Shown here: piece after piece, positions 1 through 64,000 of the stretch | Position numbering within the stretch: position 1 is the first letter of the stretch | Layout of the letters: every line of letters begins with the position of its first letter | Assembly (NCBI RefSeq): GCF_008704795.1 | Contig: NZ_CP023690.1 | Location: forward strand, 3,792,501 to 3,856,500 | Source: Streptomyces spectabilis | GTDB lineage: Bacteria > Actinomycetota > Actinomycetes > Streptomycetales > Streptomycetaceae | DNA: 64,000 bases | Reading direction: 5' to 3' | Made by a program: the position numbers and the translations under genes | Notes under the pieces: model-generated | Seen by the model: the letters and a program-made list of their open reading frames with translations, nothing else | Told to the model about the DNA's origin: nothing | Database searches by the model: none

Positions 1-311
1 GCGATCGCCTGCCGCAGCGCCGCCTCGCGGGCCGACGTCGCCTGCGCGTCGAAGTAGACCTCCACGGCCGGATCCGCCAGGACCCCGGCCAGGTCCGTCG
101 ACCACGCGGTCAGGCCGTAGCGGTCCGCGAGCTCGCGCAGCGCCGCCTCCCTGCGGCCCACCAGGACCGGCTCCGGCCAGAGGCGGGTGCCGTCCCCCAG
201 GCCGAGGCCGCCCTGCTCGCGCAGCGCGAGCAGCGAGCGGACCAGGTGCTGGTGGTGACCCATGCGTCCGGTCACGCCGTTCACGGCGATGCGGACCGTC
301 CTGCGTGTCAC
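1..311 (-). CDS. Gfo/Idh/MocA-family oxidoreductase, N-terminal part only
   Basis: The gene is cut by the left edge, so only about 103 N-terminal residues are visible. It starts at a GTG (309-311) with AGGGAGGAA just upstream. The first residues, VTRRTVRIAVNGVTGRMG, form the first strand and glycine-rich turn of an NAD(P)-binding Rossmann fold. A later stretch ending ADPAVEVYFDAQATSAREAA resembles the second half of that fold in Gfo/Idh/MocA dehydrogenases, which oxidise sugars, inositols and related polyols. It is divergent from a LacI-family repressor with a palindromic operator in the gap, so it is probably the first gene of a sugar-catabolic unit controlled by that repressor. The substrate cannot be inferred. 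Confidence 0.72.
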   Translation of the reverse strand, partial: MTRRTVRIAVNGVTGRMGHHQHLVRSLLALREQGGLGLGDGTRLWPEPVLVGRREAALRELADRYGLTAWSTDLAGVLADPAVEVYFDAQATSAREAALRQAI

Positions 312-380
312 GTGAGTTCCTCCCTGGAGCCCGGGGTGGCTCTTGGGGCAGGGCCGCGTCGATCCACCTGCCCTTCGAGG

Positions 381-400
381 CGTAGCAAGCGCTTTCTACG
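381..400. promoter_or_regulatory. LacI-family operator between divergent genes
   Basis: The 20-mer cgtagcaagcgctttctacg is a near-perfect palindrome: nine of ten base pairs match around a central CG, and the core AAGCGCTT is typical of LacI/GalR operators. It lies between a GTG-started oxidoreductase on the minus strand and the LacI-family gene on the plus strand, so it could serve both promoters. Binding by the adjacent regulator is an inference. Confidence 0.72.
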
Positions 401-460
401 GGGGAGAAGCTAGCCTGCGGACAACGTTCGTACAAGACCGGAGGACCGGAGGACCACTAG

Positions 461-1522
461 ATGACCGTGACCCTGGCGGACGTGGCGGCCCGCGCCCAGG
501 TGTCCCCCGCCACCGTCTCTCGCGTACTGAACGGCAACTACCCCGTCGCCGCCGCCACGCGCGAACGCGTGCTGCGGGCCGTGGACGACCTCGACTACGT
601 CCTCAACGGGCCCGCGAGTTCGCTCGCCGCCGCGACGTCCGACCTGGTCGGCATCCTGGTCAACGACATCGCCGACCCCTTCTTCGGCATCATCGCGTCC
701 GCCGTGCAGTCCGAGATAGGCGGTCCTGGCGGGCGGGCCGGGGGCGAGCGGATGGCCGTCGTCTGCAACACGGGCGGCTCCGCCGAGCGCGAGCTGACCT
801 ATCTGACGCTGCTCCAGCGGCAGCGGGCCGCCGCCGTCGTCCTCACCGGGGGCGCCAGCGAGGATCCCGAGCACGCCGCCGCCATCGGGGCGAAGCTGCG
901 GCGGCTCGGGGACGCGGGGTCGCGGGTCGTGCTCTGCGGGCGCCCTCCGGCCGCGGGGGCGGCGGACTCCGTGGCCCTCACCTTCGACAACCGGGGCGGC
1001 GGGCGGCGGCTCACGGAGCATGTCCTGGGGCTCGGGCACCGGCGCGTGGGGTACATCGCGGGGCCGGTCGACCGGACCACCACGCGCCACCGCCTCGAAG
1101 GGCACCAGGAGGCTCTCGCGGCGGCCGGGCTCGTGGACGATCCGCGACTGACGTTGCACGGGCCCTACGACCGGCGGTCCGGGTACGACGCCACGGTCGA
1201 ACTCCTGCGTCGCGCGCCCGACTTGACCGCCGTGGTCGCCGCGAACGACACCGTGGCCCTGGGCGCGTGCGCCGCTCTGCGGGACCGGGGGCTCTCCATT
1301 CCCGGGGACGTGTCCGTCGCCGGGTTCGACGATCTTCCGTTCAGCGTGGACGCGGTGCCGGCGCTCACCACCGTGCGGCTGCCGTTGTACGAGGCGGGGG
1401 CCCGGGCGGGGCGGATCGCCATGGGGCGGGAGGAGGAGCCGCCCGGGGGGATCGCCACGGTGCACGGGGAGTTGATGGTGCGGGGGTCGACGGGGGCCCC
1501 TGGCGGGGGTGCTCGGCGGTAG
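461..1522 (+). CDS. LacI-family transcriptional regulator
   Basis: 353 residues. The N-terminus (residues 3-50) is a LacI helix-turn-helix: VTLADVAARAQVSPATVSRV followed by a hinge region ending in a tyrosine-valine-leucine start of the core domain. The remainder is a periplasmic-binding-protein-like sensor with the usual segments, such as DIADPFFGII near residue 70 and the C-terminal VSVAGFDDLPFS near residue 285. The ATG at 461 is preceded by GGAGGACC, a plausible ribosome site. It is divergent from a Gfo/Idh/MocA dehydrogenase and probably represses that gene and itself through the palindrome at 381-400. The inducer is unknown. The last codons lie in a perfect 14-bp tandem duplication (1514-1541). 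Confidence 0.9.
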   Translation: MTVTLADVAARAQVSPATVSRVLNGNYPVAAATRERVLRAVDDLDYVLNGPASSLAAATSDLVGILVNDIADPFFGIIASAVQSEIGGPGGRAGGERMAVVCNTGGSAERELTYLTLLQRQRAAAVVLTGGASEDPEHAAAIGAKLRRLGDAGSRVVLCGRPPAAGAADSVALTFDNRGGGRRLTEHVLGLGHRRVGYIAGPVDRTTTRHRLEGHQEALAAAGLVDDPRLTLHGPYDRRSGYDATVELLRRAPDLTAVVAANDTVALGACAALRDRGLSIPGDVSVAGFDDLPFSVDAVPALTTVRLPLYEAGARAGRIAMGREEEPPGGIATVHGELMVRGSTGAPGGGARR

Positions 1523-1896
1523 GTGCCCGGCGGTAGGTGCCGCTCCGTCTCGGCTGTCCGTTCTTTTTCTCTTTCCCGCCGTGTCGTGCGCCCCACGCGC
1601 CGGGGGGTCGGGGCCGCGGCGGTATGTCCGTCCTCGCCGTCATGTGCGCGGGGTGGACTCCCGTGCGGGGCAGCGATGTCGAGGTGCTGCGGGCGGACAT
1701 ACCGCCACGTCCCCTTCTGTTCGTCGGCGACCGACCGCCGTCAGTGGCTGATCGTCCAGCTTTCATTGAAGTTGGTGTTGGGGCTTTGGTGTGTGGGTGA
1801 GTGCGTTCTGGGGTTGAAAGTCTCAAGCTGCCTGGTTGTGCGGGGGTGCGGGCGTAGGCTCGTTATTTCTGACTGAGTCAACCGTCTGGGGTGCTC
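1523..1896. other. Intergenic region with a spaced 13-bp inverted repeat
   Basis: I find no convincing gene in these 374 bases. Two structures stand out. A 14-bp unit CGGCGGTAGGTGCC is tandemly duplicated at 1514-1541, across the stop of the preceding gene. A perfect 13-bp inverted repeat is formed by GGCGGTATGTCCG (1618-1630) and CGGACATACCGCC (1694-1706), 63 bases apart. Further on, TTGA and TCAA half-sites at about 1814-1826 could bind the downstream MarR-type protein, but this is weak. Confidence 0.5.
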
Positions 1897-2823
1897 ATGA
1901 GCGTTCAGGAGATCCGTTCGTTCAATCGCTTCTACACGAACCTCATCGGCGCTCTCGATTACAGCCGTCACCTGTACGCCCCCTACACGCTGACCGAGTC
2001 CCGCGTGTTGTACGAGCTCGCCCACTCGGTGCGGACCGATGCCGTGGATCTGCGGACCGAGTTGTCCTTGGACGCCGGGTACTTGAGCCGGATCCTGGCG
2101 CGGTTCGAGGAGGACGGTCTGGTGGCGCGGGCGCCGTCGGAGCGGGATCCCCCGCGGCGGCACGTCTCGCTGACGGCCCGGGGGCGGCAGGCTGCCGATC
2201 TGCTGGACGAGCGGTCGCGGGAGGCCGTGGGGGCGCTGTTGGGGGGCGTCGGCGCCGATGAGCGGGAGCGGCTCGTGGCCGCCATGGGAGTGGTACGGGA
2301 CATCCTGGGCAAGCGGCGCCCTCCCGAGGGCGCCGGGGTGCTGCTGCGGGAGCCGGGGGCCGGGGAGCTCGGGTGGATCGTGCAGCGCAACGGGGCCGTC
2401 TACGCCTCGGAGTTCGGGTGGAACGCGGAGTATGAAGGGCTCGTCGCGCGCATCGTCGCCGACTTCGCCCAGGACCACGATCCGCATGTGGAGCGGGTCT
2501 GGATCGCCGAGCTCGACGGGCGGCCCGTGGGGTGCGTGATGTGCGTACGGGACGAGGTGCCGGGAGTCGCCCGGCTCCGGCTGCTCCTCGTGGAGCCCGA
2601 CGCGCGGGGGCTCGGGATCGGGGACCGGCTGGTGCGGGCCGTCGTTCGGTTCGCGCGCGGGGTGGGGTATCGGGAAGTCGTCCTGTGGACCAATGACGTG
2701 CTGGCCTCCGCCCGGGGGATCTATGAGCGGCACGGTTTCGTGCTGGTGGAGGAGAAGGCCCATCGGTCCTTCGGTGTGGATCTGGTGGGGCAGGACTGGC
2801 GGCTCGCCCTGGGCGATGAATGA
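1897..2823 (+). CDS. MarR-type DNA-binding domain fused to a GNAT acetyltransferase
   Basis: About 308 residues. Residues 1-145 form a winged-helix MarR domain: SRVLYELAHS, then LSLDAGYLSRILARFEEDGL as the recognition region, then DPPRRHVSLTARG as the wing. Residues 155-308 form a GNAT N-acetyltransferase with the acetyl-CoA-binding segment VEPDARGLGIGDRLVRAVV and a terminal IYERHGFVLVEEK. Such fusions are known across bacteria, and I infer that the acetyltransferase and DNA-binding halves are functionally coupled. A GTG two codons earlier is an alternative start; ATG 1897 has a GGGG six bases upstream. The gene is followed after 29 bases by a sugar-phosphate isomerase. Target genes and acetyl acceptor are unknown. 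Confidence 0.85.
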   Translation: MSVQEIRSFNRFYTNLIGALDYSRHLYAPYTLTESRVLYELAHSVRTDAVDLRTELSLDAGYLSRILARFEEDGLVARAPSERDPPRRHVSLTARGRQAADLLDERSREAVGALLGGVGADERERLVAAMGVVRDILGKRRPPEGAGVLLREPGAGELGWIVQRNGAVYASEFGWNAEYEGLVARIVADFAQDHDPHVERVWIAELDGRPVGCVMCVRDEVPGVARLRLLLVEPDARGLGIGDRLVRAVVRFARGVGYREVVLWTNDVLASARGIYERHGFVLVEEKAHRSFGVDLVGQDWRLALGDE

Positions 2824-2852
2824 GGGGCGGTCTTCTGGATAGGTTCCACGCC

Positions 2853-3644
2853 ATGAAACTCGCCTTCTCCACGCTCGGCGTGCCCGGTCTGCCCGTCGCG
2901 GACGTCCTCCGCCTCGCCACCACGCACGGCTACCACGGCGTCGAGCTGCGCGCGCATCCCGAGGAGCCCGTTCATCCCGGGATCACGCCTGCCCAACGGG
3001 CCGATGTGGTCGCCGCGTTCAAGGAAGCGGGGGTGTCGGTGGTGGGTGTCGCCGGGTATGCGCGGCTCGCCGATGAGTCTGCCGATGATGTGGTGCTGGG
3101 TGAGGTTCGGGGGCTTGTCGAGCTCGCTCGGGACCTGGGGGCTCCGTTCGTGCGGGTCTTTCCGGGGGGTGGGGAGAGCGCTGACGCCGATGTCGTCGCC
3201 GCTCGGCGGCTCGGGGTCGCCGCCGAGTTCGCCGCCGACGCGGGAGTGCGGATCCTGATGGAGACCCACGACTCGCATCGCACCGGCGCCGACGCCGCCC
3301 GCGTCCTCGGCGCCGTCGGGCATCTGCACGCCGGTGCGCTCTGGGACCTCATGCACACCTGGCTGGGTGGCGAGGACGTCGCCGACACCTTCGCCGCGCT
3401 CGGGCCGTACCTCGGATACGTCCAGGTGAAGGACGTCGCGAGCGCCGATGACACCACTCCCCTCGCCCTGGGGGACGGCGTGCTCCCGGTGGCCGAGTGC
3501 GTGGAGCTGCTCGGACGGCACGGGTGGGACGGCTGGCTGTGCTGGGAGTACGAGAAGCGCTGGTACGACGCCGCTGCGCCGCTTCCCGAATTGTTGGGCG
3601 GAGGGCGCGAGTTGCTCGCGCGGTTGGTGAGCGACAGCGCCTGA
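2853..3644 (+). CDS. Sugar phosphate isomerase/epimerase (xylose-isomerase-like TIM barrel)
   Basis: 263 residues in a TIM-barrel fold of the AP-endonuclease-2/xylose-isomerase-like group. Visible markers are the strand MKLAFSTLGVPG, GYHGVELR near residue 30, ILMETHDSH near residue 135 (a metal-ligand glutamate), LWDLMHTW, VQVKDV and the C-terminal GWLCWEYEKRWY. These enzymes isomerise or epimerise ketoses and inosose-like sugars using divalent metal. ATG 2853 is chosen because the fold begins there; TAGGTT ends seven bases before it, so the transcript may be leaderless. The 3' end of this gene is partly duplicated downstream (3788-3880). Substrate unknown. Confidence 0.83.
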   Translation: MKLAFSTLGVPGLPVADVLRLATTHGYHGVELRAHPEEPVHPGITPAQRADVVAAFKEAGVSVVGVAGYARLADESADDVVLGEVRGLVELARDLGAPFVRVFPGGGESADADVVAARRLGVAAEFAADAGVRILMETHDSHRTGADAARVLGAVGHLHAGALWDLMHTWLGGEDVADTFAALGPYLGYVQVKDVASADDTTPLALGDGVLPVAECVELLGRHGWDGWLCWEYEKRWYDAAAPLPELLGGGRELLARLVSDSA

Positions 3645-3655
3645 GTGGTTGCGCC
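3563..3655 (+). repeat. First copy of a 93-bp direct duplication (gene 3' end)
   Basis: This is the last 27 codons and stop of the isomerase gene plus 11 bases. It recurs 225 bases downstream at 3788-3880. The final 47 bases are identical in both copies. The preceding 46 differ at about 11 positions, mostly third codon positions, so the second copy evolved as coding sequence before becoming a remnant. Confidence 0.85.
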
Positions 3656-3712
3656 CCCCTAGGGGCGCGGGGAACTGCGCGACCAGCCACTACGGACCCG
3701 CAGGCGACAGAC
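3651..3712 (+). repeat. Dispersed intergenic repeat with GCGCCCC hairpin, copy 1
   Basis: The stretch begins with a GCGCCCC...GGGGCGC hairpin, then GGGGAACTGCGCGACCAGCC and a CGGACCCGCAGGCGACAGAC tail. A closely similar copy occurs at 23607-23671, also directly after a plus-strand gene. The hairpin could act as a transcription terminator. I recall many relatives of this element between Streptomyces genes. Confidence 0.7.
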
Positions 3713-3787
3713 CGCCTCTCCAGCGAAGCGCTCACGCGCCCGTCTCGCGCAGGCCCTCCAGAACCGGACGGGGCACAGGGCGCGCCC

Positions 3788-3880
3788 GTATGAGGATGCT
3801 GCGCCGCTCCCCGAAGTTTTCGGTGGGGGGCGTGAGTTGCTCGCGCGGTTGGTGAGCGACAGCGCCTGAGTGGTTGCGCC
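3788..3880 (+). pseudogene. Remnant of a second isomerase 3' end
   Basis: Read in frame it encodes YEDAAPLPEVFGGGRELLAR and then the same LVSDSA terminus as the intact gene, ending in TGA. No upstream part of a gene is attached. Substitutions relative to 3563-3655 are mainly synonymous, so this is the tail of a diverged allele or paralogue left by recombination or deletion, not a simple slippage copy. Confidence 0.72.
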
Positions 3881-3903
3881 CGGCCGCACGGCGCGCTCGG
3901 TGG

Positions 3904-4824
3904 TCATACCGGGGTGGCGGGTTCCTTCGAGGCCGCGGGGGTCAGGGGCGCGGCGTACGCCGGAGGCTTCGGCGGGCGGGCGAAGGAGGTCAGCGCCACT
4001 CCGCCGACCAGGAGGGCGGCCGCGCACAGCTGGAGGCCGCTGACCGGCTCGCCGAGGAACAGCGCCGACGACGACATGCCGAACACCGGGACCAGGAGCG
4101 TGAAGGGGGCCACGGTCGACGCCGGGTAGCGGCGCAGCAGATAGCCCCAGGTGCCGAAGCCGAAGACCGTCGCGACCCAGGCCACGCAGACGACGGCGGC
4201 CACGCCCTGCCAGTCCAGGGAGCCCAGCGCGTCCAGGTCGCGGGACGGGCCCTCGAAGAGGAGCGAGAGGGCGAGGAGGGGCAGGACGGGGACCGTACTC
4301 ACCCACACCATGAAGTTCAGGGCGTCCGGGGGTGCCGCCTTGCGGGTGAGGACGTTCGACACGCCCCAGGCGGCGGCAGCGGCGACCGTCAGGCCGAAAG
4401 CGGTCAGCGGCCCGGACGCGCCCTCGTCGACCGCCGCCACGCCGATGCCGGTCAGGGCCACGGCCATCCCCACCACCCGTATGCGCGTGGGGACTTCGCC
4501 CAGGACCGCGAAGGCGATGAGCGCGGTGAAGACCGCCTGGACCTGGAGGACCAGGGAGGACAGGCCCGCGGGCATCCCCGCGTCCATGCCGATGAACAGC
4601 AGGCCGAACTTGGCCACGCCCAGGGACAGACCCACGCCGATCAGCCACTTCCAGGCGACCTTGGGGCGGCCCACGAAGAACACGGCGGGCAGCGCCGCGA
4701 CGAGGAAGCGCAGGGCCGAGAAGAGCAGCGGCGGGAAGTGGTCGAGGCCGATCTCGATCACGACGAAGTTGACGCCCCAGATGGCGGCGACGAGCACGGC
4801 TAGGCAGATGTGGGTGGGACGCAT
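3904..4824 (-). CDS. EamA/DMT-family transporter (drug/metabolite exporter type)
   Basis: About 306 residues with ten hydrophobic segments in two tandem EamA halves. The protein opens with HICLAVLVAAIWGVNFVVIE, the usual first helix of this family, and the second half contains AAAWGVSNVLTRKA near residue 155 and FGTWGYLLRRYPAS near 235. These are proton- or gradient-driven exporters of amino acids or metabolites. An ATG at 4875 would add 17 residues, but the family normally begins just before the first helix, so I prefer ATG 4824. It is divergent from a LysR regulator, a common arrangement for metabolite exporters; the gap carries a tandem repeat. The substrate is unknown. Confidence 0.85.
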   Translation of the reverse strand: MRPTHICLAVLVAAIWGVNFVVIEIGLDHFPPLLFSALRFLVAALPAVFFVGRPKVAWKWLIGVGLSLGVAKFGLLFIGMDAGMPAGLSSLVLQVQAVFTALIAFAVLGEVPTRIRVVGMAVALTGIGVAAVDEGASGPLTAFGLTVAAAAAWGVSNVLTRKAAPPDALNFMVWVSTVPVLPLLALSLLFEGPSRDLDALGSLDWQGVAAVVCVAWVATVFGFGTWGYLLRRYPASTVAPFTLLVPVFGMSSSALFLGEPVSGLQLCAAALLVGGVALTSFARPPKPPAYAAPLTPAASKEPATPV

Positions 4825-4899
4825 GTGTCGAGGATCGCCCGCCGCAGTGTGTAGCACTAGCTCGGATTTCTTCATGATTGGATTTAGCGTTGCTTAGGT

Positions 4900-4988
4900 G
4901 TGTTCGTTTGCCGCCCGATCCGGGGCTGTTCGTTCGCTGCCCGAGTCGGGCTGCTCGTTCGCTGCCCGAGCCGGGGCTGTTCGTTCGT
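4900..4988. repeat. Tandem ~26-bp repeat in the EamA/LysR divergent region
   Basis: Three imperfect units of 25-26 bases, each close to CTGTTCGTTCGCTGCCCGAG followed by a short C/G run, lie at 4900-4925, 4926-4950 and 4951-4976, with a fourth truncated unit to about 4988. They occupy the only space available for the promoter of the LysR gene and lie upstream of the exporter gene. Confidence 0.8.
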
Positions 4989-5027
4989 GCGCAGTCCTGC
5001 GCTCGTCCGTGATCCGAGGAGGACTCC

Positions 5028-5945
5028 TTGCTCGATCTGGCCCGGCTGAAGGCGCTGCACGCCGTGTCCGTGCACGGGACCGTGGGCGCGGCCGCCGCCG
5101 CGCTCGGCTACACGCCGTCCGCCGTCTCCCAGCAGATCGCCAAACTGGAGCGGGAGACCCGCACCACCCTGCTCGAACGCCGCGGCCGTGGCGTCGCGCT
5201 CACTGAGGAGGCGCTCCATCTCGCCGCCACGGCGCGGGAGTTGCTGGCCATCGTGGAGCGCGCCGAGACGGAGCTCGAGGAGCGGCGCGGCGTGCCCGCG
5301 GGGCGCCTCACCGTCATGGCGTTCGCCTCCGCGGCGCGCGGACTGCTGCCCGGTGTCCTCGCCGAGCTCGGGCGGCGCCACCCGGCGCTCGACGCCCGGC
5401 TCTCGGAGGTCGAGCCGCATCTGTCGGTCGACCTCGTCGCCAAGGGCGTCGTGGACCTCGCGGTCGTGCACGACTGGGACATCACCCCGCTGGCCACGCC
5501 GCCCGGCGTCGACCAGGCCGTGATCGGCGACGACCTGTGCGATCTCCTGGTGCCCGAGGGGCATCCGCTCGCCGGACGGGACGCGGTGCCCCGCACCGAC
5601 CTGAAGGGCGAGCGCTGGGTCTCGCAGCCGCCGGGGCAGATCTGCCACGACTGGCTGGTGCGGACGATGCGGGCCGCCGGGTGCGAGATGGACATCGTCC
5701 ACCAGGCCGAGGAGAACCACACGCTGATCGCGCTCGTCGCCGCCGGGCTCGGCATCGCGCTGCTCCCCCGCCTCGGGCGCGGCCCGCTGCCGCCCGGCGT
5801 GACCGCGGTGCGCCTGGACCCGATGCCGATGCGCAGGCTGTACGCGGTGTGGCGGAGCGGAGCGGCCCGGCGGCCCGCGATCGCGGAGACCGTACGGGTG
5901 TTGCAGGAGACCTGGCCCGACGAGGCCCCGCCGCGGGCCGGTTGA
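5028..5945 (+). CDS. LysR-family transcriptional regulator
   Basis: 305 residues. The start is a TTG with AGGAGG seven bases upstream, a strong ribosome site that decides the start. Residues 1-60 form the LysR winged helix: LARLKALHAVSVHGTVGAAA, then GYTPSAVSQQIAKLERETRT and LLERRGRGVALTEE. Residues 90-300 form the two-lobed effector-binding domain (RLTVMAFASAARGLLPGVLA, DLAVVHDWD, GLGIALLPRLG). It is divergent from an EamA transporter that it probably controls in response to the exported metabolite. The tandem repeats at 4900-4988 lie immediately upstream and are candidate binding sites, although LysR sites are normally T-N11-A palindromes. Confidence 0.92.
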   Translation: MLDLARLKALHAVSVHGTVGAAAAALGYTPSAVSQQIAKLERETRTTLLERRGRGVALTEEALHLAATARELLAIVERAETELEERRGVPAGRLTVMAFASAARGLLPGVLAELGRRHPALDARLSEVEPHLSVDLVAKGVVDLAVVHDWDITPLATPPGVDQAVIGDDLCDLLVPEGHPLAGRDAVPRTDLKGERWVSQPPGQICHDWLVRTMRAAGCEMDIVHQAEENHTLIALVAAGLGIALLPRLGRGPLPPGVTAVRLDPMPMRRLYAVWRSGAARRPAIAETVRVLQETWPDEAPPRAG

Positions 5946-6206
5946 GCGGCTCCCGCGCCCCATCCTCACCGCCCGCACCGACTTGCCGCGTTCCGCGCCC
6001 CTCGGGGAACCCGGAGGCGCGCCCGCTCGTCCAACGGACACGCTGCCGGAGAGTCTCCGCGAGGCGGTGTCGGCATCGCTGCTGGCTGCGACCGCTGACC
6101 TCCCTCTCCGCCGCCCGTGGCCGGCAGCGCGCCGCCACCGGTGCGCCCCCTCCATTGCGCCGGTGGCGGCCTTGACCCGCCGCACGCCACGGGATATCCG
6201 TGGCAG

Positions 6207-7958
6207 GTGCCTCACGACTCTCTTGACGCTGCCCCTGTCACCGTGGACGACCCGCGCGCCCTCCTCGCCCGCATGACGCTGGAGGAGAAGGTCGGCCAGC
6301 TCTTCGTCCTGCACGTGTACGGACACCACGCCACCGACCCGGACCCGGCCGACATGGAGGTCAACGAGCGGGAGCTGGGCGTGCGCACCGCCGCCGAGGC
6401 CATCGCCAAGTTCCGGCCCGGCGGGCTCATCTACTTCGGCTGGGCCCACAACACCAGGGACCCGCGCCAGCTCGCGACCCTGTCCAACGACGTCCAGCGC
6501 GCCGCCCTCGGCCGATCGCCCGGCGTGCCGCTGCTCCTCACCATCGACCAGGAGCACGGCGTCGTCGCCCGCGTCGGCGCGCCCGCCACCCTGCTCCCCG
6601 GCGCGATGGCGCTCGGCGCGGGCGGCTCCCACGACGACGTGCGCGAGGCGGCCCGCATCGCCGGGGCCGAGCTGCGCGCGCTCGGCGTCTTCCAGAACTA
6701 CGCGCCGTCCGCCGACGTGAACGTGAACCCGGCCAACCCCGTCATCGGCGTACGGTCCTTCGGCGCGGGCCCCGACGCCGTCTCCGGCTTCGTGACCGCC
6801 CAGATCGAGGGGTACCAGAGCGCCGGGATCGCCACGGCCGCCAAGCACTTCCCCGGCCACGGCGACACCGAGACCGACAGCCACTCGGCGCTCCCGCACA
6901 TCCACCACAGCCGCGAGCAGTGGGAGGAGCTCGACGCGCCGCCGTTCCGCGCCGCGCTCGCCGCCGGGGTGGACGCCGTCATGACCGCGCACCTCGTCGT
7001 CCCCGCCCTCGACCCGGCGCTCGACCCGGCCACCCTCTCGTATCCGATCGTCACCGGTGTGCTGCGCGAACAGCTCGGCCACCAGGGCCTGGTGGTGACC
7101 GACTCGCTCTCCATGCGGGGCGTCCGCACCAAGTACGGCGACGACCGCGTGGCCGTGCTCGCCCTGAAGGCGGGCGTCGACCAGCTCCTCGACCCGCCGC
7201 AGCCGGAACTCGCCTGGAACGCGGTCCTGCGCGCCGTGCGCGAGGGCGAGCTGAGCGAGGAGCGCATCGACGCGTCCGTCCTTCGGATCCTCGAACTCAA
7301 GGTGCGGCTCGGCCTCTTCGACGATCCGTACGTCTCCCTCGACGCCGTCGACGAGACCGTCGGCAGCAGCGCCCACCGCGCCGCCGCCGACCGCATCGCC
7401 GACCGCACGACCACGCTCCTGCGCAACGACGGCGGCCTGCTCCCGCTCTCCCCCGACACCCACCGCGACCTGCTCGTCGTCGGCGCCGACCCGGTGTCGC
7501 CCTCCGGCACGACGGGCCCGCCCACCGCCGTCCTCGCCGCCGCGCTCACCGGGCTCGGCTTCTCCGTCACGACGTTGAGCACCGGGATCGATCCCTCCAA
7601 GGAGGCCGTCGACGAGGCGGTGGCCGCCGCCGCGGGGCGCGCCGCGGTCCTCGTCACGGCGTACGACGTCACGGAGGGCGACGCCCAGGACGGCCTCGTC
7701 GCCGCGCTCGCCGCCACCGGCGTGCCCGTCGTCACCCTCGCGGTCCGCACCCCGCAGGACCTGCCGGGCACGGCCGCGGCGCTCGCCACCTACTCCTGGA
7801 CCGACGTCGAACTGCGCGCCGCCGCCCGCGTCGTCGCAGGCCGCGCCCGGCCCGCGGGCCGCCTGCCGGTGCCCGTGGTGCGGTCGGACGACCCCGGGCA
7901 GGTGCTGTACCCCGTCGGCCACGGCCTTTCGTACGAGGCGTACGCCGCGTCCGACTGA
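6207..7958 (+). CDS. nagZ: Glycoside hydrolase family 3, NagZ-type beta-N-acetylglucosaminidase
   Basis: 583 residues from the GTG at 6207; a GTG at 6243 is the main alternative. The N-terminal GH3 barrel has MTLEEKVGQLFVLHVYG, LLLTIDQEHGVVAR and the NagZ loop KHFPGHGDTETDSH, whose Asp-His pair acts as general acid/base in this subfamily. The nucleophile Asp is expected in GLVVTDSLSMRGV. A C-terminal alpha/beta domain follows (residues ~400-580), as in longer Gram-positive NagZ proteins. NagZ enzymes release GlcNAc from muropeptides or chitooligosaccharides through a glycosyl-enzyme intermediate. No signal peptide is seen, so it is probably cytoplasmic. The window also holds a GH20 hexosaminidase and GlmS, other amino-sugar genes. 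Confidence 0.88.
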   Translation: MPHDSLDAAPVTVDDPRALLARMTLEEKVGQLFVLHVYGHHATDPDPADMEVNERELGVRTAAEAIAKFRPGGLIYFGWAHNTRDPRQLATLSNDVQRAALGRSPGVPLLLTIDQEHGVVARVGAPATLLPGAMALGAGGSHDDVREAARIAGAELRALGVFQNYAPSADVNVNPANPVIGVRSFGAGPDAVSGFVTAQIEGYQSAGIATAAKHFPGHGDTETDSHSALPHIHHSREQWEELDAPPFRAALAAGVDAVMTAHLVVPALDPALDPATLSYPIVTGVLREQLGHQGLVVTDSLSMRGVRTKYGDDRVAVLALKAGVDQLLDPPQPELAWNAVLRAVREGELSEERIDASVLRILELKVRLGLFDDPYVSLDAVDETVGSSAHRAAADRIADRTTTLLRNDGGLLPLSPDTHRDLLVVGADPVSPSGTTGPPTAVLAAALTGLGFSVTTLSTGIDPSKEAVDEAVAAAAGRAAVLVTAYDVTEGDAQDGLVAALAATGVPVVTLAVRTPQDLPGTAAALATYSWTDVELRAAARVVAGRARPAGRLPVPVVRSDDPGQVLYPVGHGLSYEAYAASD

Positions 7959-8090
7959 CGGACGTACCGGCCGTACGCAGCGCGTGACCCGCCCCGACAC
8001 CAACGAGCGCAAAGCCCCCCGAGCGCCTGGCGTGCCCGCGCGCGGCGGGGTCACGCTGGGTACACATGGCCATGGGGGCGGGGGGCTGCC

Positions 8091-8708
8091 ATGCGGACGA
8101 CCAGGGCGAGAGCGGCGTGCGGGGGCGTGCTGCTCGCCGCCCTCGCGCTGGCCGGATGTCAGTGGGGCGGGGACTCGGGTGCCGCCTCGGGGCGGCCCAC
8201 CCTCACCGGTACGGCCGGTGGGCACGGGGCCGTCTTCCTCGGCGCCGACGACTGCGCCTCGCGGGGGCGCGAGCGCGTCACGGAGGTGCCCTGCGGCAGC
8301 GAGCGCGCCGCCGCGCGCGTCATCGCCCGCCACGACGGGCCCGTGGGCGACGGTCCCGCCTGCCCCGGCCGCAGCGACTACGTCCTGCACATCAGCGAGA
8401 GCCGGCCCTCCGTCGACGAGGACGGCGACGGGGAGGTGTCGCGCGGATACGCCTGCATGCGGAACCTGGAGCCGCCGCACCCCGGGGATCCCGGGGGCGG
8501 GGGCGGGCCGCGGACCGTCGTGGGCGACTGTGTGTACGGGGCCGGGCGTGGCGAGGTCCGCGAGACCCCCTGCGACGCCTCGGGCCCCCGCTCCCCGGAG
8601 TACCGCGTCGTGGCGGCGGTCGCCGTCCGCACGGCCTGCGCCCCCGGCACCGCGTTGTACGTCTCCCTGGGCGGGGCCCACCCGGTGGGCTGCGCGATCC
8701 GGGTGTGA
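8091..8708 (+). CDS. Lipoprotein with a duplicated Cys-rich domain (LppU/SCO3897-like)
   Basis: 205 residues. The N-terminus MRTTRARAACGGVLLAALAL continues into AGC, a lipobox with Cys near residue 23, so the protein should be anchored outside the membrane. Two similar units follow. Each has an Asp-Cys start, a V-PC motif about 12 residues later, a Y/R-V-V or ARVIA strand and a late C-P/A-G segment. The first spans about 45-130 (including ACMRNLEPPHPGDPGGGGG), the second about 140-203. This layout matches my memory of actinobacterial LppU/SCO3897 lipoproteins, whose function is unknown. A GGGGCGGGGGG tract precedes the ATG. The gene is convergent with the S37 peptidase. Confidence 0.72.
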   Translation: MRTTRARAACGGVLLAALALAGCQWGGDSGAASGRPTLTGTAGGHGAVFLGADDCASRGRERVTEVPCGSERAAARVIARHDGPVGDGPACPGRSDYVLHISESRPSVDEDGDGEVSRGYACMRNLEPPHPGDPGGGGGPRTVVGDCVYGAGRGEVRETPCDASGPRSPEYRVVAAVAVRTACAPGTALYVSLGGAHPVGCAIRV

Positions 8709-8721
8709 TCCCCTTCCCGAC

Positions 8722-8836
8722 CTGGGGGCTCCGCCCCCAGACCCCCGCTCCTCAAACGCCGGAGAGGCTGAAAACGCTGCCGCAACCGGCGACAGATCCA
8801 GCCCGTCCGGCGTTTGAGGACGAGGCGCGCAGCGCC
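8722..8836. terminator. Bidirectional terminator made of a dispersed repeat pair
   Basis: A perfect hairpin CTGGGGGCTCCGCCCCCAG (8722-8740) is followed by two inverted copies of the 15-base core TCCTCAAACGCCGGA, at 8749-8763 and 8806-8820. It separates two convergent genes. The same core recurs at 16546, 20420, 58460 and 58561. Confidence 0.75.
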
Positions 8837-8838
8837 GA

Positions 8839-10242
8839 TTACGGCCGCAGCGTGCGCTGGCGCTGGCGGTCCAGCTTCGCGTCGTACGGGGCCGGCTTCG
8901 CCGTGGGGACTCCGGCCCAGGCGAGGATGCGCTCGGTGGCCTTGGTGCGGTCGGCGGACGTGAGCCCGGCGACGTTCGCCCCGTGGTTGGCGCCCGGCGC
9001 CGTGAAGACGTGGGAGTCGTGCTTCGCCCCGCGCGCGGGGCGGAACGGCTCCGCGCCCCACGGGTCGTTCTCGCCGTACACGAACATCATCCGGTGGGAG
9101 TTGTGGCGCACCCAGCGGTCGACGTCCTTCATGGCGTGCTTCTGGAAGCTCATCGGGATCTCGCGCGGCACGAAGTTCCGCGGCGGCTGGTAGCCGTAGC
9201 GGCTCAGGTCGGCGAGCCAGGGCTGCTTGATGTCGGGCGAGCCGAGCTGCGTACCGGCCTGGTAGTAGTACGGCGTGTAGTACTCCAGGCCCTGGTCGGC
9301 GTAGGAGGACCAGCCGCCGACCTGCTCGATCCAGTCGAAGAGGGCCTGGTCGCTGACCGTCGCCGCGGTGGGCACCTTCGCGCAGGCGGTCGCCGACTGC
9401 TGGTACTGCCAGAAGCCCCAGTTCACGTCGAGCACGACGGCTTCGAAGGCCTTGTCGAGGTTGCCGATGGTCTTGAAGGTGTAGCCGTTGTCGGCCGCGT
9501 AGGCGGCGTACAGCTTCTCCAGGGGTTCGCGGCGCACCAGCGCCTCGCGCTGCGCGGCCTCGATCTTCGTGCGGCACTCCTTGGTGCCGACGGTCGCGAG
9601 GAAGCGGTCGTAGGCGGAGTCTTCCTTGTTGTTCACGTCGTTGGGCGCGACGTACGCGACGACGCCGTCCATGTCACGCGGGTAGAAGCGCTCGAAGTAC
9701 GTGGCGGTCATGCCGCCCTTGGAGGCGCCGGTGGACAGCCACTTCTTGGCGTAGATCGGCTTGAGCGCCTTGAAGATGCGGTGCTGGTCGCTGGCGGCCT
9801 GCCAGATGTCGAGCTTCTTCCAGTCCGCCGGGGCCGGGCGCGACGGCGTGAAGAAGCGGTACTCCATGGAGACCTGGTTGCCGTCGATGACGCGGGTGGG
9901 CTCGGAGCGGCCCGGGTTGGTGTTCAGGCCGTAGCCCGAGGTGTGGAAGACGGTGGGCCGGGCGGTGTCCTTGTGCAGCACGGTGATGCGCTGCTGGAAG
10001 GTGCCCTTGGCGGGGCGCCGGTGGTCGACCGGCTGTCGGTAGTTCAGGACGAAGAAGCGGTAGCCGTCGTACGGCTTCTCCTCGATGAGGCTCATGCCCT
10101 TGATGGCGAGGAGCCGGTCCTTGATGTCGGTCCTGGCGGCGGGTGCCCCGGACTCGGCGGCGGTGGCCGCCGTGGCTCCGGTGAAGCTCACGGTGCCTAT
10201 CAGCACCACGAGTGACAACACCCATCTGAGCGTCTTGCGCAT
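8839..10242 (-). CDS. Secreted S37-family (PS-10) peptidase
   Basis: 467 residues. A Sec signal peptide is clear: MRKTLRWVLSLVVLIGTVSF, then ATAATAAES with probable cleavage near residue 29. The alpha/beta-hydrolase core carries WLSTGASKGGMTATYFERFY with the nucleophile Ser near residue 174, FVYGENDPWG with the likely Asp, and TAPGANHGANVAG with the His. This combination is the S37 peptidase family first described from Streptomyces tripeptidyl aminopeptidases, which trim N-terminal peptides from secreted proteins outside the cell. Length fits the family. It is monocistronic, convergent with a lipoprotein gene over a strong terminator. Confidence 0.87.
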   Translation of the reverse strand: MRKTLRWVLSLVVLIGTVSFTGATAATAAESGAPAARTDIKDRLLAIKGMSLIEEKPYDGYRFFVLNYRQPVDHRRPAKGTFQQRITVLHKDTARPTVFHTSGYGLNTNPGRSEPTRVIDGNQVSMEYRFFTPSRPAPADWKKLDIWQAASDQHRIFKALKPIYAKKWLSTGASKGGMTATYFERFYPRDMDGVVAYVAPNDVNNKEDSAYDRFLATVGTKECRTKIEAAQREALVRREPLEKLYAAYAADNGYTFKTIGNLDKAFEAVVLDVNWGFWQYQQSATACAKVPTAATVSDQALFDWIEQVGGWSSYADQGLEYYTPYYYQAGTQLGSPDIKQPWLADLSRYGYQPPRNFVPREIPMSFQKHAMKDVDRWVRHNSHRMMFVYGENDPWGAEPFRPARGAKHDSHVFTAPGANHGANVAGLTSADRTKATERILAWAGVPTAKPAPYDAKLDRQRQRTLRP

Positions 10243-10422
10243 GCGTCCTCCCCTGTCGGCGCGGCGATCCCCCGGAACCTAACGGAGCAACTGGCCGCAC
10301 ACCAGGCCGCATTGAGGACAAAGGGGCGATTCAGTGCCATCGGGGGCAGAGGGAAATTCACTTAGGGGACAGCCGGGTCCGCCCAGCGGACGCGCGCCGC
10401 CCCGAGGGCCCGCGCCGCGTCC

Positions 10423-10815
10423 TCAGCAGAGGATCCAGCCCGAGCTGACCCCGCGGCCGCTCACATTGCCCTTGATCCACACGCAGCGGTGGCCCGCGTG
10501 CACCTTCACCGGGCCCGCGAGGCGCACGTAGCGGCCCGCGTCGCGCACGGGGCGGCTGCCGCGCGCCTGCACGCTGACGGACATGGGCTTGCGGTTGCGG
10601 GCGCTCTTCGCGTACGTCACGGCGCAGACGAAGCCGCGCTTCTTGTAGAGGACGACCTTGCCGGTGGCGAAGGTGAGGGTGCGGATCTTCTGGCCGGGGC
10701 AGATCGGGGCGGCCTGCGCCGCGCCCGCGCCGGGGCCCACGAGCGTGAACAGGAGGGCAGCGGCAAGCGCCGCGGCGCCCCCCGCCACGCGGCGCCGTAT
10801 CCGACCACTCTTCAC
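10423..10815 (-). CDS. Small secreted protein resembling spore-associated protein A
   Basis: 130 residues from the GTG at 10815, which has GGGAGGGG seven bases upstream; earlier in-frame starts lack such a site. A signal peptide ends at AQAAP near residue 38. The mature part has four cysteines and the order CPGQKI, KVVLYKKRGFVCAVTYAK, SVSVQARGSR, YVRLAGPVKVHAGHRCVWIKG. The arrangement of a K-V-LY strand, C-V-T, an E/Q-x-x-G segment and Y-x-x-AGPV-x-x-C resembles SapA-type spore-associated proteins as I remember them, but this is by eye. Function unknown. Confidence 0.62.
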   Translation of the reverse strand: MKSGRIRRRVAGGAAALAAALLFTLVGPGAGAAQAAPICPGQKIRTLTFATGKVVLYKKRGFVCAVTYAKSARNRKPMSVSVQARGSRPVRDAGRYVRLAGPVKVHAGHRCVWIKGNVSGRGVSSGWILC

Positions 10816-10974
10816 GATGACCCCTCCCGCCACCCCGGCCTCAGCGTACGGACGTACGGACGCCGGACAACCATCCGACGGTTGCGGAATGGTCCCTGCC
10901 ATTTTCCAGGTTTGACACAACTTCCCTTAGCCACCCGTGGTCGAAGGGATCAGAGCGTGAAAGGCAGGACTCCG

Positions 10975-11514
10975 ATGACCCCGATGACCCCGACACGACC
11001 GTTACGCCGCGGCTCCGGCCCCCGCAGTCCCCGCCTGCTCGTCGCCGCCGCCCTCCTCGCCTCCGTGGCCGCCGTGCCGTCCGCGGCCTCCGCGACGCCC
11101 GAGACCGGCGCACCGGCCGCCGCGCCCGCCGCCGAGCCGGGCAAGGCGCCCGCCCGCAGCGGCAGCCCGGGCCCCGCCTACGAGCGGGTCGCCCACTTCT
11201 ACGGCGCCTACGTCGACGTGGCGAACGACCCCGGCTCCAACAAGGCCGCCGCCGCCCTGCGCACCTTCTATCTGACGGCCGACCTGCGCGGGCGGCTGCT
11301 CGACTGGGAGCGGCGCCACGACGCCGACGGCGTGCTGCGCGCGCAGCACGTGCCGAGCGCCTGGCGCGTGACGGCGGGCGACAGCGGCATGGGCAAGACG
11401 ACCTCGACGGTGCGCCTGACCTGGGGCACCGGCGCCGAGCGCACGTACACCTATCTGTCGGTCCAGTCCGATCTGGCGACCCGCACGATCACCGACATCA
11501 AGTCGAAGTACTGA
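10975..11514 (+). CDS. Secreted protein of unknown function
   Basis: 179 residues from ATG 10975. An earlier in-frame start at 10489 would run through the regulatory region of the neighbouring gene and is not supported. Residues 1-35 form a signal peptide (SPRLLVAAALLASVAAVPSA), followed by an Ala/Pro linker and a compact domain, YERVAHFYGAYVDVANDP through RLTWGTGAERTYTYLSVQSD. It looks like an alpha/beta sandwich with YxRV...FYGAY at its start, suggestive of a secreted NTF2-like or DUF3828-like domain, but I do not recognise the family. It is divergent from the SapA-like gene and its last 17 bases overlap the 3' end of a TetR gene. Confidence 0.7.
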   Translation: MTPMTPTRPLRRGSGPRSPRLLVAAALLASVAAVPSAASATPETGAPAAAPAAEPGKAPARSGSPGPAYERVAHFYGAYVDVANDPGSNKAAAALRTFYLTADLRGRLLDWERRHDADGVLRAQHVPSAWRVTAGDSGMGKTTSTVRLTWGTGAERTYTYLSVQSDLATRTITDIKSKY

Positions 11515-12082
11515 GACCGCGCAGGACCTCCCGCACGAGGTCCCCGCTCCGCTCGACGTCCGCGTCGTCGAACCCCATGAGGAAGCGGTAGTACACCGGC
11601 GCGTAGAAGAGGTCGACCATGACGGCCGTGGGCACGTCGGCGCGGAGCTGTCCGGCGGCGACGGCCCGGTCGAGCCGCTCCCGGCACACGCGGACGCGCG
11701 GGTCGACGATGATCTCGCGGACGGTCTCCATCAGCTCGGGGTCGCTCTGGGCCTCGCCGATGATGCCGCGGTAGACCCGGCCGAGGTCGCCGGTGAGCAT
11801 GGCCGTCACCGAGGTGATCTGGGCGGCGAGGTCGGCCGCGACGTCCCCGGTGTCGGGGAGGTCCGACGCCGCGCCGAGCCGTTCGTCCAGGGCGTCGAGC
11901 GCCACCGCGCCCTTGCAGGACCACCAGCGGTAGATCGTGGGCTTTCCGACACCGGCCCGGGAGGCGATGGCCTCGATGGTCAGCTTCGCGTAGCCCTTGC
12001 TCGTCGCCAGCTCGTAGACCGCGTCCAGGACCGCTCGGCGGGCGCGTTCGCTGCGTCGTTCGCTGCTGGGCTCAGGGGGCAT
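11498..12082 (-). CDS. TetR-family repressor
   Basis: 194 residues. Residues 14-60 are a TetR helix-turn-helix: RRAVLDAVYELATSKGYAKL, then IEAIASRAGVGKPTIYRWW. The C-terminal two-thirds (DTGDVAADLAAQITSVTAML onward) match the TetR_C ligand-binding type with VPTAVMVDLFYAPVYYRFL. It is divergent from the ridA-type gene, and the shared region contains an excellent promoter with a palindrome at its start point (12121-12178), so it is most likely the repressor of that gene. The inducer is unknown. The 3' end overlaps the convergent secreted-protein gene by 17 bases. Confidence 0.92.
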   Translation of the reverse strand: MPPEPSSERRSERARRAVLDAVYELATSKGYAKLTIEAIASRAGVGKPTIYRWWSCKGAVALDALDERLGAASDLPDTGDVAADLAAQITSVTAMLTGDLGRVYRGIIGEAQSDPELMETVREIIVDPRVRVCRERLDRAVAAGQLRADVPTAVMVDLFYAPVYYRFLMGFDDADVERSGDLVREVLRGLSTST

Positions 12083-12120
12083 GCCGCCACCCTACCCCAG
12101 GCGTGACGTTACGTTTCGTT

Positions 12121-12150
12121 TTGACAAGAGGCCCGGGGTCGCTCTAGCTT
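12121..12150 (+). promoter_or_regulatory. Sigma-70-type promoter of the RidA-family gene
   Basis: TTGACA at 12121-12126 is a consensus -35 box. TAGCTT at 12145-12150 is a good -10 box for the Streptomyces TANNNT pattern, with an 18-base spacer. The expected start point at about 12157 falls at the edge of the TetR palindrome. Confidence 0.72.
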
Positions 12151-12158
12151 TCACTCAC

Positions 12159-12178
12159 GTTACGGAACGTTTCGTAAC
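12159..12178. promoter_or_regulatory. Probable TetR operator
   Basis: GTTACGGAACGTTTCGTAAC is palindromic at nine of ten pairs. A related half-site, ACGTTTCGT, lies at 12111-12119, just before the -35 box. A repressor bound at 12159-12178 would block start-site clearance of the promoter at 12121-12150. The adjacent TetR gene is the obvious candidate; this is inferred. Confidence 0.75.
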
Positions 12179-12226
12179 GCCGACATCGGGCCCGTCCGCC
12201 GGACCCGTCGAGCAAAGGGGAGAGCC

Positions 12227-12652
12227 ATGTCGAACGACCGGAGCACCGCCGCCGGGGCCCGCATCGAGAAGGTCGCCACCACGCCGGACTGGTACGCGTC
12301 GTACCGGATCTCGCAGGCCGTGAAGGCCGGCGGGTTCGTGTACGTGTCGGGCCAGGCGGGCTTCGACGAGGACGGGACCACCGTTGAGGGCGGCTTCCTC
12401 GCCCAGGGCAGGCAGGCGTTCCGCAACGTGGCGCGGGTCCTGGAGGCCGCGGGGCTGACCTTCGCCGACGTGGTGAAGGTGGGCATCTTCGTGCGCGGCA
12501 TGGCGGAGAACCTGCCGCACACCATCACGCTGCGCGAGGAGTTCCTGGCCGAGCCCTACCCCGCCGACACCCTCGTCGAGGTCGTCTCGCTCGCGCAGCC
12601 CGACTGGCTGATCGAGGTCGAGGTCATCGCGCTCGACCGGACGGCAGCGTAA
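12227..12652 (+). CDS. RidA/YjgF-family protein
   Basis: 141 residues, with ribosome site GGGGAGAGCC before the ATG. The RidA fold is visible: YRISQAVKAGGFVYVSGQAG near residues 27-46, FRNVARVLEAAGLTFADVVK near 66-85, and VEVVSLAQPDWLIEVEVIAL at the end. RidA proteins hydrolyse reactive enamine/imine intermediates such as 2-aminoacrylate, but that needs an Arg near the C-terminus (an RxxV motif). Here the corresponding stretch is DWLIEVEVIAL, with no obvious Arg, so this may be a non-canonical member of the family with a different substrate. It is the only gene of its transcription unit and is probably derepressed by the divergent TetR protein. Confidence 0.88.
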   Translation: MSNDRSTAAGARIEKVATTPDWYASYRISQAVKAGGFVYVSGQAGFDEDGTTVEGGFLAQGRQAFRNVARVLEAAGLTFADVVKVGIFVRGMAENLPHTITLREEFLAEPYPADTLVEVVSLAQPDWLIEVEVIALDRTAA

Positions 12653-12671
12653 CGGCCCGGGAGGGCCGGGC

Positions 12672-15600
12672 TCAGGCCTCGACCGGCTCCCCCACGAACG
12701 TGCGCCACAGCTTCGCGTACTGGCCGTCGCGGGCGAGCAGTTCGTCGTGGGTGCCGTCCTCCGCGACCCGGCCGTGGTCCATCACGATCACGCGGTCCGC
12801 GCGGGCTGCCGTGGTCAGGCGGTGGGCCACCACCAGCGTGGTGCGCTTGCCCGCGATGCGGTCGGTGGCCAGGTTGACCTGGGCCTCGGTGGCGAGGTCG
12901 AGCGCCGCGGTGGCCTCGTCGAGGAGCAGGATGTCGGGGTCGACCAGCTCCGCGCGGGCCAGGGCGATGAGCTGGCGCTGCCCCGCCGACAGGTTGCGGC
13001 CGCGCTCGGCCACCTCGTGCAGATAGCCGCCGTCGAGCGTGGCGATCATGTCGTGCGCACCGACCGCGCGGGCCGCCGCCTCGACCGCCGCGTCGGTGGC
13101 GTCGGGGCGGCCGTAGGCGATGGCGTCGCGCAGGGTGCCCGCGAACAGGTACGCCTCCTGCGGCACGACGCCGAGCCGGTGCCGGTACGCGGTCAGGTCG
13201 AGGGCCCGCAGATCGGTGCCGTCGACGGTGACGCGGCCGCCCGTGGGGTCGTAGAACCGGGCGACGAGCTTGACCAGGGTGGACTTGCCCGCGCCGGTCT
13301 CGCCGACGAAGGCGACGGTCTGGCCCGCGGGGATGCGCAGGTCGATGCCGCTGAGCGCGGTCTCCGCCGCGGCGGCGGTGCCGTCGGCCGCCGCGTCCGC
13401 CTCGCCGGAGTAGGCGAACTCGACCTCCTCGAAGGCGATCTCGCCGCGCAGGGACAGCACGTCGAGCGGCTCGTCCGGGGCCTTCGTCGAGGTCGGCTCG
13501 CGCAGCAGCTCCTGGATGCGGCCGAGCGACACGGTGGCCTGCTGGTAGCCGTCGAAGACCTGGGACAGCTGCTGCACGGGGGCGAAGAACAGGTCGATGT
13601 AGAGCAGATAGGCGACGAGGGCGCCGGTCGTCAGGGTGCCCGCGTCCACGCGGTGCGCGCCCACGATCAGGACGGCGACGACCGCGACCGAGGACAGCAG
13701 CTGCACGAACGGGAAGTACACCGAGATCAGCCACTGGCCGCGCACCCGCGCCCGGCGGTAGTCGTCGCTGCGGGCCGCGAACCGGGCGCCGCCGGTCCGC
13801 TCGCGCCGGAACGCCTGCACGATCCGCAGCCCGGCCACGGTCTCCTGGAGGTCGGCGTTGACCACGGACACGCGCTCACGCGCCAGTTCGTACGCCTTCA
13901 CGCTCGACCTGCGGAAGAAGAAGGTGCCGACGACGAGCGGCGGGAGCGTCGCGAAGACGACGAGCGCCAGCTGGAGGTCGATCACGAGCAGGGCGGCCAT
14001 GATGCCGAAGAAGGTGACGACGGAGACGAACGCGGTGACGAGCCCGGTCTGCAGGAACGTGGACAGGGCGTCCACGTCCGTCGTCATCCGGGTCATGATG
14101 CGCCCGGTCAGCTCCCGCTCGTAGTAGTCGAGCCCGAGGCGCTGGAGCTGCGCGAAGATCTTCAGCCGCAGCGAGTACAGGACGCGTTCGCCGGTGCGGC
14201 CCGTCATCCGCATCTCGCCGGTCTGCGCCAGCCACTGCACGGCGACGGCGGCGAGCGCGAGCCCCGATGCGGCCCACACCGCGCCGAGCGCGGTCTGCGA
14301 GACGCCCTCGTCGATGCCGTGCCGGATGAGGACGGGAAGGAGCAGGCCCATGCCCGCGTCCACGGCGACGAGCGCCAGGCTGAGCAGCAGCGGGAGGCCG
14401 AAGCCGCGCAGGAGCCGGCGCAGGCCGTAGGCCTCCTCGGGGGCGACGGCCCGTGCCTCGTCGATGTCCGGCGTGTCGACGGCGGGCGGCAGGGCGTCGA
14501 CCTGCGCGAGCAGCTCGGGCGTGGCCGGGGCCCCGGCGAGGGCGGCGTCCTTGGGCTCGCGGTCGCCCGTCCATAGGCGCGGCGTGATGCCGCGCTCGGC
14601 GTCGAACTCGGCGTCCAGCTCGTCGCGTACGGAGGTGTCCTCGGGGGCCTGTGCCGTGCGGGGCACGGTGTGGCCGGGCGAGACGCCGCCGAGCTCGTCC
14701 GGGTCGGTGAGCAGGCGCCGGTACAGCGGCGAGGTGCGCTCGAGGTCGGCGTGCGTACCGATGGCGGCGAGGCGGCCGCCGTCGAGGACGGCGATGCGGT
14801 CGGCGAGATTCAGCGTGGAGCGCCGGTGCGCGATCAGCAGGGTGGTCCGGCCCGCCATGACCTGCGCGAGCGCCTCGTGGATCTCGTGCTCCACCCGGGC
14901 GTCCACCGCGGAGGTGGCGTCGTCGAGCACAAGCAGGCGCGGGTCGGTGAGGATGGCGCGGGCGAGCGCGACGCGCTGGCGCTGGCCGCCGGAGAGGGTG
15001 AGCCCGTGCTCGCCGACCTTGGTGGCGTAGCCGTCGGGCAGCTCGCTGATGAAACGGTCCGCCTGGGCGGCGCGTGCGGCCCGCTCGATCTCCTCGTCCG
15101 TCGCCTCCGGGTGTCCGTACGCGATGTTGGCGCGCACGGTGTCGGAGAAGAGGAAGGAGTCCTCGGGCACGAGGCCGATCGCGGCGCGCAGGGAGTCCTG
15201 CGTCAGCTCGCGCACGTCGTGGCCGCCGATGAGGACGGCGCCGCGCGTCACGTCGTAGAAGCGGGGAAGCAGCAGCGAGACGGTGGACTTGCCGCTGCCG
15301 GACGAGCCGACCACGGCGAGGGTCTCGCCGGCGCGGATCTCGAAGCTGAGCCCGTCGAGGACGGGCTTCCCCTCGTCGTCGTAGGAGAACGCCACGTCGT
15401 CGAACTCGACGGTCGCGGGGGCGTCGGCGGGCAGCTCCTTGGTGCCGTCCGCGATGGCGGGCCGGGTGTCGATCAGCTCCAGGACGCGCTCGGCGCCCGC
15501 GCGGGCCTGCTGGCCGACGGTCAGGACCATGGCGAGCATCCGCACCGGGCCGACGAGCTGGGCGAGGTAGGTGGAGAACGCGACGAAGGTGCCGAGCGTG

Positions 15601-16424
15601 ATCTCCCCCTCGACCGCGAGCCAGCCGCCGAGCGCCAGCATCGCGACCTGCCCGAGGGTGGGCACGGCCTGGAGGGCGGGCGTGTAGCGGGAGTTGAGCC
15701 GGATGGTGCGCAGGCGCCCGGCGAAGAGCCTGCGGCCGACCTCGCGCAGCTTCCCGGTCTCCTGCTCCTCCTGCCCGAAGCCCTTCACCACGCGCACGCC
15801 GCTGACGGCCCCGTCCACGACGCCCGCGACGGCCGCGGCCTGCGCCTGCGCGTACCAGGTCGCCGGGTGCAGCCGGGTGCGGCTGCGGCGGGCGATCCAC
15901 CACAGGGCGGGCGCGACGGCGAGCGCGACGAGGGTGAGCGGCAGCGAGAGCCAGGCCATGATCGCCAGGGACATCGCGAACAGCAGGACGTTCCCGATGG
16001 TCATGGGCAGCATGAACAGCAGGCCCTGGATCAGCTGGAGGTCACTGGTGGCGCGCCCCACGACCTGCCCGGTGGACAGCTCGCCCTGGCGCCTGCCGTC
16101 GAGCGCGGTGATGGTGTCGTACATCTCCGTGCGCAGGTCGTGCTGCACGTCGAGGGCGAGGCGGCCGCCGTAGTAGCGGCGGATGTACGTCATGACGTAG
16201 ACGAGGGCGGCGGCGCCGAGCAGGGCGCCCGCCCAGGGGCCCATGGACCGGCTGTGGTCGCCGATCACGTCGTCGATGACGACCTTGGTGAGCAGCGGGA
16301 CCACGGCCATGACGGCCATGCCCCCGAGGGACGAGCCGAGCGCGAGCACCACGTCCTTGGGGTAGCGCCAGGCGTACCCCCACAGCCGTCTCGCCCAGCC
16401 CTGCCGCTCCGGCCGCTCCGTCAC
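12672..16424 (-). CDS. Single-chain ABC exporter: two fused membrane-ATPase halves
   Basis: 1250 residues from the GTG at 16424, chosen for its GGGAGGAA site. Two complete half-transporters are fused. TMD1 is ~20-310 and NBD1 has Walker A VVGSSGSGKST (~371), signature LSGGQRQR and Walker B LLVLDDATSAVD. After a linker, TMD2 is ~660-930 and NBD2 has Walker A FVGETGAGKST (~1039), signature LSAGQRQL and Walker B ILLLDEATAALD. NBD1 has Asp where the catalytic Glu is expected and NBD2 has an altered signature. These two features meet in one composite site, the classic degenerate site of heterodimeric multidrug exporters. Such genes usually occur as separate pairs. Substrate unknown; drug or lipid export is likely. 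Confidence 0.92.
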   Translation of the reverse strand: MTERPERQGWARRLWGYAWRYPKDVVLALGSSLGGMAVMAVVPLLTKVVIDDVIGDHSRSMGPWAGALLGAAALVYVMTYIRRYYGGRLALDVQHDLRTEMYDTITALDGRRQGELSTGQVVGRATSDLQLIQGLLFMLPMTIGNVLLFAMSLAIMAWLSLPLTLVALAVAPALWWIARRSRTRLHPATWYAQAQAAAVAGVVDGAVSGVRVVKGFGQEEQETGKLREVGRRLFAGRLRTIRLNSRYTPALQAVPTLGQVAMLALGGWLAVEGEITLGTFVAFSTYLAQLVGPVRMLAMVLTVGQQARAGAERVLELIDTRPAIADGTKELPADAPATVEFDDVAFSYDDEGKPVLDGLSFEIRAGETLAVVGSSGSGKSTVSLLLPRFYDVTRGAVLIGGHDVRELTQDSLRAAIGLVPEDSFLFSDTVRANIAYGHPEATDEEIERAARAAQADRFISELPDGYATKVGEHGLTLSGGQRQRVALARAILTDPRLLVLDDATSAVDARVEHEIHEALAQVMAGRTTLLIAHRRSTLNLADRIAVLDGGRLAAIGTHADLERTSPLYRRLLTDPDELGGVSPGHTVPRTAQAPEDTSVRDELDAEFDAERGITPRLWTGDREPKDAALAGAPATPELLAQVDALPPAVDTPDIDEARAVAPEEAYGLRRLLRGFGLPLLLSLALVAVDAGMGLLLPVLIRHGIDEGVSQTALGAVWAASGLALAAVAVQWLAQTGEMRMTGRTGERVLYSLRLKIFAQLQRLGLDYYERELTGRIMTRMTTDVDALSTFLQTGLVTAFVSVVTFFGIMAALLVIDLQLALVVFATLPPLVVGTFFFRRSSVKAYELARERVSVVNADLQETVAGLRIVQAFRRERTGGARFAARSDDYRRARVRGQWLISVYFPFVQLLSSVAVVAVLIVGAHRVDAGTLTTGALVAYLLYIDLFFAPVQQLSQVFDGYQQATVSLGRIQELLREPTSTKAPDEPLDVLSLRGEIAFEEVEFAYSGEADAAADGTAAAAETALSGIDLRIPAGQTVAFVGETGAGKSTLVKLVARFYDPTGGRVTVDGTDLRALDLTAYRHRLGVVPQEAYLFAGTLRDAIAYGRPDATDAAVEAAARAVGAHDMIATLDGGYLHEVAERGRNLSAGQRQLIALARAELVDPDILLLDEATAALDLATEAQVNLATDRIAGKRTTLVVAHRLTTAARADRVIVMDHGRVAEDGTHDELLARDGQYAKLWRTFVGEPVEA

Positions 16425-16570
16425 CGCGTTCCTCCCGCCGTCCTGACCTGCCGAGAGGCCCAACACGGCGGGGGCCCGATTTCATCCCGCCGCAACAAAA
16501 CGACGGGCTCTGCGCCGCGCGGGCCCGTCGCCGCTCCGCGGCTCGTCCTCAAACGCCGGACGGGCTTTTC

Positions 16571-16604
16571 CCCACCCGCCCGCCGCTGGGGGCGGGCGGG
16601 TGGG
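16571..16604 (-). terminator. 14-bp stem terminator of the serine hydrolase gene
   Basis: CCCACCCGCCCGCC (16571-16584) and GGCGGGCGGGTGGG (16591-16604) form a perfect 14-bp stem with a six-base loop, 15 bases beyond the hydrolase stop. A copy of the dispersed core TCCTCAAACGCCGGA lies beside it at 16546-16560. Confidence 0.8.
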
Positions 16605-16618
16605 TGGGGATCCGGGAG

Positions 16619-17545
16619 CTACGCCTGCGGCACCGGGACCGCCGCCTCCTTGGGGGTGTCCGTCGGGGCGTAGCGCTGCGGGGCCTGGCTGATCGGCGTC
16701 AGGTCCTTGTGGATGGCCTTGGCGACCCGCTGGATGGTGTCGACGCCGTAGTTCATGGAGCCGTTGCCGTGGGTGAGCACGGAGATCGTGTAGTCGTGGC
16801 CGCGGCCCTTGAAGGCGCCGACGCTGTGCACGCGCCAGCCGTGCGTGGCGCGGGGCAGCCAGCCGTTCTTGACGTGGGTCTTGACGCCGGAGGGGGCGCC
16901 CGCCGGGGTGCCCCAGCGCTGGTCGCGGACGACCTGGTTCATCAGCTTCAGGATATACGCGCGGGCGTTGTCGCTGAGCACGGAGTTCGGCGCGGTGATC
17001 AGCGAGAGCAGCTTCTGCTCGTCGTTGACGTTGATCCGGGTCAGGCCCCAGTAGCCGCCGGAGCCGGGCACGGTCTTGGTCATCTTCGCGGCGGCCAGGA
17101 ACTTCTTGACCTTGCCCGCGCCGAGCTGGCGCCACAGCGCGGTGGTGGCGTTGTTGTCGGACTTGGTGATCATGGCCTTGGCGAGGCTGGACTCGCGGTC
17201 GGTCAGATACCGGTTGTTCTTCTTCGCGTCCCACAGCAGCGTGGCGAGGACGGTCACCTTGACGACGCTCGCCGAGTCGAACGAGGTCGTGCCGCGCAGG
17301 GTGCACGTCGTCTTGGTGGCCTTGTCGTACAGGCCGACGGCGATGGTGCCCTTGCGGTTCTTCAGGGCGGCGGTGATGTCCTTGGTGAGCTTCTTCGCCA
17401 GCTCCGGCTGGGCCGAGGTGCACTTGACCTGGGCCGTCGCGGCGGCAGCGGGGGTGGCGGCGGCCGTCCCCACGAGCGGCACGAGGACGGCGGCGGCCGC
17501 ACCGGCGCTCAGCACGCGGGCACGCCGGGATATGCGGTGAGTCAT
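16619..17545 (-). CDS. Secreted class A beta-lactamase-like serine hydrolase
   Basis: 308 residues from ATG 17545, with GGGGGGAA upstream. Residues 1-38 are a signal peptide (twin Arg in HRISRRARVLSAGAAAA, so Sec or Tat). The mature part has the class A skeleton: FDSASVVKVTVLATLL holds the Ser-x-x-Lys pair, and MITKSDNNATTALWRQLG holds the SDN motif. The third motif (KTG in true beta-lactamases) is not obvious; KNGW or THGN occupies that region. It probably acts as an extracellular penicillin-interacting hydrolase or low-activity carboxypeptidase, not as a proven resistance enzyme. Monocistronic, with a very strong terminator. Confidence 0.83.
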   Translation of the reverse strand: MTHRISRRARVLSAGAAAAVLVPLVGTAAATPAAAATAQVKCTSAQPELAKKLTKDITAALKNRKGTIAVGLYDKATKTTCTLRGTTSFDSASVVKVTVLATLLWDAKKNNRYLTDRESSLAKAMITKSDNNATTALWRQLGAGKVKKFLAAAKMTKTVPGSGGYWGLTRINVNDEQKLLSLITAPNSVLSDNARAYILKLMNQVVRDQRWGTPAGAPSGVKTHVKNGWLPRATHGWRVHSVGAFKGRGHDYTISVLTHGNGSMNYGVDTIQRVAKAIHKDLTPISQAPQRYAPTDTPKEAAVPVPQA

Positions 17546-17678
17546 GGAGGTTCCCCCCGTAGTCGGTACACGCGTGCGCCCCCGGCGCACGCGCATCCCA
17601 TGACTCACCTACACGAGTGAATGGTTGTACGGCGAACAGTACTGTGACGAAACCGACCGCCGACGGGACCGGCCGTCC

Positions 17679-19364
17679 TCAGCCGAGGTGCGTCGGCGCG
17701 AACATGCGCAGGAGCGCGGGCAGCACGACCACGCTCGGGCCCGGCTCGGCGAGTGCCTTCGCCAGGTCGTCCCGGAGCGTCTCGGGCGAGGTCCGTACGC
17801 CCGGCACCCCGAAGGACTCGGCGAGCGCGACGAAGTCGGGCCGGGTCAGCTCGGTCGCCGTCGCCTCGCCGAAGGCGTCGGCCATGTACTCGCGCAGGAT
17901 GCCGTAGCCGCCGTCGTCGACGATCAGCCAGGTCACGTTCAGGCCGTACTGCCTCGCGGTGGCCAGCTCGGCGATCGAGTACATCGCGCCGCCGTCACCG
18001 GAGACGGCGAGCACAGGCCGGGTGGGGTCGGCGGCGGCCGCCCCGAGGGCGGCGGGGAAGCCGTAGCCGAGGCCGCCCGCGCCCTGCGCCGAGTGCATGG
18101 TGTTGGGGCGCCGCGCGTCGAAGGCGGACCACGCCCAGTACGCCAGGATCGTCATGTCCCAGAACGACGGCGAGCCGTCCGGCAGGGCGGCCCGCACGGA
18201 CGCGAGGACCTCCTGCTCCAGGGTCAGGCCCTGCCCCTCGATGCGGGCGCGGACCTTCGCGAGCAGGGCCGCGACCCGCTCGGGCGCCGCCGGGTCCCGG
18301 CGCTCCCCCACCGTCTCCAGGAGCGCGGTCAGGGCGAGCCGGGCGTCGGCGTGGATGCCGAGCGCCGGGTGGTTGGACTCCAGCTTGCCGGGGTCGGCCT
18401 CGATCTGGACGACCCGGCCGCGGGGCTTGAACGTGTGGTAGTTGGAGGACAGTTCGCCGAGCCCGGAGCCGACCACGAGCAGGACGTCCGCGTCCTCCAG
18501 GAGGTCGGTCGTGTGCCGGTCCTCCAGCCAGGACTGGAGGGACAGCGGGTGCTCCCAGGGGAAGGCGCCCTTGCCGCCGAAGGTGGTGACGACCGGCGCG
18601 TCCAGCCTCTCGGCGAGCGCGCGGAGCTTGCCGGAGGCGTCGGCGCGGACGACCCCGCCGCCCGCGATGATCGCCGGGCGCTCGGCCCGCGTCAGCAGAT
18701 CGGCGGCCACGGCGGTCAGCTCCGGGCGCGGCACCAGTTCGCGCGGGGTCGCGTCGACGGCGGTGACCTGCGGCAGCGAAGTCTCCGCGAGCAGCACGTC
18801 CTGCGGGATCTCCACCCACACCGGGCCGTGCGGCGCGGTGAGCGCCGACTCCCAGGCCGCCGCGATCGCGGACGGGATCTGGGACTGCGTGCGGACGGTG
18901 TGGACGGACTTGACCACGTCCCGGAACGAGGCCTGCTGGTCGCGCAGTTCGTGCAGATAGCCGTGGCGCCCGCCGCCGAGCCCGGCGACGGGGACCTGGC
19001 TGCCGATGGCGAGCACGGGGGCGCTGGCGGCGGCCGCTTCCTGGAGCGCGGCGAGCGACATCAGCGCGCCGGGCCCCGTCGAGAGCAGCAGCGGCGCGAC
19101 CTCGCCCGTGACCCGCCCGTAGGCGTCCGCCGCGAACCCGGCGTTGTTCTCCACCCGAAGGCCGACGTACCGCAGGCGGGAGCGGCGCAGCGCGTCGAAC
19201 ATGCCGAGGGCGTGCTGCCCGGGCAGCCCGAACACGGTGGACGCGCCGAGCCCGGACAGGGTCTCGACGACGAGGTCGCCGCCGTTGCGCCCGGCGGGCG
19301 GGTTCAGGGCGGCCTCGGTCTGCGCGGCGGTGGGCCTCAGTTCCAGGTCGTGGTCGTGGGTCAC
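17679..19364 (-). CDS. Thiamine-diphosphate-dependent enzyme, possible 2-ketoarginine decarboxylase
   Basis: 561 residues with the acetolactate-synthase domain order. The N-terminal PYR domain has the activating Glu in [21 protein letters not shown] central domain follows (~200-330), then a C-terminal PP domain with [20 protein letters not shown] and [12 protein letters not shown] binding Mg-ThDP. It starts at a GTG overlapping the ureohydrolase stop (GTGA), so the two are translationally coupled. The neighbour hydrolyses a guanidino compound, so the most economical role is AruI-like decarboxylation of 5-guanidino-2-oxopentanoate to 4-guanidinobutanal, as in the arginine transaminase pathway; length is close to AruI (about 560). 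An acetolactate- or carboxyethylarginine-synthase-like role remains possible. Confidence 0.85.
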
Positions 19365-20335
19365 TTGGCGCGGGCCTCCGCGATCTGGCGGGACATGATC
19401 GTCGTCAGTTCGTACGCGGTGTGCGACGCGGCCACGGCGGTGATCTCGGCGTGGTCGTAGGCCGGGGCGACCTCGACGACGTCGGCGGAGACCAGGTTGC
19501 AGGAGGCCAGGCCGCGCAGGATCTCCAGGAGCTCGCGGGAGGTCATGCCGCCCGCCTCCGGGGTGCCGGTGCCCGGGGCGTGGGCCGGGTCCAGGCAGTC
19601 GATGTCGATGGAGATGTACAGCGGCCGGTCGCCGATGCGCTGGCGCAGCTGGTCGGCGACCTCGTCGGCGCCGCGGCGGTAGATGTCCGCCGAGGTGACG
19701 ATGCCGAAGCCCATCTTCTCGTCGTCGGTGAGGTCCTTCTTGCCGTACAGCGGACCGCGCGTGCCGACGTGGCTGAGCGCCTCGGTGTCGAGGATGCCCT
19801 CCTCCACGGCCCGGCGGAACGGGGTGCCGTGCGTGTACTCGGCGCCGAAGTAGGTGTCCCAGGTGTCGAGGTGCGCGTCGAAGTGCAGCAGCGCGACCGG
19901 GCCGTGCTTCTTCGCCACCGAGCGCAGCAGGGGCAGCGCGATGGTGTGGTCGCCGCCGAGGGTCATCATCCGGGCGCCGGTGCCGAGCAGGTCGTCGGCG
20001 GCGGCCTCGATGGTCTCCACGGCCTCGTTGATGTTGAACGGGTTCGCCGCGATGTCGCCGGCGTCGGCGACCTGGGCGAGCGCGAACGGCGACGCGTCCT
20101 GGGCCGGGTTGTACGGGCGCAGGAGGCGGGACGCCTCCCGGATCGCGTTGCCGCCGAAGCGGGCGCCCGGCCGGTACGACACGCCCGAGTCGAAGGGGAC
20201 GCCGACGACCGCCACGTCCGCGGTGCCGACCTCGTCGAGGCGCGGGAGGCGGGCGTAGGTCGCGGGGCCCGCGTAGCGCGGTATCCGCGAGGAGTCCACG
20301 GGGCCGCGCGGGGTGGTGTTCTCGGGGGTGGTCAT
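19361..20335 (-). CDS. Agmatinase/guanidinobutyrase-family ureohydrolase
   Basis: 324 residues from ATG 20335 (GGAGAC site upstream). The binuclear manganese ligands are all visible: [15 protein letters not shown] near residue 125, [18 protein letters not shown] near 150, and [20 protein letters not shown] near 230. The family removes urea from agmatine, 4-guanidinobutyrate, 3-guanidinopropionate or proclavaminate precursors. Pairing with a ThDP decarboxylase suggests guanidinobutyrase, giving GABA plus urea. The stop overlaps the next start by four bases. It is separated from the upstream SSS transporter by a strong hairpin repeat, so it likely has its own promoter, near TGTACGTAAAC at 20361-20371. 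Often labelled SpeB; substrate not proven. Confidence 0.9.
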
Positions 20336-20412
20336 GGTCGGTGTCTCCTGGTGCAACGAATGTACGTAAACAGTGTGAACCCTCACGGTGCGCCCCACGG
20401 ACGCGAGGGTTT

Positions 20413-20461
20413 CAGCCCCTCCGGCGTTTGAGGAGCGGGGGTCTGGGGGCGGAGCCCCCAG
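20413..20461 (-). terminator. Terminator carrying the dispersed TCCGGCGTTTGAGGA repeat
   Basis: The core TCCGGCGTTTGAGGA at 20420-20434 is followed by a perfect GC-rich hairpin CTGGGGGCGGAGCCCCCAG at 20443-20461. It lies four bases past the end of the SSS transporter gene and upstream of the ureohydrolase, so it should terminate the former. Confidence 0.75.
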
Positions 20462-20464
20462 GGG

Positions 20465-21907
20465 TCAGGCCGTCACGGGCACCTCCGGGTCACGCCCAGC
20501 GACCCGTTCACGCCAAGCCGCGAGCGTCCCCGCATCGGTGGGCCGCGTGGCCAGCGAGACCGCCACGTAGACCACAAGCGAGGTCAGGAGCCCGTAGTAG
20601 ATGGGCTCGTTGGCGAGGATGCCGTAGTGCCACATCAGGCCGATCACGGAGAGCCCGCCCGCGACGACGGCGGCAAGGGCGCCCGCCCCGGTCCCGCGCC
20701 GCCAGAGCAGCCCGCCGATGATCGGCACGAGGAGCCCGCCGACCAGCAGGTTGTACGCGACGGTCAGCGCCTGGACGACGTCGTTGAGGGCGATGGCGAC
20801 ACCGATGACGGCGACCCCCATGACGAGGATGAAGGCGCGGTTGCCCCTCACCTCGTCGTGCGGGTCGCCCTGCCCGGCGGCGCCCCGCAGCCGCGACCAG
20901 ATGTCGTTGTTGGCGACGGTCGCGCAGGCGATGAGCGCGCCGGACGAGGTGGACATCACGGCGGCGAGCGCGGCGGCCAGCACCAACCCCCGCACGCCCA
21001 TGGGCAGTTCGTCCTTCACGATGGTGGCGAAGGCGGAGTCGGGGCTGGGCAGGTTCGGGTACATGACCTTCGCGGCGGTGCCGATGACGGCGCCCGCGAG
21101 GGCGTAGACGAGGCAGTACGTACCGGCGACCGTGCCGCCCCAGCGGGCGACCTTGTCGCTGCGCGCGGTGAACACCCGCTGCCAGATGTCCTGCCCGATG
21201 AGCATGCCGAAGGTGTAGATCAGTACGTAGGTGAAGATCGTCTCGCCGCCGACGCCGAACGGTTCGAAGTAGTCGTCCGGCAGCTTGGCCCTCATCTCGC
21301 CGAAGCCGCCCGCCTTGACCACCGCGATGGGCAGCAGCAGGAGCAGCACGCCGATCGTCTTGACCACGAACTGCACCATGTCCGTGAGCGTGATCGACCA
21401 CATGCCGCCGAGCGTCGAGTACGCGACGACGATGGAGCCGCCGATGACGATGGCGAGCGTGCGGTTCACGTCGAAGAGGACGTCGAAGATCGTGGCGTAC
21501 GCGATGGTGGAGGTCACCGCGAGCATCAGCGTGTAGCCCCACATGACGACGCCGGACAGGACGCCCGCGCGGCCGCCGTAGCGCAGGTCGAGCATCTCGG
21601 AGACGGTGTAGACCTTCAGCCGGGCGATGCGGGCGGAGAAGAAGACCGAGAGCGCGAGCAGGCCGAGGCCGATGGTGAAGACCATCCAGGCGCCGGACAG
21701 GCCGTGCGTGTAGCCGAGGCCGACGCCGCCGATGGTGGAGGCGCCGCCGAGGACGATCGCGGCCATCGTGCCGGAGTACATCCACGGCCCGAGGCGGCGG
21801 CCCGCGACGAGGAACTCGCTCTTGGACTTGGCGCGGCGCATGCCCCACCAGCCCATGGCGAGCATCCCGGCGAGATAGACGACGATCACTGTGTAGTCGA
21901 CGGCCAT
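20465..21907 (-). CDS. Sodium:solute symporter (SSS family)
   Basis: 480 residues, all membrane. About 13 hydrophobic segments are visible. The N-terminus VDYTVIVVYLAGMLAMGWWG is typical of SSS proteins. Other family marks are SEFLVAGRRLGPWMYSGTMA, GGASTIGGVGLGYTHGLSG, and the sodium-site region LAAALAAVMSTSSGALIACA in TM8. The family couples Na+ entry to uptake of proline, pantothenate, sugars, urea and other solutes. Between a ureohydrolase pair and a PucR regulator, uptake of a guanidino or amino compound is a reasonable inference. The ATG is preceded by AAGGAGGCC. It is divergent from the pucR-type gene. Confidence 0.9.
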   Translation of the reverse strand: MAVDYTVIVVYLAGMLAMGWWGMRRAKSKSEFLVAGRRLGPWMYSGTMAAIVLGGASTIGGVGLGYTHGLSGAWMVFTIGLGLLALSVFFSARIARLKVYTVSEMLDLRYGGRAGVLSGVVMWGYTLMLAVTSTIAYATIFDVLFDVNRTLAIVIGGSIVVAYSTLGGMWSITLTDMVQFVVKTIGVLLLLLPIAVVKAGGFGEMRAKLPDDYFEPFGVGGETIFTYVLIYTFGMLIGQDIWQRVFTARSDKVARWGGTVAGTYCLVYALAGAVIGTAAKVMYPNLPSPDSAFATIVKDELPMGVRGLVLAAALAAVMSTSSGALIACATVANNDIWSRLRGAAGQGDPHDEVRGNRAFILVMGVAVIGVAIALNDVVQALTVAYNLLVGGLLVPIIGGLLWRRGTGAGALAAVVAGGLSVIGLMWHYGILANEPIYYGLLTSLVVYVAVSLATRPTDAGTLAAWRERVAGRDPEVPVTA

Positions 21908-22113
21908 GCGCTGGCCTCCTTACGCACCTCGGTGGCGTGTCGTGCAGTTGGCAGCGGCGCGACGGCGAGGCGACCGCACCGCGGAGGACCGGCCGTGGGG
22001 ACATCCGCCCGTACCCACGGCCCTCGGTCGGCACGACCCTAGGTGGCCGGAAAGCATCGCTGAAGTGTACGTTTCCTCTACTTTCACCGGGCCAGATGGA
22101 GGGATCGTCCACC

Positions 22114-23616
22114 ATGGCGGAGTCCACCCCGTCACCGTCGCCGTCGGCCGCGCCGCCCCCGGCCCCGCCCACCCCGCCCGTGCCGCTGGCCGCCCTGCTC
22201 GCCCACGAGGGCCTCGGGCTGCGCCAGATCGCGGGCCCGGACGCCGCGGGCACCGACATCCACTGGGTGCACACCTCGGAGATGGCCGACCCGTACCCGT
22301 ACCTCCTGGGCGGCGAGCTGCTCCTGACGGCGGGGGTGCACGTGCGCACCGGCGACGCCTCCTTGGACACCTACGTGTCCCGCATCGTGACGGCGGGCGG
22401 CGCGGCCCTCGGCTTCGGCGTCGCGCCCGTGCACGACACCGTGCCGCGCGCGCTGGTGGAGGCCTGTGACCGGCATGGCCTCCCGCTGCTCGAAGTGCCG
22501 CCGCAGACGACGTTCAGCGGGGTCGCGCGGGCCGTGTGGCAGCTCATGGCGGAGGCCAGGCACACCGAGCTGCGCCGCGTCGCCCGGGCCCAGCAGGGCC
22601 TCGCGGTGGCCGCCGCACGGCCCGACCCGGTGCCCGCGCTGCTGCGGCAGCTCGCGACGCGCCTCGACGGGTACGCGGCCCTGCACACCGCCGACGGCAC
22701 GCCCGCCCAGAGCGCGGGCACCCCGCCCGGCGACGCGGCGCTCGCCGCCCTCGACCGGCTCGCCGGAGTCGTGCTGCACCCGGCCGAGCCCCGCCCGGCG
22801 CCCGCGTCCGGCACGGACACCGCCGGGGCCACGCACCTCGCCGCGTACGCGCTCGCCGGGCCGCGGGGCCTGGCCCTCGGCGTCGCCACGCGCCGCCGCG
22901 AACCGGGCGACCACACCATCGCCCAGGTCGCCGCCGTCCTGCTCGCCCTGCTCACCGCAGGACATCAGGGCGCCACCGAGTCCGCGCGCTCCGCCGCCCT
23001 CGTCCGGCTGCTGCTCGGCGCGGACCCGCACGAGGTGGCGCCCCTGCTCGGCGCCGACCGCTGGACCGTGGTCCACGCGCGCGTGCAGCGCGGCTCCGGC
23101 ACTCCCCCGCCCACCTCCGCCGCCCTGGCCACGGCCCTCGGCAGCACCTTGGTGGATGCCGCGCCCGAGGTCACCAGGCTGCTGCTGCCCGCGGACCGCG
23201 AGGTCACCGCGCAGGACGGCTGGACCCTCGGCGTCTCCGCGCCCGCCGCCGTCGAGGCCCTCGCCGCCGCCGACGCGCAGGCCGCGCGGGCCGTGCGCAG
23301 GGCCGGGGCGACCCGCGTCCCGCTGGTGCGCCACCGCGAGACGGGCCTGGCCTCGCTCGTCGCGCCCGCCGAGGCCGCCGCGCACGCGCGCGAGCTGCTC
23401 GCCCCGCTCGGCGAGAGCCCGGCCCTGACCGAGACGCTGCGCACCTGGCTCTCCCTGCACGGCAGTTGGGACCGGACGGCCGCCGCCCTGTCGGTGCACC
23501 GCAACACCGTCCGCCAGCGCGTCGCCCGCTGCGCCGCGCTGCTCGACGCCGACCTCGACGACCCGGACGTACGCATGGAACTGTGGTTCGCCCTGAACCA
23601 CGGGCAGCGCCCCTAA
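22114..23616 (+). CDS. PucR-family transcriptional regulator
   Basis: About 500 residues from ATG 22114, which has GGAGGG upstream; ATG 22096 and an earlier one at 21937 are less likely. After a Pro/Ala-rich tail, residues ~15-140 form the PucR ligand domain (IHWVHTSEMADPYPYLLGGE, then ELLLTAGVHVRTGDASLDTY). A GGDEF-like central region follows. The C-terminus is the PucR helix-turn-helix: LRTWLSLHGSWDRTAAALSV followed by HRNTVRQRVARCAALL. PucR proteins activate purine, amino-acid and guanidino catabolism. Divergent from the SSS transporter, so it probably regulates that gene and the ureohydrolase/ThDP pair. Its stop codon lies inside a dispersed hairpin repeat. Confidence 0.9.
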   Translation: MAESTPSPSPSAAPPPAPPTPPVPLAALLAHEGLGLRQIAGPDAAGTDIHWVHTSEMADPYPYLLGGELLLTAGVHVRTGDASLDTYVSRIVTAGGAALGFGVAPVHDTVPRALVEACDRHGLPLLEVPPQTTFSGVARAVWQLMAEARHTELRRVARAQQGLAVAAARPDPVPALLRQLATRLDGYAALHTADGTPAQSAGTPPGDAALAALDRLAGVVLHPAEPRPAPASGTDTAGATHLAAYALAGPRGLALGVATRRREPGDHTIAQVAAVLLALLTAGHQGATESARSAALVRLLLGADPHEVAPLLGADRWTVVHARVQRGSGTPPPTSAALATALGSTLVDAAPEVTRLLLPADREVTAQDGWTLGVSAPAAVEALAAADAQAARAVRRAGATRVPLVRHRETGLASLVAPAEAAAHARELLAPLGESPALTETLRTWLSLHGSWDRTAAALSVHRNTVRQRVARCAALLDADLDDPDVRMELWFALNHGQRP

Positions 23617-23671
23617 GGGGCGCGGGGAACTGCGCGAGCAACCACCGGCGGAGCCGCACCCGACAGACGAC
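23607..23671 (+). repeat. Dispersed intergenic repeat with GCGCCCC hairpin, copy 2
   Basis: GCGCCCCTAAGGGGCGC (perfect 8-bp arms) is followed by GGGGAACTGCGCGAGCAACC and a CGGAGCCGCACCCGACAGAC tail, matching the copy at 3651-3712. The TAA inside the hairpin loop is the stop codon of the pucR-type gene, so the element supplies both stop and probable terminator. Confidence 0.75.
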
Positions 23672-23714
23672 CCGCACCCCGCCCGGCCCGCAGGGCCGAC
23701 GGCACAATGGACCC

Positions 23715-24500
23715 ATGCCGACACCGACCCGCGCAGCGCTCGTAGACCACCTCGTCCGCACCCGCATAGCGGGAGACGTGGCCACGCCCCGCGAGAACAA
23801 CCTCTCCCACTACCGCAAGCTCGCGAACGGCGACCGTCACTACTGGCTCGGCCTGGAACTCGGCGACCGCTGGAGCGACGAGCAGGACGTGCTCGCGGTG
23901 ATGGCCGAACGCTGCGGCGTGATCGACGACCCGCAGCACCGCCAGGGCCAGGACACCATCGACCCGGAGCTGACGGTCGACGCCCTGGAGCGGATGGCGG
24001 GCCGCCTTCGCAAGGCCGCCGACGCCAAGGAGCGCGTCCTGTTCGCGACCGGCCACCCCGGAGGCCTGCTCGACGTGCACCGGGCGACGGCGGCCGCGCT
24101 GCGCGCCGCGGGCTGCGAGATCGTCGTCATCCCGGACGGTCTGACGGCGGACGAGGGCTTCCTCTTCCAGTTCGCGGACGTGGCCGTCCTGGAGCGCGGC
24201 GCGACCCTGTGGCACACGCATTCGCCGGAGCCGATGAACGCGGTCCTGGACGGCCTGCTGCGCGCGGAGCGCCCCCTGCCGGACCTGGTCGTCGCCGACC
24301 ACGGCTGGGCGGGCCGGGCGGGCCAGCGCGGCATCGACTCCGTCGGCTACGCGGACTGCAACGACCCGGCCCTGTTCATCGCGGAGGCCGAGGGCACGCT
24401 CCAGGTGACGGTCCCCCTGGACGACCACGTGACGAGCCCGCGCTTCTACGACCCGATGACGGCCTATCTGCTCGACGCGGCGGGGCTTGCGCAGGCCTGA
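23715..24500 (+). CDS. Conserved actinobacterial protein, phosphatase-like annotation uncertain
   Basis: 261 residues from ATG 23715. CACAAT ends six bases before the ATG and no ribosome site is visible, so the mRNA may be leaderless. The protein opens TRAALVDHLVRTRIAGDVAT, then HYWLGLELGDRWSDEQDVLA. A Rossmann-like half follows with VLFATGHPGGLLDVHRATAA, CEIVVIPDGLTADEGF, TLWHTHSPEPMNAVLDGLL and LVVADHGWAGRAGQRGIDSV. Relatives in Streptomyces are, as far as I recall, called phosphatase, but I see no classical phosphatase signature. The TGHPGG and ADHGWAGRAGQ segments may bind a phosphate or sugar nucleotide. Its 3' end overlaps the convergent CDF gene by 37 bases. Confidence 0.72.
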   Translation: MPTPTRAALVDHLVRTRIAGDVATPRENNLSHYRKLANGDRHYWLGLELGDRWSDEQDVLAVMAERCGVIDDPQHRQGQDTIDPELTVDALERMAGRLRKAADAKERVLFATGHPGGLLDVHRATAAALRAAGCEIVVIPDGLTADEGFLFQFADVAVLERGATLWHTHSPEPMNAVLDGLLRAERPLPDLVVADHGWAGRAGQRGIDSVGYADCNDPALFIAEAEGTLQVTVPLDDHVTSPRFYDPMTAYLLDAAGLAQA

Positions 24501-25429
24501 TCCGGGCCCGGCGTCGGGTCCAGGTACACCCGGCGCACCGCGGGGAAGCGGGCCTGGAGGCGGCGGGCCATGCGGTCGCAGGCCCGCTCGACCTCCGCGG
24601 CCGTGGACACGTCACGGAAGTTCACCTTGGCCGCGACGAGCGCCTCCCGCGGCCCCTGGAGCAGCGTGGTCAGCTCCAGGACGTCCACCACGTGCGGGTC
24701 CGCGAGGAGTTCGGCGCGCACCCGCTCGCGCACCGGCTTCGGCAGGGGGCGGCCGATGAGCAGTTCCGCGTTGGCGTGTCCGAGGACCCAGGCGACGTAC
24801 ACGAGCAGTACGCCGATGGCGAGCGAGGCGACGCCGTCCCAGACGCCCGAGCCGGTGAGCTGGCCGCCGAGCAGGCCGCCCGCGGCGAGCACGAGGCCCG
24901 CGAGCGCGGCGGAGTCCTCCATCACGACCGCCTTCACCGCGGTGTCGGGGGTGTGCCGCAGATAGTGCTCGACGCGCACGTCGAACCGTTCGGCCGCGCC
25001 GCGCGCCTGCTTCAGGCCGGTGCGCAGCGAGTAGCCCTCCAGGAGGAAGGCGATCCCGAGGACGACGTACGAGACGAGCGGGTCGCCGGGCTCCTCGCCG
25101 TGCGTGAGGGTGTGGATCCCGTCGTAGAGGGCGAAGACGCCGCCGCCGACGAAGGTGGCGACGGAGGCGAGCAGCGCCCAGACGTAGCGCGCGCCGCCGT
25201 AGCCGAGCGGGTGGTCCTCGTCGGCGGGGCGCCGCGCGCTCTTCAGCGAGAGGAGCAGCATCAGCTCCGTGACGGTGTCGGCCACGGAGTGCGCCGCCTC
25301 CGACAGCATCGCGCTGGATCCGCTGACGACCCCGGCGACGGCCTTGGCGACGGCGATGCCGAGGTTGGCCAGGGCGGCGACGAGAACGGTGAAGGTGCTT
25401 TCGGCTGCGGGTTCCGCGGGTTCACCCAT
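24464..25429 (-). CDS. Cation diffusion facilitator (CDF) family transporter
   Basis: 321 residues with six membrane segments and a C-terminal cytoplasmic domain. The first helices carry TFTVLVAALANLGIAVAKAV, GSSAMLSEAAHSVADTVTEL (the first His/Asp metal site) and HPLGYGGARYVWALLASVAT. The fifth helix has VVMEDSAALAGLVLAAGGLL, where the usual HxxxD is ExxxA/D-like (a variant metal site). From residue ~215 the LADPHVVDVLELTTLLQGPR region forms the ferredoxin-like dimerisation domain. CDF proteins export Zn, Fe, Mn or Co in exchange for protons. No metalloregulator is adjacent. Confidence 0.88.
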   Translation of the reverse strand: MGEPAEPAAESTFTVLVAALANLGIAVAKAVAGVVSGSSAMLSEAAHSVADTVTELMLLLSLKSARRPADEDHPLGYGGARYVWALLASVATFVGGGVFALYDGIHTLTHGEEPGDPLVSYVVLGIAFLLEGYSLRTGLKQARGAAERFDVRVEHYLRHTPDTAVKAVVMEDSAALAGLVLAAGGLLGGQLTGSGVWDGVASLAIGVLLVYVAWVLGHANAELLIGRPLPKPVRERVRAELLADPHVVDVLELTTLLQGPREALVAAKVNFRDVSTAAEVERACDRMARRLQARFPAVRRVYLDPTPGPDQACASPAASSR

Positions 25430-25462
25430 GGTGGGGCAGTATGCCGGAATTGAGGGGAAACC

Positions 25463-26335
25463 TCAGCCGCGGGGAACCCGGACCACGCCCTCCTGGATCA
25501 CGGTCACCGCCAGCTTCCCGTCCCTCGTCCAGATCCGCCCCTGCCCCAGGCCGCGCCCGCCGCCCGCCGACGGGGACTCCTGGTCGTAGAGGAGCCACTC
25601 GTCCGCCCGGAAGGGCCGGTGGAACCACATCGCGTGGTCAAGGGACGCGCCCACCACGTCCCCGACGGCCCAGCCGCCGCGCCCGTGCGCGAGCAGCACC
25701 GAGTCGAGCAGCGTCATGTCGGACACGTAGGTGGCCAGGCACAGGTGGAGCAGCGATCCCGCGTGCTCCCCGTCGAGCTTGCCGTTCGTACGGAACCAGA
25801 CCTGCGAGCGCGGCTCCCGGGGGCGGCCCACCGTGCCCCACGGCGGCAGGTCCGCGTACCGCAGGTCGACCGCGGCGCGCGCCTCGACCAGGCGCCGGGC
25901 GACGTCCGGCGGCAAGTGCAGGGGCAGCGCCTCTGCGGCCGTGGGCAGCGTCTCCGGGTCGGGCGCCGCGACCATCCCCACCTGGTGTTCGAGCCCTTCC
26001 TCGTACGCCTGGAAGGACGCCGACAGATGGAAGATCGGCTGGCCGTGCTGCACGGCGACGACGCGGCGGGTGGTGAAGGAGCGCCCGTCGCGGATGCGGT
26101 CGACGGTGTAGACGATGGGCACGCCGGGGTCGCCGGGCCGCAGGAAGTAGGCGTGCAGGGAGTGGGCGGGCCGGCTGTCGGGCACCGTACGGCCCGCCGC
26201 GACAAGCGCCTGGGCCGCGACCTGCCCGCCGAAGACGCGCGGCACCAGGGCCGAGCGGCTCGTGCCCCGGAAGATGTCCTCCTCGACCCGCTCCAGGTCG
26301 AGCAGGTCGAGGAGGTCCTGAAGTTCCCGGCTCAT
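25463..26335 (-). CDS. tesB: Acyl-CoA thioesterase II
   Basis: 290 residues from ATG 26335, eight bases after the preceding acyl-CoA dehydrogenase stop, so both should be on one mRNA. It is a double hot-dog protein. The N-terminal half has VPRVFGGQVAAQALVAAGRT and HSLHAYFLRPGDPGVPIVYT with RSFTTRRVVAVQHGQPIFHL. The C-terminal half has LLDSVLLAHGRGG, then SLDHAMWFHRPFRADEWLLY and DQESPSAGGGRGL, with the Asp and surrounding residues of the TesB active site. TesB hydrolyses medium- and long-chain acyl-CoA to free acid and CoA. The pairing with an acyl-CoA dehydrogenase suggests overflow control in beta-oxidation. Confidence 0.93.
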   Translation of the reverse strand: MSRELQDLLDLLDLERVEEDIFRGTSRSALVPRVFGGQVAAQALVAAGRTVPDSRPAHSLHAYFLRPGDPGVPIVYTVDRIRDGRSFTTRRVVAVQHGQPIFHLSASFQAYEEGLEHQVGMVAAPDPETLPTAAEALPLHLPPDVARRLVEARAAVDLRYADLPPWGTVGRPREPRSQVWFRTNGKLDGEHAGSLLHLCLATYVSDMTLLDSVLLAHGRGGWAVGDVVGASLDHAMWFHRPFRADEWLLYDQESPSAGGGRGLGQGRIWTRDGKLAVTVIQEGVVRVPRG

Positions 26336-26343
26336 GCGCGGAC

Positions 26344-27501
26344 TTACAGACCCATCGACTTCGCGATGATCATCTTCATGACCTCGCTGGTGCCGCCGTA
26401 GATGCGGTTGACGCGGTTGTCGGCGTACAGGCGGGCGATCGGGTACTCGTTCATGAAGCCGTAGCCGCCGTGGAGCTGGAGGCAGCGGTCGATGACGCGG
26501 TGGGCGACCTCGGTGCAGAAGAGCTTCGCGGACGCGGCCTCGGCCGGGGTCAGCTCGCCCGCGTCCAGGGCTTCGAGGGCGCGGTCGGCGACGGCCTCCG
26601 CGGCGTCCACCTCGGCCTGGCAGGCGGCCAGTTCGAACTTGGTGTTCTGGAAGGAGGCGACGGACTTGCCGAAGACCGTGCGCTCCTGGACGTACTCCTT
26701 GGCGAACCGGACGGCGGCCTTGGCCTGCGCGTAGGCGCCGAAGGCGATGCCCCAGCGCTCGGACGCCAGGTTGTGGCCGAGGTAGGCGAAGCCCTTGTTC
26801 TCCTCGCCGAGCAGGTCGTCGACCGGCACCTCGACGTCGACGAAGGCCAGCTCGGCGGTGTCGGAGACCTTCAGGCCGAGCTTGTCGAGCTTGCGGCCGA
26901 CGGAGTAGCCCGCGGACTTGGTGTCGACGGCGAACAGCGAGATGCCGAAGCGGCGGTCGTCCTCGCGCGGCGCGGCGGTGCGGGCGCAGACGATCACGCG
27001 GTCGGCGTGCACACCGCCGGTGATGAAGGTCTTGGCGCCGTTGAGGACGTAAGTCGTGCCGTCCTCGGAGAGCCTGGCGGTGGTCTTCATGCCCGCGACG
27101 TCGGAGCCGGTGCCCGGCTCGGTCATGGCAAGGGCCCACATCTCCTCGCCGGAGACGAACTTGGGCAGGAAGCGCTTCTTCTGCTCGTCGGTGGCGAGCA
27201 TCTGGAGGTACGGCAGGCCGAGCAGGACGTGCACGCCGGAGCCGCCGAAGGAGACGCCCGCGCGGGCCGTCTCCTCGTACATGACCGCCTCGAACTTGTG
27301 CGAGTCGATGCCCGCGCCGCCGTACTCCTCCTCGACGCGGATGCCGAAGACCCCGAGCTCGGCGAGCTTGTAGTAGAAGTCGCGGGGCGCCTGGCCCGCC
27401 GCGTACCAGTCGTCGTACACGGGCACGACCTCGGCCTCGATGAAGGCCCTGACGGTCTCCCGGAATGCCTCGTGGTCCTCATTGAAAACAGTGCGCCGCA
27501 C
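26344..27501 (-). CDS. Acyl-CoA dehydrogenase
   Basis: 385 residues with the full acyl-CoA dehydrogenase fold: an N-terminal helical domain, the beta domain with ALAMTEPGTGSDVAGMKTTA and YVLNGAKTFITGG, and a C-terminal helical domain ending QLHGGYGFMNEYPIARLYAD and VNRIYGGTSEVMKMIIAKSM. FAD-binding residues around RTVFGKSVASFQNTKFELAA are present. The Glu base in the IYGGTSEV region places it with short/medium- or long-chain enzymes. It oxidises acyl-CoA to 2-enoyl-CoA, passing electrons to ETF. First gene of a two-gene unit with tesB. A palindrome at 27529-27542 upstream is a probable regulator site. Confidence 0.93.
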   Translation of the reverse strand: MRRTVFNEDHEAFRETVRAFIEAEVVPVYDDWYAAGQAPRDFYYKLAELGVFGIRVEEEYGGAGIDSHKFEAVMYEETARAGVSFGGSGVHVLLGLPYLQMLATDEQKKRFLPKFVSGEEMWALAMTEPGTGSDVAGMKTTARLSEDGTTYVLNGAKTFITGGVHADRVIVCARTAAPREDDRRFGISLFAVDTKSAGYSVGRKLDKLGLKVSDTAELAFVDVEVPVDDLLGEENKGFAYLGHNLASERWGIAFGAYAQAKAAVRFAKEYVQERTVFGKSVASFQNTKFELAACQAEVDAAEAVADRALEALDAGELTPAEAASAKLFCTEVAHRVIDRCLQLHGGYGFMNEYPIARLYADNRVNRIYGGTSEVMKMIIAKSMGL

Positions 27502-27528
27502 GGTTGGACTCCCTCGATGACAGGCACG

Positions 27529-27542
27529 ACTAAGCGCTTGCT
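27529..27542. promoter_or_regulatory. Palindrome upstream of the acyl-CoA dehydrogenase gene
   Basis: ACTAAGCGCTTGCT has a perfect AAGCGCTT core and weaker outer symmetry. It lies 28 bases before the start of the acyl-CoA dehydrogenase gene, where a fatty-acid-responsive TetR protein would act. It differs from the GTTA/TAAC-type sites at 28212-28255, so two regulators may be involved. Confidence 0.5.
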
Positions 27543-27589
27543 CATCGACGTTACCCGTGGGTCACTGTGACCGTCCAGAGCCAGAAGCG

Positions 27590-28189
27590 TTACCGGCGGC
27601 CCTCCGCCGCCGCTCCCAGCGCTCCCCGGGCGAGCCGGTGCAGCAGGTCCGCCATGGCGTCCCGGCCCGGCAGGGCTCCAGGGCGGCCCAGGTGCGGGGT
27701 CGAGTTCAGGAGGCCGAAGACCGCGTGGACGGACGCGCGGGCCTCGGCCTCGGGCAGACCGGGATAGACCTCGCGGACGGTGGCCACCCACAGCTCCACG
27801 TACTGCCGCTGGAGCTGGCGCACCATCTTGCGGTCGCTGTCCCGGAGGCGGTCCAGCTCGCGGTCGTGGAGAGTGATGAGCGGGCGGTCGTCCAGGGCGA
27901 AGTCGATGTGGCCCTCGATGAGCGAGTCCAGGGCGGCGTCCGGCGAGCCCGCGGCCTCCGCGGAGCGGCGCTTGCCGCCGGTGAGGAGCCGCTCGCTGAT
28001 GCCGACGAGCAGCTCGGCGAGCATCGCGTCCTTGCCCGCGAAGTGGCGGTACAGACCGGGCCCGCTGATGCCGACGGCGGCTCCTATCTCGTCCACGCCG
28101 ACGCCGTGGAAACCGCGCTCGGCGAAGAGCCGGGCGGCTTCCTTGAGGATCTGCTCGCGGCGGGTGGGGGCGTCGGTCCTGGTGGCCAT
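27590..28189 (-). CDS. TetR-family regulator of the leucine/isovalerate operon
   Basis: 199 residues. The helix-turn-helix is REQILKEAARLFAERGFHGV followed by GVDEIGAAVGISGPGLYRHF (residues 11-50). The C-terminal part (ALDSLIEGHIDFALDDRPLI, LQRQYVELWVATVREVYPGL) is the TetR_C type found next to acyl-CoA metabolism genes. It is divergent from an acyl-CoA carboxylase/HMG-CoA lyase operon, and two operator-like sequences lie in the 83-base gap, so it very probably represses that operon and itself and responds to a branched acyl-CoA. Last gene before the ACAD/tesB pair on the same strand. Confidence 0.9.
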   Translation of the reverse strand: MATRTDAPTRREQILKEAARLFAERGFHGVGVDEIGAAVGISGPGLYRHFAGKDAMLAELLVGISERLLTGGKRRSAEAAGSPDAALDSLIEGHIDFALDDRPLITLHDRELDRLRDSDRKMVRQLQRQYVELWVATVREVYPGLPEAEARASVHAVFGLLNSTPHLGRPGALPGRDAMADLLHRLARGALGAAAEGRR

Positions 28190-28211
28190 GGAAACAATTC
28201 TAGACAGCGCC

Positions 28212-28255
28212 GTTAGCGGTCGTTAACCTAAGGGCAGACGTTAACGCTCACTAAC
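28212..28255. promoter_or_regulatory. Tandem TetR operator sites in the liu divergent promoter
   Basis: Two 16-base sites, GTTAGCGGTCGTTAAC (28212-28227) and GTTAACGCTCACTAAC (28240-28255), share the half-site CGTTAAC and are 28 bases apart centre to centre. The first is palindromic at six of eight pairs. They fill the region between the TetR gene and the carboxylase gene. Confidence 0.68.
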
Positions 28256-28272
28256 CCGGGGAGCACAAGCGG

Positions 28273-29889
28273 ATGCAACAGGCACCGGTCCTCACGAGCG
28301 CGGCGGACCCCGCCTCGGAAGCCTGGCGGGCGAACGAGTCGGCGCACGCCGCACTCCTGGCCGAACTGCGCGCCAAGCTCGCCGCGGCCAGGCTCGGCGG
28401 CGGCGAGCGCGCCCGGCAGCGGCACGTGGCGCGCGGCAAGCTGCTGCCGCGCGACCGCGTCGACGCGCTGCTCGACGCGGGCTCGCCGTTCCTGGAGCTG
28501 GCCCCGCTCGCGGCGGACGGGATGTACGGCGGCGACGCCCCGGCGGCCGGTGTCATCGCGGGTATCGGCCGGGTCAGCGGCCGCGACTGCGTGATCGTCG
28601 CCAACGACGCCACCGTCAAGGGCGGCACGTACTACCCGATGACGGTCAAGAAGCACCTGCGGGCCCAGGAGATCGCCCTGGAGAACCGCCTGCCGTGTCT
28701 GTACCTGGTGGACTCCGGCGGCGCCTTCCTGCCGATGCAGGACGAGGTCTTCCCCGACCGCGAGCACTTCGGGCGGATCTTCTACAACCAGGCGCGGATG
28801 TCGGGCGCGGGCATCCCGCAGATCGCCGCGGTGCTCGGCTCCTGCACGGCCGGCGGGGCGTACGTCCCGGCGATGAGCGACGAGGCCGTGATCGTCCGCA
28901 ACCAGGGCACGATCTTCCTGGGCGGCCCGCCCCTGGTGAAGGCCGCCACGGGCGAGGTCGTCACCGCCGAGGAGCTCGGCGGCGGCGAGGTCCACTCCCG
29001 CGTCTCCGGCGTCACCGACCACCTCGCGGAGGACGACCCGCACGCGCTGCGCATCGTGCGCACGATCGTCTCCACGCTCCCCGCGCGCGGACAGCTGCCC
29101 TGGGAGGTGCGGCCCGTCGAGGAGCCGAAGGTCGACCCCCTCGGTCTGTACGGCGCGGTGCCGGTGGACTCCCGCACCCCGTACGACGTGCGCGAGGTCA
29201 TCGCGCGCGTGGTCGACGGCTCCCGCTTCGCGGAGTTCAAGGCGGAGTACGGCCAGACGCTCGTCACCGGCTTCGCCCACATCCACGGCCACCCGGTGGG
29301 CATCGTCGCCAACAACGGCATCCTGTTCTCCGAGTCCGCCCAGAAGGGCGCCCACTTCATCGAGCTGTGCGACCAGCGCGGCATCCCGCTGGTGTTCCTC
29401 CAGAACATCAGCGGCTTCATGGTCGGCCGGGACTACGAGGCGGGCGGCATCGCCAAGCACGGCGCCAAGATGGTCACAGCCGTGGCCTGCGCCCGCGTGC
29501 CCAAGCTGACCGTCGTGGTCGGCGGCTCGTACGGGGCGGGCAACTACTCCATGTGCGGCCGGGCCTATTCACCCCGCTTCCTGTGGATGTGGCCGAACGC
29601 CAAGATCTCCGTGATGGGCGGCGAGCAGGCCGCGTCCGTGCTCGCCACCGTCAAGCGCGACCAGCTCGAAGCGCGCGGCGAGCAGTGGTCGCAGGACGAC
29701 GAGGAGGCCTTCAAGGCCCCCGTCCGCGCCCAGTACGAACAGCAGGGCAACGCCTACTACGCCACGGCACGCCTGTGGGACGACGGCGTCATCGACCCGC
29801 TGGAGACCCGCCAGGTGCTCGGCCTGGCCCTGACCGCGTGTGCCGGGGCCCCGCTGGGCGACCGCGGCTTCGGCGTCTTCCGGATGTGA
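28273..29889 (+). CDS. Acyl-CoA carboxylase beta subunit, methylcrotonyl-CoA type
   Basis: 538 residues, the carboxyltransferase subunit. The N-half acyl-CoA site and the C-half biotin site are visible: [60 protein letters not shown], and later [20 protein letters not shown] and [20 protein letters not shown] with [20 protein letters not shown]. The GAGNYxMCGRAY segment and the HMG-CoA lyase downstream point to 3-methylcrotonyl-CoA carboxylase of leucine degradation, not propionyl-CoA carboxylase. It forms a complex with the biotin subunit encoded 14 bases downstream. First gene of the operon controlled by the divergent TetR protein. Confidence 0.9.
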
Positions 29890-29903
29890 GGGGTACGGAC
29901 GGG

Positions 29904-31856
29904 ATGAGCATGTTCGAGACAGTCCTTGTCGCCAACCGGGGCGAGATCGCCGTGCGCGTCATCCGCACGCTGCGCTCCCTCGGCGTCCGCTCGGTGGCCG
30001 TCTTCTCCGACGCGGACGCCGACGCCCGGCACGTGCGGGAGGCCGACACGGCCGTGCGGCTCGGCCCGGCGCCCGCCGCCGAGAGCTATCTCTCGGCGGA
30101 GCGCCTCCTCGCGGCCGCCGCCTCTTCCGGCGCCCGGGCCGTCCACCCGGGCTACGGCTTCCTCGCGGAGAACGCCGCCTTCGCGCAGGCCTGCGCGGAC
30201 GCCGGGCTCGCCTTCATCGGGCCGCCCGCCGCCGCGATCGACCTCATGGGCGACAAGATCCGCGCCAAGGAGACCGTGCGCGCGGCCGGGGTGCCCGTGG
30301 TGCCGGGCTCGTCCGGCAGCGGCCTGACCGACGAGCAACTGGTGGCCGCCGCGCGGGAGATCGGCACGCCGGTCCTCCTCAAGCCCTCCGCGGGCGGCGG
30401 CGGCAAGGGCATGCGCCTGGTCCGCGACGCCGCGCTGCTCGGCGAGGAGATCGCCGCCGCGCGGCGCGAGGCGCGCGCCTCCTTCGGCGACGACACCCTC
30501 CTCGTGGAGCGCTGGGTCGACCGCCCCCGGCACATCGAGATCCAGGTCCTCGCCGACGCCCACGGCAACGTGGTGCACCTGGGCGAGCGCGAGTGCTCCC
30601 TCCAGCGCCGCCACCAGAAGATCATCGAGGAGGCGCCGAGCGTCCTCCTCGACGAGGAGACGCGCGCCGCGATGGGCGCCGCCGCCGTCGAGGCCGCGCG
30701 CTCCTGCGGCTACGTCGGCGCGGGCACGGTCGAGTTCATCGTCCCCGGCAGCGACCCGTCCTCGTACTACTTCATGGAGATGAACACCCGCCTCCAGGTG
30801 GAGCACCCGGTCACCGAGCTGATCACCGGGCTCGACCTGGTGGAGTGGCAGCTCCGGGTCGCGGCGGGCGAGCATCTGCCCTTCGGTCAGGACGGCGTGC
30901 GCCTGACCGGGCACGCCGTCGAGGCCCGCGTCTGCGCCGAGGACCCCACGCGCGGCTTCCTGCCCTCCGGCGGCACGGTCCTGCTCCTGCGCGAGCCCTC
31001 CGGCGACGGCGTGCGCACCGACTCCGGCCTCAGCGAGGGCACGGAGGTCGGCAGCCTGTACGACCCGATGCTGTCCAAGGTCATCGCGTACGGCCCGGAC
31101 CGGGCGACGGCGCTGCGCAAGCTGCGCGCGGCCCTCGCGGACACGGTCATCCTGGGCGTGCCGACCAACACCGGCTTCCTGCGCCGCCTCCTCGCCCACC
31201 CGGCGGTGGCGGCGGGCGACCTCGACACCGGCCTGGTCGAGCGGGAGGCCGAGGGCCTGGTCGCCGCCGGCGTACCGGCCGAGGTGTACGAGGCCGCGGC
31301 CCTCGCGCGGGCCGCCGCCCCCGCCGCGACCGGCTGGGTCGACCCCTTCTCGGTGCCCAGCGGCTGGCGCCTCGGGGGCGAGGCCGCGTGGACGGCGCAC
31401 CACCTCCGGGTGCCGGGGCACGACCCCGTGGTCGTCCGCACCCGCCGCGCGGCCGACGGCGGCACCGAGGTGGACCTCGGGGAGCTCGGGGAGGCATCGC
31501 CCCGCCGCCACCGCTACCACCGCGCGGGTGACTGGCTCGGCCGGGACGGCGACGCCTGGGAGGTCCGGGACCACGACCCGGTGGAGGCCGCGCTCACCGG
31601 CGCGACCCACGCGGGAGCCGACGCCCTGACCGCCCCGATGCCCGGCACCGTCACCGTCGTCAAGGTCGCCCCCGGCGACCGCGTGGCCGCGGGCCAGAGC
31701 CTCCTCGTCGTGGAGGCGATGAAGATGGAGCACGTCATCTCCGCCCCGCACGCGGGCACCGTCACCGAGCTCGACGTCACCCCGGGCAGCACGGTCGCCA
31801 TGGACCAGGTCCTGGCCGTGGTGGTCCCCGACGAGAGCGTGGAGGAGGAGTCATGA
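29904..31856 (+). CDS. Biotin-dependent acyl-CoA carboxylase alpha subunit
   Basis: 650 residues from ATG 29904. Residues 1-450 are biotin carboxylase: [20 protein letters not shown], the ATP-grasp glycine loop [34 protein letters not shown] and [21 protein letters not shown] linker domain follows (~480-570). The C-terminal biotin carrier domain has [10 protein letters not shown] and the biotinylated Lys in [19 protein letters not shown]. It uses ATP and bicarbonate to carboxylate biotin and hands the carboxyl group to the beta subunit. The stop overlaps the HMG-CoA lyase start (ATGA), showing tight coupling. Confidence 0.93.
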
Positions 31857-32812
31857 CCGCCCCCGGCCTGCCCATGGCCGTACCAGCCCGGGGCCTGCCG
31901 CCCCGGGTCCGCATCCACGAGGTGGGCGCCCGCGACGGCCTGCAGAACGAGAAGGCGACGGTCCCCACCGAGGTCAAGGCGGAGTTCGTACACCGCCTGG
32001 CCGCCGCGGGCCTGACCACCGTCGAGGCGACGAGCTTCGTGCACCCCAAGTGGGTGCCCCAACTGGCCGACGCCGAGCGGCTGTTCCCGCTGCTCGGTGA
32101 CATCGAGGGGGTGCACCTGCCGGTCCTGGTCCCCAACGACCGCGGCCTGGACCGCGCCCTCGCGCTCGGCGCCCGCCGCGTCGCCGTGTTCGCCAGCGCC
32201 ACCGAGTCCTTCGCCCAGGCCAATCTGAACCGCACGGTGGACGAGGCCCTGGCGATGTTCGAGCCGGTGGTGGCCCGCGCCAAGGCGGCGGAGGCCGCGC
32301 ACGAGCGGGTGCACGTGCGGGGCTACCTGTCCATGTGCTTCGGCGACCCGTGGGAGGGCCCGGTGCCGATCCCCCAGGTCGTCCGCGTCTGCAAGGCCCT
32401 TCTCGACATGGGCTGTGACGAGCTGAGCCTCGGCGACACCATCGGCGTGGCCACGCCGGGCCACGTCCTGGCGCTGCTCGCCGCGCTCGACGAACAGGGC
32501 GTGCCGACGGACCGGATCGGCGTGCACTTCCACGACACGTACGGCCAGGCGCTCGCCAACACCCTCGCCGCGCTCCAGCACGGCGTAACCACCGTCGACG
32601 CGTCCGCGGGCGGCCTCGGCGGCTGCCCGTACGCGAAGAGCGCCACCGGCAACCTCGCCACCGAAGACCTCGTGTGGATGCTGCACGGCCTCGGCATCGA
32701 GACCGGGGTCGACCTCGGCCGTCTCACCGACACCAGCGTGTGGATGGCCACCCAGTTGGGCCGACCGAGCCCGTCGCGCACCGTGCGTGCCCTCTCCCAC
32801 AAGGAGTCGTGA
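31853..32812 (+). CDS. Hydroxymethylglutaryl-CoA lyase
   Basis: 319 residues. The DRE-TIM barrel is clear: [20 protein letters not shown] with the catalytic Arg-Asp, [38 protein letters not shown], a metal-binding [20 protein letters not shown] and the catalytic Cys loop [20 protein letters not shown]. It cleaves HMG-CoA to acetyl-CoA and acetoacetate, the last step of leucine degradation. The start overlaps the preceding stop by four bases. Its stop nearly abuts the following acyl-CoA dehydrogenase, so four genes form one operon. A methylglutaconyl-CoA hydratase, needed between carboxylase and lyase, is not in this operon. Confidence 0.93.
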
Positions 32813-32817
32813 TCTCC

Positions 32818-33978
32818 ATGGACCACCGCCTCACCCCCGAGCACGAGGAACTCCGGCGCACCGTCGAGGAGTTCGCGAACGACGTGGTCGCCCCGAAGAT
32901 CGGCGACCACTACGAGCGGCACGAGTTCCCGTACGAGATCGTGCGCGAGATGGGCCGCATGGGCCTGTTCGGCCTGCCGTTCCCGGAGGAGTACGGCGGC
33001 ATGGGCGGCGACTACCTGGCGCTCGGCATCGCCCTCGAGGAGCTGGCGCGCGTCGACTCCTCCGTCGCGATCACCCTGGAGGCGGGCGTCTCGCTCGGCG
33101 CCATGCCGCTGCACCTCTTCGGCACGGACGAGCAGAAGCGCACCTGGCTGCCGCGGCTCTGCTCGGGCGAGCTGCTCGGCGCGTTCGGGCTCACCGAGCC
33201 CGGCGCGGGCTCGGACGCGGGCGGCACCCGGACGACGGCGCGCCTGGACGAGGCCACCGGGGAATGGGTCATCAACGGCACGAAGTGCTTCATCACCAAC
33301 TCCGGCACCGACATCACGGGCCTGGTCACGGTCACGGCCGTCACCGGCCGCACCGACGACGGCAGGCCGCTAATCTCCTCGATCATCGTGCCGTCCGGTA
33401 CGCCGGGCTTCACGGTGGCGGCGCCGTACTCCAAGGTCGGCTGGAACGCGTCGGACACCCGGGAGCTGTCCTTCGCCGACGTCCGCGTACCCCGGGCCAA
33501 CCTCCTCGGCGAGCAGGGCCGCGGCTACGCCCAGTTCCTGCGCATCCTCGACGAGGGCCGCGTCGCCATCGCGGCGCTCGCCACCGGGCTGGCCCAGGGC
33601 TGTGTGGACCAGTCCGTGAAGTACGCCAAGGAGCGGCACACCTTCGGGCGGCCGATCGGTTCCAACCAGGCCATCCAGTTCAAGATCGCCGACATGGAGA
33701 TGAAGGCGCACACCTCCCGCCTCGCCTGGCGCGACGCGGCGTCCCGCCTGGTCGCCGGGGAGCCCTTCAAGAAGGAGGCGGCGCTCGCCAAGCTCTACTC
33801 CTCGACGATCGCCGTCGACAACGCCCGCGAGGCCACCCAGATCCACGGCGGCTACGGCTTCATGAACGAGTACCCCGTGGCCCGCATGTGGCGCGACTCC
33901 AAGATCCTGGAGATCGGCGAGGGCACGAGCGAGGTCCAGCGCATGTTGATCGCCCGCGAGCTGGGCCTGACGAGCTAG
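32818..33978 (+). CDS. acdH: Acyl-CoA dehydrogenase, isovaleryl-CoA/branched-chain type (AcdH)
   Basis: 386 residues from ATG 32818 (AAGGAG eleven bases upstream; a GTG at 32809 overlapping the lyase stop is the alternative). The fold is standard: LGAFGLTEPGAGSDAGGTRT, EWVINGTKCFITNSGTDITG, LAQGCVDQSVKYAKERHTFG, IHGGYGFMNEYPVARMWRDS and LEIGEGTSEVQRMLIARELG. Position at the end of a leucine-catabolic operon and the synteny with S. coelicolor acdH (as I recall it, a branched short-chain acyl-CoA dehydrogenase) suggest oxidation of isovaleryl-CoA and perhaps isobutyryl-CoA. It supplies or drains precursors for branched fatty acids and polyketides. Confidence 0.88.
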   Translation: MDHRLTPEHEELRRTVEEFANDVVAPKIGDHYERHEFPYEIVREMGRMGLFGLPFPEEYGGMGGDYLALGIALEELARVDSSVAITLEAGVSLGAMPLHLFGTDEQKRTWLPRLCSGELLGAFGLTEPGAGSDAGGTRTTARLDEATGEWVINGTKCFITNSGTDITGLVTVTAVTGRTDDGRPLISSIIVPSGTPGFTVAAPYSKVGWNASDTRELSFADVRVPRANLLGEQGRGYAQFLRILDEGRVAIAALATGLAQGCVDQSVKYAKERHTFGRPIGSNQAIQFKIADMEMKAHTSRLAWRDAASRLVAGEPFKKEAALAKLYSSTIAVDNAREATQIHGGYGFMNEYPVARMWRDSKILEIGEGTSEVQRMLIARELGLTS

Positions 33979-34053
33979 GGGCGCTCCCCTCTCCCGCCCA
34001 CCCGCGATGACGGGGAGGTTCGGGAGGTGGGGGCCTGGGGTCGGCAGCCAGGG

Positions 34054-34072
34054 AAGGTTAGGTTAACCTAAG
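34054..34072 (+). promoter_or_regulatory. Iron box (DmdR/IdeR-type) upstream of the siderophore-binding protein
   Basis: AAGGTTAGGTTAACCTAAG contains the perfect 14-base palindrome TTAGGTTAACCTAA at 34058-34071. It matches the TTAGGTTAGGCTAACCTAA-type box recognised by DmdR1/IdeR, which represses siderophore genes when ferrous iron is plentiful. It sits 59 bases before the desE-type start. Confidence 0.88.
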
Positions 34073-34130
34073 CACGATTTCCGGCCAGTGCCTGCTGGCG
34101 GCTTCCGCACGCACGAAAGCAGAGACCCCC

Positions 34131-35171
34131 ATGCCCCGTCTCCCCCAGCCCTCCCGCCGCGGCATCCTCGCCGCGGGCGGCGCCCTCGGCCTGACGGCCG
34201 TCCTCGCGGCCTGCGGGGACGAGAAGAAGGGCGGCGGCAAGAGCGGCGGCGGCTCCACGGACAGCGGCCCCTGGTCGTTCAAGGACGACCGCGGCCAGAC
34301 GGCCAGGAAGGACTCCACGCCGAAGAACATCGTCGCGTTCACCGGCGTCGCCGCCGCCCTCTACGACTACGGCATCGAGGTCAAGGGCGTCTTCGGCCCG
34401 ACGAAGACCAAGGACGGCAAGCCCGACGTCCAGGCCGGCGACATGGACATCAGCAAGCTGACGATCCTCGGCAACGCGTGGGACCAGTTCAACATCGAGA
34501 AGTACGTGGGCCTCCAGCCGGATGTCCTGATCTCGACCATGTTCGACGACAAGGGCACGCTCTGGTACGTCCCCGAGGCGTCCAAGGACAAGATCCTCAA
34601 GCTCGCCCCGAGCGTCGGCGTCTCGGTGTACGACCGCCAGCTGACCAAGCCCCTGGAGCGGCTGCTCTCGCTCGCGGAGTCGCTCGGCGCGGACGTGAAG
34701 GCCGACAAGGTCGTCAAGGCGAAGAAGCGCTTCGAGGCCGCGTCGGAGCGGCTGCGCAAGGCCGCGAAGTCCCGCCCGGAGATCAAGGTCCTGGTGGGCT
34801 CGGCGAGCGCGGACATCTTCTACGTCTCCGGCTCCAACCTCTCCGCGGACCTGGAGTACTTCAAGGCCCTCGGCGTGAACCTCGTCGAGCCGCCCGCGAA
34901 GGCCCTGAAGGCGAGCGGCGGCTGGTTCGAGAACCTGTCCTGGGAGAACGTCGACCAGTACGGGGCCGACGTCATCATGATGGACAACCGCACCTCCGCC
35001 CTGCAGCCCGAGGGCCTGGAGAAGCAGAAGCCCACCTGGGGCAAGCTGCCCGCGGTGAAGGCCGGACAGGTCATCCCGCGCGTGACGGAGCCGATCTTCT
35101 CCTACGCCAAGTGCGCGCCGATCCTGGAGGACCTCGCCGAGGCGATCGAGAAGGCCAAGAAGGTCTCCTGA
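34131..35171 (+). CDS. desE: Ferric-siderophore-binding lipoprotein, DesE-type
   Basis: 346 residues. The N-terminus is a lipoprotein signal with a Tat-like RR: PSRRGILAAGGALGLTAVLA, then ACGDEK, with lipid-modified Cys near residue 28. After a Gly/Ser/Lys linker comes a class III solute-binding protein: DSTPKNIVAFTGVAAALYDY, KYVGLQPDVLISTMFDDKGT, a long connecting helix (residues ~165-230), and VLVGSASADIFYVSGSNLSA, YGADVIMMDNRTSALQPEG. This matches S. coelicolor DesE, which binds ferrioxamines for an ABC importer. Unlike the biosynthetic genes downstream, I see no deletion or motif loss here. Own iron box upstream and terminator downstream. Confidence 0.9.
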   Translation: MPRLPQPSRRGILAAGGALGLTAVLAACGDEKKGGGKSGGGSTDSGPWSFKDDRGQTARKDSTPKNIVAFTGVAAALYDYGIEVKGVFGPTKTKDGKPDVQAGDMDISKLTILGNAWDQFNIEKYVGLQPDVLISTMFDDKGTLWYVPEASKDKILKLAPSVGVSVYDRQLTKPLERLLSLAESLGADVKADKVVKAKKRFEAASERLRKAAKSRPEIKVLVGSASADIFYVSGSNLSADLEYFKALGVNLVEPPAKALKASGGWFENLSWENVDQYGADVIMMDNRTSALQPEGLEKQKPTWGKLPAVKAGQVIPRVTEPIFSYAKCAPILEDLAEAIEKAKKVS

Positions 35172-35192
35172 CCCGCGCCCGCACCCCGTACA

Positions 35193-35228
35193 GAGCCGCC
35201 CCTCCGCCCCGCGGAGAGGGCGGCTCTG
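35193..35228 (+). terminator. Terminator after desE
   Basis: AGAGCCGCCC (35193-35202) pairs perfectly with GGGCGGCTCT (35219-35228), and an inner TCCGC/GCGGA stem extends it. It lies 21 bases after the desE stop and separates that gene from the desABC operon. Confidence 0.82.
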
Positions 35229-35319
35229 CCCGTATGAGGTCCGTACGAGGCCCGCGAGAGGCCGCCGCCACGTCCGCACCGCCCGCCGCGCCGACCCCTC
35301 CAGCACCCTTGATTTGAAC

Positions 35320-35338
35320 TTAGGTTAGGCTAACCTTA
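35320..35338 (+). promoter_or_regulatory. Iron box in the desA promoter
   Basis: TTAGGTTAGGCTAACCTTA matches the DmdR1/IdeR iron box; extended to 23 bases the palindrome holds at ten of eleven pairs. It lies just after a possible -35 box TTGAAC (35314-35319) and before a -10-like TAGTTC (35337-35342), the classical position for iron repression. Start of desA is 82 bases downstream. Confidence 0.9.
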
Positions 35339-35420
35339 GTTCGACGTCGCGCCCCGGATTCCTCCCCGCTGTGCCCTGCCCCGGGGCGCGACCCCCGTCC
35401 CCTCACCTGGAGGACCGTCC

Positions 35421-36863
35421 ATGCGCTCGCACCTGCTCAACGACACGACCACCGAGCGGTACCGCGCCTCCGTGACCGAAGGGGTCGAGCGCGTGGCCGC
35501 CACGGTCGCCGCCGCCTCCCGGCCCTTCACCGGCGTCCAGGCCGACGAGCTGTCCCCCCGCGTCGCCGCCGTCGACCTCGACGCCCCGCTGCACGACACC
35601 GTAGCCGCCCTCGACGAGCTCGAAGAGCTGTATCTGCGCGACGCGGTCCACTTCCACCACCCCCGCCACCTCGCGGGCGGCGACGGCCCCGTCGTCATCC
35701 CGGCCGTCCTCGGCGAGGCCGTGCTGTCCGCCGTGAACTCCTCGCTCGACACCTGGGACCGGTCCACGGGCGGCACCCTCATCGAGCGGCGCCTGATCGA
35801 CTGGGCGGCCGAGCGCGCCGGGCTCGGCCCCGCCGCCGACGGCGTGTTCACCTCCGGCGGCGACCAGGCCGACCTCCAGGCGCTGCTGCTCGCCCGCGAG
35901 GAGGCCGGGACGGACGACCCGCGCAGGCTGCGCGTCCTCACCTCCGCGGGCGCCCGCCCCGGCATCCGGAAGGCGGCGAAACTCCTCGGCCTCGGGCCGG
36001 ACGCCGTCATCGCCGTCCGCACCGACCGGGCGGGGCGCATGCAGACCGTGGCGCTCGTCCGCGAGCTGGAGCGCTGTGCGCGCGAGGGCCTGGTCCCGAT
36101 GGCCGTCGTCGCCTCGGCGGGCACCGCGGACTTCGGCTCGATCGACCCGCTGCCGCAGATCGCCGAGGTGTGCGCGCGCCACGGCGTCCGGCTGCACGTG
36201 GACGCCGCGCACGGCTGCGGACCGCTCGTCTCGCGCACCCGGCGGCACCTCCTCGACGGCATCGAGCGCGCCGACTCGGTGACGGTCGACTTCCACGCGT
36301 CCCTGTTCCAGCCGGCCGGCTGCGCCGCGCTCCTCGTCCGCGACGCGGCGACGCTGCGGCACGCCACGGACCTCACCGACCACCCGGAACCGCGCCGCGC
36401 CGCACAGGAGCGCGTCCCCGGCCAGGCCGGGAAATCCCTCCAGGGCACCCGCCGCTTCGACGCCCTGAAACTCTGGCTGACGCTGCGCGTCATGGGCGCG
36501 GACGCCGTCGGCGACCTCTTCGACGAGGTCTGCTCCACCGCCGCCCGCGGCTTCGACCTCATCGCCGCCGACCCGCGCTTCGACGTCGTCGCCGAACCCC
36601 AGCTCGCCACCCTCGTCTTCCGCTACATCCCGGCCGCGATCTGCTCCCCCGCCGACATCGACCGCGCCAACCTGTACGCCCGCAAGGCCCTGTTCGCCTC
36701 CGGTGACGCGGTGGTCGCGGGCGCGCGGGCGGGCGAGCGCCGCTATCTGAAGCTCGCCCTGCGCAACCCGGAGACCACGGCCGCCGATCTCGCCGCCGTG
36801 CTCGACCTGATCGCCGGTCACGCCGAGCAGTACCTGGGAGAGAGCCTTGACCGCGCCAGCTGA
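35421..36863 (+). CDS. desA: DesA homologue lacking the PLP lysine (probable pseudoenzyme)
   Basis: 480 residues, the full length of DesA lysine decarboxylase, with GGAGGA upstream. The fold is preserved (MRSHLLNDTT opening, HFHHPRHLAGGDGPVVIPAV, TRRFDALKLWLTLRVMGADA, ALFASGDAVVAGARAGERRY). The catalytic residues are not. Group II decarboxylases need D-x-H-K; here it is VDFHASLFQP, with Ala (GCG, codon 293) replacing the Schiff-base Lys. The cofactor-stacking His is Arg179 in TSAGARPGIRKAA. The phosphate loop SGGTQSN is SGGDQADL (144-152), and DAAYG is DAAHG. Asp261 remains. It cannot plausibly decarboxylate lysine to cadaverine. Frame, codon usage and coupling to desB are intact, so either it decayed recently or it is kept for a non-catalytic role. 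Confidence 0.9.
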   Translation: MRSHLLNDTTTERYRASVTEGVERVAATVAAASRPFTGVQADELSPRVAAVDLDAPLHDTVAALDELEELYLRDAVHFHHPRHLAGGDGPVVIPAVLGEAVLSAVNSSLDTWDRSTGGTLIERRLIDWAAERAGLGPAADGVFTSGGDQADLQALLLAREEAGTDDPRRLRVLTSAGARPGIRKAAKLLGLGPDAVIAVRTDRAGRMQTVALVRELERCAREGLVPMAVVASAGTADFGSIDPLPQIAEVCARHGVRLHVDAAHGCGPLVSRTRRHLLDGIERADSVTVDFHASLFQPAGCAALLVRDAATLRHATDLTDHPEPRRAAQERVPGQAGKSLQGTRRFDALKLWLTLRVMGADAVGDLFDEVCSTAARGFDLIAADPRFDVVAEPQLATLVFRYIPAAICSPADIDRANLYARKALFASGDAVVAGARAGERRYLKLALRNPETTAADLAAVLDLIAGHAEQYLGESLDRAS

Positions 36864-37920
36864 CCCCCGCGAGCCGTACGACGTCATCGGGATCGGCCTC
36901 GGCCCCGCCAACCTCGGCCTCGCCTGCCTCACCGAGCCCCTCGACGAGCTGACCGCCCTGTTCCTCACGCCGGGCCCCGACGCGTCCGACGTCGTCCGGC
37001 GCTCCGGGACGCCCCTGGAGGGCGCCCGCCCGCGGACGCCCTTCCTGTCCGACCTGGTGACGCTCGCCGACCCCACGTCGCGGTACTCCTTCCTCAACTT
37101 CCTGCAGGAGTCGGGCCGCCTGTACGCGTTCCACCGCCGCGAGAGCCTCTACCCGCTGCGCGCCGAGTACGACGCCTACTGCCGCTGGGCCGCCGCCCGC
37201 CTCACGTCCGTGCGCTTCGGCACGACCGTGACGCGGGTGACGTACGAGAACGACGTGTACGCCGTCGCCACCTCCGTGGGCGACGTCCTGCGCGCCCGGC
37301 ACCTCGCCCTCGACACAGGCAGCACGCCGTACGTGCCCGATGCCTGCGCGAAGCTCGGCGGCGACTTCGTCCACGCCTCGCGCTACCCGGAGCAGAAGGC
37401 GGAGCTCCAGAAGAAGAACCAGATCACGGTCGTCGGCGACGGGCGGGGCGCGGCGGAGGTCTACTACGACCTCCTCACGGACATGGACGTCCACGGCTAC
37501 CGGCTCGACTGGGTCACCGAAGCCCCGCGCCTGCTGCCGCCCGAGCACACCGGGCTGCTCGACGCGATCCTCGACCTGCTGCACCAGAAGGGCCTGGAAG
37601 GGCCCGTCCCCTCGCGCCTGCTCACCCGCTCCACCCTCACCAGGGCCCGCTACGAGCACGGCACGTACACCCTCGGCCTGCGCCACCGGGAGCGGGGCGA
37701 GGACGTCACGCTCACCACCGAGGGCCTGGTCCTCGCCACCGGCCACCGGTACCGGACGCCGGACTTCCTGGAGCCCGTGCGCGAGCGCGTCCGCTGGGAC
37801 GCGCACGGCTCGGACCCGGGCACGGCCCCGTACCGCAACGCGTCCATCATCCGTGAGCTGCTCGGCCGCGAGGTCCACCCCGCCGATGAGCCCACCGCGT
37901 TCCAGGAGTTCGCCGTATGA
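36847..37920 (+). CDS. desB: DesB homologue with in-frame deletions (probably inactive N-hydroxylase)
   Basis: 357 residues against about 420 for DesB, the FAD/NADPH cadaverine N-monooxygenase. TTG start with GGGAGAGAG upstream; overlaps desA by 17 bases. The FAD turn YDVIGIGLGPANLGLACLTE survives, as does PTSRYSFLNFL. The WHxGM segment is absent (PGPDASDVVRRSGTPLEG), LQTPF is PRTPF, and the NADPH motif GSGQSAAE is VVGDGRGAAEVYYDLL. About 45 residues are missing between LLPPEHT and GLLDAILDLLHQK, where the TLEMTSPEY substrate region belongs. About 35 are missing before APYRNASIIRELLG, removing the NAxxHTHG/PDLGMG region. ATGY is ATGH. Catalysis is very unlikely. Confidence 0.88.
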   Translation: MTAPADPREPYDVIGIGLGPANLGLACLTEPLDELTALFLTPGPDASDVVRRSGTPLEGARPRTPFLSDLVTLADPTSRYSFLNFLQESGRLYAFHRRESLYPLRAEYDAYCRWAAARLTSVRFGTTVTRVTYENDVYAVATSVGDVLRARHLALDTGSTPYVPDACAKLGGDFVHASRYPEQKAELQKKNQITVVGDGRGAAEVYYDLLTDMDVHGYRLDWVTEAPRLLPPEHTGLLDAILDLLHQKGLEGPVPSRLLTRSTLTRARYEHGTYTLGLRHRERGEDVTLTTEGLVLATGHRYRTPDFLEPVRERVRWDAHGSDPGTAPYRNASIIRELLGREVHPADEPTAFQEFAV

Positions 37921-38498
37921 GTACCTTCGGAACCCTCACGCTGCGTCCGCTCGACCCGTTCACGGACGCCCAGTTGATCCACCCCTGGATGACGCACCCC
38001 CGGTCCGTGTTCTGGCCGCTGTGGGGCGCGCGGCTCCACGAGGTCGAGCGCGCGTACATGCACGTCGCGGCCGAGGAGCACCACGACGCGTTCGTCGGTC
38101 TGCGCGACGGCGAGCCCGCGTTCCTGGTGGAGCGCTACGACCCGCGCCACGTCGAACTCGCCGACGCCCACGAGCCCGAGCCCGGCGACGTCGGCCTGCG
38201 CTTCCTGGTCGCGCCGGGCGCGGACCACGTCGAGGGCTTCGGCCAGGCGGCGCTGACCACGGTCCTGGAGCACCTCTTCGCGGACCCCCGGACGGCGCGG
38301 GTCGTGGTCGCGACCGACGTCGCCGACCACGCCGCGCAGGAGCTCCACGAGGTCGCGGGCTTCGTGCCCGGGTGCGAGGCCGACGGGCCGGAGGGACGGG
38401 TCCTGCTCTGCTTCTGCACCCGCGAGCGGTTCGACGCGGCCGTCGTCCGCCGGGCCGTGGCCGCCCGGCCCGCCCTGACGGCGGGAGCACCGGTATGA
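37917..38498 (+). CDS. desC: DesC homologue with altered acyl-CoA motif
   Basis: 193 residues, near normal length for DesC, a GNAT-fold acyltransferase that acetylates or succinylates N-hydroxycadaverine. It starts at ATG overlapping the desB stop (ATGA). The framework is visible: LTLRPLDPFTDAQLIHPWMT, VERAYMHVAAEEHHDAFVGL, GEPAFLVERYDPRHVELADA and VEGFGQAALTTVLEHLFADP. The strand that normally reads RVVVEPDVRN is RVVVATDVAD here, and PEKxAxL is PEGRVLL, so the most conserved acyl-CoA/substrate motif of the IucB/AlcB/DesC group is gone. The C-terminal FCTRERF is kept. Activity is doubtful; it could equally be a changed specificity. Confidence 0.82.
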   Translation: MSTFGTLTLRPLDPFTDAQLIHPWMTHPRSVFWPLWGARLHEVERAYMHVAAEEHHDAFVGLRDGEPAFLVERYDPRHVELADAHEPEPGDVGLRFLVAPGADHVEGFGQAALTTVLEHLFADPRTARVVVATDVADHAAQELHEVAGFVPGCEADGPEGRVLLCFCTRERFDAAVVRRAVAARPALTAGAPV

Positions 38499-38518
38499 GC
38501 GCGGCCCCGCGCCCCTGA
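38495..38518 (+). pseudogene. desD: Remnant start of desD (7 codons)
   Basis: An ATG overlapping the desC stop by four bases (ATGA) begins MSAAPRP and stops at TGA (38516-38518). In intact des clusters this is where desD starts, a gene of about 1.8 kb for the NIS synthetase that condenses and macrocyclises the hydroxamate units. Nothing else resembling it lies before the terminator at 38527 or in any frame up to the GH20 gene. The retained coupled start suggests an internal deletion of desD. Confidence 0.75.
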
Positions 38519-38526
38519 AGACCGGG

Positions 38527-38559
38527 CGGGGCTCCGGAGTACGGTCCTCCGGAGCCCCG
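38527..38559. terminator. Bidirectional terminator between the des operon and GH20
   Basis: CGGGGCTCCGGAG (38527-38539) and CTCCGGAGCCCCG (38547-38559) form a perfect 13-bp stem with a seven-base loop. It lies eight bases after the desD remnant stop and serves both convergent units. Confidence 0.88.
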
Positions 38560-38585
38560 TCTCCGTACGCGCCGGCGTCAGCGGC

Positions 38586-40196
38586 TCACCGCGCGGGCCA
38601 GGGCACCTGCGGTGACCTGAAGTAGCCGATGCCGAGGGCGTCCCAGCGCGGGGCCTGCTCCGCGAGCCGCGCCCGGTACGGCTCCCAGCCGTGGCTCGCG
38701 GCGGGCGACCACCCCAGCTCGGCGATGCCGGGCAGGCGCGGGAACGCCATGTAGTCGAGGTGGGCGGGCGTCGACAGGGTCTCCGTCCACAGCGGCGCCT
38801 CGACACCGAGGACCGCGTCGGCCGGAGCGCCCGGCAGATACGTGCCCGGGTCCCAGTCGTAGGCCCGCCGCACGTCCACGTACCCGGCCCACTTCAGGCC
38901 GAGCGGGGTGTCCTTGTCGTACTTGTGGTCGAGATAGGACCGGTCGGCGGGCGAGAGCACGAGCGCGGTGCCGTTCCGCGCCGCCCGCACGACCTGGTCG
39001 CGCTCGGCCTGCCCGGTGCGGTCGTAGCCCCAGTACTGGGCGACGGCGCCCGGCACCGGCTTCGCCGCGGTCAGCTGGTGCCAGCCGAGCACGGTCTTGC
39101 CGTACTTGGTGACGATCGGCTGGACCTTCTCCATGAACGCCACGAAGTCCTCGGGGCTCGTGGAGTGCGCCTCGTCGCCCCCGATGTGGAGGTAGCGGCC
39201 GGGGGTGAGCGCGGCGAGCTCGCGGATCACGTCGTCCACGAAGTCGTACGTGACGTCCTTCTTCACGCACAGCGAGCTGAAGCCGACCTCCGTGCCCGTG
39301 TACAGGGGCGGTGCCACGCCGTCGCAGTTCAGCTCTGCGTAGGAGGCGAGCGCGGCGTTCGTGTGGCTGGGCATGTCGATCTCGGGGATCACTTCGAGGC
39401 CCCGCGAGGCCGCGTAGGAGACGATCTCCCGGTACTGCTCCTTGGTGTAGTGGCCGCCGGGGCCGCCGCCGACCTGTGTGGAGCCGCCGTACGTGGCCAG
39501 GCGGGGCCAGGAGTCGACGGCGATGCGCCAGCCCTGGTCGTCGCTCAGGTGCAGATGCAGCGTGTTCATCTTGTAGAGCGCCAACTGGTCGACGTAGCGC
39601 TTGACTTGGTCCACGGGGAAGAAGTGGCGGGCCACGTCCAGCATGGCCCCGCGGTAGGCGTAGCGCGGGGCGTCCTCGATGGTGCCGCCCGCGATCCGCC
39701 ACGGGCCGTGCTGCCGCGACGTCCGCTCGACGGCTGCGGGCAGCTGCTGGCGCACCGTCTGGACGCCGTGGAAGAGGCCGGTTCCCGACCAGGAGGTGAG
39801 GGTGAGGGAGCGGCGCTCGGAGACCAGCCGGTAGCCCTCGCCGCCGAGGGCCTTCTCGGCGCTCCCGGTGCTGACGCGCAGCCGGATGCCGTCGCCGCCC
39901 GGGCGGTCGGTCACGGGCAGCCGGAAGCCGGTGGCGGGGCGGAGCAGCCGCGCGAGGTACTCGCCGACGCGCCGCTCCTCGGGGCGGGGGCCGACCCGGA
40001 TGCGGGTCTTGGCGGTGATCTCGTAACCGGGCCCGGACGCCTCGGCCTTCAGGGGCGCGGGGATGATCCGGCCGAGCGGGGTGGGCGCGGGCAGAGGCTC
40101 GCTCCCGCCGCCCGGCGCGGCGGCCGCGGTCGAGAGGCCGGCGGCGATGAGGAGCAGTGCACCGATGACACGTGTCGGTCTGTGGTCCTTTCTCAC
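38586..40196 (-). CDS. Secreted beta-N-acetylhexosaminidase, GH20
   Basis: 536 residues from the GTG at 40196, which has AAGGGA upstream. A signal peptide (RVIGALLLIAAGLSTAAAAP) is followed by a GH20b domain (residues ~45-160) and the catalytic barrel: GAMLDVARHFFPVDQVKRYV, HLHLSDDQGWRI, VIPEIDMPSHTNAALASYAE, and the catalytic pair in YLHIGGDEAHST. The C-terminal VLGVEAPLWTETL closes the pocket. It uses substrate-assisted hydrolysis to release GlcNAc from chitooligosaccharides outside the cell. This gene follows desD in other Streptomyces, confirming what is missing here. A DasR-like site lies upstream at 40276-40291. Confidence 0.93.
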   Translation of the reverse strand: MRKDHRPTRVIGALLLIAAGLSTAAAAPGGGSEPLPAPTPLGRIIPAPLKAEASGPGYEITAKTRIRVGPRPEERRVGEYLARLLRPATGFRLPVTDRPGGDGIRLRVSTGSAEKALGGEGYRLVSERRSLTLTSWSGTGLFHGVQTVRQQLPAAVERTSRQHGPWRIAGGTIEDAPRYAYRGAMLDVARHFFPVDQVKRYVDQLALYKMNTLHLHLSDDQGWRIAVDSWPRLATYGGSTQVGGGPGGHYTKEQYREIVSYAASRGLEVIPEIDMPSHTNAALASYAELNCDGVAPPLYTGTEVGFSSLCVKKDVTYDFVDDVIRELAALTPGRYLHIGGDEAHSTSPEDFVAFMEKVQPIVTKYGKTVLGWHQLTAAKPVPGAVAQYWGYDRTGQAERDQVVRAARNGTALVLSPADRSYLDHKYDKDTPLGLKWAGYVDVRRAYDWDPGTYLPGAPADAVLGVEAPLWTETLSTPAHLDYMAFPRLPGIAELGWSPAASHGWEPYRARLAEQAPRWDALGIGYFRSPQVPWPAR

Positions 40197-40275
40197 AAGC
40201 GGGTCCCTTCGACGGGCAACGCGGATGTGACGTGGTCGAACCGTCACCATGCGTACCGCGCACCCCAGGCCGGGT

Positions 40276-40291
40276 CAAGGTGTAGACCACC
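40276..40291 (-). promoter_or_regulatory. Candidate DasR-responsive element (dre)
   Basis: On the minus strand this reads GGTGGTCTACACCTTG. It matches the dre consensus (around TGGTCTAGACCA) well in one half and partly in the other, about 11 of 16 positions. It lies 80 bases upstream of the GH20 start. DasR represses chitin and GlcNAc genes and releases DNA on binding GlcN-6-P, which would fit. Confidence 0.5.
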
Positions 40292-40321
40292 TGACCAGGG
40301 TCGCGGTGCGAGAATCGCCGC

Positions 40322-41224
40322 ATGGCGGAAATCATCCAGCGTGACGGGACCTGGACCTTCGACGGAGTGACGCTGCGGCTCGTGCCGGGGCGCGACAAAG
40401 GCGTTTCGCTGCTGCGCAAGAGCCTGGGCGAACTCACGCTTCCGCTCCAGGCCTTGGCGGGGGTCGCCTTCGAACAGGGCAAGAAGAGCGGGCGACTTCG
40501 GCTGCGCCTGCGCGACGGCGCCGATCCGCTGCTCCAGGCGACGGCGGGCAAGCTCGCTGACGCCTCCGACCCGTACCAGCTCGCGGTGGAGCCCGACCGG
40601 TACGGCGTCGCCGAGTACGTGGTCGACGAGCTGCGCAACGCCCTGCTGCTCGAACAGGTCCCGGCCGCGGGCTGTGACGCGTATCTGCTGACCGGCCCGT
40701 CCGTGCCGCTCCAGGTGTCCGCGGGCGACGCCACCGTGAGCTTCGACGGGGAGACCGTCCGCCTGGAGTGGAACTGGAAGACGGAGGAGGCCAAGGCCGC
40801 CGCGGGCACCCGTACGATCGCGCTCGCCGATGTCGCCGCCGTCGAGTGGCAGCCCGCGATAGGCCTGGAGAACGGCTACCTCCGCTTCACCGTGCGGAAC
40901 GCGCCGACCAAGGCCCCGCCGAAGTACGACCCGAACTCGGTGGAGCTGTGGGGCTTCAAGAAGGACCCGCTGATGGCCCTGGTCGCGGCGGCCGTCCAGG
41001 CCCGGCTCCCGCACCCGGCGCGCCCCACGGCGCAGGCCCCCGCGCCCGAGCAGCTCACGACGACGGCCGCGCCCACCCCCGCGCCGGCCCCCGCGTCGCC
41101 GGCCGAGGACGACCACGACGCACTCCTGCGCCGACTGCGGGAGCTGGGCGAGCTGCACCGCGGCGGCATCCTCACGGACGAGGAGTTCGCGGCGGCCAAG
41201 CAGGCGGTCCTGAAGCGCATGTGA
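40322..41224 (+). CDS. DUF4429 protein with C-terminal SHOCT motif
   Basis: 300 residues. Two related beta-rich halves (residues 1-120 and ~128-225) start with TWTFDGVTLRLVPG and DATVSFDGETVRLEWNWKTE, the duplicated DUF4429 module. After an Ala/Pro/Thr linker (~228-265) the C-terminus is a SHOCT motif, LRELGELHRGGILTDEEFAA, found at the ends of many bacterial proteins and thought to mediate oligomerisation or membrane association. No catalytic motif or membrane helix is seen. Function unknown. Expressed divergently from GH20, so the 125-base gap holds both promoters. Confidence 0.85.
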   Translation: MAEIIQRDGTWTFDGVTLRLVPGRDKGVSLLRKSLGELTLPLQALAGVAFEQGKKSGRLRLRLRDGADPLLQATAGKLADASDPYQLAVEPDRYGVAEYVVDELRNALLLEQVPAAGCDAYLLTGPSVPLQVSAGDATVSFDGETVRLEWNWKTEEAKAAAGTRTIALADVAAVEWQPAIGLENGYLRFTVRNAPTKAPPKYDPNSVELWGFKKDPLMALVAAAVQARLPHPARPTAQAPAPEQLTTTAAPTPAPAPASPAEDDHDALLRRLRELGELHRGGILTDEEFAAAKQAVLKRM

Positions 41225-41258
41225 CCCAGGAATCAGCCAGGCAGCCAGCAATCGAGCG

Positions 41259-41284
41259 AATCCTGCCCGATTCCGGGCAGGATT
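41259..41284 (+). terminator. Hairpin after the DUF4429 gene
   Basis: AATCCTGCCC (41259-41268) and GGGCAGGATT (41275-41284) form a perfect 10-bp stem with a six-base loop, 34 bases after the stop codon and just before the next short gene. A terminator or an attenuator for the 85-residue gene. Confidence 0.75.
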
Positions 41285-41320
41285 CTTGCGCAAGGACCCT
41301 GTGTAATCCAGGATCAACGG

Positions 41321-41578
41321 GTGCACGAAGACCTTGTCGATCACCTGACGCGCTCCACCCAGCTCCAGCGCGGCGAAGCGCTCCGGGTGATCCAGGACGT
41401 GCTCGCGTACTTCGACGAGACGACCGAGGCGTACGTCCGCCGCCGCCACCGTGAACTCCAGGGTCAGGGCCTGGTGAACACGGAGATCTTCGAGCGGATC
41501 GCGGCGGACCTGCGCTACCGCGCCGTGGCACCGCCCGAGCTCTCGCTCAGACAGCTGCGCCGCATCGTCTACGGCTAG
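41321..41578 (+). CDS. Small conserved protein of unknown function
   Basis: 85 residues from a GTG. It is predicted to be helical: LVDHLTRSTQLQRGEALRVI, then DVLAYFDETTEAYVRRRHRE and a C-terminal RAVAPPELSLRQLRRIVYG. It has no transmembrane segment or cysteine. It lies 29 bases upstream of glmS on the same strand, and a gene of this size sits at the same place in related genomes as far as I recall, so it is probably real and co-transcribed. The ribosome site is weak. Function unknown. Confidence 0.72.
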   Translation: MHEDLVDHLTRSTQLQRGEALRVIQDVLAYFDETTEAYVRRRHRELQGQGLVNTEIFERIAADLRYRAVAPPELSLRQLRRIVYG

Positions 41579-41607
41579 ACCATCCCCACCACACCCAAGG
41601 GACCCTT

Positions 41608-43425
41608 ATGTGCGGAATCGTCGGATATATCGGCAAGCGTGACGTCGCCCCGCTCCTCCTGGAGGGCCTCCAGCGCCTGGAGTACCGCGGCTACGACTCC
41701 GCGGGCATCGTCATCACCAGCCCCAAGGCCACCGGCCTGAAGATGGTCAAGGCCAAGGGCCGCGTCCGCGATCTGGAGGCCCGCGTCCCCAAGCGCTTCA
41801 CCGGCACCACCGGCATCGCCCACACCCGCTGGGCCACCCACGGCGCCCCCTCCGACGAGAACGCCCACCCCCACCTCGACGCCGAGAACAAGGTCGCCGT
41901 CGTCCACAACGGCATCATCGACAACGCCACCGAGCTGCGCGCCAAGCTGCTCGCCGACGGCGCGGAGTTCCGCTCGGAGACCGACACCGAGGTGATCACC
42001 CACCTCATCGCGCGCTCCGGGGCCGAGACCCTGGAGGAGCGGGTCCGCGAGGCCCTGCGCCACATCGAGGGCACGTACGGCATCGCCGTCATGCACGCCG
42101 ACTTCAATGACCGCATCGTGGTCGCCCGCAACGGCTCGCCGGTCGTCCTCGGCATCGGCGAGAAGGAGATGTTCGTCGCCTCGGACGTCGCCGCGCTCGT
42201 CTCCCACACCCGCCAGGTCGTCACCCTCGACGACGGCGAGATGGCCACCCTCAAGGCCGACGACTACCGCACGTACACCACCGAGGGCTCGAGCACCCAG
42301 GCCTCGCCGACCACCGTGGAGTGGGAGGCCGAGTCGTACGACATGGGCGGCCACGACACGTACATGCACAAGGAGATCTTCGAGCAGGCCGACGCCGTGG
42401 ACCGCGTCCTGCGCGGCCGCATCGACGACCGCTTCTCCACCGTGCACCTCGGCGGTCTGAACCTGGACGCCCACGACGCCCGCAAGGTGCGGCGCGTGAA
42501 GATCCTCGGCTGCGGCACCTCGTACCACGCGGGCATGATCGGCGCCCAGATGATCGAGGAGCTGGCCCGCATCCCCGCCGACGCCGAGCCCGCGTCCGAG
42601 TTCCGCTACCGCAACGCGGTCGTCGACCCCGACACCCTGTACGTGGCCGTCTCCCAGTCCGGTGAGACGTACGACGTGCTCGCCGCCGTGCAGGAGCTCA
42701 AGCGCAAGGGCGCCCGCGTCTTCGGCATCGTCAACGTGGTCGGTTCCGCGATCGCCCGCGAGGCGGACGCGGGCGTGTACGTGCACGCGGGCCCCGAGGT
42801 CTGCGTCGTCTCCACCAAGTGCTTCACCAACACCACCGTCGCCTTCGCGCTGCTCGCCCTGCACCTGGGCCGCATCCGGGACCTGTCGGTCGCCGACGGC
42901 AAGCGGATCATCGCGGGCCTGCGCGAGCTGCCCGCGCAGATCGAGCAGATGCTGGCGCGCGAGGACGAGATCAAGAAGCTCGCCGCGGAGTTCGCCGAGG
43001 CCAAGTCGATGCTGTTCATCGGCCGGGTGCGCGGCTATCCGGTGGCCCGCGAGGCCTCCCTCAAGCTCAAGGAGGTCTCCTACATCCACGCCGAGGCCTA
43101 CCCCGCGTCCGAGCTGAAGCACGGCCCGCTCGCCCTGATCGAGCCCGCCCTGCCGACGGTCGCGATCGTCCCCGACGACGACCTCCTGGAGAAGAACCGC
43201 GCGGCCCTGGAGGAGATCAAGGCCCGCAGCGGCAGGATCCTCGCGGTCGCCCACCAGGAGCAGGAGAAGGCCGACCACACCATCGTCGTGCCGAAGAACG
43301 AGGACGAGCTGGACCCGATCCTCATGGGCATCCCGCTCCAGCTCCTCGCCTACCACACCGCCCTGGCCCTCGGCCGGGACATCGACAAGCCGCGGAACCT
43401 GGCGAAGTCCGTGACCGTGGAGTAG
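41608..43425 (+). CDS. glmS: Glutamine--fructose-6-phosphate aminotransferase
   Basis: 605 residues, full length. Cys2 in MCGIVGYIGKRD is the N-terminal nucleophile of the glutaminase domain (residues 1-240), with HTRWATHGAPSDENAHPHLD and VVHNGIIDNATELR. Two SIS isomerase domains follow: KILGCGTSYHAGMIGAQMIE, YVAVSQSGETYDVLAAVQEL, and AEAYPASELKHGPLALIEPA. The terminal AKSVTVE is the conserved tail that closes the sugar site. It makes glucosamine-6-phosphate for cell-wall precursors. Streptomyces often carries more than one copy. Its product is the effector of DasR, which ties it to the GH20 gene nearby. Confidence 0.97.
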   Translation: MCGIVGYIGKRDVAPLLLEGLQRLEYRGYDSAGIVITSPKATGLKMVKAKGRVRDLEARVPKRFTGTTGIAHTRWATHGAPSDENAHPHLDAENKVAVVHNGIIDNATELRAKLLADGAEFRSETDTEVITHLIARSGAETLEERVREALRHIEGTYGIAVMHADFNDRIVVARNGSPVVLGIGEKEMFVASDVAALVSHTRQVVTLDDGEMATLKADDYRTYTTEGSSTQASPTTVEWEAESYDMGGHDTYMHKEIFEQADAVDRVLRGRIDDRFSTVHLGGLNLDAHDARKVRRVKILGCGTSYHAGMIGAQMIEELARIPADAEPASEFRYRNAVVDPDTLYVAVSQSGETYDVLAAVQELKRKGARVFGIVNVVGSAIAREADAGVYVHAGPEVCVVSTKCFTNTTVAFALLALHLGRIRDLSVADGKRIIAGLRELPAQIEQMLAREDEIKKLAAEFAEAKSMLFIGRVRGYPVAREASLKLKEVSYIHAEAYPASELKHGPLALIEPALPTVAIVPDDDLLEKNRAALEEIKARSGRILAVAHQEQEKADHTIVVPKNEDELDPILMGIPLQLLAYHTALALGRDIDKPRNLAKSVTVE

Positions 43426-43438
43426 GCGCCGCGCGCGT

Positions 43439-43482
43439 GAGTGGCCCCCCGTGCGTGCCACCAAGCACACGGGGGGCCACTC
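43439..43482 (+). terminator. 15-bp stem terminator after glmS
   Basis: GAGTGGCCCCCCGTG (43439-43453) and CACGGGGGGCCACTC (43468-43482) are exact complements with a 14-base loop, starting 13 bases after the glmS stop. Confidence 0.9.
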
Positions 43483-43524
43483 CTTCAGGACCGGGGTCGC
43501 CCATTACCCCGGCCCGTGCCTGCC

Positions 43525-44088
43525 TCAGCCGGTGGCCGTCACCCCCCGGCCGGCAGGACGCCCGGGCAGGGCCGTCGGCCAGTTCGCCAGGGCGGCCGTC
43601 GCGCCGTACCAGGCGAGCAGGCCGCCCGCCGCCGCGCACCAGCCGCCCGCCTTGGCCAGGCCGCCGCTGTCGGCGAACCGCGCGACGGCGAGCAGCAGCA
43701 GGGCCGCGCACATCAGGGCGTACGTACCGCGCACCAGGGAGGAGCCGCCGGACGCCGCGGTGAGCGTCAGGGCGAGGAGTGCGAAGAGCAGCAGGAACAG
43801 ACCCTCGGAGTTCGCGGAGATCCGGCTGTCGGCGGAGGCGCCCCAGGTGAACCAGAGCGCGCCGAGCCCGGTGAAGGCGGTGCCGGTGAGCCTCTCCTCG
43901 CGCAGCGCGAGGATGCCCACGACGAACAGCGCGATGCCGCCGACATAGGTGGCGAGGGCGACGGCGTCGGCCGCCGTCACGCCGTCGATCACTTCGGTGT
44001 GACCGAGGCCGAAGGCCAGCAGGGTGAGTCCGAGAGCGAGCTGACCGAGGGTCGAGGTGCTGCGTCCCGCGGAGACGTCTTTGTCCAC
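43525..44088 (-). CDS. GPR1/FUN34/YaaH-family acetate transporter
   Basis: 187 residues from the GTG at 44088, which has GGGAG seven bases upstream. Six membrane segments are seen. The family marks are LGQLALGLTLLAFGLGHTEV near the start, YVGGIALFVVGILALREERL and GTAFTGLGALWFTWG. The family (SatP/YaaH) exchanges acetate or succinate with protons. The NPAP motif usual in the first helix of SatP proteins is not obvious, so substrate is uncertain. It is convergent with glmS and downstream of the universal stress gene on the same strand. Confidence 0.8.
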   Translation of the reverse strand: MDKDVSAGRSTSTLGQLALGLTLLAFGLGHTEVIDGVTAADAVALATYVGGIALFVVGILALREERLTGTAFTGLGALWFTWGASADSRISANSEGLFLLLFALLALTLTAASGGSSLVRGTYALMCAALLLLAVARFADSGGLAKAGGWCAAAGGLLAWYGATAALANWPTALPGRPAGRGVTATG

Positions 44089-44267
44089 GGCGGGCTCCCT
44101 TCGTGCAGGTGCGGTGGTGCGGTGCGGTCGCCGGGGACGCGGTGCCCCGGCGACCGGTACGTACCCTTCACAAGGGCACAACCCACCTCTACGCACGAGT
44201 AGATTTATGCGCCGCGACACGGGAGTTGACGCCACGACACCCTCATCCCACGGGGGACGGCGGGCCG

Positions 44268-44792
44268 TTACGGAATGACGACCACGGGCCGTTGCGCACG
44301 GCGCGCGAGGCGGCCCGCGACGGATCCGAAGATGCGCCCCACGATGCCGTGCGTCGAGCCGACGACGATGGCGTCCGCGGAGTACTCCCGGCCGACCTCT
44401 TCGAGCTCGTGGCAGATGTCGCCGCCGCGCTCGACGAGGATCCAGGGCACTTCCGACAGATACTCCGCACAGGCCAGTTCGAGGCCGAGGACCTCCGTGC
44501 GGTGGTCGGGGACGTCCACGAAGACGGGTGGCTCACAGCCCGCCCAGACCGTGGTGGGCAGGCGGTTGGCGACGTGCACGATGATCAGGCCGGAGCCGGA
44601 GCGGTGCGCCATGCCGATCGCGTAGGCGAGGGCCCGTTCGCTGGACGTCGAGCCGTCGAAGCCGACGACGACGCCGTGCCGGAAAGCGGGATCGCAGGAA
44701 TGACGTGGTTCTTCCGCCGCTTGGGGGGTCGTCGTCGGATCGGCGACCTGCCGCTTGCGGTCCGCGGGTTCGGAGAATTCGTGACCGGCCAT
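44268..44792 (-). CDS. Universal stress protein (UspA family)
   Basis: 174 residues from ATG 44792; a GTG at 44963 would add an unusual Arg/Pro-rich tail. A single Usp domain starts at GVVVGFDGSTSSERALAYAI. It continues GSGLIIVHVANRLP and has the ATP-binding loop VVGSTHGIVGRIFGSVAGRL with a final PVVVIP strand. The G-x2-G-x9-G-S/T pattern is present, so ATP binding is likely. Such proteins aid survival in stress or stationary phase. It lies 179 bases upstream of the transporter gene on the same strand. Confidence 0.88.
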   Translation of the reverse strand: MAGHEFSEPADRKRQVADPTTTPQAAEEPRHSCDPAFRHGVVVGFDGSTSSERALAYAIGMAHRSGSGLIIVHVANRLPTTVWAGCEPPVFVDVPDHRTEVLGLELACAEYLSEVPWILVERGGDICHELEEVGREYSADAIVVGSTHGIVGRIFGSVAGRLARRAQRPVVVIP

Positions 44793-45335
44793 CGGTGTCT
44801 CGGCGAAGGAGTCCTCTGTGGGAGGGTCGGCTTTTTTCGAGTGCTTCGGCGCCCGTGGTGCGGCGCGGTGGATCGGGTCGTGCGCGGATTCCCGGGTGCG
44901 GTACGGGGAGCTGGTCGAGCGCGGATCCGGCGCGGGTCGGGCCCTGCGGCCTTCGGCGCACACGGGCCGTCACCGGACGCGTGTCCGGGAATCATCTTCC
45001 CAACCCCTTACCCCCAAGGGTACGGCGACACTCCTCTCCTGCCCAGGTCCCGGCCGGGGATCTCCCGGGCCGCGGCAGCGGCTCGCGCTGCCCGCGTGAG
45101 GCCTCGGTACGGCCTTCGCACGGCCCCACGGCGTTCACCGGAGCATGCATGAGCGGGGCTCGGATGGCAATGGCAGCTGCCCCGTACAGGCGGTTTGCGC
45201 CCGGTTCGCGCGCACTGGCCCCTTCCGGCCAGTGACCGGCCGCATGGCCACGCGTTGAACCCGTGAAACCACTCTTTCGGAGACATCCCCAGGAACAGAC
45301 ACCACGTGCGAAACCACCGCCGCAGGGAGTACGCC
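44793..45335. other. Divergent upstream region, no gene seen
   Basis: No ORF here looks real in codon use. It holds the upstream sequence of the universal stress gene and of the small membrane protein. An inverted repeat CACTGGCC/GGCCAGTG (45213-45220 and 45227-45234) overlaps TGGCCGGAAG on the minus strand, which matches the AdpA consensus TGGCSNGWWY at nine of ten positions. AdpA itself is encoded 0.9 kb downstream. Confidence 0.45.
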
Positions 45336-45749
45336 GTGCCAGGACCGATCACCGCCGCCCCAGTCGCCGCAGCGACCACCCGACGCCGCGCTCCCGAGGG
45401 GGCGCGCGAGCGCCGGGGCCCCGGGACCGCCGGGCCCCGGGGCGCCGAGACCCCGGGGGCGCTCCCGCAGGAGTCGGCGAGCGACGTGGTGCGCTGGGCG
45501 GCGTTCTCCTGCGTCCTCGTCCCGGTCGTGCTCGTCGGGTACGGGACCTCGCTGGCCGGGGCGGCCGGTTCGGCCCTGGGACTCGCGGCCGTGACGGGGG
45601 TGTGCCGGGTGCTCCTCAGGCAGTCCGAGCGAGGGGCGGAGCGGGCCCTCGTCGAGCGGCGTCCGACCGCCGCCGGACGCCGCGCGGGGGCGGCTCCGGG
45701 GGCGCGCCGGGGCGGGCGTCACGCGGGGCCGAACGCGCCGGTTGACTGA
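45336..45749 (+). CDS. Small membrane protein
   Basis: 137 residues from the GTG at 45336, with AGGGAG six bases upstream; a GTG ten codons earlier lacks that. Residues ~45-90 form two hydrophobic helices, VRWAAFSCVLVPVVLVGYGT and AGAAGSALGLAAVTGVCRVL. The N-terminal ~45 and C-terminal ~40 residues are Arg/Ala/Gly-rich and probably disordered or nucleic-acid-facing. It is the only gene between the stress protein and adpA. No family recognised, function unknown. Confidence 0.65.
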   Translation: MPGPITAAPVAAATTRRRAPEGARERRGPGTAGPRGAETPGALPQESASDVVRWAAFSCVLVPVVLVGYGTSLAGAAGSALGLAAVTGVCRVLLRQSERGAERALVERRPTAAGRRAGAAPGARRGGRHAGPNAPVD

Positions 45750-46145
45750 CTGATTCCGGCGCACTCCCCCATATGTTTTCAGCCAACTTCCGGCTGGTCC
45801 GCATTCCCTGGCCGAACGGGGGGTCAACCCACGTCCCACCAGGGGTGAAAGGAGCGAAGAAGGCATCCGCACCCTACGTTGACCGGCCACTGAGGCGAGG
45901 CGCACTTCCCTGCACGGCCCGTGAGTGCGACGCTTCGTGATCGAATGCTTCACGCCAAGTTGCCATGTCGACAATGCGCCGGGTGCTGAACTGGTCACGA
46001 CGGCGTCACACGACGCAGTAGATTCGATCTTGACTGTAGTACGGCGGGGGACTGGTGGAGGACCGAGGGGAAACGTGCAGGAGCGACAGGTCCAGCAAGC
46101 ACGTCAAGAACAGGGAGCCGCGACGACCGAGGGGGGCTTAGCGCC
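45750..46145. other. Long upstream region of adpA
   Basis: No gene seen in 396 bases. The adpA promoter is known in other Streptomyces to lie far upstream with several AdpA and gamma-butyrolactone-receptor sites. A -35-like TTGACT at 46030-46035 has no convincing -10 partner. GGGGGG precedes the ATG at 46146. I cannot place the start site. Confidence 0.4.
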
Positions 46146-47456
46146 ATGAGCCACGACTCCACTGCCGTGCAGGAAGCCGCGGCGCGGAAACTCTCCGGGC
46201 GGCGCCGTAGGGAAATCGTCGCGGTGCTGCTCTTCAGCGGTGGTCCCATCTTCGAGAGTTCCATACCACTCTCCGTGTTCGGCATTGACCGGCAGGACGC
46301 GGGAGTGCCCCGGTACCGGCTGCTCGTATGCGCCGGGGAAGAGGGGCCGCTGCGCACCACGGGCGGGCTGGAACTCACCGCGCCGCATGGCCTGGAGGCC
46401 ATCGCGCGAGCCGGCACCGTCGTCGTCCCGGCCTGGCGGTCGATCACGTCGCCGCCACCGCTGGAGGCACTCGACGCGCTGCGCCGGGCACACGAAGAAG
46501 GGGCCCGCATCGTCGGTCTGTGCACCGGCGCGTTCGTCCTGGCCGCGGCCGGTTTACTGGACGGCCGACCGGCGACGACGCACTGGATGTACGCGCCGAC
46601 GCTCGCCAAACGCTATCCGTCCGTCCACGTCGACCCGCGCGAGCTGTTCGTCGACGACGGGGACGTACTCACATCGGCCGGAACCGCGGCCGGAATCGAT
46701 CTCTGTCTGCACATCGTGCGCACGGATCACGGCAATGAGGCGGCGGGCGCTCTCGCCCGCAGGCTCGTCGTGCCACCGCGCCGCGCGGGCGGCCAGGAGC
46801 GCTACCTGGACAGGTCGCTCCCGGAGGAGATCGGCGCCGACCCGCTGGCCGAGGTGGTCGCCTGGGCGCTCGAACACCTCCACGAGCAGTTCGACGTGGA
46901 GACGCTCGCCGCCCGCGCCTATATGAGCCGCCGCACCTTCGACCGGCGCTTCCGCTCGCTCACGGGGAGCGCTCCCCTGCAGTGGCTGATCACCCAGCGG
47001 GTGCTCCAGGCGCAGCGGCTCCTGGAGACCTCGGACTACTCCGTGGACGAGGTGGCCGGGCGCTGCGGCTTCCGCTCGCCCGTCGCGCTGCGCGGCCACT
47101 TCCGGCGCCAGCTCGGCTCCTCGCCGGCCGCCTACCGGGCCGCGTACCGGGCCCGCAGGCCGCAGAACGAGCGCGGTCTGGACGGCACCGCCGGAGCGCC
47201 GGGCGCCCCGGCGGGCCTGCCCGGCGCGCCCACCGTGGTCTCGGCGGACGGGCCTGGCGGCCCGGGAGGGCACAGCTCCGCGCCGGGCCCCAATCCGGGC
47301 ATGTCCCCGGGTCCGGTCCCGGCCCAGACCCGGCGTACGGCGGCGGCCGGCGCCTTCGGGGCCTCGGCCTCCCTGGCGATGGACACGGGCAAGCAGCACG
47401 CCGACGTGTACGCGCCGGGACGCACGCCGCTCCCCGGTCAGAGGAGCGCGCCGTAG
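46146..47456 (+). CDS. adpA: AdpA, AraC-family master regulator of development, with TTA codon
   Basis: 436 residues. Residues 30-200 form the ThiJ/PfpI/DJ-1-like dimerisation domain ([40 protein letters not shown]). Residues ~225-340 form the AraC DNA-binding domain with two helix-turn-helix motifs: [20 protein letters not shown] and [20 protein letters not shown]. The C-terminal ~90 residues are Pro/Gly/Ala-rich, longer than the usual ~400-residue AdpA. A TTA leucine codon occurs in frame at 46554-46556 (codon 137, in AAGLLDG), so translation needs the bldA tRNA. AdpA activates hundreds of sporulation and antibiotic genes. It is followed directly by orn, as in S. coelicolor. Confidence 0.96.
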
Positions 47457-47466
47457 GGTTGGGCGC

Positions 47467-48069
47467 ATGAACGATCGCATGGTGTGGATCGACTGCGAGA
47501 TGACCGGGCTCTCGCTGACGGATGACGCACTTATCGAGGTGGCCGCCCTGGTCACCGACTCGGAACTGAACGTACTCGGCGAAGGTGTGGACATTGTGAT
47601 CCGCCCGCCGGACGGAGCGCTGGAGACCATGCCCGAGGTGGTGCGGCAGATGCACACCACCTCGGGGCTCCTGGACGAGCTGTCCGGCGGCACCACGCTC
47701 GCCGCCGCCGAGGAGCAGGTCCTCGACTACATCCGTGAGCACGTGAAGGAGCCCCGCAAGGCCCCGCTGTGCGGCAACTCGGTCGGCACGGACCGCGGCT
47801 TCCTGCTGCGGGACATGCCGACCCTGGAGAACTTCCTGCACTACCGGATCGTCGACGTCTCCTCGGTCAAGGAGCTGGCCCGGCGCTGGTATCCGCGGGC
47901 GTACTTCAACAGCCCGGACAAGAACGGCAACCACCGGGCGCTCGCCGACATCCGCGAATCCATCGCCGAGCTGCGCTACTACCGCGAGGCGATCTTCGTC
48001 CCGCAGCCGGGCCCGGACTCGGACACGGCGAAGTCGATCGCGGCGAAGCACGTACTGCCCGCAGGTTAG
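47467..48069 (+). CDS. orn: Oligoribonuclease
   Basis: 200 residues of the DEDDh exonuclease family. Exo I is in [20 protein letters not shown] (Asp and Glu), Exo II in [20 protein letters not shown], and the His-Asp of Exo III in [20 protein letters not shown]. It degrades 2-5-nt RNAs and pGpG, the end product of c-di-GMP turnover, which links it to development under c-di-GMP control in Streptomyces. TAGGGT ends seven bases before the ATG with no ribosome site, so the mRNA may be leaderless. It lies ten bases after adpA. Confidence 0.97.
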
Positions 48070-48087
48070 GCGGCCCGAAGGGCCCGG

Positions 48088-48145
48088 TGTACGGGGTCCG
48101 GGAAAGGGGTGCGCGAGCACCCCTTCGGACCCTGTACACTTTTTC
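48088..48145 (+). terminator. Intrinsic terminator with T-tract after orn
   Basis: A long stem with TGTAC/GTACA at its base, GGGTCCG/CGGACCC and AAGGGGTGC/GCACCCCTT, and a GCGA loop, is followed by CTTTTT. T-tracts are rare in this genome, so this is an unusually canonical rho-independent terminator, placed between orn and tRNA-His. Confidence 0.9.
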
Positions 48146-48182
48146 TCGGCCGGTCAGAAGAACGACAAAAGACCGGCTCATG

Positions 48183-48255
48183 GTGGGTGTAGCTCAGTTG
48201 GTAGAGCACCTGGTTGTGGTCCAGGTGGCCGCGGGTTCAAGTCCCGTCACTCACC
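48183..48255 (+). tRNA. tRNA-His (anticodon GTG)
   Basis: A complete cloverleaf: acceptor GTGGGTG pairs with CACTCAC, the D arm AGCTCAGTTGGTAGAGC, anticodon arm CCTGGTTGTGGTCCAGG with GTG, and T arm GCGGGTTCAAGTCCCGT. A G at 48182 can pair with C73, giving the extra G(-1) typical of tRNA-His. CCA is not encoded. It follows the orn terminator as in related Streptomyces. Confidence 0.97.
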
Positions 48256-48336
48256 CTGATCGGCGAAGGCCGGTCCGCTTCGGCGGACCGGCCTTCGTCA
48301 CGTTCGGGCCGGGCCGCCCGGGCCGGGGCCCGCGCG

Positions 48337-49392
48337 TCAGGACGACGCGCGGTGGACCAGCTCCGTCGGCAGCACGATCTGCCTGCGGGCCAGCCGGCGG
48401 GCCGCCGCCGGACGGGGGTCGGCGATCTCGGCGAGCAGGACGTCCGTCATCGTGCGGCCCATCTCCACTATGGGCTGGCGCACACTCGTCAGCGGCGGAT
48501 CCATGTGGCGGGCGATCGCCGAGTCGTCGAAGCCGACCAGGGCCACGTCGTCCGGTATGCGGCGGCCCGCCCGGCGCAGGACCTGACGGGCGCCCGCCGC
48601 CATCACGTCCGACGCGGCAAAGACCGCGTCCAGGTCCGGCCTGCGCGCGAGGAGGTCCGCCATGGCGCGGCGGCCGCCCTCCTCGGTGAAGTCGGCGGGC
48701 GCCGTCAGGGCCTCGTCCGGCGCGTGCCCGGCCTCCGCCAGGGCGTCGCGGTAGCCGTCGAGGCGCCGCTGGGCCCCGTACACGTCCAGGCGGCCGGTGA
48801 TCGTGGCTATCCTGCGGCGGCCCCGGGCCACCAAATGGGTGACGGCGGCGCGGGCCCCCGCGAAGTTGTCCGAGTCCACCGAGGCCAGCGGCTCGTCGGC
48901 GCGGCGGCGGCCACTGATCACCGCCGGTATCTCCAGCTGCTGGAGCAGGTCGGGCAGCGGGTCGTCCGCGTGCACCGACACCAGCAGGACCCCGTCCACG
49001 CGGTGCGCCGACAGATACTGGGCCAGACGGCGGCGCTCCCGGTCACCGCCCGCGAAGGTCAGCAGGAGCTGCAGATCGGTGTCCGCGAGCGCGGCCCCCA
49101 CCCCGTGGATGATGTCCGAGAAGTACGGCTCGGCGAAGAACCGCGACTCGGGCTCGGGGACGACCACGGCGATCGAGTCCGTACGGTTCGCGGCGAGCGC
49201 CCGGGCCGCCGTGTTCGGCACGTACCCCAGCTCGGCGACGGCCTCCTCGACGGCGGCGCGGGTGTGCGCGCTCACCCGGGGCGAGCCGTTGATCACCCGG
49301 GACACCGTCCCGCGGCCGACGCCCGCGCGCGCGGCCACCTCTTCCAGCGTGGGCCGCCCCCCGCCGCGCCCCTTGGGCTGACGACTCCCCAT
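48337..49392 (-). CDS. cebR: CebR, LacI-family repressor of cellobiose utilisation
   Basis: 351 residues. The helix-turn-helix is PTLEEVAARAGVGRGTVSRV (residues 14-33) with the hinge NTAARALAANRT. The sensor domain includes FAEPYFSDIIHGVGAALADT, HRVDGVLLVSVHADDPLPDL and FAASDVMAAGARQVLRRAGR. It is divergent from cebEFG-bglC, and a perfect CebR box lies between. CebR is released by cellobiose and cellotriose, so the genes are induced by cellulose breakdown products. In S. scabies the same regulator also controls virulence toxin genes. The ATG has no strong ribosome site in the immediate upstream bases. Confidence 0.94.
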   Translation of the reverse strand: MGSRQPKGRGGGRPTLEEVAARAGVGRGTVSRVINGSPRVSAHTRAAVEEAVAELGYVPNTAARALAANRTDSIAVVVPEPESRFFAEPYFSDIIHGVGAALADTDLQLLLTFAGGDRERRRLAQYLSAHRVDGVLLVSVHADDPLPDLLQQLEIPAVISGRRRADEPLASVDSDNFAGARAAVTHLVARGRRRIATITGRLDVYGAQRRLDGYRDALAEAGHAPDEALTAPADFTEEGGRRAMADLLARRPDLDAVFAASDVMAAGARQVLRRAGRRIPDDVALVGFDDSAIARHMDPPLTSVRQPIVEMGRTMTDVLLAEIADPRPAAARRLARRQIVLPTELVHRASS

Positions 49393-49482
49393 CAGTGCCT
49401 CCCCATGACGCGAAATCTAACAGCCGGGCCCCCGGCCACCAGCGGCGCCGCCGACGGCCCGCAACTCCTGCCGTCCGGTGCC

Positions 49483-49512
49483 TTGACACCCCCGCAGCGA
49501 GCCGCAACTCTT
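49483..49512 (+). promoter_or_regulatory. Possible cebE promoter
   Basis: TTGACA at 49483-49488 is a consensus -35 box. The -10 region 18 bases on (ACTCTT) is poor. Transcription from it would start just before the CebR box at 49527-49540, which would then block elongation. Confidence 0.38.
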
Positions 49513-49526
49513 CAAGGCATCAAATA

Positions 49527-49540
49527 TGGGAGCGCTCCCA
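49527..49540. promoter_or_regulatory. CebR box upstream of cebE (perfect)
   Basis: TGGGAGCGCTCCCA is the exact 14-base CebR operator known from Streptomyces cellobiose operons. It lies between cebR and cebE, 117 bases before the cebE start, and can silence both divergent genes. Confidence 0.95.
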
Positions 49541-49656
49541 CTCTACTCGGCTCTTTCACGATCCGCACGTTCCGTCCCGAGCCGTTCCTCTCCAACTCAT
49601 GACTCTCACAGGGCAGTTGACCGGTGGTCGGTACGTCGGAGCACTAGGAGGACACC

Positions 49657-51033
49657 ATGCGCCACAGGACCCGCCGCAGGACGCATGACCGGACTCGCTA
49701 CAAGACTCGAATGCCCCGTACGGCCGTGGTGCTCGCGGCCGTGGCCGCGCTCGCCGGGGGAGCGCTCACCGGCTGCGCGCAGGACGCCGACGACAAGGAC
49801 GCCGGTGGCTCATCGGGCGGCGGGGGCGGGGGCGGCAAGGGGAAGACGACCCTGACCATCGGTGTGTTCGGCGCCTTCGGCCTGCAGGAGGCCGGTCTCT
49901 ACGAGGAGTACGAGCGGCTCCACCCGGACATCGACATCAAGCAGAACTCCGTACAGCGCAACGAGAACTACTGGCCCGCGCTGCTCACCCATCTGAGCAG
50001 CGGCAGCGGCCTGTCCGACATCCAGGCCGTGGAGGTCGGCAACGTCGCCGAGCTGACCGGCGGCCACGCGGACAAGCTGGTGGACCTCGGCAGGACCTCC
50101 GGCGTCGACAAGAGCGCCTACCTCGACTGGAAGTGGAAGCAGGGCACCACAGAGGACGGGAAGACCATCGCCCTCGGCACCGACATCGGCCCGACCGGCA
50201 TCTGCTACCGCAAGGACCTGTTCGAGAAGGCCGGGCTCCCCACGGACCGCGAGGCGGTGAGCAGGCTGTGGGCCGGGGACTGGGACAAGTACCTGCGGGC
50301 GGGCGAGCGCTTCAAGGAGAAGGCGCCCAAGGGCACCGCCTTCGTGGACGGCGCGACGGGCGTGATGGCCGCCGTGCACGCCTCCGGCACGCAGAAGTTC
50401 TACGACGCCGACGGCGAGCTCGTCTACAAGGACAGCCCGGCGGTCAAGGAGGGCTGGGACCTCGCGGCGCGGTTCGCCGAGGCCGGTCTCACCGCGAAGC
50501 TCCAGCAGTTCCAGCCCAGTTGGGACCAGGCGTTCGCCAACGGCTCCTTCGCCACGGTGACCTGCCCGCCCTGGATGCTCGGCTACATCAAGGACAAGGC
50601 GGGCGCCGGGGCCAAGGACCAGTGGGACGTCGCCGCCGCGCCCAGGCCCGGCAACTGGGGCGGCTCCTTCCTGACCGTGCCGGAGGCGGGCGACCACAAG
50701 GAGGAGGCGGCGAAGCTCGCGGCCTGGCTGACCGCGCCGAAGCAGCAGGCCAGGCTGTTCGACGAGCGGGCCAGCTTCCCGAGCGCGAGCGCGGCGTACG
50801 ACCTGCCCGCCGTGAAGGACGCCAAGAACCCCTACTTCGGCGGCGCGCCCGTGGGCCGGATCTTCTCCAGGGCGGCCGAGGACGTGCCCGTACAGCCCAT
50901 CGGCCCCAAGGACGGGATCATCTCCCAGTACCTCGCGGACACCGGGATGCTCGGCGTCGACCAGAAGGGCACCTCGCCCGACAAGGCCTGGGGCAAGGCC
51001 GTGAAGACCATCGACAACGCGCTGGACCAGTGA
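49657..51033 (+). CDS. cebE: CebE, cello-oligosaccharide-binding lipoprotein
   Basis: 458 residues, AGGAGG upstream of the ATG. The lipobox is GGALTGC with Cys near residue 39, after RTAVVLAAVAALA. A Gly/Ser linker leads to a large class I (type 1) solute-binding protein: TLTIGVFGAFGLQEAGLYEE, YWPALLTHLSSGSGLSDIQA, ALGTDIGPTGICYRKDLFEK, and FATVTCPPWMLGYIKDKAGA with several tryptophans for sugar stacking. CebE binds cellobiose and cellotriose for the CebF-CebG importer, which is energised by the shared ATPase MsiK encoded elsewhere. First gene of the operon. Confidence 0.95.
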   Translation: MRHRTRRRTHDRTRYKTRMPRTAVVLAAVAALAGGALTGCAQDADDKDAGGSSGGGGGGGKGKTTLTIGVFGAFGLQEAGLYEEYERLHPDIDIKQNSVQRNENYWPALLTHLSSGSGLSDIQAVEVGNVAELTGGHADKLVDLGRTSGVDKSAYLDWKWKQGTTEDGKTIALGTDIGPTGICYRKDLFEKAGLPTDREAVSRLWAGDWDKYLRAGERFKEKAPKGTAFVDGATGVMAAVHASGTQKFYDADGELVYKDSPAVKEGWDLAARFAEAGLTAKLQQFQPSWDQAFANGSFATVTCPPWMLGYIKDKAGAGAKDQWDVAAAPRPGNWGGSFLTVPEAGDHKEEAAKLAAWLTAPKQQARLFDERASFPSASAAYDLPAVKDAKNPYFGGAPVGRIFSRAAEDVPVQPIGPKDGIISQYLADTGMLGVDQKGTSPDKAWGKAVKTIDNALDQ

Positions 51034-51037
51034 CCCG

Positions 51038-52030
51038 GTGACCGACCTTCCGAGTGACGCCCAGACGGCCGTGTCCTCCGCCCCGTCGGCGGACACGGCC
51101 CGGGACGAGCGCCGCCGGGCGCGGCGCAGCCGCCTCTACCGCTGGGACGTGCGGTTCAGTCCCTACGCGCTCATCGCGCCGTTCTTCCTCTTCTTCGTCG
51201 CCTTCGGGCTCTTTCCGCTGCTCTACACGGGGTGGGCCTCGCTGCACCGGGTGGAGCTCGGCGCGCCCACCGACATGGAGTGGGTGGGTCTGCGCAACTT
51301 CTCGCGCCTCCTCGACGACGACTTCTTCTGGAACGCGCTGCGCAACACCTTCACCATCGGACTCCTCTCCACGGTGCCGCAGCTGCTCATGGCGCTCGGG
51401 CTCGCCCACCTCCTCAACTACCGGCTGCGCGGGTCCATGTTCTTCCGGGTGGCGATCCTCACTCCCTATGCCACGTCCGTGGCCGCGGCGACGCTCGTGT
51501 TCGTGCTCATGTTCAGCAGGACGGATCACGGGCTGATCAACTGGGGGCTCGGGCTCTTCGGGATCGACGCCGTGGACTGGCAGAACGGCGACTGGACGGC
51601 GCAGCTCGCGGTGTCCGCGATCGTGATCTGGCGGTGGACCGGCTACAACGCGCTGATCTACCTCGCCGCGATGCAGGCCGTCCCGCACGATCTCTACGAG
51701 TCGGCGGCGCTCGACGGGGCGAGCCGCTGGCAGCAGTTCCTGCATGTGACGGTGCCGTCGCTGCGGCCCACGATCCTCTTCACCTGCGTGGTGTCGACGA
51801 TCGGGGCGACGCAGCTCTTCGGTGAGCCGCTCCTCTTCAGCCAGGGCGCGAGCCCCACCGGTGGCTCGGACCACCAGTTCCAGACGCTCGGTCTGTATCT
51901 GTACGAGCAGGGCTGGTTCAACCAGCACCTCGGGCGGGCCTCGGCGATCGCCTGGACCATGTTCCTCCTTCTGGTGCTGATCGGCCTGGTCAACTGGGCG
52001 GTCAGCCGGTGGATCCGCAAGAGCGCGTGA
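51038..52030 (+). CDS. cebF: CebF, cellobiose ABC importer permease
   Basis: 330 residues from a GTG four bases after the cebE stop. Six membrane helices. The N-terminal cytoplasmic tail precedes YALIAPFFLFFVAFGLFPLL. The EAA loop that docks on the ATPase is ESAALDGASRWQQFLHVTVP with the G after it. It forms the channel with CebG. Ending RKSA nine bases before cebG. Confidence 0.95.
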   Translation: MTDLPSDAQTAVSSAPSADTARDERRRARRSRLYRWDVRFSPYALIAPFFLFFVAFGLFPLLYTGWASLHRVELGAPTDMEWVGLRNFSRLLDDDFFWNALRNTFTIGLLSTVPQLLMALGLAHLLNYRLRGSMFFRVAILTPYATSVAAATLVFVLMFSRTDHGLINWGLGLFGIDAVDWQNGDWTAQLAVSAIVIWRWTGYNALIYLAAMQAVPHDLYESAALDGASRWQQFLHVTVPSLRPTILFTCVVSTIGATQLFGEPLLFSQGASPTGGSDHQFQTLGLYLYEQGWFNQHLGRASAIAWTMFLLLVLIGLVNWAVSRWIRKSA

Positions 52031-52039
52031 GGGGATGAC

Positions 52040-52981
52040 ATGACCGACGTGACGCAGACACACCGTGCGCCGCGCACCGGCGGGCGTGGGTCCGGTCCGG
52101 CGCGGCTCAGGCGCGGCCCGCTGCGGCGCGGGCGCGGCCCGGGCAAGCGCGGGGCCGGACGGCAGCTGCACGGCGGGAAGCTGACCTACGCCGTGCTCGT
52201 CCTCTTCACCATCGGCTCGCTCTTCCCGCTGGTGTGGACGGCGATCGCCGCGTCCCGGACCAATACGCGCCTCGCCCAGACACCGCCCCCGTTCTGGTTC
52301 GGCGGGAATCTCTTCAAGAACCTCGAGATCGCCTGGACCGACGCCAACATGGGCACCGCCCTGCTCAACACGCTGGTGGTGGCGGGCACGATCACCATCG
52401 GTACGGTGCTCTTCTCCACCCTCGCGGGCTTCGCCTTCGCCAAGCTGCGCTTCCGCTTCCGCGGCCTGCTGCTGCTTCTGGTGATCGGCACGATGCTGGT
52501 GCCGCCGCAGCTCAGCGTCGTACCGCTGTTCATGATGATCGCCGAGTTCGGGTGGACCGATCAGCTCCAGTCGGTGATCCTGCCGACGCTTGTCAGCGCC
52601 TTCGGGGTGTTCTTCATGCGGCAGTACCTCATCGAGGCGCTGCCCACCGAGCTGATCGAGGCGGCACGGGTGGACGGGGCCGGCAGTCTGCGGCTGATCT
52701 GGCACGTGGTCTTCCCGGCGGCGCGGCCCGCGATGGCCGTGCTCGCCATGCTGACCTTCGTCATGGCGTGGAACGACTTCTTCTGGCCGATCATCGCGCT
52801 CACCCAGGGCGGCGAGCCCACCGTGCAGGTCGCCCTCGCCGGGCTCGGCCGGGGGCAGATCCCCGACCAGTCCGTGATCATGGCGGGCGCGCTGCTCGGC
52901 ACGCTGCCGCTGCTGCTCGCCTTCGTCCTGTTCGGCAAGCAGATCGTGGGCGGGATCATGCAGGGCGCCGTCAAGGGGTGA
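52040..52981 (+). CDS. cebG: CebG, cellobiose ABC importer permease
   Basis: 313 residues, GAGGGGATG just before the start. An Arg/Gly-rich cytoplasmic tail (residues 1-50) is followed by six helices, from YAVLVLFTIGSLFPLVWTAI. The EAA loop is IEAARVDGAGSLRLIWHVVF, interacting with MsiK. The ending QIVGGIMQGAVKG is typical of this family. Partner of CebF. Confidence 0.95.
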   Translation: MTDVTQTHRAPRTGGRGSGPARLRRGPLRRGRGPGKRGAGRQLHGGKLTYAVLVLFTIGSLFPLVWTAIAASRTNTRLAQTPPPFWFGGNLFKNLEIAWTDANMGTALLNTLVVAGTITIGTVLFSTLAGFAFAKLRFRFRGLLLLLVIGTMLVPPQLSVVPLFMMIAEFGWTDQLQSVILPTLVSAFGVFFMRQYLIEALPTELIEAARVDGAGSLRLIWHVVFPAARPAMAVLAMLTFVMAWNDFFWPIIALTQGGEPTVQVALAGLGRGQIPDQSVIMAGALLGTLPLLLAFVLFGKQIVGGIMQGAVKG

Positions 52982-53025
52982 GCCCCTCCCTTCCCGTCCG
53001 TCCACTCCCCCATCCGTACGAACCA

Positions 53026-53039
53026 TGGGAGCGCTTCCA
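53026..53039. promoter_or_regulatory. CebR box overlapping the bglC start
   Basis: TGGGAGCGCTTCCA differs from the perfect box by one base. Its last base is the A of the bglC ATG at 53039. A repressor bound here would block transcription into bglC and occlude its ribosome site on DNA level, adding a second control point inside the operon. Confidence 0.9.
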
Positions 53040-54487
53040 TGCCTGCTGCGAACCTGTCGTTTCCCCCCGGCTTCCTGTGGGGTGCCGCGACCGCCGCGTA
53101 CCAGATCGAAGGGGCCGCGCGGGAGGACGGCAGGACCCCGTCGATCTGGGACACCTTCAGCCATACGCCGGGCAAGGTGCTCGGCGGCGACACCGGGGAT
53201 GTCGCCTGCGACCACTACCACCGGTGGCGCGAGGACGTGCGGCTCCTGGCGGACCTCGGGATCAAGGCCTACCGCTTCTCGGTGTCCTGGCCCCGGGTGC
53301 AGCCCACCGGGCGCGGGCCCGGCGTGCAGCGCGGCCTCGACTTCTATCGCGCGCTCGTCGACGAGCTGCTCGCGCACGGCATCACGCCGATGGTCACGCT
53401 CTACCACTGGGACCTGCCCCAGGAGCTCGAATCCGCCCTCCCCGGCACGGCGGGCCCCGCGGGCGGCGGCTGGCCGGAACGGGAGACCGCCCACCGCTTC
53501 GCGGAGTACGCCGGGATCGTGGCCGGGGCGCTCGGCGACCGCGTGGAGCTGTGGACGACCCTCAACGAACCCTGGTGCAGCGCCTTCCTGGGCTATGGCT
53601 CGGGGGTGCACGCCCCCGGGCGCACCGACCCCGCGGCCGCCCTGCGCGCGGCCCATCACCTCAACCTCGCGCACGGCCTGGGCGCCGGGGCGCTGCGCGC
53701 GGCGCTGCCCGCCCGCGCCCGGATCGGGGTGAGCCTCAACCCGAGCGCGGTGCGCCCGCTCACCTCCTCGTCCGCCGATCTGGACGCGCGGCGCCGGATC
53801 GACGCGCTCGCCAACCGGGTCTTCACCGGGCCGATGCTGCGCGGTGCGTACGACGACGATCTGCTCGCGGACACCGCGCGGGTGACGGACTGGGCCTTCG
53901 TGCGCGACGGTGATCTGGACGTCACGCGGCAGCCGCTGGACTTCCTCGGCATCAACTACTACTCCCCCGCTGTCGTGTCGGCCGCCTCGCCCTCCGGTGC
54001 CCCGCGCCACGACGGGCACGGGGGCGGCGGCCACTCCCCCTGGCCGGGCGCGGACTCCCTGGTCTCCTTCCACCGCGCGCCCGGCGAACTCACCGCCATG
54101 GACTGGCCGGTGGACCCCACAGGACTGAAGGACCTTCTCCTCGAATACACCGCTCAGGCCCCCGGGGTTCCGCTCTATGTGACGGAGAACGGCGCCGCCT
54201 ACGACGACAAGCCCGAGGGCGGCGCGGTCCACGACCCCGACCGGGTGCGCTACCTGCACGGACATCTGTCCGCCGTGCACGCGGCGATCCTGGAGGGCGC
54301 CGACGTCCGCGGCTACTTCCTGTGGTCGCTCATGGACAACTTCGAGTGGGCGTACGGCTACAGCAAGCGCTTCGGCGCGGTGTACGTCGACTACGAGACC
54401 CAGCGGCGGACGCCCAAGTCGAGCGCCCGCTGGTACGCGAAGGTCGCCGCGAGCGGGGAGCTGCCGCAGCCCGCCCCCGAGGCCTGA
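53039..54487 (+). CDS. bglC: BglC, beta-glucosidase GH1
   Basis: 482 residues, no signal peptide, so cytoplasmic. The GH1 barrel has [40 protein letters not shown] and [17 protein letters not shown]. The acid/base is Glu177 in [13 protein letters not shown] and the nucleophile is Glu383 in [11 protein letters not shown]. It hydrolyses imported cellobiose and cellotriose to glucose, which also removes the CebR inducer. An 11-bp terminator follows at 54498-54529. Position and control are as in S. griseus and S. scabies. Confidence 0.96.
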
Positions 54488-54497
54488 ACAGGGACGC

Positions 54498-54529
54498 GCC
54501 CCGGCCGTGGGGGGGGTGACGGCCGGGGC
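54498..54529 (+). terminator. Terminator of the ceb-bglC operon
   Basis: GCCCCGGCCGT (54498-54508) and ACGGCCGGGGC (54519-54529) form a perfect 11-bp stem with a G-rich ten-base loop, 11 bases after the bglC stop. Confidence 0.88.
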
Positions 54530-54667
54530 ACGCGTTCCCGTGGGGGGATCCGTGCAGCACGTTAGCCCTGCTCCGGGGCGCCGAAGCGGTCCTTATGCCG
54601 GACTTAAGGAAGGCATCGGGGCTCGTTAAGGCCGGGCGGGCCGGGCGGGAGCGCCCCCCGAAGGGGC

Positions 54668-56119
54668 CTATCGCGTCGGGGTGCGGCGTCGGCGGCGTAC
54701 CATCGCGCGCGCCGCCCGCCGCCCCACCGACGGCCGGACGGCGCCCCGCTGGAGCCAGAGCCGCACCTCGGTGCCGCCGAGGACCGAGCGGCCGATCCGT
54801 ACGTCGCCGCCGGTCGACTCGGCGAGGCGGCGCGCGATGTCGAGGCCGAGCCCGGTCGAGCCGACCACACCGCCCGCGTCGTCGTCCGTGCCGTCCGTAC
54901 CGTTCAGACCGTTCAGACCGTCGGTGCTGTCCGTGCCGCCGGAGTTGCCCCGTGCGAGGGCCGCCTTGGGGTCGGCGATGCCGTCGCCCGCGTCGGAGAC
55001 GAGCACGATCACCGCGTCCTCGCCGCTGTGCACGTCCACGGCGAACGCGGCGCCCTCCCGGGTGTGCCGGAAGACGTTGCCGAGCAGCGCGTCGAGCGCG
55101 GCGACCAGATCGGCCCGCGCCACCGGTATCCACACCGGCCGCTCCACGCCCGCGACGCGCGCCTCGCGCCCCTCGTCCTCGGCGAGCGCCGACCAGAACT
55201 CCATGCGCTCGCGGATCACTTCGGCGGCGTCGCAGCCCGCGCCGTGCCGCCCGGCGACCGTGCGCGGCTTGGCGTCGCGGGCCGTACGGATGATCGTGTC
55301 GACCTCGCGCTCCAGCTTCTCCACGGCGATCCGGGTCTGCTCGGCAGCGGGCCCGTCACCGAGGGACGCGGCGTTGAGCCGCAGCACGGTCAGCGGGGTG
55401 CGCAGGCGGTGCGACAGGTCGGCGGCCAGCTCCCGCTCGTTGGCGAGGAGGTGGACGACCTGGTCGGCCATGGAGTTGAACGCCACGGCGGCGAGCCGCA
55501 GTTCGGTGGGCCCCTCCTCCGGCACGCGCGCGGTGAGCCTGCCCTCGCCCAGGTCGCGGGCGGCGCCGACCAGGCGCCTCGCGGGCTGGACCATGCGGAC
55601 GCCGAGCCGGTCCGCGACGGCCACCGAGCCGATGACGAGCCCGACACCGACGCCGGCGAGCACCAGCCAGGCCGTGGTCACGCCCTTGCTGACCTCGCTC
55701 TCCGGCACGTGGATCTCGACGACGGCGATCTCTCCGGAGCCGATGGCGAAGGGCTGGAGCAGCGCGTAGCCCCCGGACACGGTGACGGTCCTGGCCCGGC
55801 CCTGCTCGCGCGTGGAGGCGACGTCGTGGGGGTGGGCGCGGCGGTCGCCGATGGTCAGCGCGGGGTGCGCCCCGACGGCCGGGACGTGCACGGCCATGCG
55901 CCCGTCGCCGCCCGCCTCGGAGGTGGCGACGGCCCGGGTGAGCTCGGCGCGGTCGGTGGTGATGGAGAGCGTGGGGCCCATTCCGGCGGCGTGCCGCTCG
56001 GCGTTGGAGAAGGCGCGGTCGCGGGCCATCTCCTGGATGACGAGGCCCAGCGGGATGGCGAAGGCCGCCACGACCATCGTCGTGACGGCCAGGCACACCT
56101 TCACGAGCGCCCACCTCAC
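54668..56119 (-). CDS. Two-component sensor histidine kinase with a repeat insertion in the ATP lid
   Basis: 483 residues from the GTG at 56119, which overlaps the response-regulator stop (GTGA). A first membrane helix (VKVCLAVTTMVVAAFAIPLG), an extracellular loop of ~130 residues and a second helix (AWLVLAGVGVGLVIGSVAVA) lead to a HAMP domain. The H-box is ELAADLSHRLRTPLTVLRLN. The ATPase part has the N-box LDALLGNVFRHTREG, G1 VSDAGDGIADP and G2 VGSTGLGLDIARRLAE. Between G1 and G2 lies a 20-residue insert of Thr/Asp/Gly/Asn repeats (GTDSTDGLNGLNGTDGTDDD), encoded by a short tandem repeat near 54885-54945. The stimulus is unknown. Confidence 0.92.
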   Translation of the reverse strand: MRWALVKVCLAVTTMVVAAFAIPLGLVIQEMARDRAFSNAERHAAGMGPTLSITTDRAELTRAVATSEAGGDGRMAVHVPAVGAHPALTIGDRRAHPHDVASTREQGRARTVTVSGGYALLQPFAIGSGEIAVVEIHVPESEVSKGVTTAWLVLAGVGVGLVIGSVAVADRLGVRMVQPARRLVGAARDLGEGRLTARVPEEGPTELRLAAVAFNSMADQVVHLLANERELAADLSHRLRTPLTVLRLNAASLGDGPAAEQTRIAVEKLEREVDTIIRTARDAKPRTVAGRHGAGCDAAEVIRERMEFWSALAEDEGREARVAGVERPVWIPVARADLVAALDALLGNVFRHTREGAAFAVDVHSGEDAVIVLVSDAGDGIADPKAALARGNSGGTDSTDGLNGLNGTDGTDDDAGGVVGSTGLGLDIARRLAESTGGDVRIGRSVLGGTEVRLWLQRGAVRPSVGRRAARAMVRRRRRTPTR

Positions 56120-56802
56120 AGCGGCGGCTCCAGCTTCACGCCGACGCCCCGCAGGGTGTGCAGATAGCGTGGGCTCGCCGCGGTCTCCCCCAGCTTGCGG
56201 CGCAGCCAGGACAGGTGGACATCGATGGTCTGGTCGTCGCCGTAGCTCTGCTGCCACACCTCGGCGAGGAGTTCCTTGCGCGCCACGACGACGCCGGGCC
56301 GCCCGGCGAGGAACGCGAGCAGGTCGAACTCGCGCCGGGTCAGGTCGAGCGACGCGCCGTCCAGCTCGGCCTGGCGGCGCAGCGGGTCGATGGCGAGGCC
56401 GCCGACGCGCAGCACCCGGCTCGCCGGTGACGCGCCGGAGCCGCGGGCGCGGCGCAGCACGGCGGTCATGCGCGCGGAGAGGTGCTCGACGGAGAAGGGC
56501 TTGGTCAGATAGTCGTCGGCGCCGTCGTTGAGGAGCCGGACGATCTCCGCCTCGTCGTCGCGCGCGGTCGCCACGATCACGGGTACGTCGGTGACGCCGC
56601 GCAGCATCTTGAGCGCCTCGGCACCGTCCAGGTCGGGCAGCCCGAGGTCGAGGATCACCACGTCGAACCGGAAGTGGGCGACCTCGCGCAGCGCCTCCAG
56701 GGCGGTGCCGACGCTCCGTACGGTGTGGGAGGCGTCGGACAGATGCCGGATGAGGGCCGAGCGGACGAACTGGTCGTCCTCGACGACGAGCACACGAGCC
56801 AT
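56116..56802 (-). CDS. OmpR/PhoB-type response regulator
   Basis: 228 residues from ATG 56802 (an upstream ATG at 56832 would add ten residues). The receiver domain has ARVLVVEDDQFVRSALIRHL, the phosphoacceptor in FDVVILDLGLPDLDG, VIVATARDD and DDYLTKPFSVEHLSARM. The C-terminal winged helix is RRQAELDGASLDLTRREFDL, QSYGDDQTIDVHLSWLRRKL and LHTLRGVGVKLEPPL. It is the partner of the kinase whose start overlaps its stop. It is divergent from a small secreted protein gene that it may control. Confidence 0.94.
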   Translation of the reverse strand: MARVLVVEDDQFVRSALIRHLSDASHTVRSVGTALEALREVAHFRFDVVILDLGLPDLDGAEALKMLRGVTDVPVIVATARDDEAEIVRLLNDGADDYLTKPFSVEHLSARMTAVLRRARGSGASPASRVLRVGGLAIDPLRRQAELDGASLDLTRREFDLLAFLAGRPGVVVARKELLAEVWQQSYGDDQTIDVHLSWLRRKLGETAASPRYLHTLRGVGVKLEPPL

Positions 56803-56933
56803 GGGCGGCACCGTACGCCATGCGGACGGCACCGGTGCCCCGAGGGACTTTTGGCCCGGACATGGGCGTCATGTCCCCCACTGTGCCTGTGATTTCTGGT
56901 CACGGCGGTGACGGTGGGGCACCATGGCCCGCT

Positions 56934-57458
56934 ATGCGCAGAGGTCTCCTGCACGCCGGCGCGTGGTCGCTCGCCACGGGCGCGGCGGTCACGCTGTCGT
57001 GGTGGGGCGTGCACACCGTGATGGCGGGCACGGCCTACGATCCGCCGCGCGCCCTCCCGCTCGCGGCGGAGCACCCGGAGGACGCGGTGTCGTCGTCCAC
57101 GCACCGGCCCGAACCGGAGCCCCGCTCACGGCCTTCGAGGCCCGCGCGGTCCGCCGCCGCCCCCGAGCCGTCGCGGAAGCGGCCCGAGCCGCGGGACCCG
57201 GCGCCCCGGACGTCGCCTCCGCCCGAGTCCGCCCACGGCCGGGTGAAGACCTACTCCACCGACGGCGGCCGCGTCGTGTTCGACCTCGGCGGGGACGCCG
57301 CCACGCTGGTGTCGGCGTCGCCCGCGACGGGCTGGTCGATGCGGGTGTGGAAGGCCCCGGCGTGGATCCGGGTGGAGTTCACGTCGGGCGCGGACCGCGT
57401 CTCGGTGTTCTGTACGTGGCACGACCACGCGCCGCGGGTCGACGTCACCGCGTACTGA
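56934..57458 (+). CDS. Secreted or membrane-anchored protein of unknown function
   Basis: 174 residues from ATG 56934; earlier in-frame starts to 56820 are possible, but the hydrophobic signal (LLHAGAWSLATGAAVTLSWW) begins right after this one. A Pro/Arg/Glu-rich linker (residues ~40-90) precedes a compact C-terminal domain of about 70 residues: GRVKTYSTDGGRVVFDLGGD through DRVSVFCTWHDHAPRVDVTA, beta-rich with one Cys. It lies divergent from a two-component system, a common position for the sensed or regulated envelope protein. No family recognised. Confidence 0.65.
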   Translation: MRRGLLHAGAWSLATGAAVTLSWWGVHTVMAGTAYDPPRALPLAAEHPEDAVSSSTHRPEPEPRSRPSRPARSAAAPEPSRKRPEPRDPAPRTSPPPESAHGRVKTYSTDGGRVVFDLGGDAATLVSASPATGWSMRVWKAPAWIRVEFTSGADRVSVFCTWHDHAPRVDVTAY

Positions 57459-57477
57459 GCCACGGCCCGGGGCGCGC

Positions 57478-58341
57478 TCAGCGGAACACGGAGGGCGGCG
57501 GCGCGGGCGAGGCCACCGCGCTCGCGTCCGTGACGGCGGCCGCCCCGCCGCCGAAGTCGACGAGGGCGCGCCCGTGTTCGACACGCGCCGGGTGCGGGTC
57601 GCTCGCGCTGCGCCGGGTCAGCTCGGCGATGGGCAGGGGGCGCGCGGAGGCGAGAAGCACCGCGTTGCCGAAGCGCTTGCCGCGCAGCACGGCGGGGTCG
57701 GCGACGAGGGCCAGCTCGGGGAAGACGGCGGCGGCGGTGGCGAGTTGGCCGCGCAGATAGCCGAGCGGCGGGCCGTCGGCGAGGTTGGCGGCGTAGTGGC
57801 CTTCGGCCTTCAGGACGCGGCGTACGTCGCCGAGGAACTCCACGGACGTCAGATGCGCGGGGGTGCGGGCGCCGCTGAACACGTCGGCGATCACCAGGTC
57901 CGCCCAGCCGTCCGGCACCTTGGCGAGCCCCTCGCGGGCGTCGGCACCGCGCACGCGCACGCGTGCCTGCGGGTCGAGCGGCAGTACGCGGCGCACCAGG
58001 CTCACGAGGACGGTGTCGCGCTCGACGATCTGCTGGGTGGAGCGGGGGCGCGTGGCGGCTATGTAGCGGGCGAGGGTGAAGGCGCCGCCGCCGAGGTGCA
58101 GCACGTGCAGGGGGGCTCCGGGCGGGGCGGCGAGGTCGGCGATGTGGCCGAGCCTGCGCTGGTACTCGAAGTCGAGGTGCGCCGGGTCGTCGAGGTCGAC
58201 GTGCGACTGGGGTGCGCCGTCGATGACGAGGGTCCAGGCCCGGGGGCGGTCCCGGTCGGGCAGCAGCTCGGCGAGGCCGCCGTCGACCTCCTCGACCACG
58301 GCTTCCCGTGCCGCGTCCCGGCTCCGCCTGTTCCTCGCCAT
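57478..58341 (-). CDS. Spermidine-synthase-like methyltransferase-fold protein
   Basis: 287 residues from ATG 58341. A Rossmann methyltransferase-like core is visible: LHVLHLGGGAFTLARYIAAT with the GGG cofactor loop near residue 93, VERDTVLVSLVRRVLPLDP, RVRGADAREGLAKVPDGWAD and LVIADVFSGARTPAHLTSVE. This is the polyamine aminopropyltransferase/spermidine synthase superfamily. The usual second Asp motif is present as GADAR. Many actinobacterial members are of unproven function. GATAAT ends six bases before the ATG with no ribosome site, so it may be leaderless. Confidence 0.82.
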   Translation of the reverse strand: MARNRRSRDAAREAVVEEVDGGLAELLPDRDRPRAWTLVIDGAPQSHVDLDDPAHLDFEYQRRLGHIADLAAPPGAPLHVLHLGGGAFTLARYIAATRPRSTQQIVERDTVLVSLVRRVLPLDPQARVRVRGADAREGLAKVPDGWADLVIADVFSGARTPAHLTSVEFLGDVRRVLKAEGHYAANLADGPPLGYLRGQLATAAAVFPELALVADPAVLRGKRFGNAVLLASARPLPIAELTRRSASDPHPARVEHGRALVDFGGGAAAVTDASAVASPAPPPSVFR

Positions 58342-58459
58342 CCGGCCATTATCGCCGGGGCGACCCGGTCCCGCCCTCGCGGGGCGCCCCGGACCCGCCC
58401 CTTCCCGCTCCGGGGGCTGCCGCCCCCGTCCCCCCGCCTTTTCGGCGCTCCGCGCCTCG

Positions 58460-58575
58460 TCCTCAAACGCCGGACGGGCTGGATAGGTCGCCGGTGCGGA
58501 CCGCATCCCGTCCGCGGCCCGCAGGGGGCCTCCGGCCCGCACCGGAGACTTTCAAGCCCGTCCGGCGTTTGAGGA
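58460..58575. repeat. Inverted pair of the dispersed 15-base repeat
   Basis: TCCTCAAACGCCGGA at 58460-58474 and its complement TCCGGCGTTTGAGGA at 58561-58575 face each other across 86 bases. The pair lies between two minus-strand genes and probably terminates the upstream one (58608-59201). Confidence 0.7.
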
Positions 58576-58607
58576 CGAGGCCGAAGGCCGATGAGGGCCG
58601 CACAGCC

Positions 58608-59201
58608 TCAACGGCAGTTGTCGGCCGCCTCGATCATGCGCTGGGCCTCGCCCAGGGCCGCGCGCAGGGCGTCGGGGTCCGTCACCGGGTCCGCCGCGCC
58701 CGGGGGCAGCAGCCAGCCGGTGCCCGCGACGGGGGGCGGGGGCGTCGGGTCCTGGGCGTCGGTGCCGGGTCCGGTGAAGGTCTGGGTGCAGGCGCTGCCC
58801 GGCAGGTCCCACGCGGCCGCCGTGCCGGGCGGCACCAGGAAGCCGAGGGTGTCGCAGCCGCCGTCGTGCAGGACGGGCCCCACGGTCTCCTCCCCCGCGC
58901 CCCGGCGCAGGATGTCGACGGCTTCGAGGCCCTGCCGCGCGGGCACGGTCACCAGGTCGCAGTGCTCGTGAGGGGGGTGGGCGACACCGGACGCGGCGTA
59001 CGGGGTGTGGGGGTTGTACGGGACGTAGGCGGTGTGCGCGGTATGCGGGGCGGACGGGGCGTGGCGTACGTACGGCTCGTGGCTCCGGGGCCCGGAGTGG
59101 GCGGGGCCACGCGGATCGCCGCCGCCGGGCCCGGCGCTGCGGTCCTGGCTCGGCCAGTGCCGCGCCGTGGTCAGTGAGCCCCCAGATTCGCTGTTCTCCA
59201 T
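58608..59201 (-). CDS. Conserved protein of unknown function with Pro/His/Tyr-rich region
   Basis: 197 residues from ATG 59201, with GGAGG seven bases upstream. Residues ~30-75 are rich in His, Pro, Tyr and Ala (HEPYVRHAPSAPHTAHTAYV, PYNPHTPYAASG) and look disordered. The C-terminal part is folded: HEHCDLVTVPARQGLEAVDI, VGPVLHDGGCDTLGFLVPPG, a Pro-rich turn and TGWLLPPGAADPVTDPDALR. The C-terminal core resembles the N-terminal part of bifunctional DNA primase/polymerase-like proteins of Streptomyces, but I am not sure. It is divergent from an XRE/TPR regulator, suggesting a functional pair. Confidence 0.65.
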   Translation of the reverse strand: MENSESGGSLTTARHWPSQDRSAGPGGGDPRGPAHSGPRSHEPYVRHAPSAPHTAHTAYVPYNPHTPYAASGVAHPPHEHCDLVTVPARQGLEAVDILRRGAGEETVGPVLHDGGCDTLGFLVPPGTAAAWDLPGSACTQTFTGPGTDAQDPTPPPPVAGTGWLLPPGAADPVTDPDALRAALGEAQRMIEAADNCR

Positions 59202-59524
59202 GCCGACCTCCAACAAGGGAACCCCTCCTCGCCAGGGCGGAAGCCGCTTCGCTCCCTCTCCGCACTGGTTCAACGCGCGACCGCGTCAACGGCTACGGCG
59301 CCACGCCGCCGTAATGGATGGCAGATGATGGCAGATCACGGGTGAGATATCCGGTTTGTAGCCAAACTCCACGTCGTCGCCGGGTCACAGAGGGTACTTT
59401 CTTGCTCCGCCGGGACACGGCCGGACCACGGGGCAGCGCGGGGGCGGGACGCGCGGCGCGGGACTCCAGCGGTTCGTCGGCACGGTCCCACGAGAGGGCC
59501 TCGGTCCCCACGAGAGGATCCGGC
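59202..59524. other. Divergent regulatory region with short repeats
   Basis: No gene is evident in these 323 bases. A perfect 10-bp tandem repeat GATGGCAGAT occurs at 59317-59336. GTTTG and CAAAC (59354-59358 and 59363-59367) form a small palindrome with a TAGC centre, close to where promoters of the two divergent genes should lie. Confidence 0.45.
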
Positions 59525-60946
59525 ATGGCGTCGTCTTCCAGGGCTTCGTCCACCCCGCCGCCGCGGCCGAACCTCGCCTTCAGGCGGCTGCGCGGGCAGC
59601 GCTCGCCGGGCGAGTTCGCGGCCCTGGTACGGCGCGCCGCGCGCGAGATCGGCGAGCGGGTCAGCTGCGACGCGCGGTACGTCGGCCGCGTCGAGGCGGG
59701 CGAGATCCGCTGTCCCAACTACGCGTACGAGCGGGTGTTCCTGCACATGTTCCCCGGCCGGACCCTGACGGACCTCGGCTTCGCCCCGCGCTCGGCGGTC
59801 CGCGGCCGGGGGGCGCGCACGGACGCCGAAGCGCCCACGGCGCACGCCCTGAGCGGCATCCCCGCCCAGGGCGGATTCGAGCACCACGAACAGAACCACT
59901 GCGACGAGGAGAGCGACGTGCGGCGTCGCGCATTCATGACCAGCGGCACAGCCACCGTGGCGGCCGCATCACTGACGGCGCTGCCCCTGAGCGGCACCGC
60001 CGAGGCCGCTGCGGGCACGGTCCCCCGCCCCCGCACGGCGGGCGAGGCCGAGGCCCTTGCGGTGGAGGAGGCGGTCCGCCGGATCCGGCTGCTCGACGAC
60101 CGGCACGGCGCCGACGGCCTCTACCGGCGCGCCGCCACCCCGCTGCGCACCGCCTACGCCCTGCTCGACGCGGGCACCTCGCGGCAGGCCACGGCGGACC
60201 GGCTCTACGCCGGCGCGGGCGAACTGGCCATCTCCGTGGGCTGGCTGGCGCACGACTCGGGCCGCTTCGACGACGCGCGCTCGCACTACGCGGAGGCGCT
60301 CGCGACGGCCCGGATGGCCGGGGACCCCGCTCTTGAGGCGCACGCCTTCTGCAACTCGGCGTTCCTCGCGCGCGACGCCGGGCGCCCGCGCGAGGCGGTG
60401 CGGGCGGCGCAGGCCGCCGCGCGGGCCGCCCGGCACGTCGCGTCGCCCCGGCTCCTGTCGCTGATCGCGCTGCGCGAGGCGGGCGGCTGGGCGGGGCTCG
60501 GCGACCGCGCGGGCTGCGAGCGGGCCCTCTTCCAGGCGCACGCCCTGTTCGACCGGGGTCCGGGCGCGCAGGACCCGGAGTGGATGACGTTCTACGGGCC
60601 CGCCGAGCTGGCGGGCCTGGAGGCGCAGTGCTGGTCGGCGCTCGGCCACTGGGAGCGCGCCTCGCGGCACGCGCACCGGGCGGCGGACGTGGCGGCGGCG
60701 CAGACGCCCGAGTTCACCCGGAACATCGCCCTGTACACCGCCGAGCTGGCCGACGACCTGGCCCGCGCGGGCCGCCCGGACGAGGCCGCGGCGGCGGGTC
60801 TGCGGGTCCTCGCGCTGCTCGACGAGGTCCAGTCGTCCCGCATCCAGGGGATGCTCGCCACCACCGCGCGCGTGCTGCTCCCGCACCGGCGCGCCGCCGG
60901 GGTGACCGACTTCCTCGCGCACCACGCGTCCCGCGCGCGCGGGTGA
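59525..60946 (+). CDS. XRE-type/TPR regulator with an internal Tat-like signal
   Basis: 473 residues from ATG 59525, with AGAGGA upstream. Residues 15-90 form a helix-turn-helix region: NLAFRRLRGQRSPGEFAALV, ERVSCDARYVGRVEAGEIRC. Residues ~133-160 read RRRAFMTSGTATVAAASLTA, resembling a twin-arginine signal or membrane segment. A GTG at 59918, just before it, has GAGGAG at a good distance, so a second, shorter product could be made. Residues ~180-470 are TPR-like helices (AISVGWLAHDSGRFDDARSH, ALEAHAFCNSAFLARDAGRP). The layout recalls NsdA-like regulators affecting sporulation and antibiotics. Confidence 0.8.
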   Translation: MASSSRASSTPPPRPNLAFRRLRGQRSPGEFAALVRRAAREIGERVSCDARYVGRVEAGEIRCPNYAYERVFLHMFPGRTLTDLGFAPRSAVRGRGARTDAEAPTAHALSGIPAQGGFEHHEQNHCDEESDVRRRAFMTSGTATVAAASLTALPLSGTAEAAAGTVPRPRTAGEAEALAVEEAVRRIRLLDDRHGADGLYRRAATPLRTAYALLDAGTSRQATADRLYAGAGELAISVGWLAHDSGRFDDARSHYAEALATARMAGDPALEAHAFCNSAFLARDAGRPREAVRAAQAAARAARHVASPRLLSLIALREAGGWAGLGDRAGCERALFQAHALFDRGPGAQDPEWMTFYGPAELAGLEAQCWSALGHWERASRHAHRAADVAAAQTPEFTRNIALYTAELADDLARAGRPDEAAAAGLRVLALLDEVQSSRIQGMLATTARVLLPHRRAAGVTDFLAHHASRARG

Positions 60947-60958
60947 CGGTGCGCCCGC

Positions 60959-61555
60959 TCAGCCGCCGAGGTGCCCGGTCTCGTTCCAGGACTCGAGCGC
61001 GGGCTCCCCGTACGCCCAGCCCAGGACCGAGAGGGACGTCGGGTTGAGCCGGATGCGGGAGGCGAAGGAGATGTCGTAGCCGAGCCAGCGGGCGCCGATG
61101 GCGCGCAGGATGTGGCCGTGGGCGAAGACGAGCACGTCGCGGTCGGCGCCGCGGGCCCAGTCGATCACCTCGTCCGCGCGCGCGGAGACCTGCGCCAGCG
61201 TCTCGCCGTCCGGTACGCCGTCGCGCCAGATGAACCAGCCGGGCCTGATCGCCTGGATGTCGGCCGGGGTCAGACCGTCGTACGCGCCGTAGTCGAACTC
61301 CATCAGGGCGTCCCACTCCGCCGCCCGGTCGCCGAAGCCGGCCAGCTCGCACGTCTCCCGCGCGCGGGACAGCGGGCTGGTGCGCACCTCGACGCCGGGG
61401 AGGCCGTCGTAGGGCGCCCGGTGCAGCCGCTCGCCGAGCAGCTTGGCGCCGCGCCTGCCCTCGTCGAGGAGCGGGATGTCGGTCCTGCCGGTGTGCTTGC
61501 CGGACAGCGACCACTCCGTCTGTCCGTGCCGGGCCAGCAGGATGCGCGGTGCCAT
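60959..61555 (-). CDS. Histidine phosphatase family protein
   Basis: 198 residues. The RHG motif is [20 protein letters not shown] near residue 5. The second His is in [37 protein letters not shown] and [20 protein letters not shown] complete the phosphoglycerate-mutase-like active site. Substrates of this broad family are sugar phosphates or nucleotides. It is convergent with the XRE/TPR gene with only 12 bases between stops. Confidence 0.93.
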
Positions 61556-61848
61556 GAGGGGCCTTCCTAGGAGGAGCGGGGAGCAGTGGGGAGCGGCGAG
61601 GGCGAAGCGATTTGCCGGAAATCAGCTAGGACAAAAGCGGACAAGTGATCGTCCGCTCCCTCATGTGCCCTTCTGTTTCCCTCCATCATCACTCACGCGC
61701 GCGAAGAGCAACCCGCACGCCGATCTCTGCGTCTTTGACCACCAGGGGATGGCTCGTCCGCGTTCGCGTACGCCGTAAAGTGACCCAGCGGCCGTACGCC
61801 GCGACAACTGAGCGAGAACAGCGCGAAATGAGATGGGGGATCCACCGG

Positions 61849-62967
61849 ATGCCGCAGACCGAGGCACAGGGCGCCGGCAACGGCGGCATATCCGGGCACC
61901 GGGTACGGGGTGTACCCGGCCTCCGCCTGCGCTGGTGGACCGAGCTGCCGCTGATCCTCCTGGTGTACGGAGCCTACTCGGCGGGCCGCCTGCTGGCGCG
62001 CGGCGACGTGACGACGGCCGTCGACCACGGCCTGTCCATCCTGCGGGTCGAGAAGGCCCTGAACCTGAACCTCGAACACCCCCTGAACCGGCTGTTCACC
62101 GCCCACGCCTCCCTCGGCGTCCCGGCCGACTTCTGGTACGCGTCGCTGCACTACCTGGTCACCCCGCTGATCCTGATCTGGATGTTCCGCAGCCGGGCCG
62201 TGCACTACGCCGCGGCCCGCACCTGGCTGATGGTCTCCACGCTCATCGGTCTGATCGGCTTCTCCTTGATGCCGACCTGTCCGCCGCGCCTGCTCGACTC
62301 CGGTCACGGGTTCGTCGACACCATGGCGCAGTACAGCGACTGGGGCTGGTGGGGCGGCCAGGCCAGCGCCCCGCGGGGCCTGGGCGGCATGACCAACCAG
62401 TACGCGGCGATGCCGAGCCTGCACGTCGGCTGGTCCCTGTGGTGCGGCGTGATGCTGTGGCGGTACGGACGCGGCCCGGTGGCGAAGACGGCGGCGGTCG
62501 CCTATCCGCTGCTGACCACGATCGTCGTGATGGGCACCGCCAACCACTACTTCCTGGACGCGGTCGCGGGCGTCGCCGTGATGCTCGTGGGGCTGCTCCT
62601 GGTCAAGCCGGTGCGCAGGCTCGCCGAGCGGGTCACGGCGCGGCTGCGGCCCGTCGTCGCGGCGGCGCTGCCCGGCCGGTCCGGGTCCGGCTCCGGGGCC
62701 GGGGCCGGGTCCGCGTCCGACGGGGACACCGCGGCCGTCGAGGGCGCGGACGCGTACCCGGCGCGGGCCACGAGCGCCACTTCCGGCACACACGCCTCCG
62801 TTGTCAGTGGCGGATGCCAGACTTCCACGGGTGAGCGAATTCCCCATCAGCGCAAGCTCGGTGCCGAGTCCGGCTCCCGGGCCCCGAGCGGCGCACGAGC
62901 GGCCGGCCACCCCGCGGACAGCGGGGACGGCGCTGCGGCGACGGCTGGCGGAGCTGCGCGGACCTGA
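61849..62967 (+). CDS. PAP2-superfamily phosphatase (Aur1/Ipt1-like type)
   Basis: 372 residues from ATG 61849, with GGGGGA upstream; an ATG at 61828 is possible. Five to six membrane helices (WWTELPLILLVYGAYSAGRL, YLVTPLILIWMFRS, TWLMVSTLIGLIGFSLMPTC). The catalytic motifs are MPSLHVGWSLW with the first His and ANHYFLDAVAGVAVM with the second His and Asp. The family acts on lipid phosphates or inositol phospholipids in the membrane. The last ~75 residues are Gly/Ser/Ala-rich and encoded by a region that is also read in another frame by the next gene (137-base overlap from 62831). Confidence 0.88.
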   Translation: MPQTEAQGAGNGGISGHRVRGVPGLRLRWWTELPLILLVYGAYSAGRLLARGDVTTAVDHGLSILRVEKALNLNLEHPLNRLFTAHASLGVPADFWYASLHYLVTPLILIWMFRSRAVHYAAARTWLMVSTLIGLIGFSLMPTCPPRLLDSGHGFVDTMAQYSDWGWWGGQASAPRGLGGMTNQYAAMPSLHVGWSLWCGVMLWRYGRGPVAKTAAVAYPLLTTIVVMGTANHYFLDAVAGVAVMLVGLLLVKPVRRLAERVTARLRPVVAAALPGRSGSGSGAGAGSASDGDTAAVEGADAYPARATSATSGTHASVVSGGCQTSTGERIPHQRKLGAESGSRAPSGARAAGHPADSGDGAAATAGGAART

Positions 62968-64000
62968 CGTACCGGCGCAGCCGCTCGACGCCCGCGCCCT
63001 CGCCGCGCTCGCGGCGAATCCGGGCTGTCACCGACGCGCGCTCCTGGACGGCGCCGGGGTGCCCAAGGCGGAGCTCGCGCACTCGCTGGGCGCGCCTTCG
63101 GCCTTCGGGCAGTCCCAGTTCGCGTTCATGCGCGGGCACGCCTTCGAGGCGCGGGTCAAGGCGGACGGCGGCGCGGAGCTGCTCCGGCTCACGCACGCGC
63201 GCGTGGGTGGCGGCCCCGAGCCGGTGCCGGGCGAGGCGAGCGTGCCGGACCTCACGGCGGCGGGTCCCCAGGGCCGCGCGGGCCGCACCGAGCTCGCGCT
63301 GCGCGAGGCCACGGCCGCCGGGGCCTGGACGCTGCTCGACCACCCCATGCTGGCCCTGGACGTCGCGGGCACCCCTGCCTTCCTTGAGCCGGACGCGGTG
63401 GTGGTCGCCCCGGACGGGACGTGGACGGTCGTCGAGATCAAGTCCTTCCCGATGATCGACGGCTCGGCGGACGCGGCGAAGGTGGGCGCGGCCGCCCGGC
63501 AGGCGGCGGTGTACGCGCTGGCCCTGGAGGACCTCGCCGCCCGTCTCGGCGACCCGGCGCCCCGGGTGCGCCACCACGTCCTCCTGGTCTGCCCCAAGGA
63601 CTTCTCGAACCTGCCGACGGCGTCCCCCGTCGACATCCGCAAGCAGCTCTCCGTCACCCGTCGCCAGCTGTCCCGGCTCGCCCGCGTCGAGGACATCGCG
63701 GCCGCCCTTCCGCCGGGCACGACGTTCGACGTCACCCGCTCCGCCGCCGAGCTGACCGCCGCGGTCGACGCGGTCCCCGCGACCTATGCGCCGGAGTGCC
63801 TCGCGGCCTGCGAGCTGGCCTTCCACTGCCGTGCCCGTGCCCGCGCGGAGGGCGAGGTGACGGCGCTCGGCCGTTCCCTGCGGGGCGAGCTCGGCGCCCT
63901 GGCCACCGTGGACCAGGCGCTGGCGGCGGCCCGGGGGGAGGCCGGGGATCCGGACGATCCGGCGGTGGCCGCGCTGCGTCGGGCCGGGGCGCTGCGGGCG
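62831..64000 (+). CDS. PD-(D/E)XK nuclease-like protein with Cas4-like cysteines, N-terminal part
   Basis: The gene continues beyond the right edge; 390 residues are open. It probably starts at GTG 62831 inside the preceding gene. Residues ~180-205 read TPAFLEPDAVVVAPDGTWTV then VEIKSFPM: Asp188, Glu202 and Lys204 give the D...E-x-K signature of PD-(D/E)XK nucleases. One Cys (C66, in NPGCHRRALLDG) and a C-terminal cluster C323-x3-C327-x5-C333 (in PECLAACELAFHCRAR) resemble the split Fe-S cluster ligands of Cas4 and AddB. A long Arg/Leu-rich helical tail follows. Relatives are widespread in Streptomyces as hypothetical proteins as I recall. DNA-end processing is inferred; there is no CRISPR nearby. 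Confidence 0.72.
   Translation, partial: MSEFPISASSVPSPAPGPRAAHERPATPRTAGTALRRRLAELRGPDVPAQPLDARALAALAANPGCHRRALLDGAGVPKAELAHSLGAPSAFGQSQFAFMRGHAFEARVKADGGAELLRLTHARVGGGPEPVPGEASVPDLTAAGPQGRAGRTELALREATAAGAWTLLDHPMLALDVAGTPAFLEPDAVVVAPDGTWTVVEIKSFPMIDGSADAAKVGAAARQAAVYALALEDLAARLGDPAPRVRHHVLLVCPKDFSNLPTASPVDIRKQLSVTRRQLSRLARVEDIAAALPPGTTFDVTRSAAELTAAVDAVPATYAPECLAACELAFHCRARARAEGEVTALGRSLRGELGALATVDQALAAARGEAGDPDDPAVAALRRAGALRA

Follow-up and report, generated by a model that had tools for sequence, protein, structure and literature searches.

The des locus of Streptomyces spectabilis raises the question of why an operon whose enzymes appear to have lost their catalytic residues should keep its iron box, its gene overlaps and its open reading frames. 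We analysed it within a 64-kb stretch of the genome, hereafter the window. This stretch contains the native des locus, with desE, desA, desB, desC and a hexosaminidase gene (Table 1); in functional relatives, a hexosaminidase gene also sits behind desD.

Organization of the des locus

A preliminary reading made from the sequence alone (the sequence-only reading) had described desA, desB and desC as open frames, overlapping by 17, 4 and 4 nt at their ends and lying under an intact iron box, and this description holds. The three products still match their Pfam families. The iron box, which we take to be a DmdR1-type palindrome, has the same core sequence in Streptomyces sp. NRRL B-1347 and in genomes G351 and G213. 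The name “iron box” is also in use in PMC12161575. The leader downstream of it is predicted to form a stem of 10 GC-rich base pairs, with positions 35346-35355 paired with 35383-35392. Upstream of the box, the DesE-like protein is 91% identical to that of G351 and 93% identical to that of NRRL B-1347, and its presumed specificity for ferrioxamines is taken from the DesE name. The suggestion that translational coupling is needed for regulation further downstream finds no support, because only a short desD relic follows desC and the next gene lies on the opposite strand.

Table 1. Features of the des locus in the window
Feature	Position	Strand	Basis
desE-like siderophore-binding lipoprotein, 346 aa, intact frame	34131..35171	+	Pfam Peripla_BP_2
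Iron box TTAGGTTAGGCTAACCTTA	35320..35338	+	sequence
Leader stem-loop, between iron box and desA	35346..35392	+	consensus fold of 9 leaders
desA, 480 aa, PLP-decarboxylase homologue, predicted catalytically dead	35421..36863	+	
Ala293 codon, at PLP lysine position of desA	36297..36299	+	
desB remnant, 357 aa, TTG start, 17-nt overlap with desA	36847..37920	+	
desC, 193 aa, GNAT acyltransferase homologue, 4-nt overlap with desB	37917..38498	+	
Arg95 codon, at catalytic His position of desC	38199..38201	+	
desD relic, 7-codon ORF MSAAPRP, 4-nt overlap with desC stop	38495..38518	+	
GC-rich inverted repeat, terminator-like, in the gap between desC and the convergent hexosaminidase gene	38528..38558	.	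sequence
beta-N-acetylhexosaminidase homologue (GH20), syntenic boundary of the des locus	38586..40250	-	

Loss of active-site residues in DesA, DesB and DesC

Catalytic motifs are lost from all three proteins while the gene joints are kept, as the sequence-only reading had claimed. In DesA, the PLP-binding lysine of the HK motif is absent and position 293 is an alanine. Among the 120 of 4143 matches listed, 118 have lysine at this position, and the two exceptions are the cluster described here and Streptomyces sp. AN091965; of 30 DesA loci that were fetched, 28 encode lysine, with alanine in the window and in G351. Further substitutions (S150A, N151D, H179R, T236A, Y317D and others) fall in motifs that we take to represent the phosphate site, the stacking histidine and the catalytic-loop tyrosine. 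Identity among the DesA proteins of this dead clade is 84-93%, and 77-78% to functional neighbours; the neighbouring genes are the same.

The change is concentrated on catalytic motifs, a point on which the earlier reading was borne out: with strict windows, 15 of 41 family-invariant sites in active-site motifs are altered versus 27 of 259 elsewhere (p = 7e-5), where the first windows had partly been picked after the changes were seen and the repeat used narrower windows that are canonical for the family, likewise defined after viewing, which gave a weaker enrichment than the first, still significant. The functional DesA set behind the motifs (113 left) excluded five S. lasiicapitis-like proteins (P0004, P0005, P0008, P0009 and P0013) and two dead DesA proteins, and three more of other length were left out of the enrichment tests (110 left). 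Among the four dead DesA proteins, changes that followed the loss hit invariant and variable sites of the family at similar rates (60 of 300 and 42 of 180), and the constraint of the enzyme itself is therefore gone. The window DesA is predicted from these residues to be catalytically dead.

DesB carries two in-frame deletions, of 39 codons at ~37551/37552 and of 31 codons at ~37812/37813, and its FEWH and GSGQSAAE (GSGQSA) motifs are gone and replaced. The lost segments and motifs are presumably those for FAD, NADPH and substrate binding. A structure prediction of the remnant from 10 sequences reached a mean pLDDT of 66 and a pTM of 0.58, with the lowest pLDDT for residues 43-74 and the C-terminal end; this low-confidence model is too weak to judge folding. 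In DesC, the histidine of the GDVGxH motif, whose catalytic role we carry over from related GNATs, is an arginine in the window and is retained in NRRL B-1347 and G351. Histidine occupies this position in 113 of the 120 DesC matches listed, and the remaining seven comprise five with arginine (the cluster described here included), one with asparagine and one unmatched by the pattern.

Absence of desD

The NIS synthetase of the desABCD pathway, DesD, is absent and replaced by the 7-codon relic, in agreement with the earlier claim. A tblastn search of the 64-kb window with E values up to 1 returned no match to an intact DesD. The whole genome has just two IucA/IucC matches, both in another cluster at 6.97 Mb, and a second full desABCD, which the sequence-only reading proposed to look for, was not found in the genome. 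NRRL B-1347 likewise has a dead desA and a shortened desB and lacks desD; since its assembly is independent, misassembly is an unlikely cause of the losses.

Distribution of remnant loci in Streptomyces

The DesA lysine-to-alanine change is common to S. spectabilis, NRRL B-1347, YIM 121038 and AN091965. Since it occurs in at least four taxa, the dead state is not recent, contrary to what had been suggested. S. longispororuber, S. lasiicapitis, S. silaceus and two other species have kept desA and desC without desB or an intact desD, and DesA of S. lasiicapitis, S. silaceus and G019 still has the lysine. In all six desB-less loci that were read, the deletion is in frame and the TTG start of desB, with its 17-nt overlap with the desA stop, remains in frame. 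In five of the six it runs straight into desC as a fusion; in G351 a 16-codon desB frame is left, which overlaps desC. Within the genus, this DesA-DesC remnant seems to have originated no fewer than four to five times. A search for relatives over 395 genomes listed no matches outside the genomes already found.

Neither DesD nor DesA has an orthologue-strength match in 69 of 392 genomes (counts made by eye on match tables, which gave 76, 69 and 7 genomes under E-value limits set here), from which it follows that a genome without DesD can also do without the remnant. Of 20 loci read in such genomes, none has any trace of desA to desD and 13 have a desE homologue; clean excision is the usual fate of a lost des operon.

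Possible selection on the remnant operon

The iron box, overlaps and frames have likely been kept because selection favours the expression of non-catalytic DesA and DesC under iron starvation, and we lean towards the view that such selection on the full-length proteins still operates. We favour it over slow reductive decay, a less likely course in which a ferrioxamine scavenger would carry the genes as pseudogenes that are due to be cleanly deleted, with GC richness and few fixed indels making the frames look open. The 69 genomes without DesA and DesD and the 20 loci free of the operon fit such decay. Open frames in themselves say little about selection because GC content is high, and the argument that frames without stops must be selected was dropped; for the window/B-1347 pair, GC-rich spectra expect 0.2 to 1.6 stops per gene, few enough to suit decay.

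The indels point the other way. Protein alignments give multiples of three by construction, and nucleotide alignments are the real test. Between the window and NRRL B-1347, desABC differ by 207 substitutions and one indel (9 nt) in 3078 nt, versus five indels, four of them of 1 nt, in the 336 nt of leader and spacers (Fisher p = 5e-5). In nucleotide alignments, all ten indels of remnant desA are multiples of three (S. silaceus 2, G163 3, G213 4, G019 1, S. lasiicapitis 0, G351 0), as are all four desC indels in the dead-clade and G213 comparisons. No frameshift was found in the copies of remnant desA, desB and desC that were read, which were located through strong DesA matches so that frame-broken desA would be under-detected, whereas the spacers have non-triplet indels. 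This absence argues against slow decay; so do desB deletions that kept the frame in at least four to five lineages, and the persistence of the remnant across several species. Broken des frames exist elsewhere, in desD of G224 and desB of G063.

The dead-clade iron box and leader are nearly invariant, which also speaks against slow decay. In two comparisons, 1 of 106 and 3 of 107 leader sites are changed, whereas desA has changes at 41 and 61 of its 480 third codon positions (p = 0.002 and 0.0009 against the leader); the same comparisons have 37 and 60 of 142 spacer sites changed. The shared lysine-to-alanine change, the active-site concentration of changes and clean excision as the common outcome elsewhere also count for selection on the proteins, and the even spread of later changes in dead DesA, the 69 genomes and the low-confidence DesB model count against it.

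Missense constraint is relaxed; it is clearest in desA, and in desB and desC it is weak or cannot be detected, according to the mutation model chosen. For the window/B-1347 pair, nine mutation models put dN/dS of desA at 0.21-0.65 (p between 7e-11 and 0.04), below 1 and thus at odds with slow decay, and in the G351 comparison it is 0.33-1.02. In the window/B-1347 pair, desB and desC fall below 1 under four GC-rich models (p of 0.045 or less), but with uniform and AT-leaning spectra their values (0.94-1.59 and 0.56-0.91) do not differ from 1. The earlier proposal of selection for non-catalytic proteins therefore survives in part: the indels argue for selection on the reading frame and the GC-rich models for constraint on desB and desC, which cannot be told from neutral under uniform and AT-leaning ones. 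Their near-neutrality under several mutation models suits slow decay, as does the rise in GC at codon positions 1 and 2 that is expected under relaxed selection.

Codon-model (F3x4) estimates on the dead branches (0.13 for desA, 0.24 for desB and 0.24 for desC), all well under 1, were set aside because raw codon-position differences and explicit-spectrum counts give higher, model-dependent values; a GC3 of 96% has probably biased the F3x4 values. G019 was left out of the codon models, and the mis-cut S. aureocirculatus hexosaminidase was removed from its own, with a 13-codon piece kept in the tree alignment.

Possible origin and role

For selection on full-length, non-catalytic proteins, the following course can be envisaged. 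A common ancestor may have given up making desferrioxamine and lived on ferrioxamines from its neighbours by way of the DesE that it kept. DesB (the hydroxylase) and DesD (the synthetase) would have been cut out as useless and possibly costly. The decarboxylase fold, lacking its PLP-site residues, may have stayed on as a pseudoenzyme that is regulated by iron, serves in binding or as a scaffold and is translated together with the DesC fold. We predict that the role of this pseudo-DesA is protein-protein rather than chemical. More tentatively, at somewhat less than an even chance, Streptomyces may repeatedly convert the des operon into an iron-regulated, translationally coupled, non-catalytic DesA-DesC module, with desB and desD taken out in frame and the active sites lost; the pseudo-DesA fold would then have gained a new role, perhaps in sensing or handling iron stress where cells use ferrioxamines made by others.

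Functionless proteins could also be tolerated if a frame-broken message, induced and coupled, were harmful, so that only in-frame losses survive until the operon is deleted. This would account for the in-frame indels together with the near-neutral missense change in desB and desC. We consider it improbable: misfolded missense products should harm equally, a promoter mutation would be a simpler relief, yet the promoter is conserved, and desA is more constrained than desB in the same predicted message. That the altered sites still catalyse another reaction is very hard to credit, for although DesC of NRRL B-1347 and G351 has its histidine and DesA of S. lasiicapitis, S. silaceus and G019 its lysine, the window DesA lacks the PLP lysine, with changes in the presumed phosphate-site, stacking-histidine and catalytic-loop motifs, and DesB lacks segments that we assign to substrate and FAD binding.

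Relation to known systems

The window shares its locus, gene order, iron box and neighbours with the desABCD operon of S. aureoverticillatus, S. aurantiacus and S. aureocirculatus, and differs from it in a desD of seven codons, a desB cut twice and replaced catalytic residues in desA and desC. Pseudoenzymes are homologues of enzymes without the catalytic residues, and by their sequences the window proteins would resemble them. Unlike pseudoenzymes in general, these candidates would be several enzymes of one operon that are dead together, recurrently in separate lineages. The solved structures nearest in sequence to functional DesA, DesB and DesC, which served as queries, are DfoJ (5o5c), DesB (6xbb) and DfoC (5o7o); the window proteins lack the motifs. 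We take entry 6xbb to belong to the S. sviceus DesB structure paper. PMC8009421 gives S. sviceus as the organism of the DesB structure.

Siderophore cheating is usually scored as gene presence or absence. Streptomyces non-producers (“cheaters”, siderophore piracy) are treated in PMC13061897, and like the cheaters in that paper, the window appears to have lost biosynthesis and kept a DesE-type binding protein. The same paper describes the des cluster of a strain A as conserved and transcribed; unlike it, the window genes are stripped, yet in frame. A mining rule without a desD requirement would flag the window locus, though desferrioxamine is not expected from it, and the four-gene desABCD rule, as in PMC12161575, would pass over it. 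If true, the repeated in-frame change to a dead DesA-DesC pair would be a natural experiment on the death or reuse of an operon, for which S. spectabilis, NRRL B-1347, S. longispororuber and S. lasiicapitis are organisms available for tests.

Native locus and lost catalytic residues

The window lies at 3.79-3.86 Mb on a single 9.8-Mb contig, and its gene order (acyl-CoA dehydrogenase, desE, iron box, desA, desB, desC and a convergent hexosaminidase) is identical in S. aureoverticillatus, S. aurantiacus and S. aureocirculatus, functional relatives that all carry full-length desABCD. The window des locus is the native one. In a database protein match, the closest named proteins are those of S. 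spectabilis, at 97% (DesB) and 92% (DesC). A second full des cluster was not found in the strain's own genome, where the next-best DesA-like proteins reach 40% and 34% identity and IucA/IucC synthetases occur only in a different cluster, at 6.97 Mb.

In window DesA, Ala occupies the position of the PLP lysine, which is Lys in 118 of 120 homologues among the matches listed. Also altered are the phosphate site and the His that stacks on PLP, as well as the second Thr of AGTTDFG, the Tyr of DAAYG and the tyrosines of the catalytic loop, the roles named being those in group II decarboxylases. DesB has lost its FEWH and GSGQSAAE motifs, and deletions of 39 and 31 codons span the KLT...SPEY and NSAVHTHALTSP segments, which are assigned to substrate and FAD binding. 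In DesC, Arg replaces the His of GDVGxH (His in 113 of 120 homologues among the matches listed), and desD is a 7-codon ORF. Arg at the catalytic His is also present in a DesC homologue of Streptomyces sp. G45 (P0256), seen as a protein alone.

The region at 6.955-6.975 Mb of the same genome (L043) holds a separate NIS siderophore cluster with two IucA/IucC synthetases and a GNAT protein, adjoining a protein that resembles an aminotransferase; this cluster may supply the strain with a siderophore of its own. At ~2.73 Mb (L044:5832-8662, minus strand) lies a second PLP decarboxylase, 40% identical to DesA and with the Lys present in DLHKLGW, next to an N-hydroxylase (30% to DesB) and with no IucA/IucC synthetase nearby. 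By sequence match, DesA-like proteins are also found in Streptomyces sp. YIM 121038 (G351; 42%) and in genome G019 (41%).

In-frame deletions

All six desB-less loci retain, in frame, the TTG start of desB that overlaps the desA stop by 17 nt. This start runs directly into the desC frame in S. longispororuber (G213), S. lasiicapitis, S. silaceus, G163 and G019, and in YIM 121038 it opens 16 codons that stop at an ATGA overlap with desC. If a random deletion is in frame one time in three, the chance that all are in frame is ~0.004 for five independent events and ~0.0005 when the two desB deletions of the window clade are added, the events entered being our own choice.

At the nucleotide level, every indel in the remnant desA genes is a multiple of 3. 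Compared to a functional relative, these measure 36 and 18 nt in S. silaceus, 3, 54 and 3 nt in G163 and 6 nt in G019, with none in S. lasiicapitis; compared to the window, they measure 3, 24, 3 and 6 nt in S. longispororuber, with none in YIM 121038. An alignment gap spans the catalytic-loop tyrosine (window residue 317) in DesA of S. silaceus, G163 and S. longispororuber.

Between the window and Streptomyces sp. NRRL B-1347, desABC shows 207 substitutions and one 9-nt indel over 3078 nt, versus 45 substitutions and five indels (four of 1 nt, one of 21 nt) over 336 nt of window in the leader and two spacers (p = 5e-5; non-triplet indels alone, 0 versus 4, p = 9e-5), a strong but not perfect control, as genes may be less prone to indels than spacers are. 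Between the window and YIM 121038, desA differs by 140 substitutions and zero indels, and desC by 70 substitutions and indels of 18 and 3 nt. Elsewhere, matches to desD of G224 (L067) and desB of G063 (L068) are split into two or more pieces; disrupted des frames may thus exist in other genomes, these two sequences possibly being draft.

Leader conservation and possible selection on the proteins

Over the iron box and leader, the window differs from NRRL B-1347 at 1 of 106 sites, plus a 1-nt indel, and from YIM 121038 at 3 of 107; in the spacer immediately upstream, the corresponding counts are 37 and 60 of 142. The leader of S. aurantiacus differs at 6 sites from that of S. aureoverticillatus and at 7 from that of S. 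aureocirculatus. The leader of the dead clade, which shares the Lys293-to-Ala change, is at least as conserved as in these functional pairs, whose distances are only roughly matched. The GTCCCC/GGAGGAC pairing is predicted to form a short stem that covers the ribosome-binding site. The consensus fold of nine relatives retains this stem, and both sides have changed at two base pairs of the 10-bp stem and at one base pair of the iron-box palindrome.

Predicted structure in the desA leader
Feature	Position	Description	Basis
Leader stem-loop	within the leader, 35314-35420 (iron box to desA)	conserved 10-bp GC stem	consensus fold, nine relatives

dN/dS was estimated by counting under five mutation spectra and four GC-rich ones. 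Between the window and NRRL B-1347 it is 0.37-0.65 for desA (GC-rich, 0.21-0.29), 0.83-1.59 for desB (0.44-0.64) and 0.52-0.91 for desC (0.29-0.41); between the window and YIM 121038, desA gives 0.58-1.02 (0.33-0.46). Functional pairs give 0.05-0.45 for desA. Because of these ranges across spectra, we read constraint as relaxed in all three genes, still detectable in desA and dependent on the mutation model in desB and desC. Later changes in the four dead DesA proteins affect family-invariant (60/300) and family-variable sites (42/180) alike; within the invariant class, the active-site windows are hit more often (14/41) than the remainder (46/259; p = 0.02, strict windows).

The reading that fits best, and which we hold to be somewhat probable, is that desferrioxamine production is no longer expected from this locus, while an iron-box-controlled, full-length DesA and a coupled DesC are still selected. 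Slow decay alone, with no selection on the remnant proteins, would account for the missense changes seen in desB and desC; it leaves the indel pattern and the leader conservation unexplained, and we consider it rather doubtful.

Among the papers listed in searches of the open literature, none has a title or abstract opening on a des operon that is dead or survives as an in-frame remnant. PMC12161575 gives the DmdR1 regulon and desJGH. The Streptomyces of PMC13061897 is described as transcribing desABCD and pirating DFO-B, with no DFO production detected. In the accessible part of PMC8618203, nothing was found on S. spectabilis des genes.

Spread and usual fate of the locus

NRRL B-1347 has the same dead desA (DesA 93% identical) and the same shortened desB. 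YIM 121038 shares the dead desA and keeps desB as a 16-codon remnant only, and Streptomyces sp. AN091965 shares the DesA change in its protein sequence. Among 392 Streptomyces genomes surveyed, 76 yield no match to DesD better than 1e-200. DesA is nevertheless matched at better than 1e-140 in seven of the 76. Five of the seven (the window strain, YIM 121038, S. longispororuber, G019 and G163) likewise have no DesB match better than 1e-140, and G289 and G224 make up the remainder. The PLP-site Lys of DesA was read in the fetched loci, a subset of the 392. A scan of genome contigs added two species that have desA and desC and no desB or desD match, S. lasiicapitis and S. silaceus. G019 retains a desD fragment of 28% identity. 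In G289 (L066), full-length desA and desB without a full DesD are followed directly by a second A/B/C/D-like set.

In a species tree built from desE, hexosaminidase and acyl-CoA dehydrogenase, S. longispororuber is sister to the dead clade, S. lasiicapitis lies near S. aurantiacus, and G163 and S. silaceus lie near S. alboniger. The latter two join in the desA and desC trees and not in the species tree, so that they count as one event or two; G019, left out of the species tree, is separate on the gene trees. Apparently, at least four to five independent conversions to a desA-desC remnant have occurred.

Orthologue-strength DesD and DesA are both missing from 69 genomes, and in 40 of them the hexosaminidase is matched at E up to 1e-120. 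The locus was read in 20 of the latter: all 20 carry the acyl-CoA dehydrogenase, 13 a desE homologue, and none any trace of desA to desD (tblastn, E up to 1e-3). In the loci read, the operon has as a rule been cleanly excised, the in-frame remnant being the exception.

On a 29,372-base contig of an S. lasiicapitis strain, DesA (P0013) ends in EFAV like DesB, and DesC (P0253) has Asn at the catalytic His; this strain probably carries a deletion allele other than that of the S. lasiicapitis locus L050.
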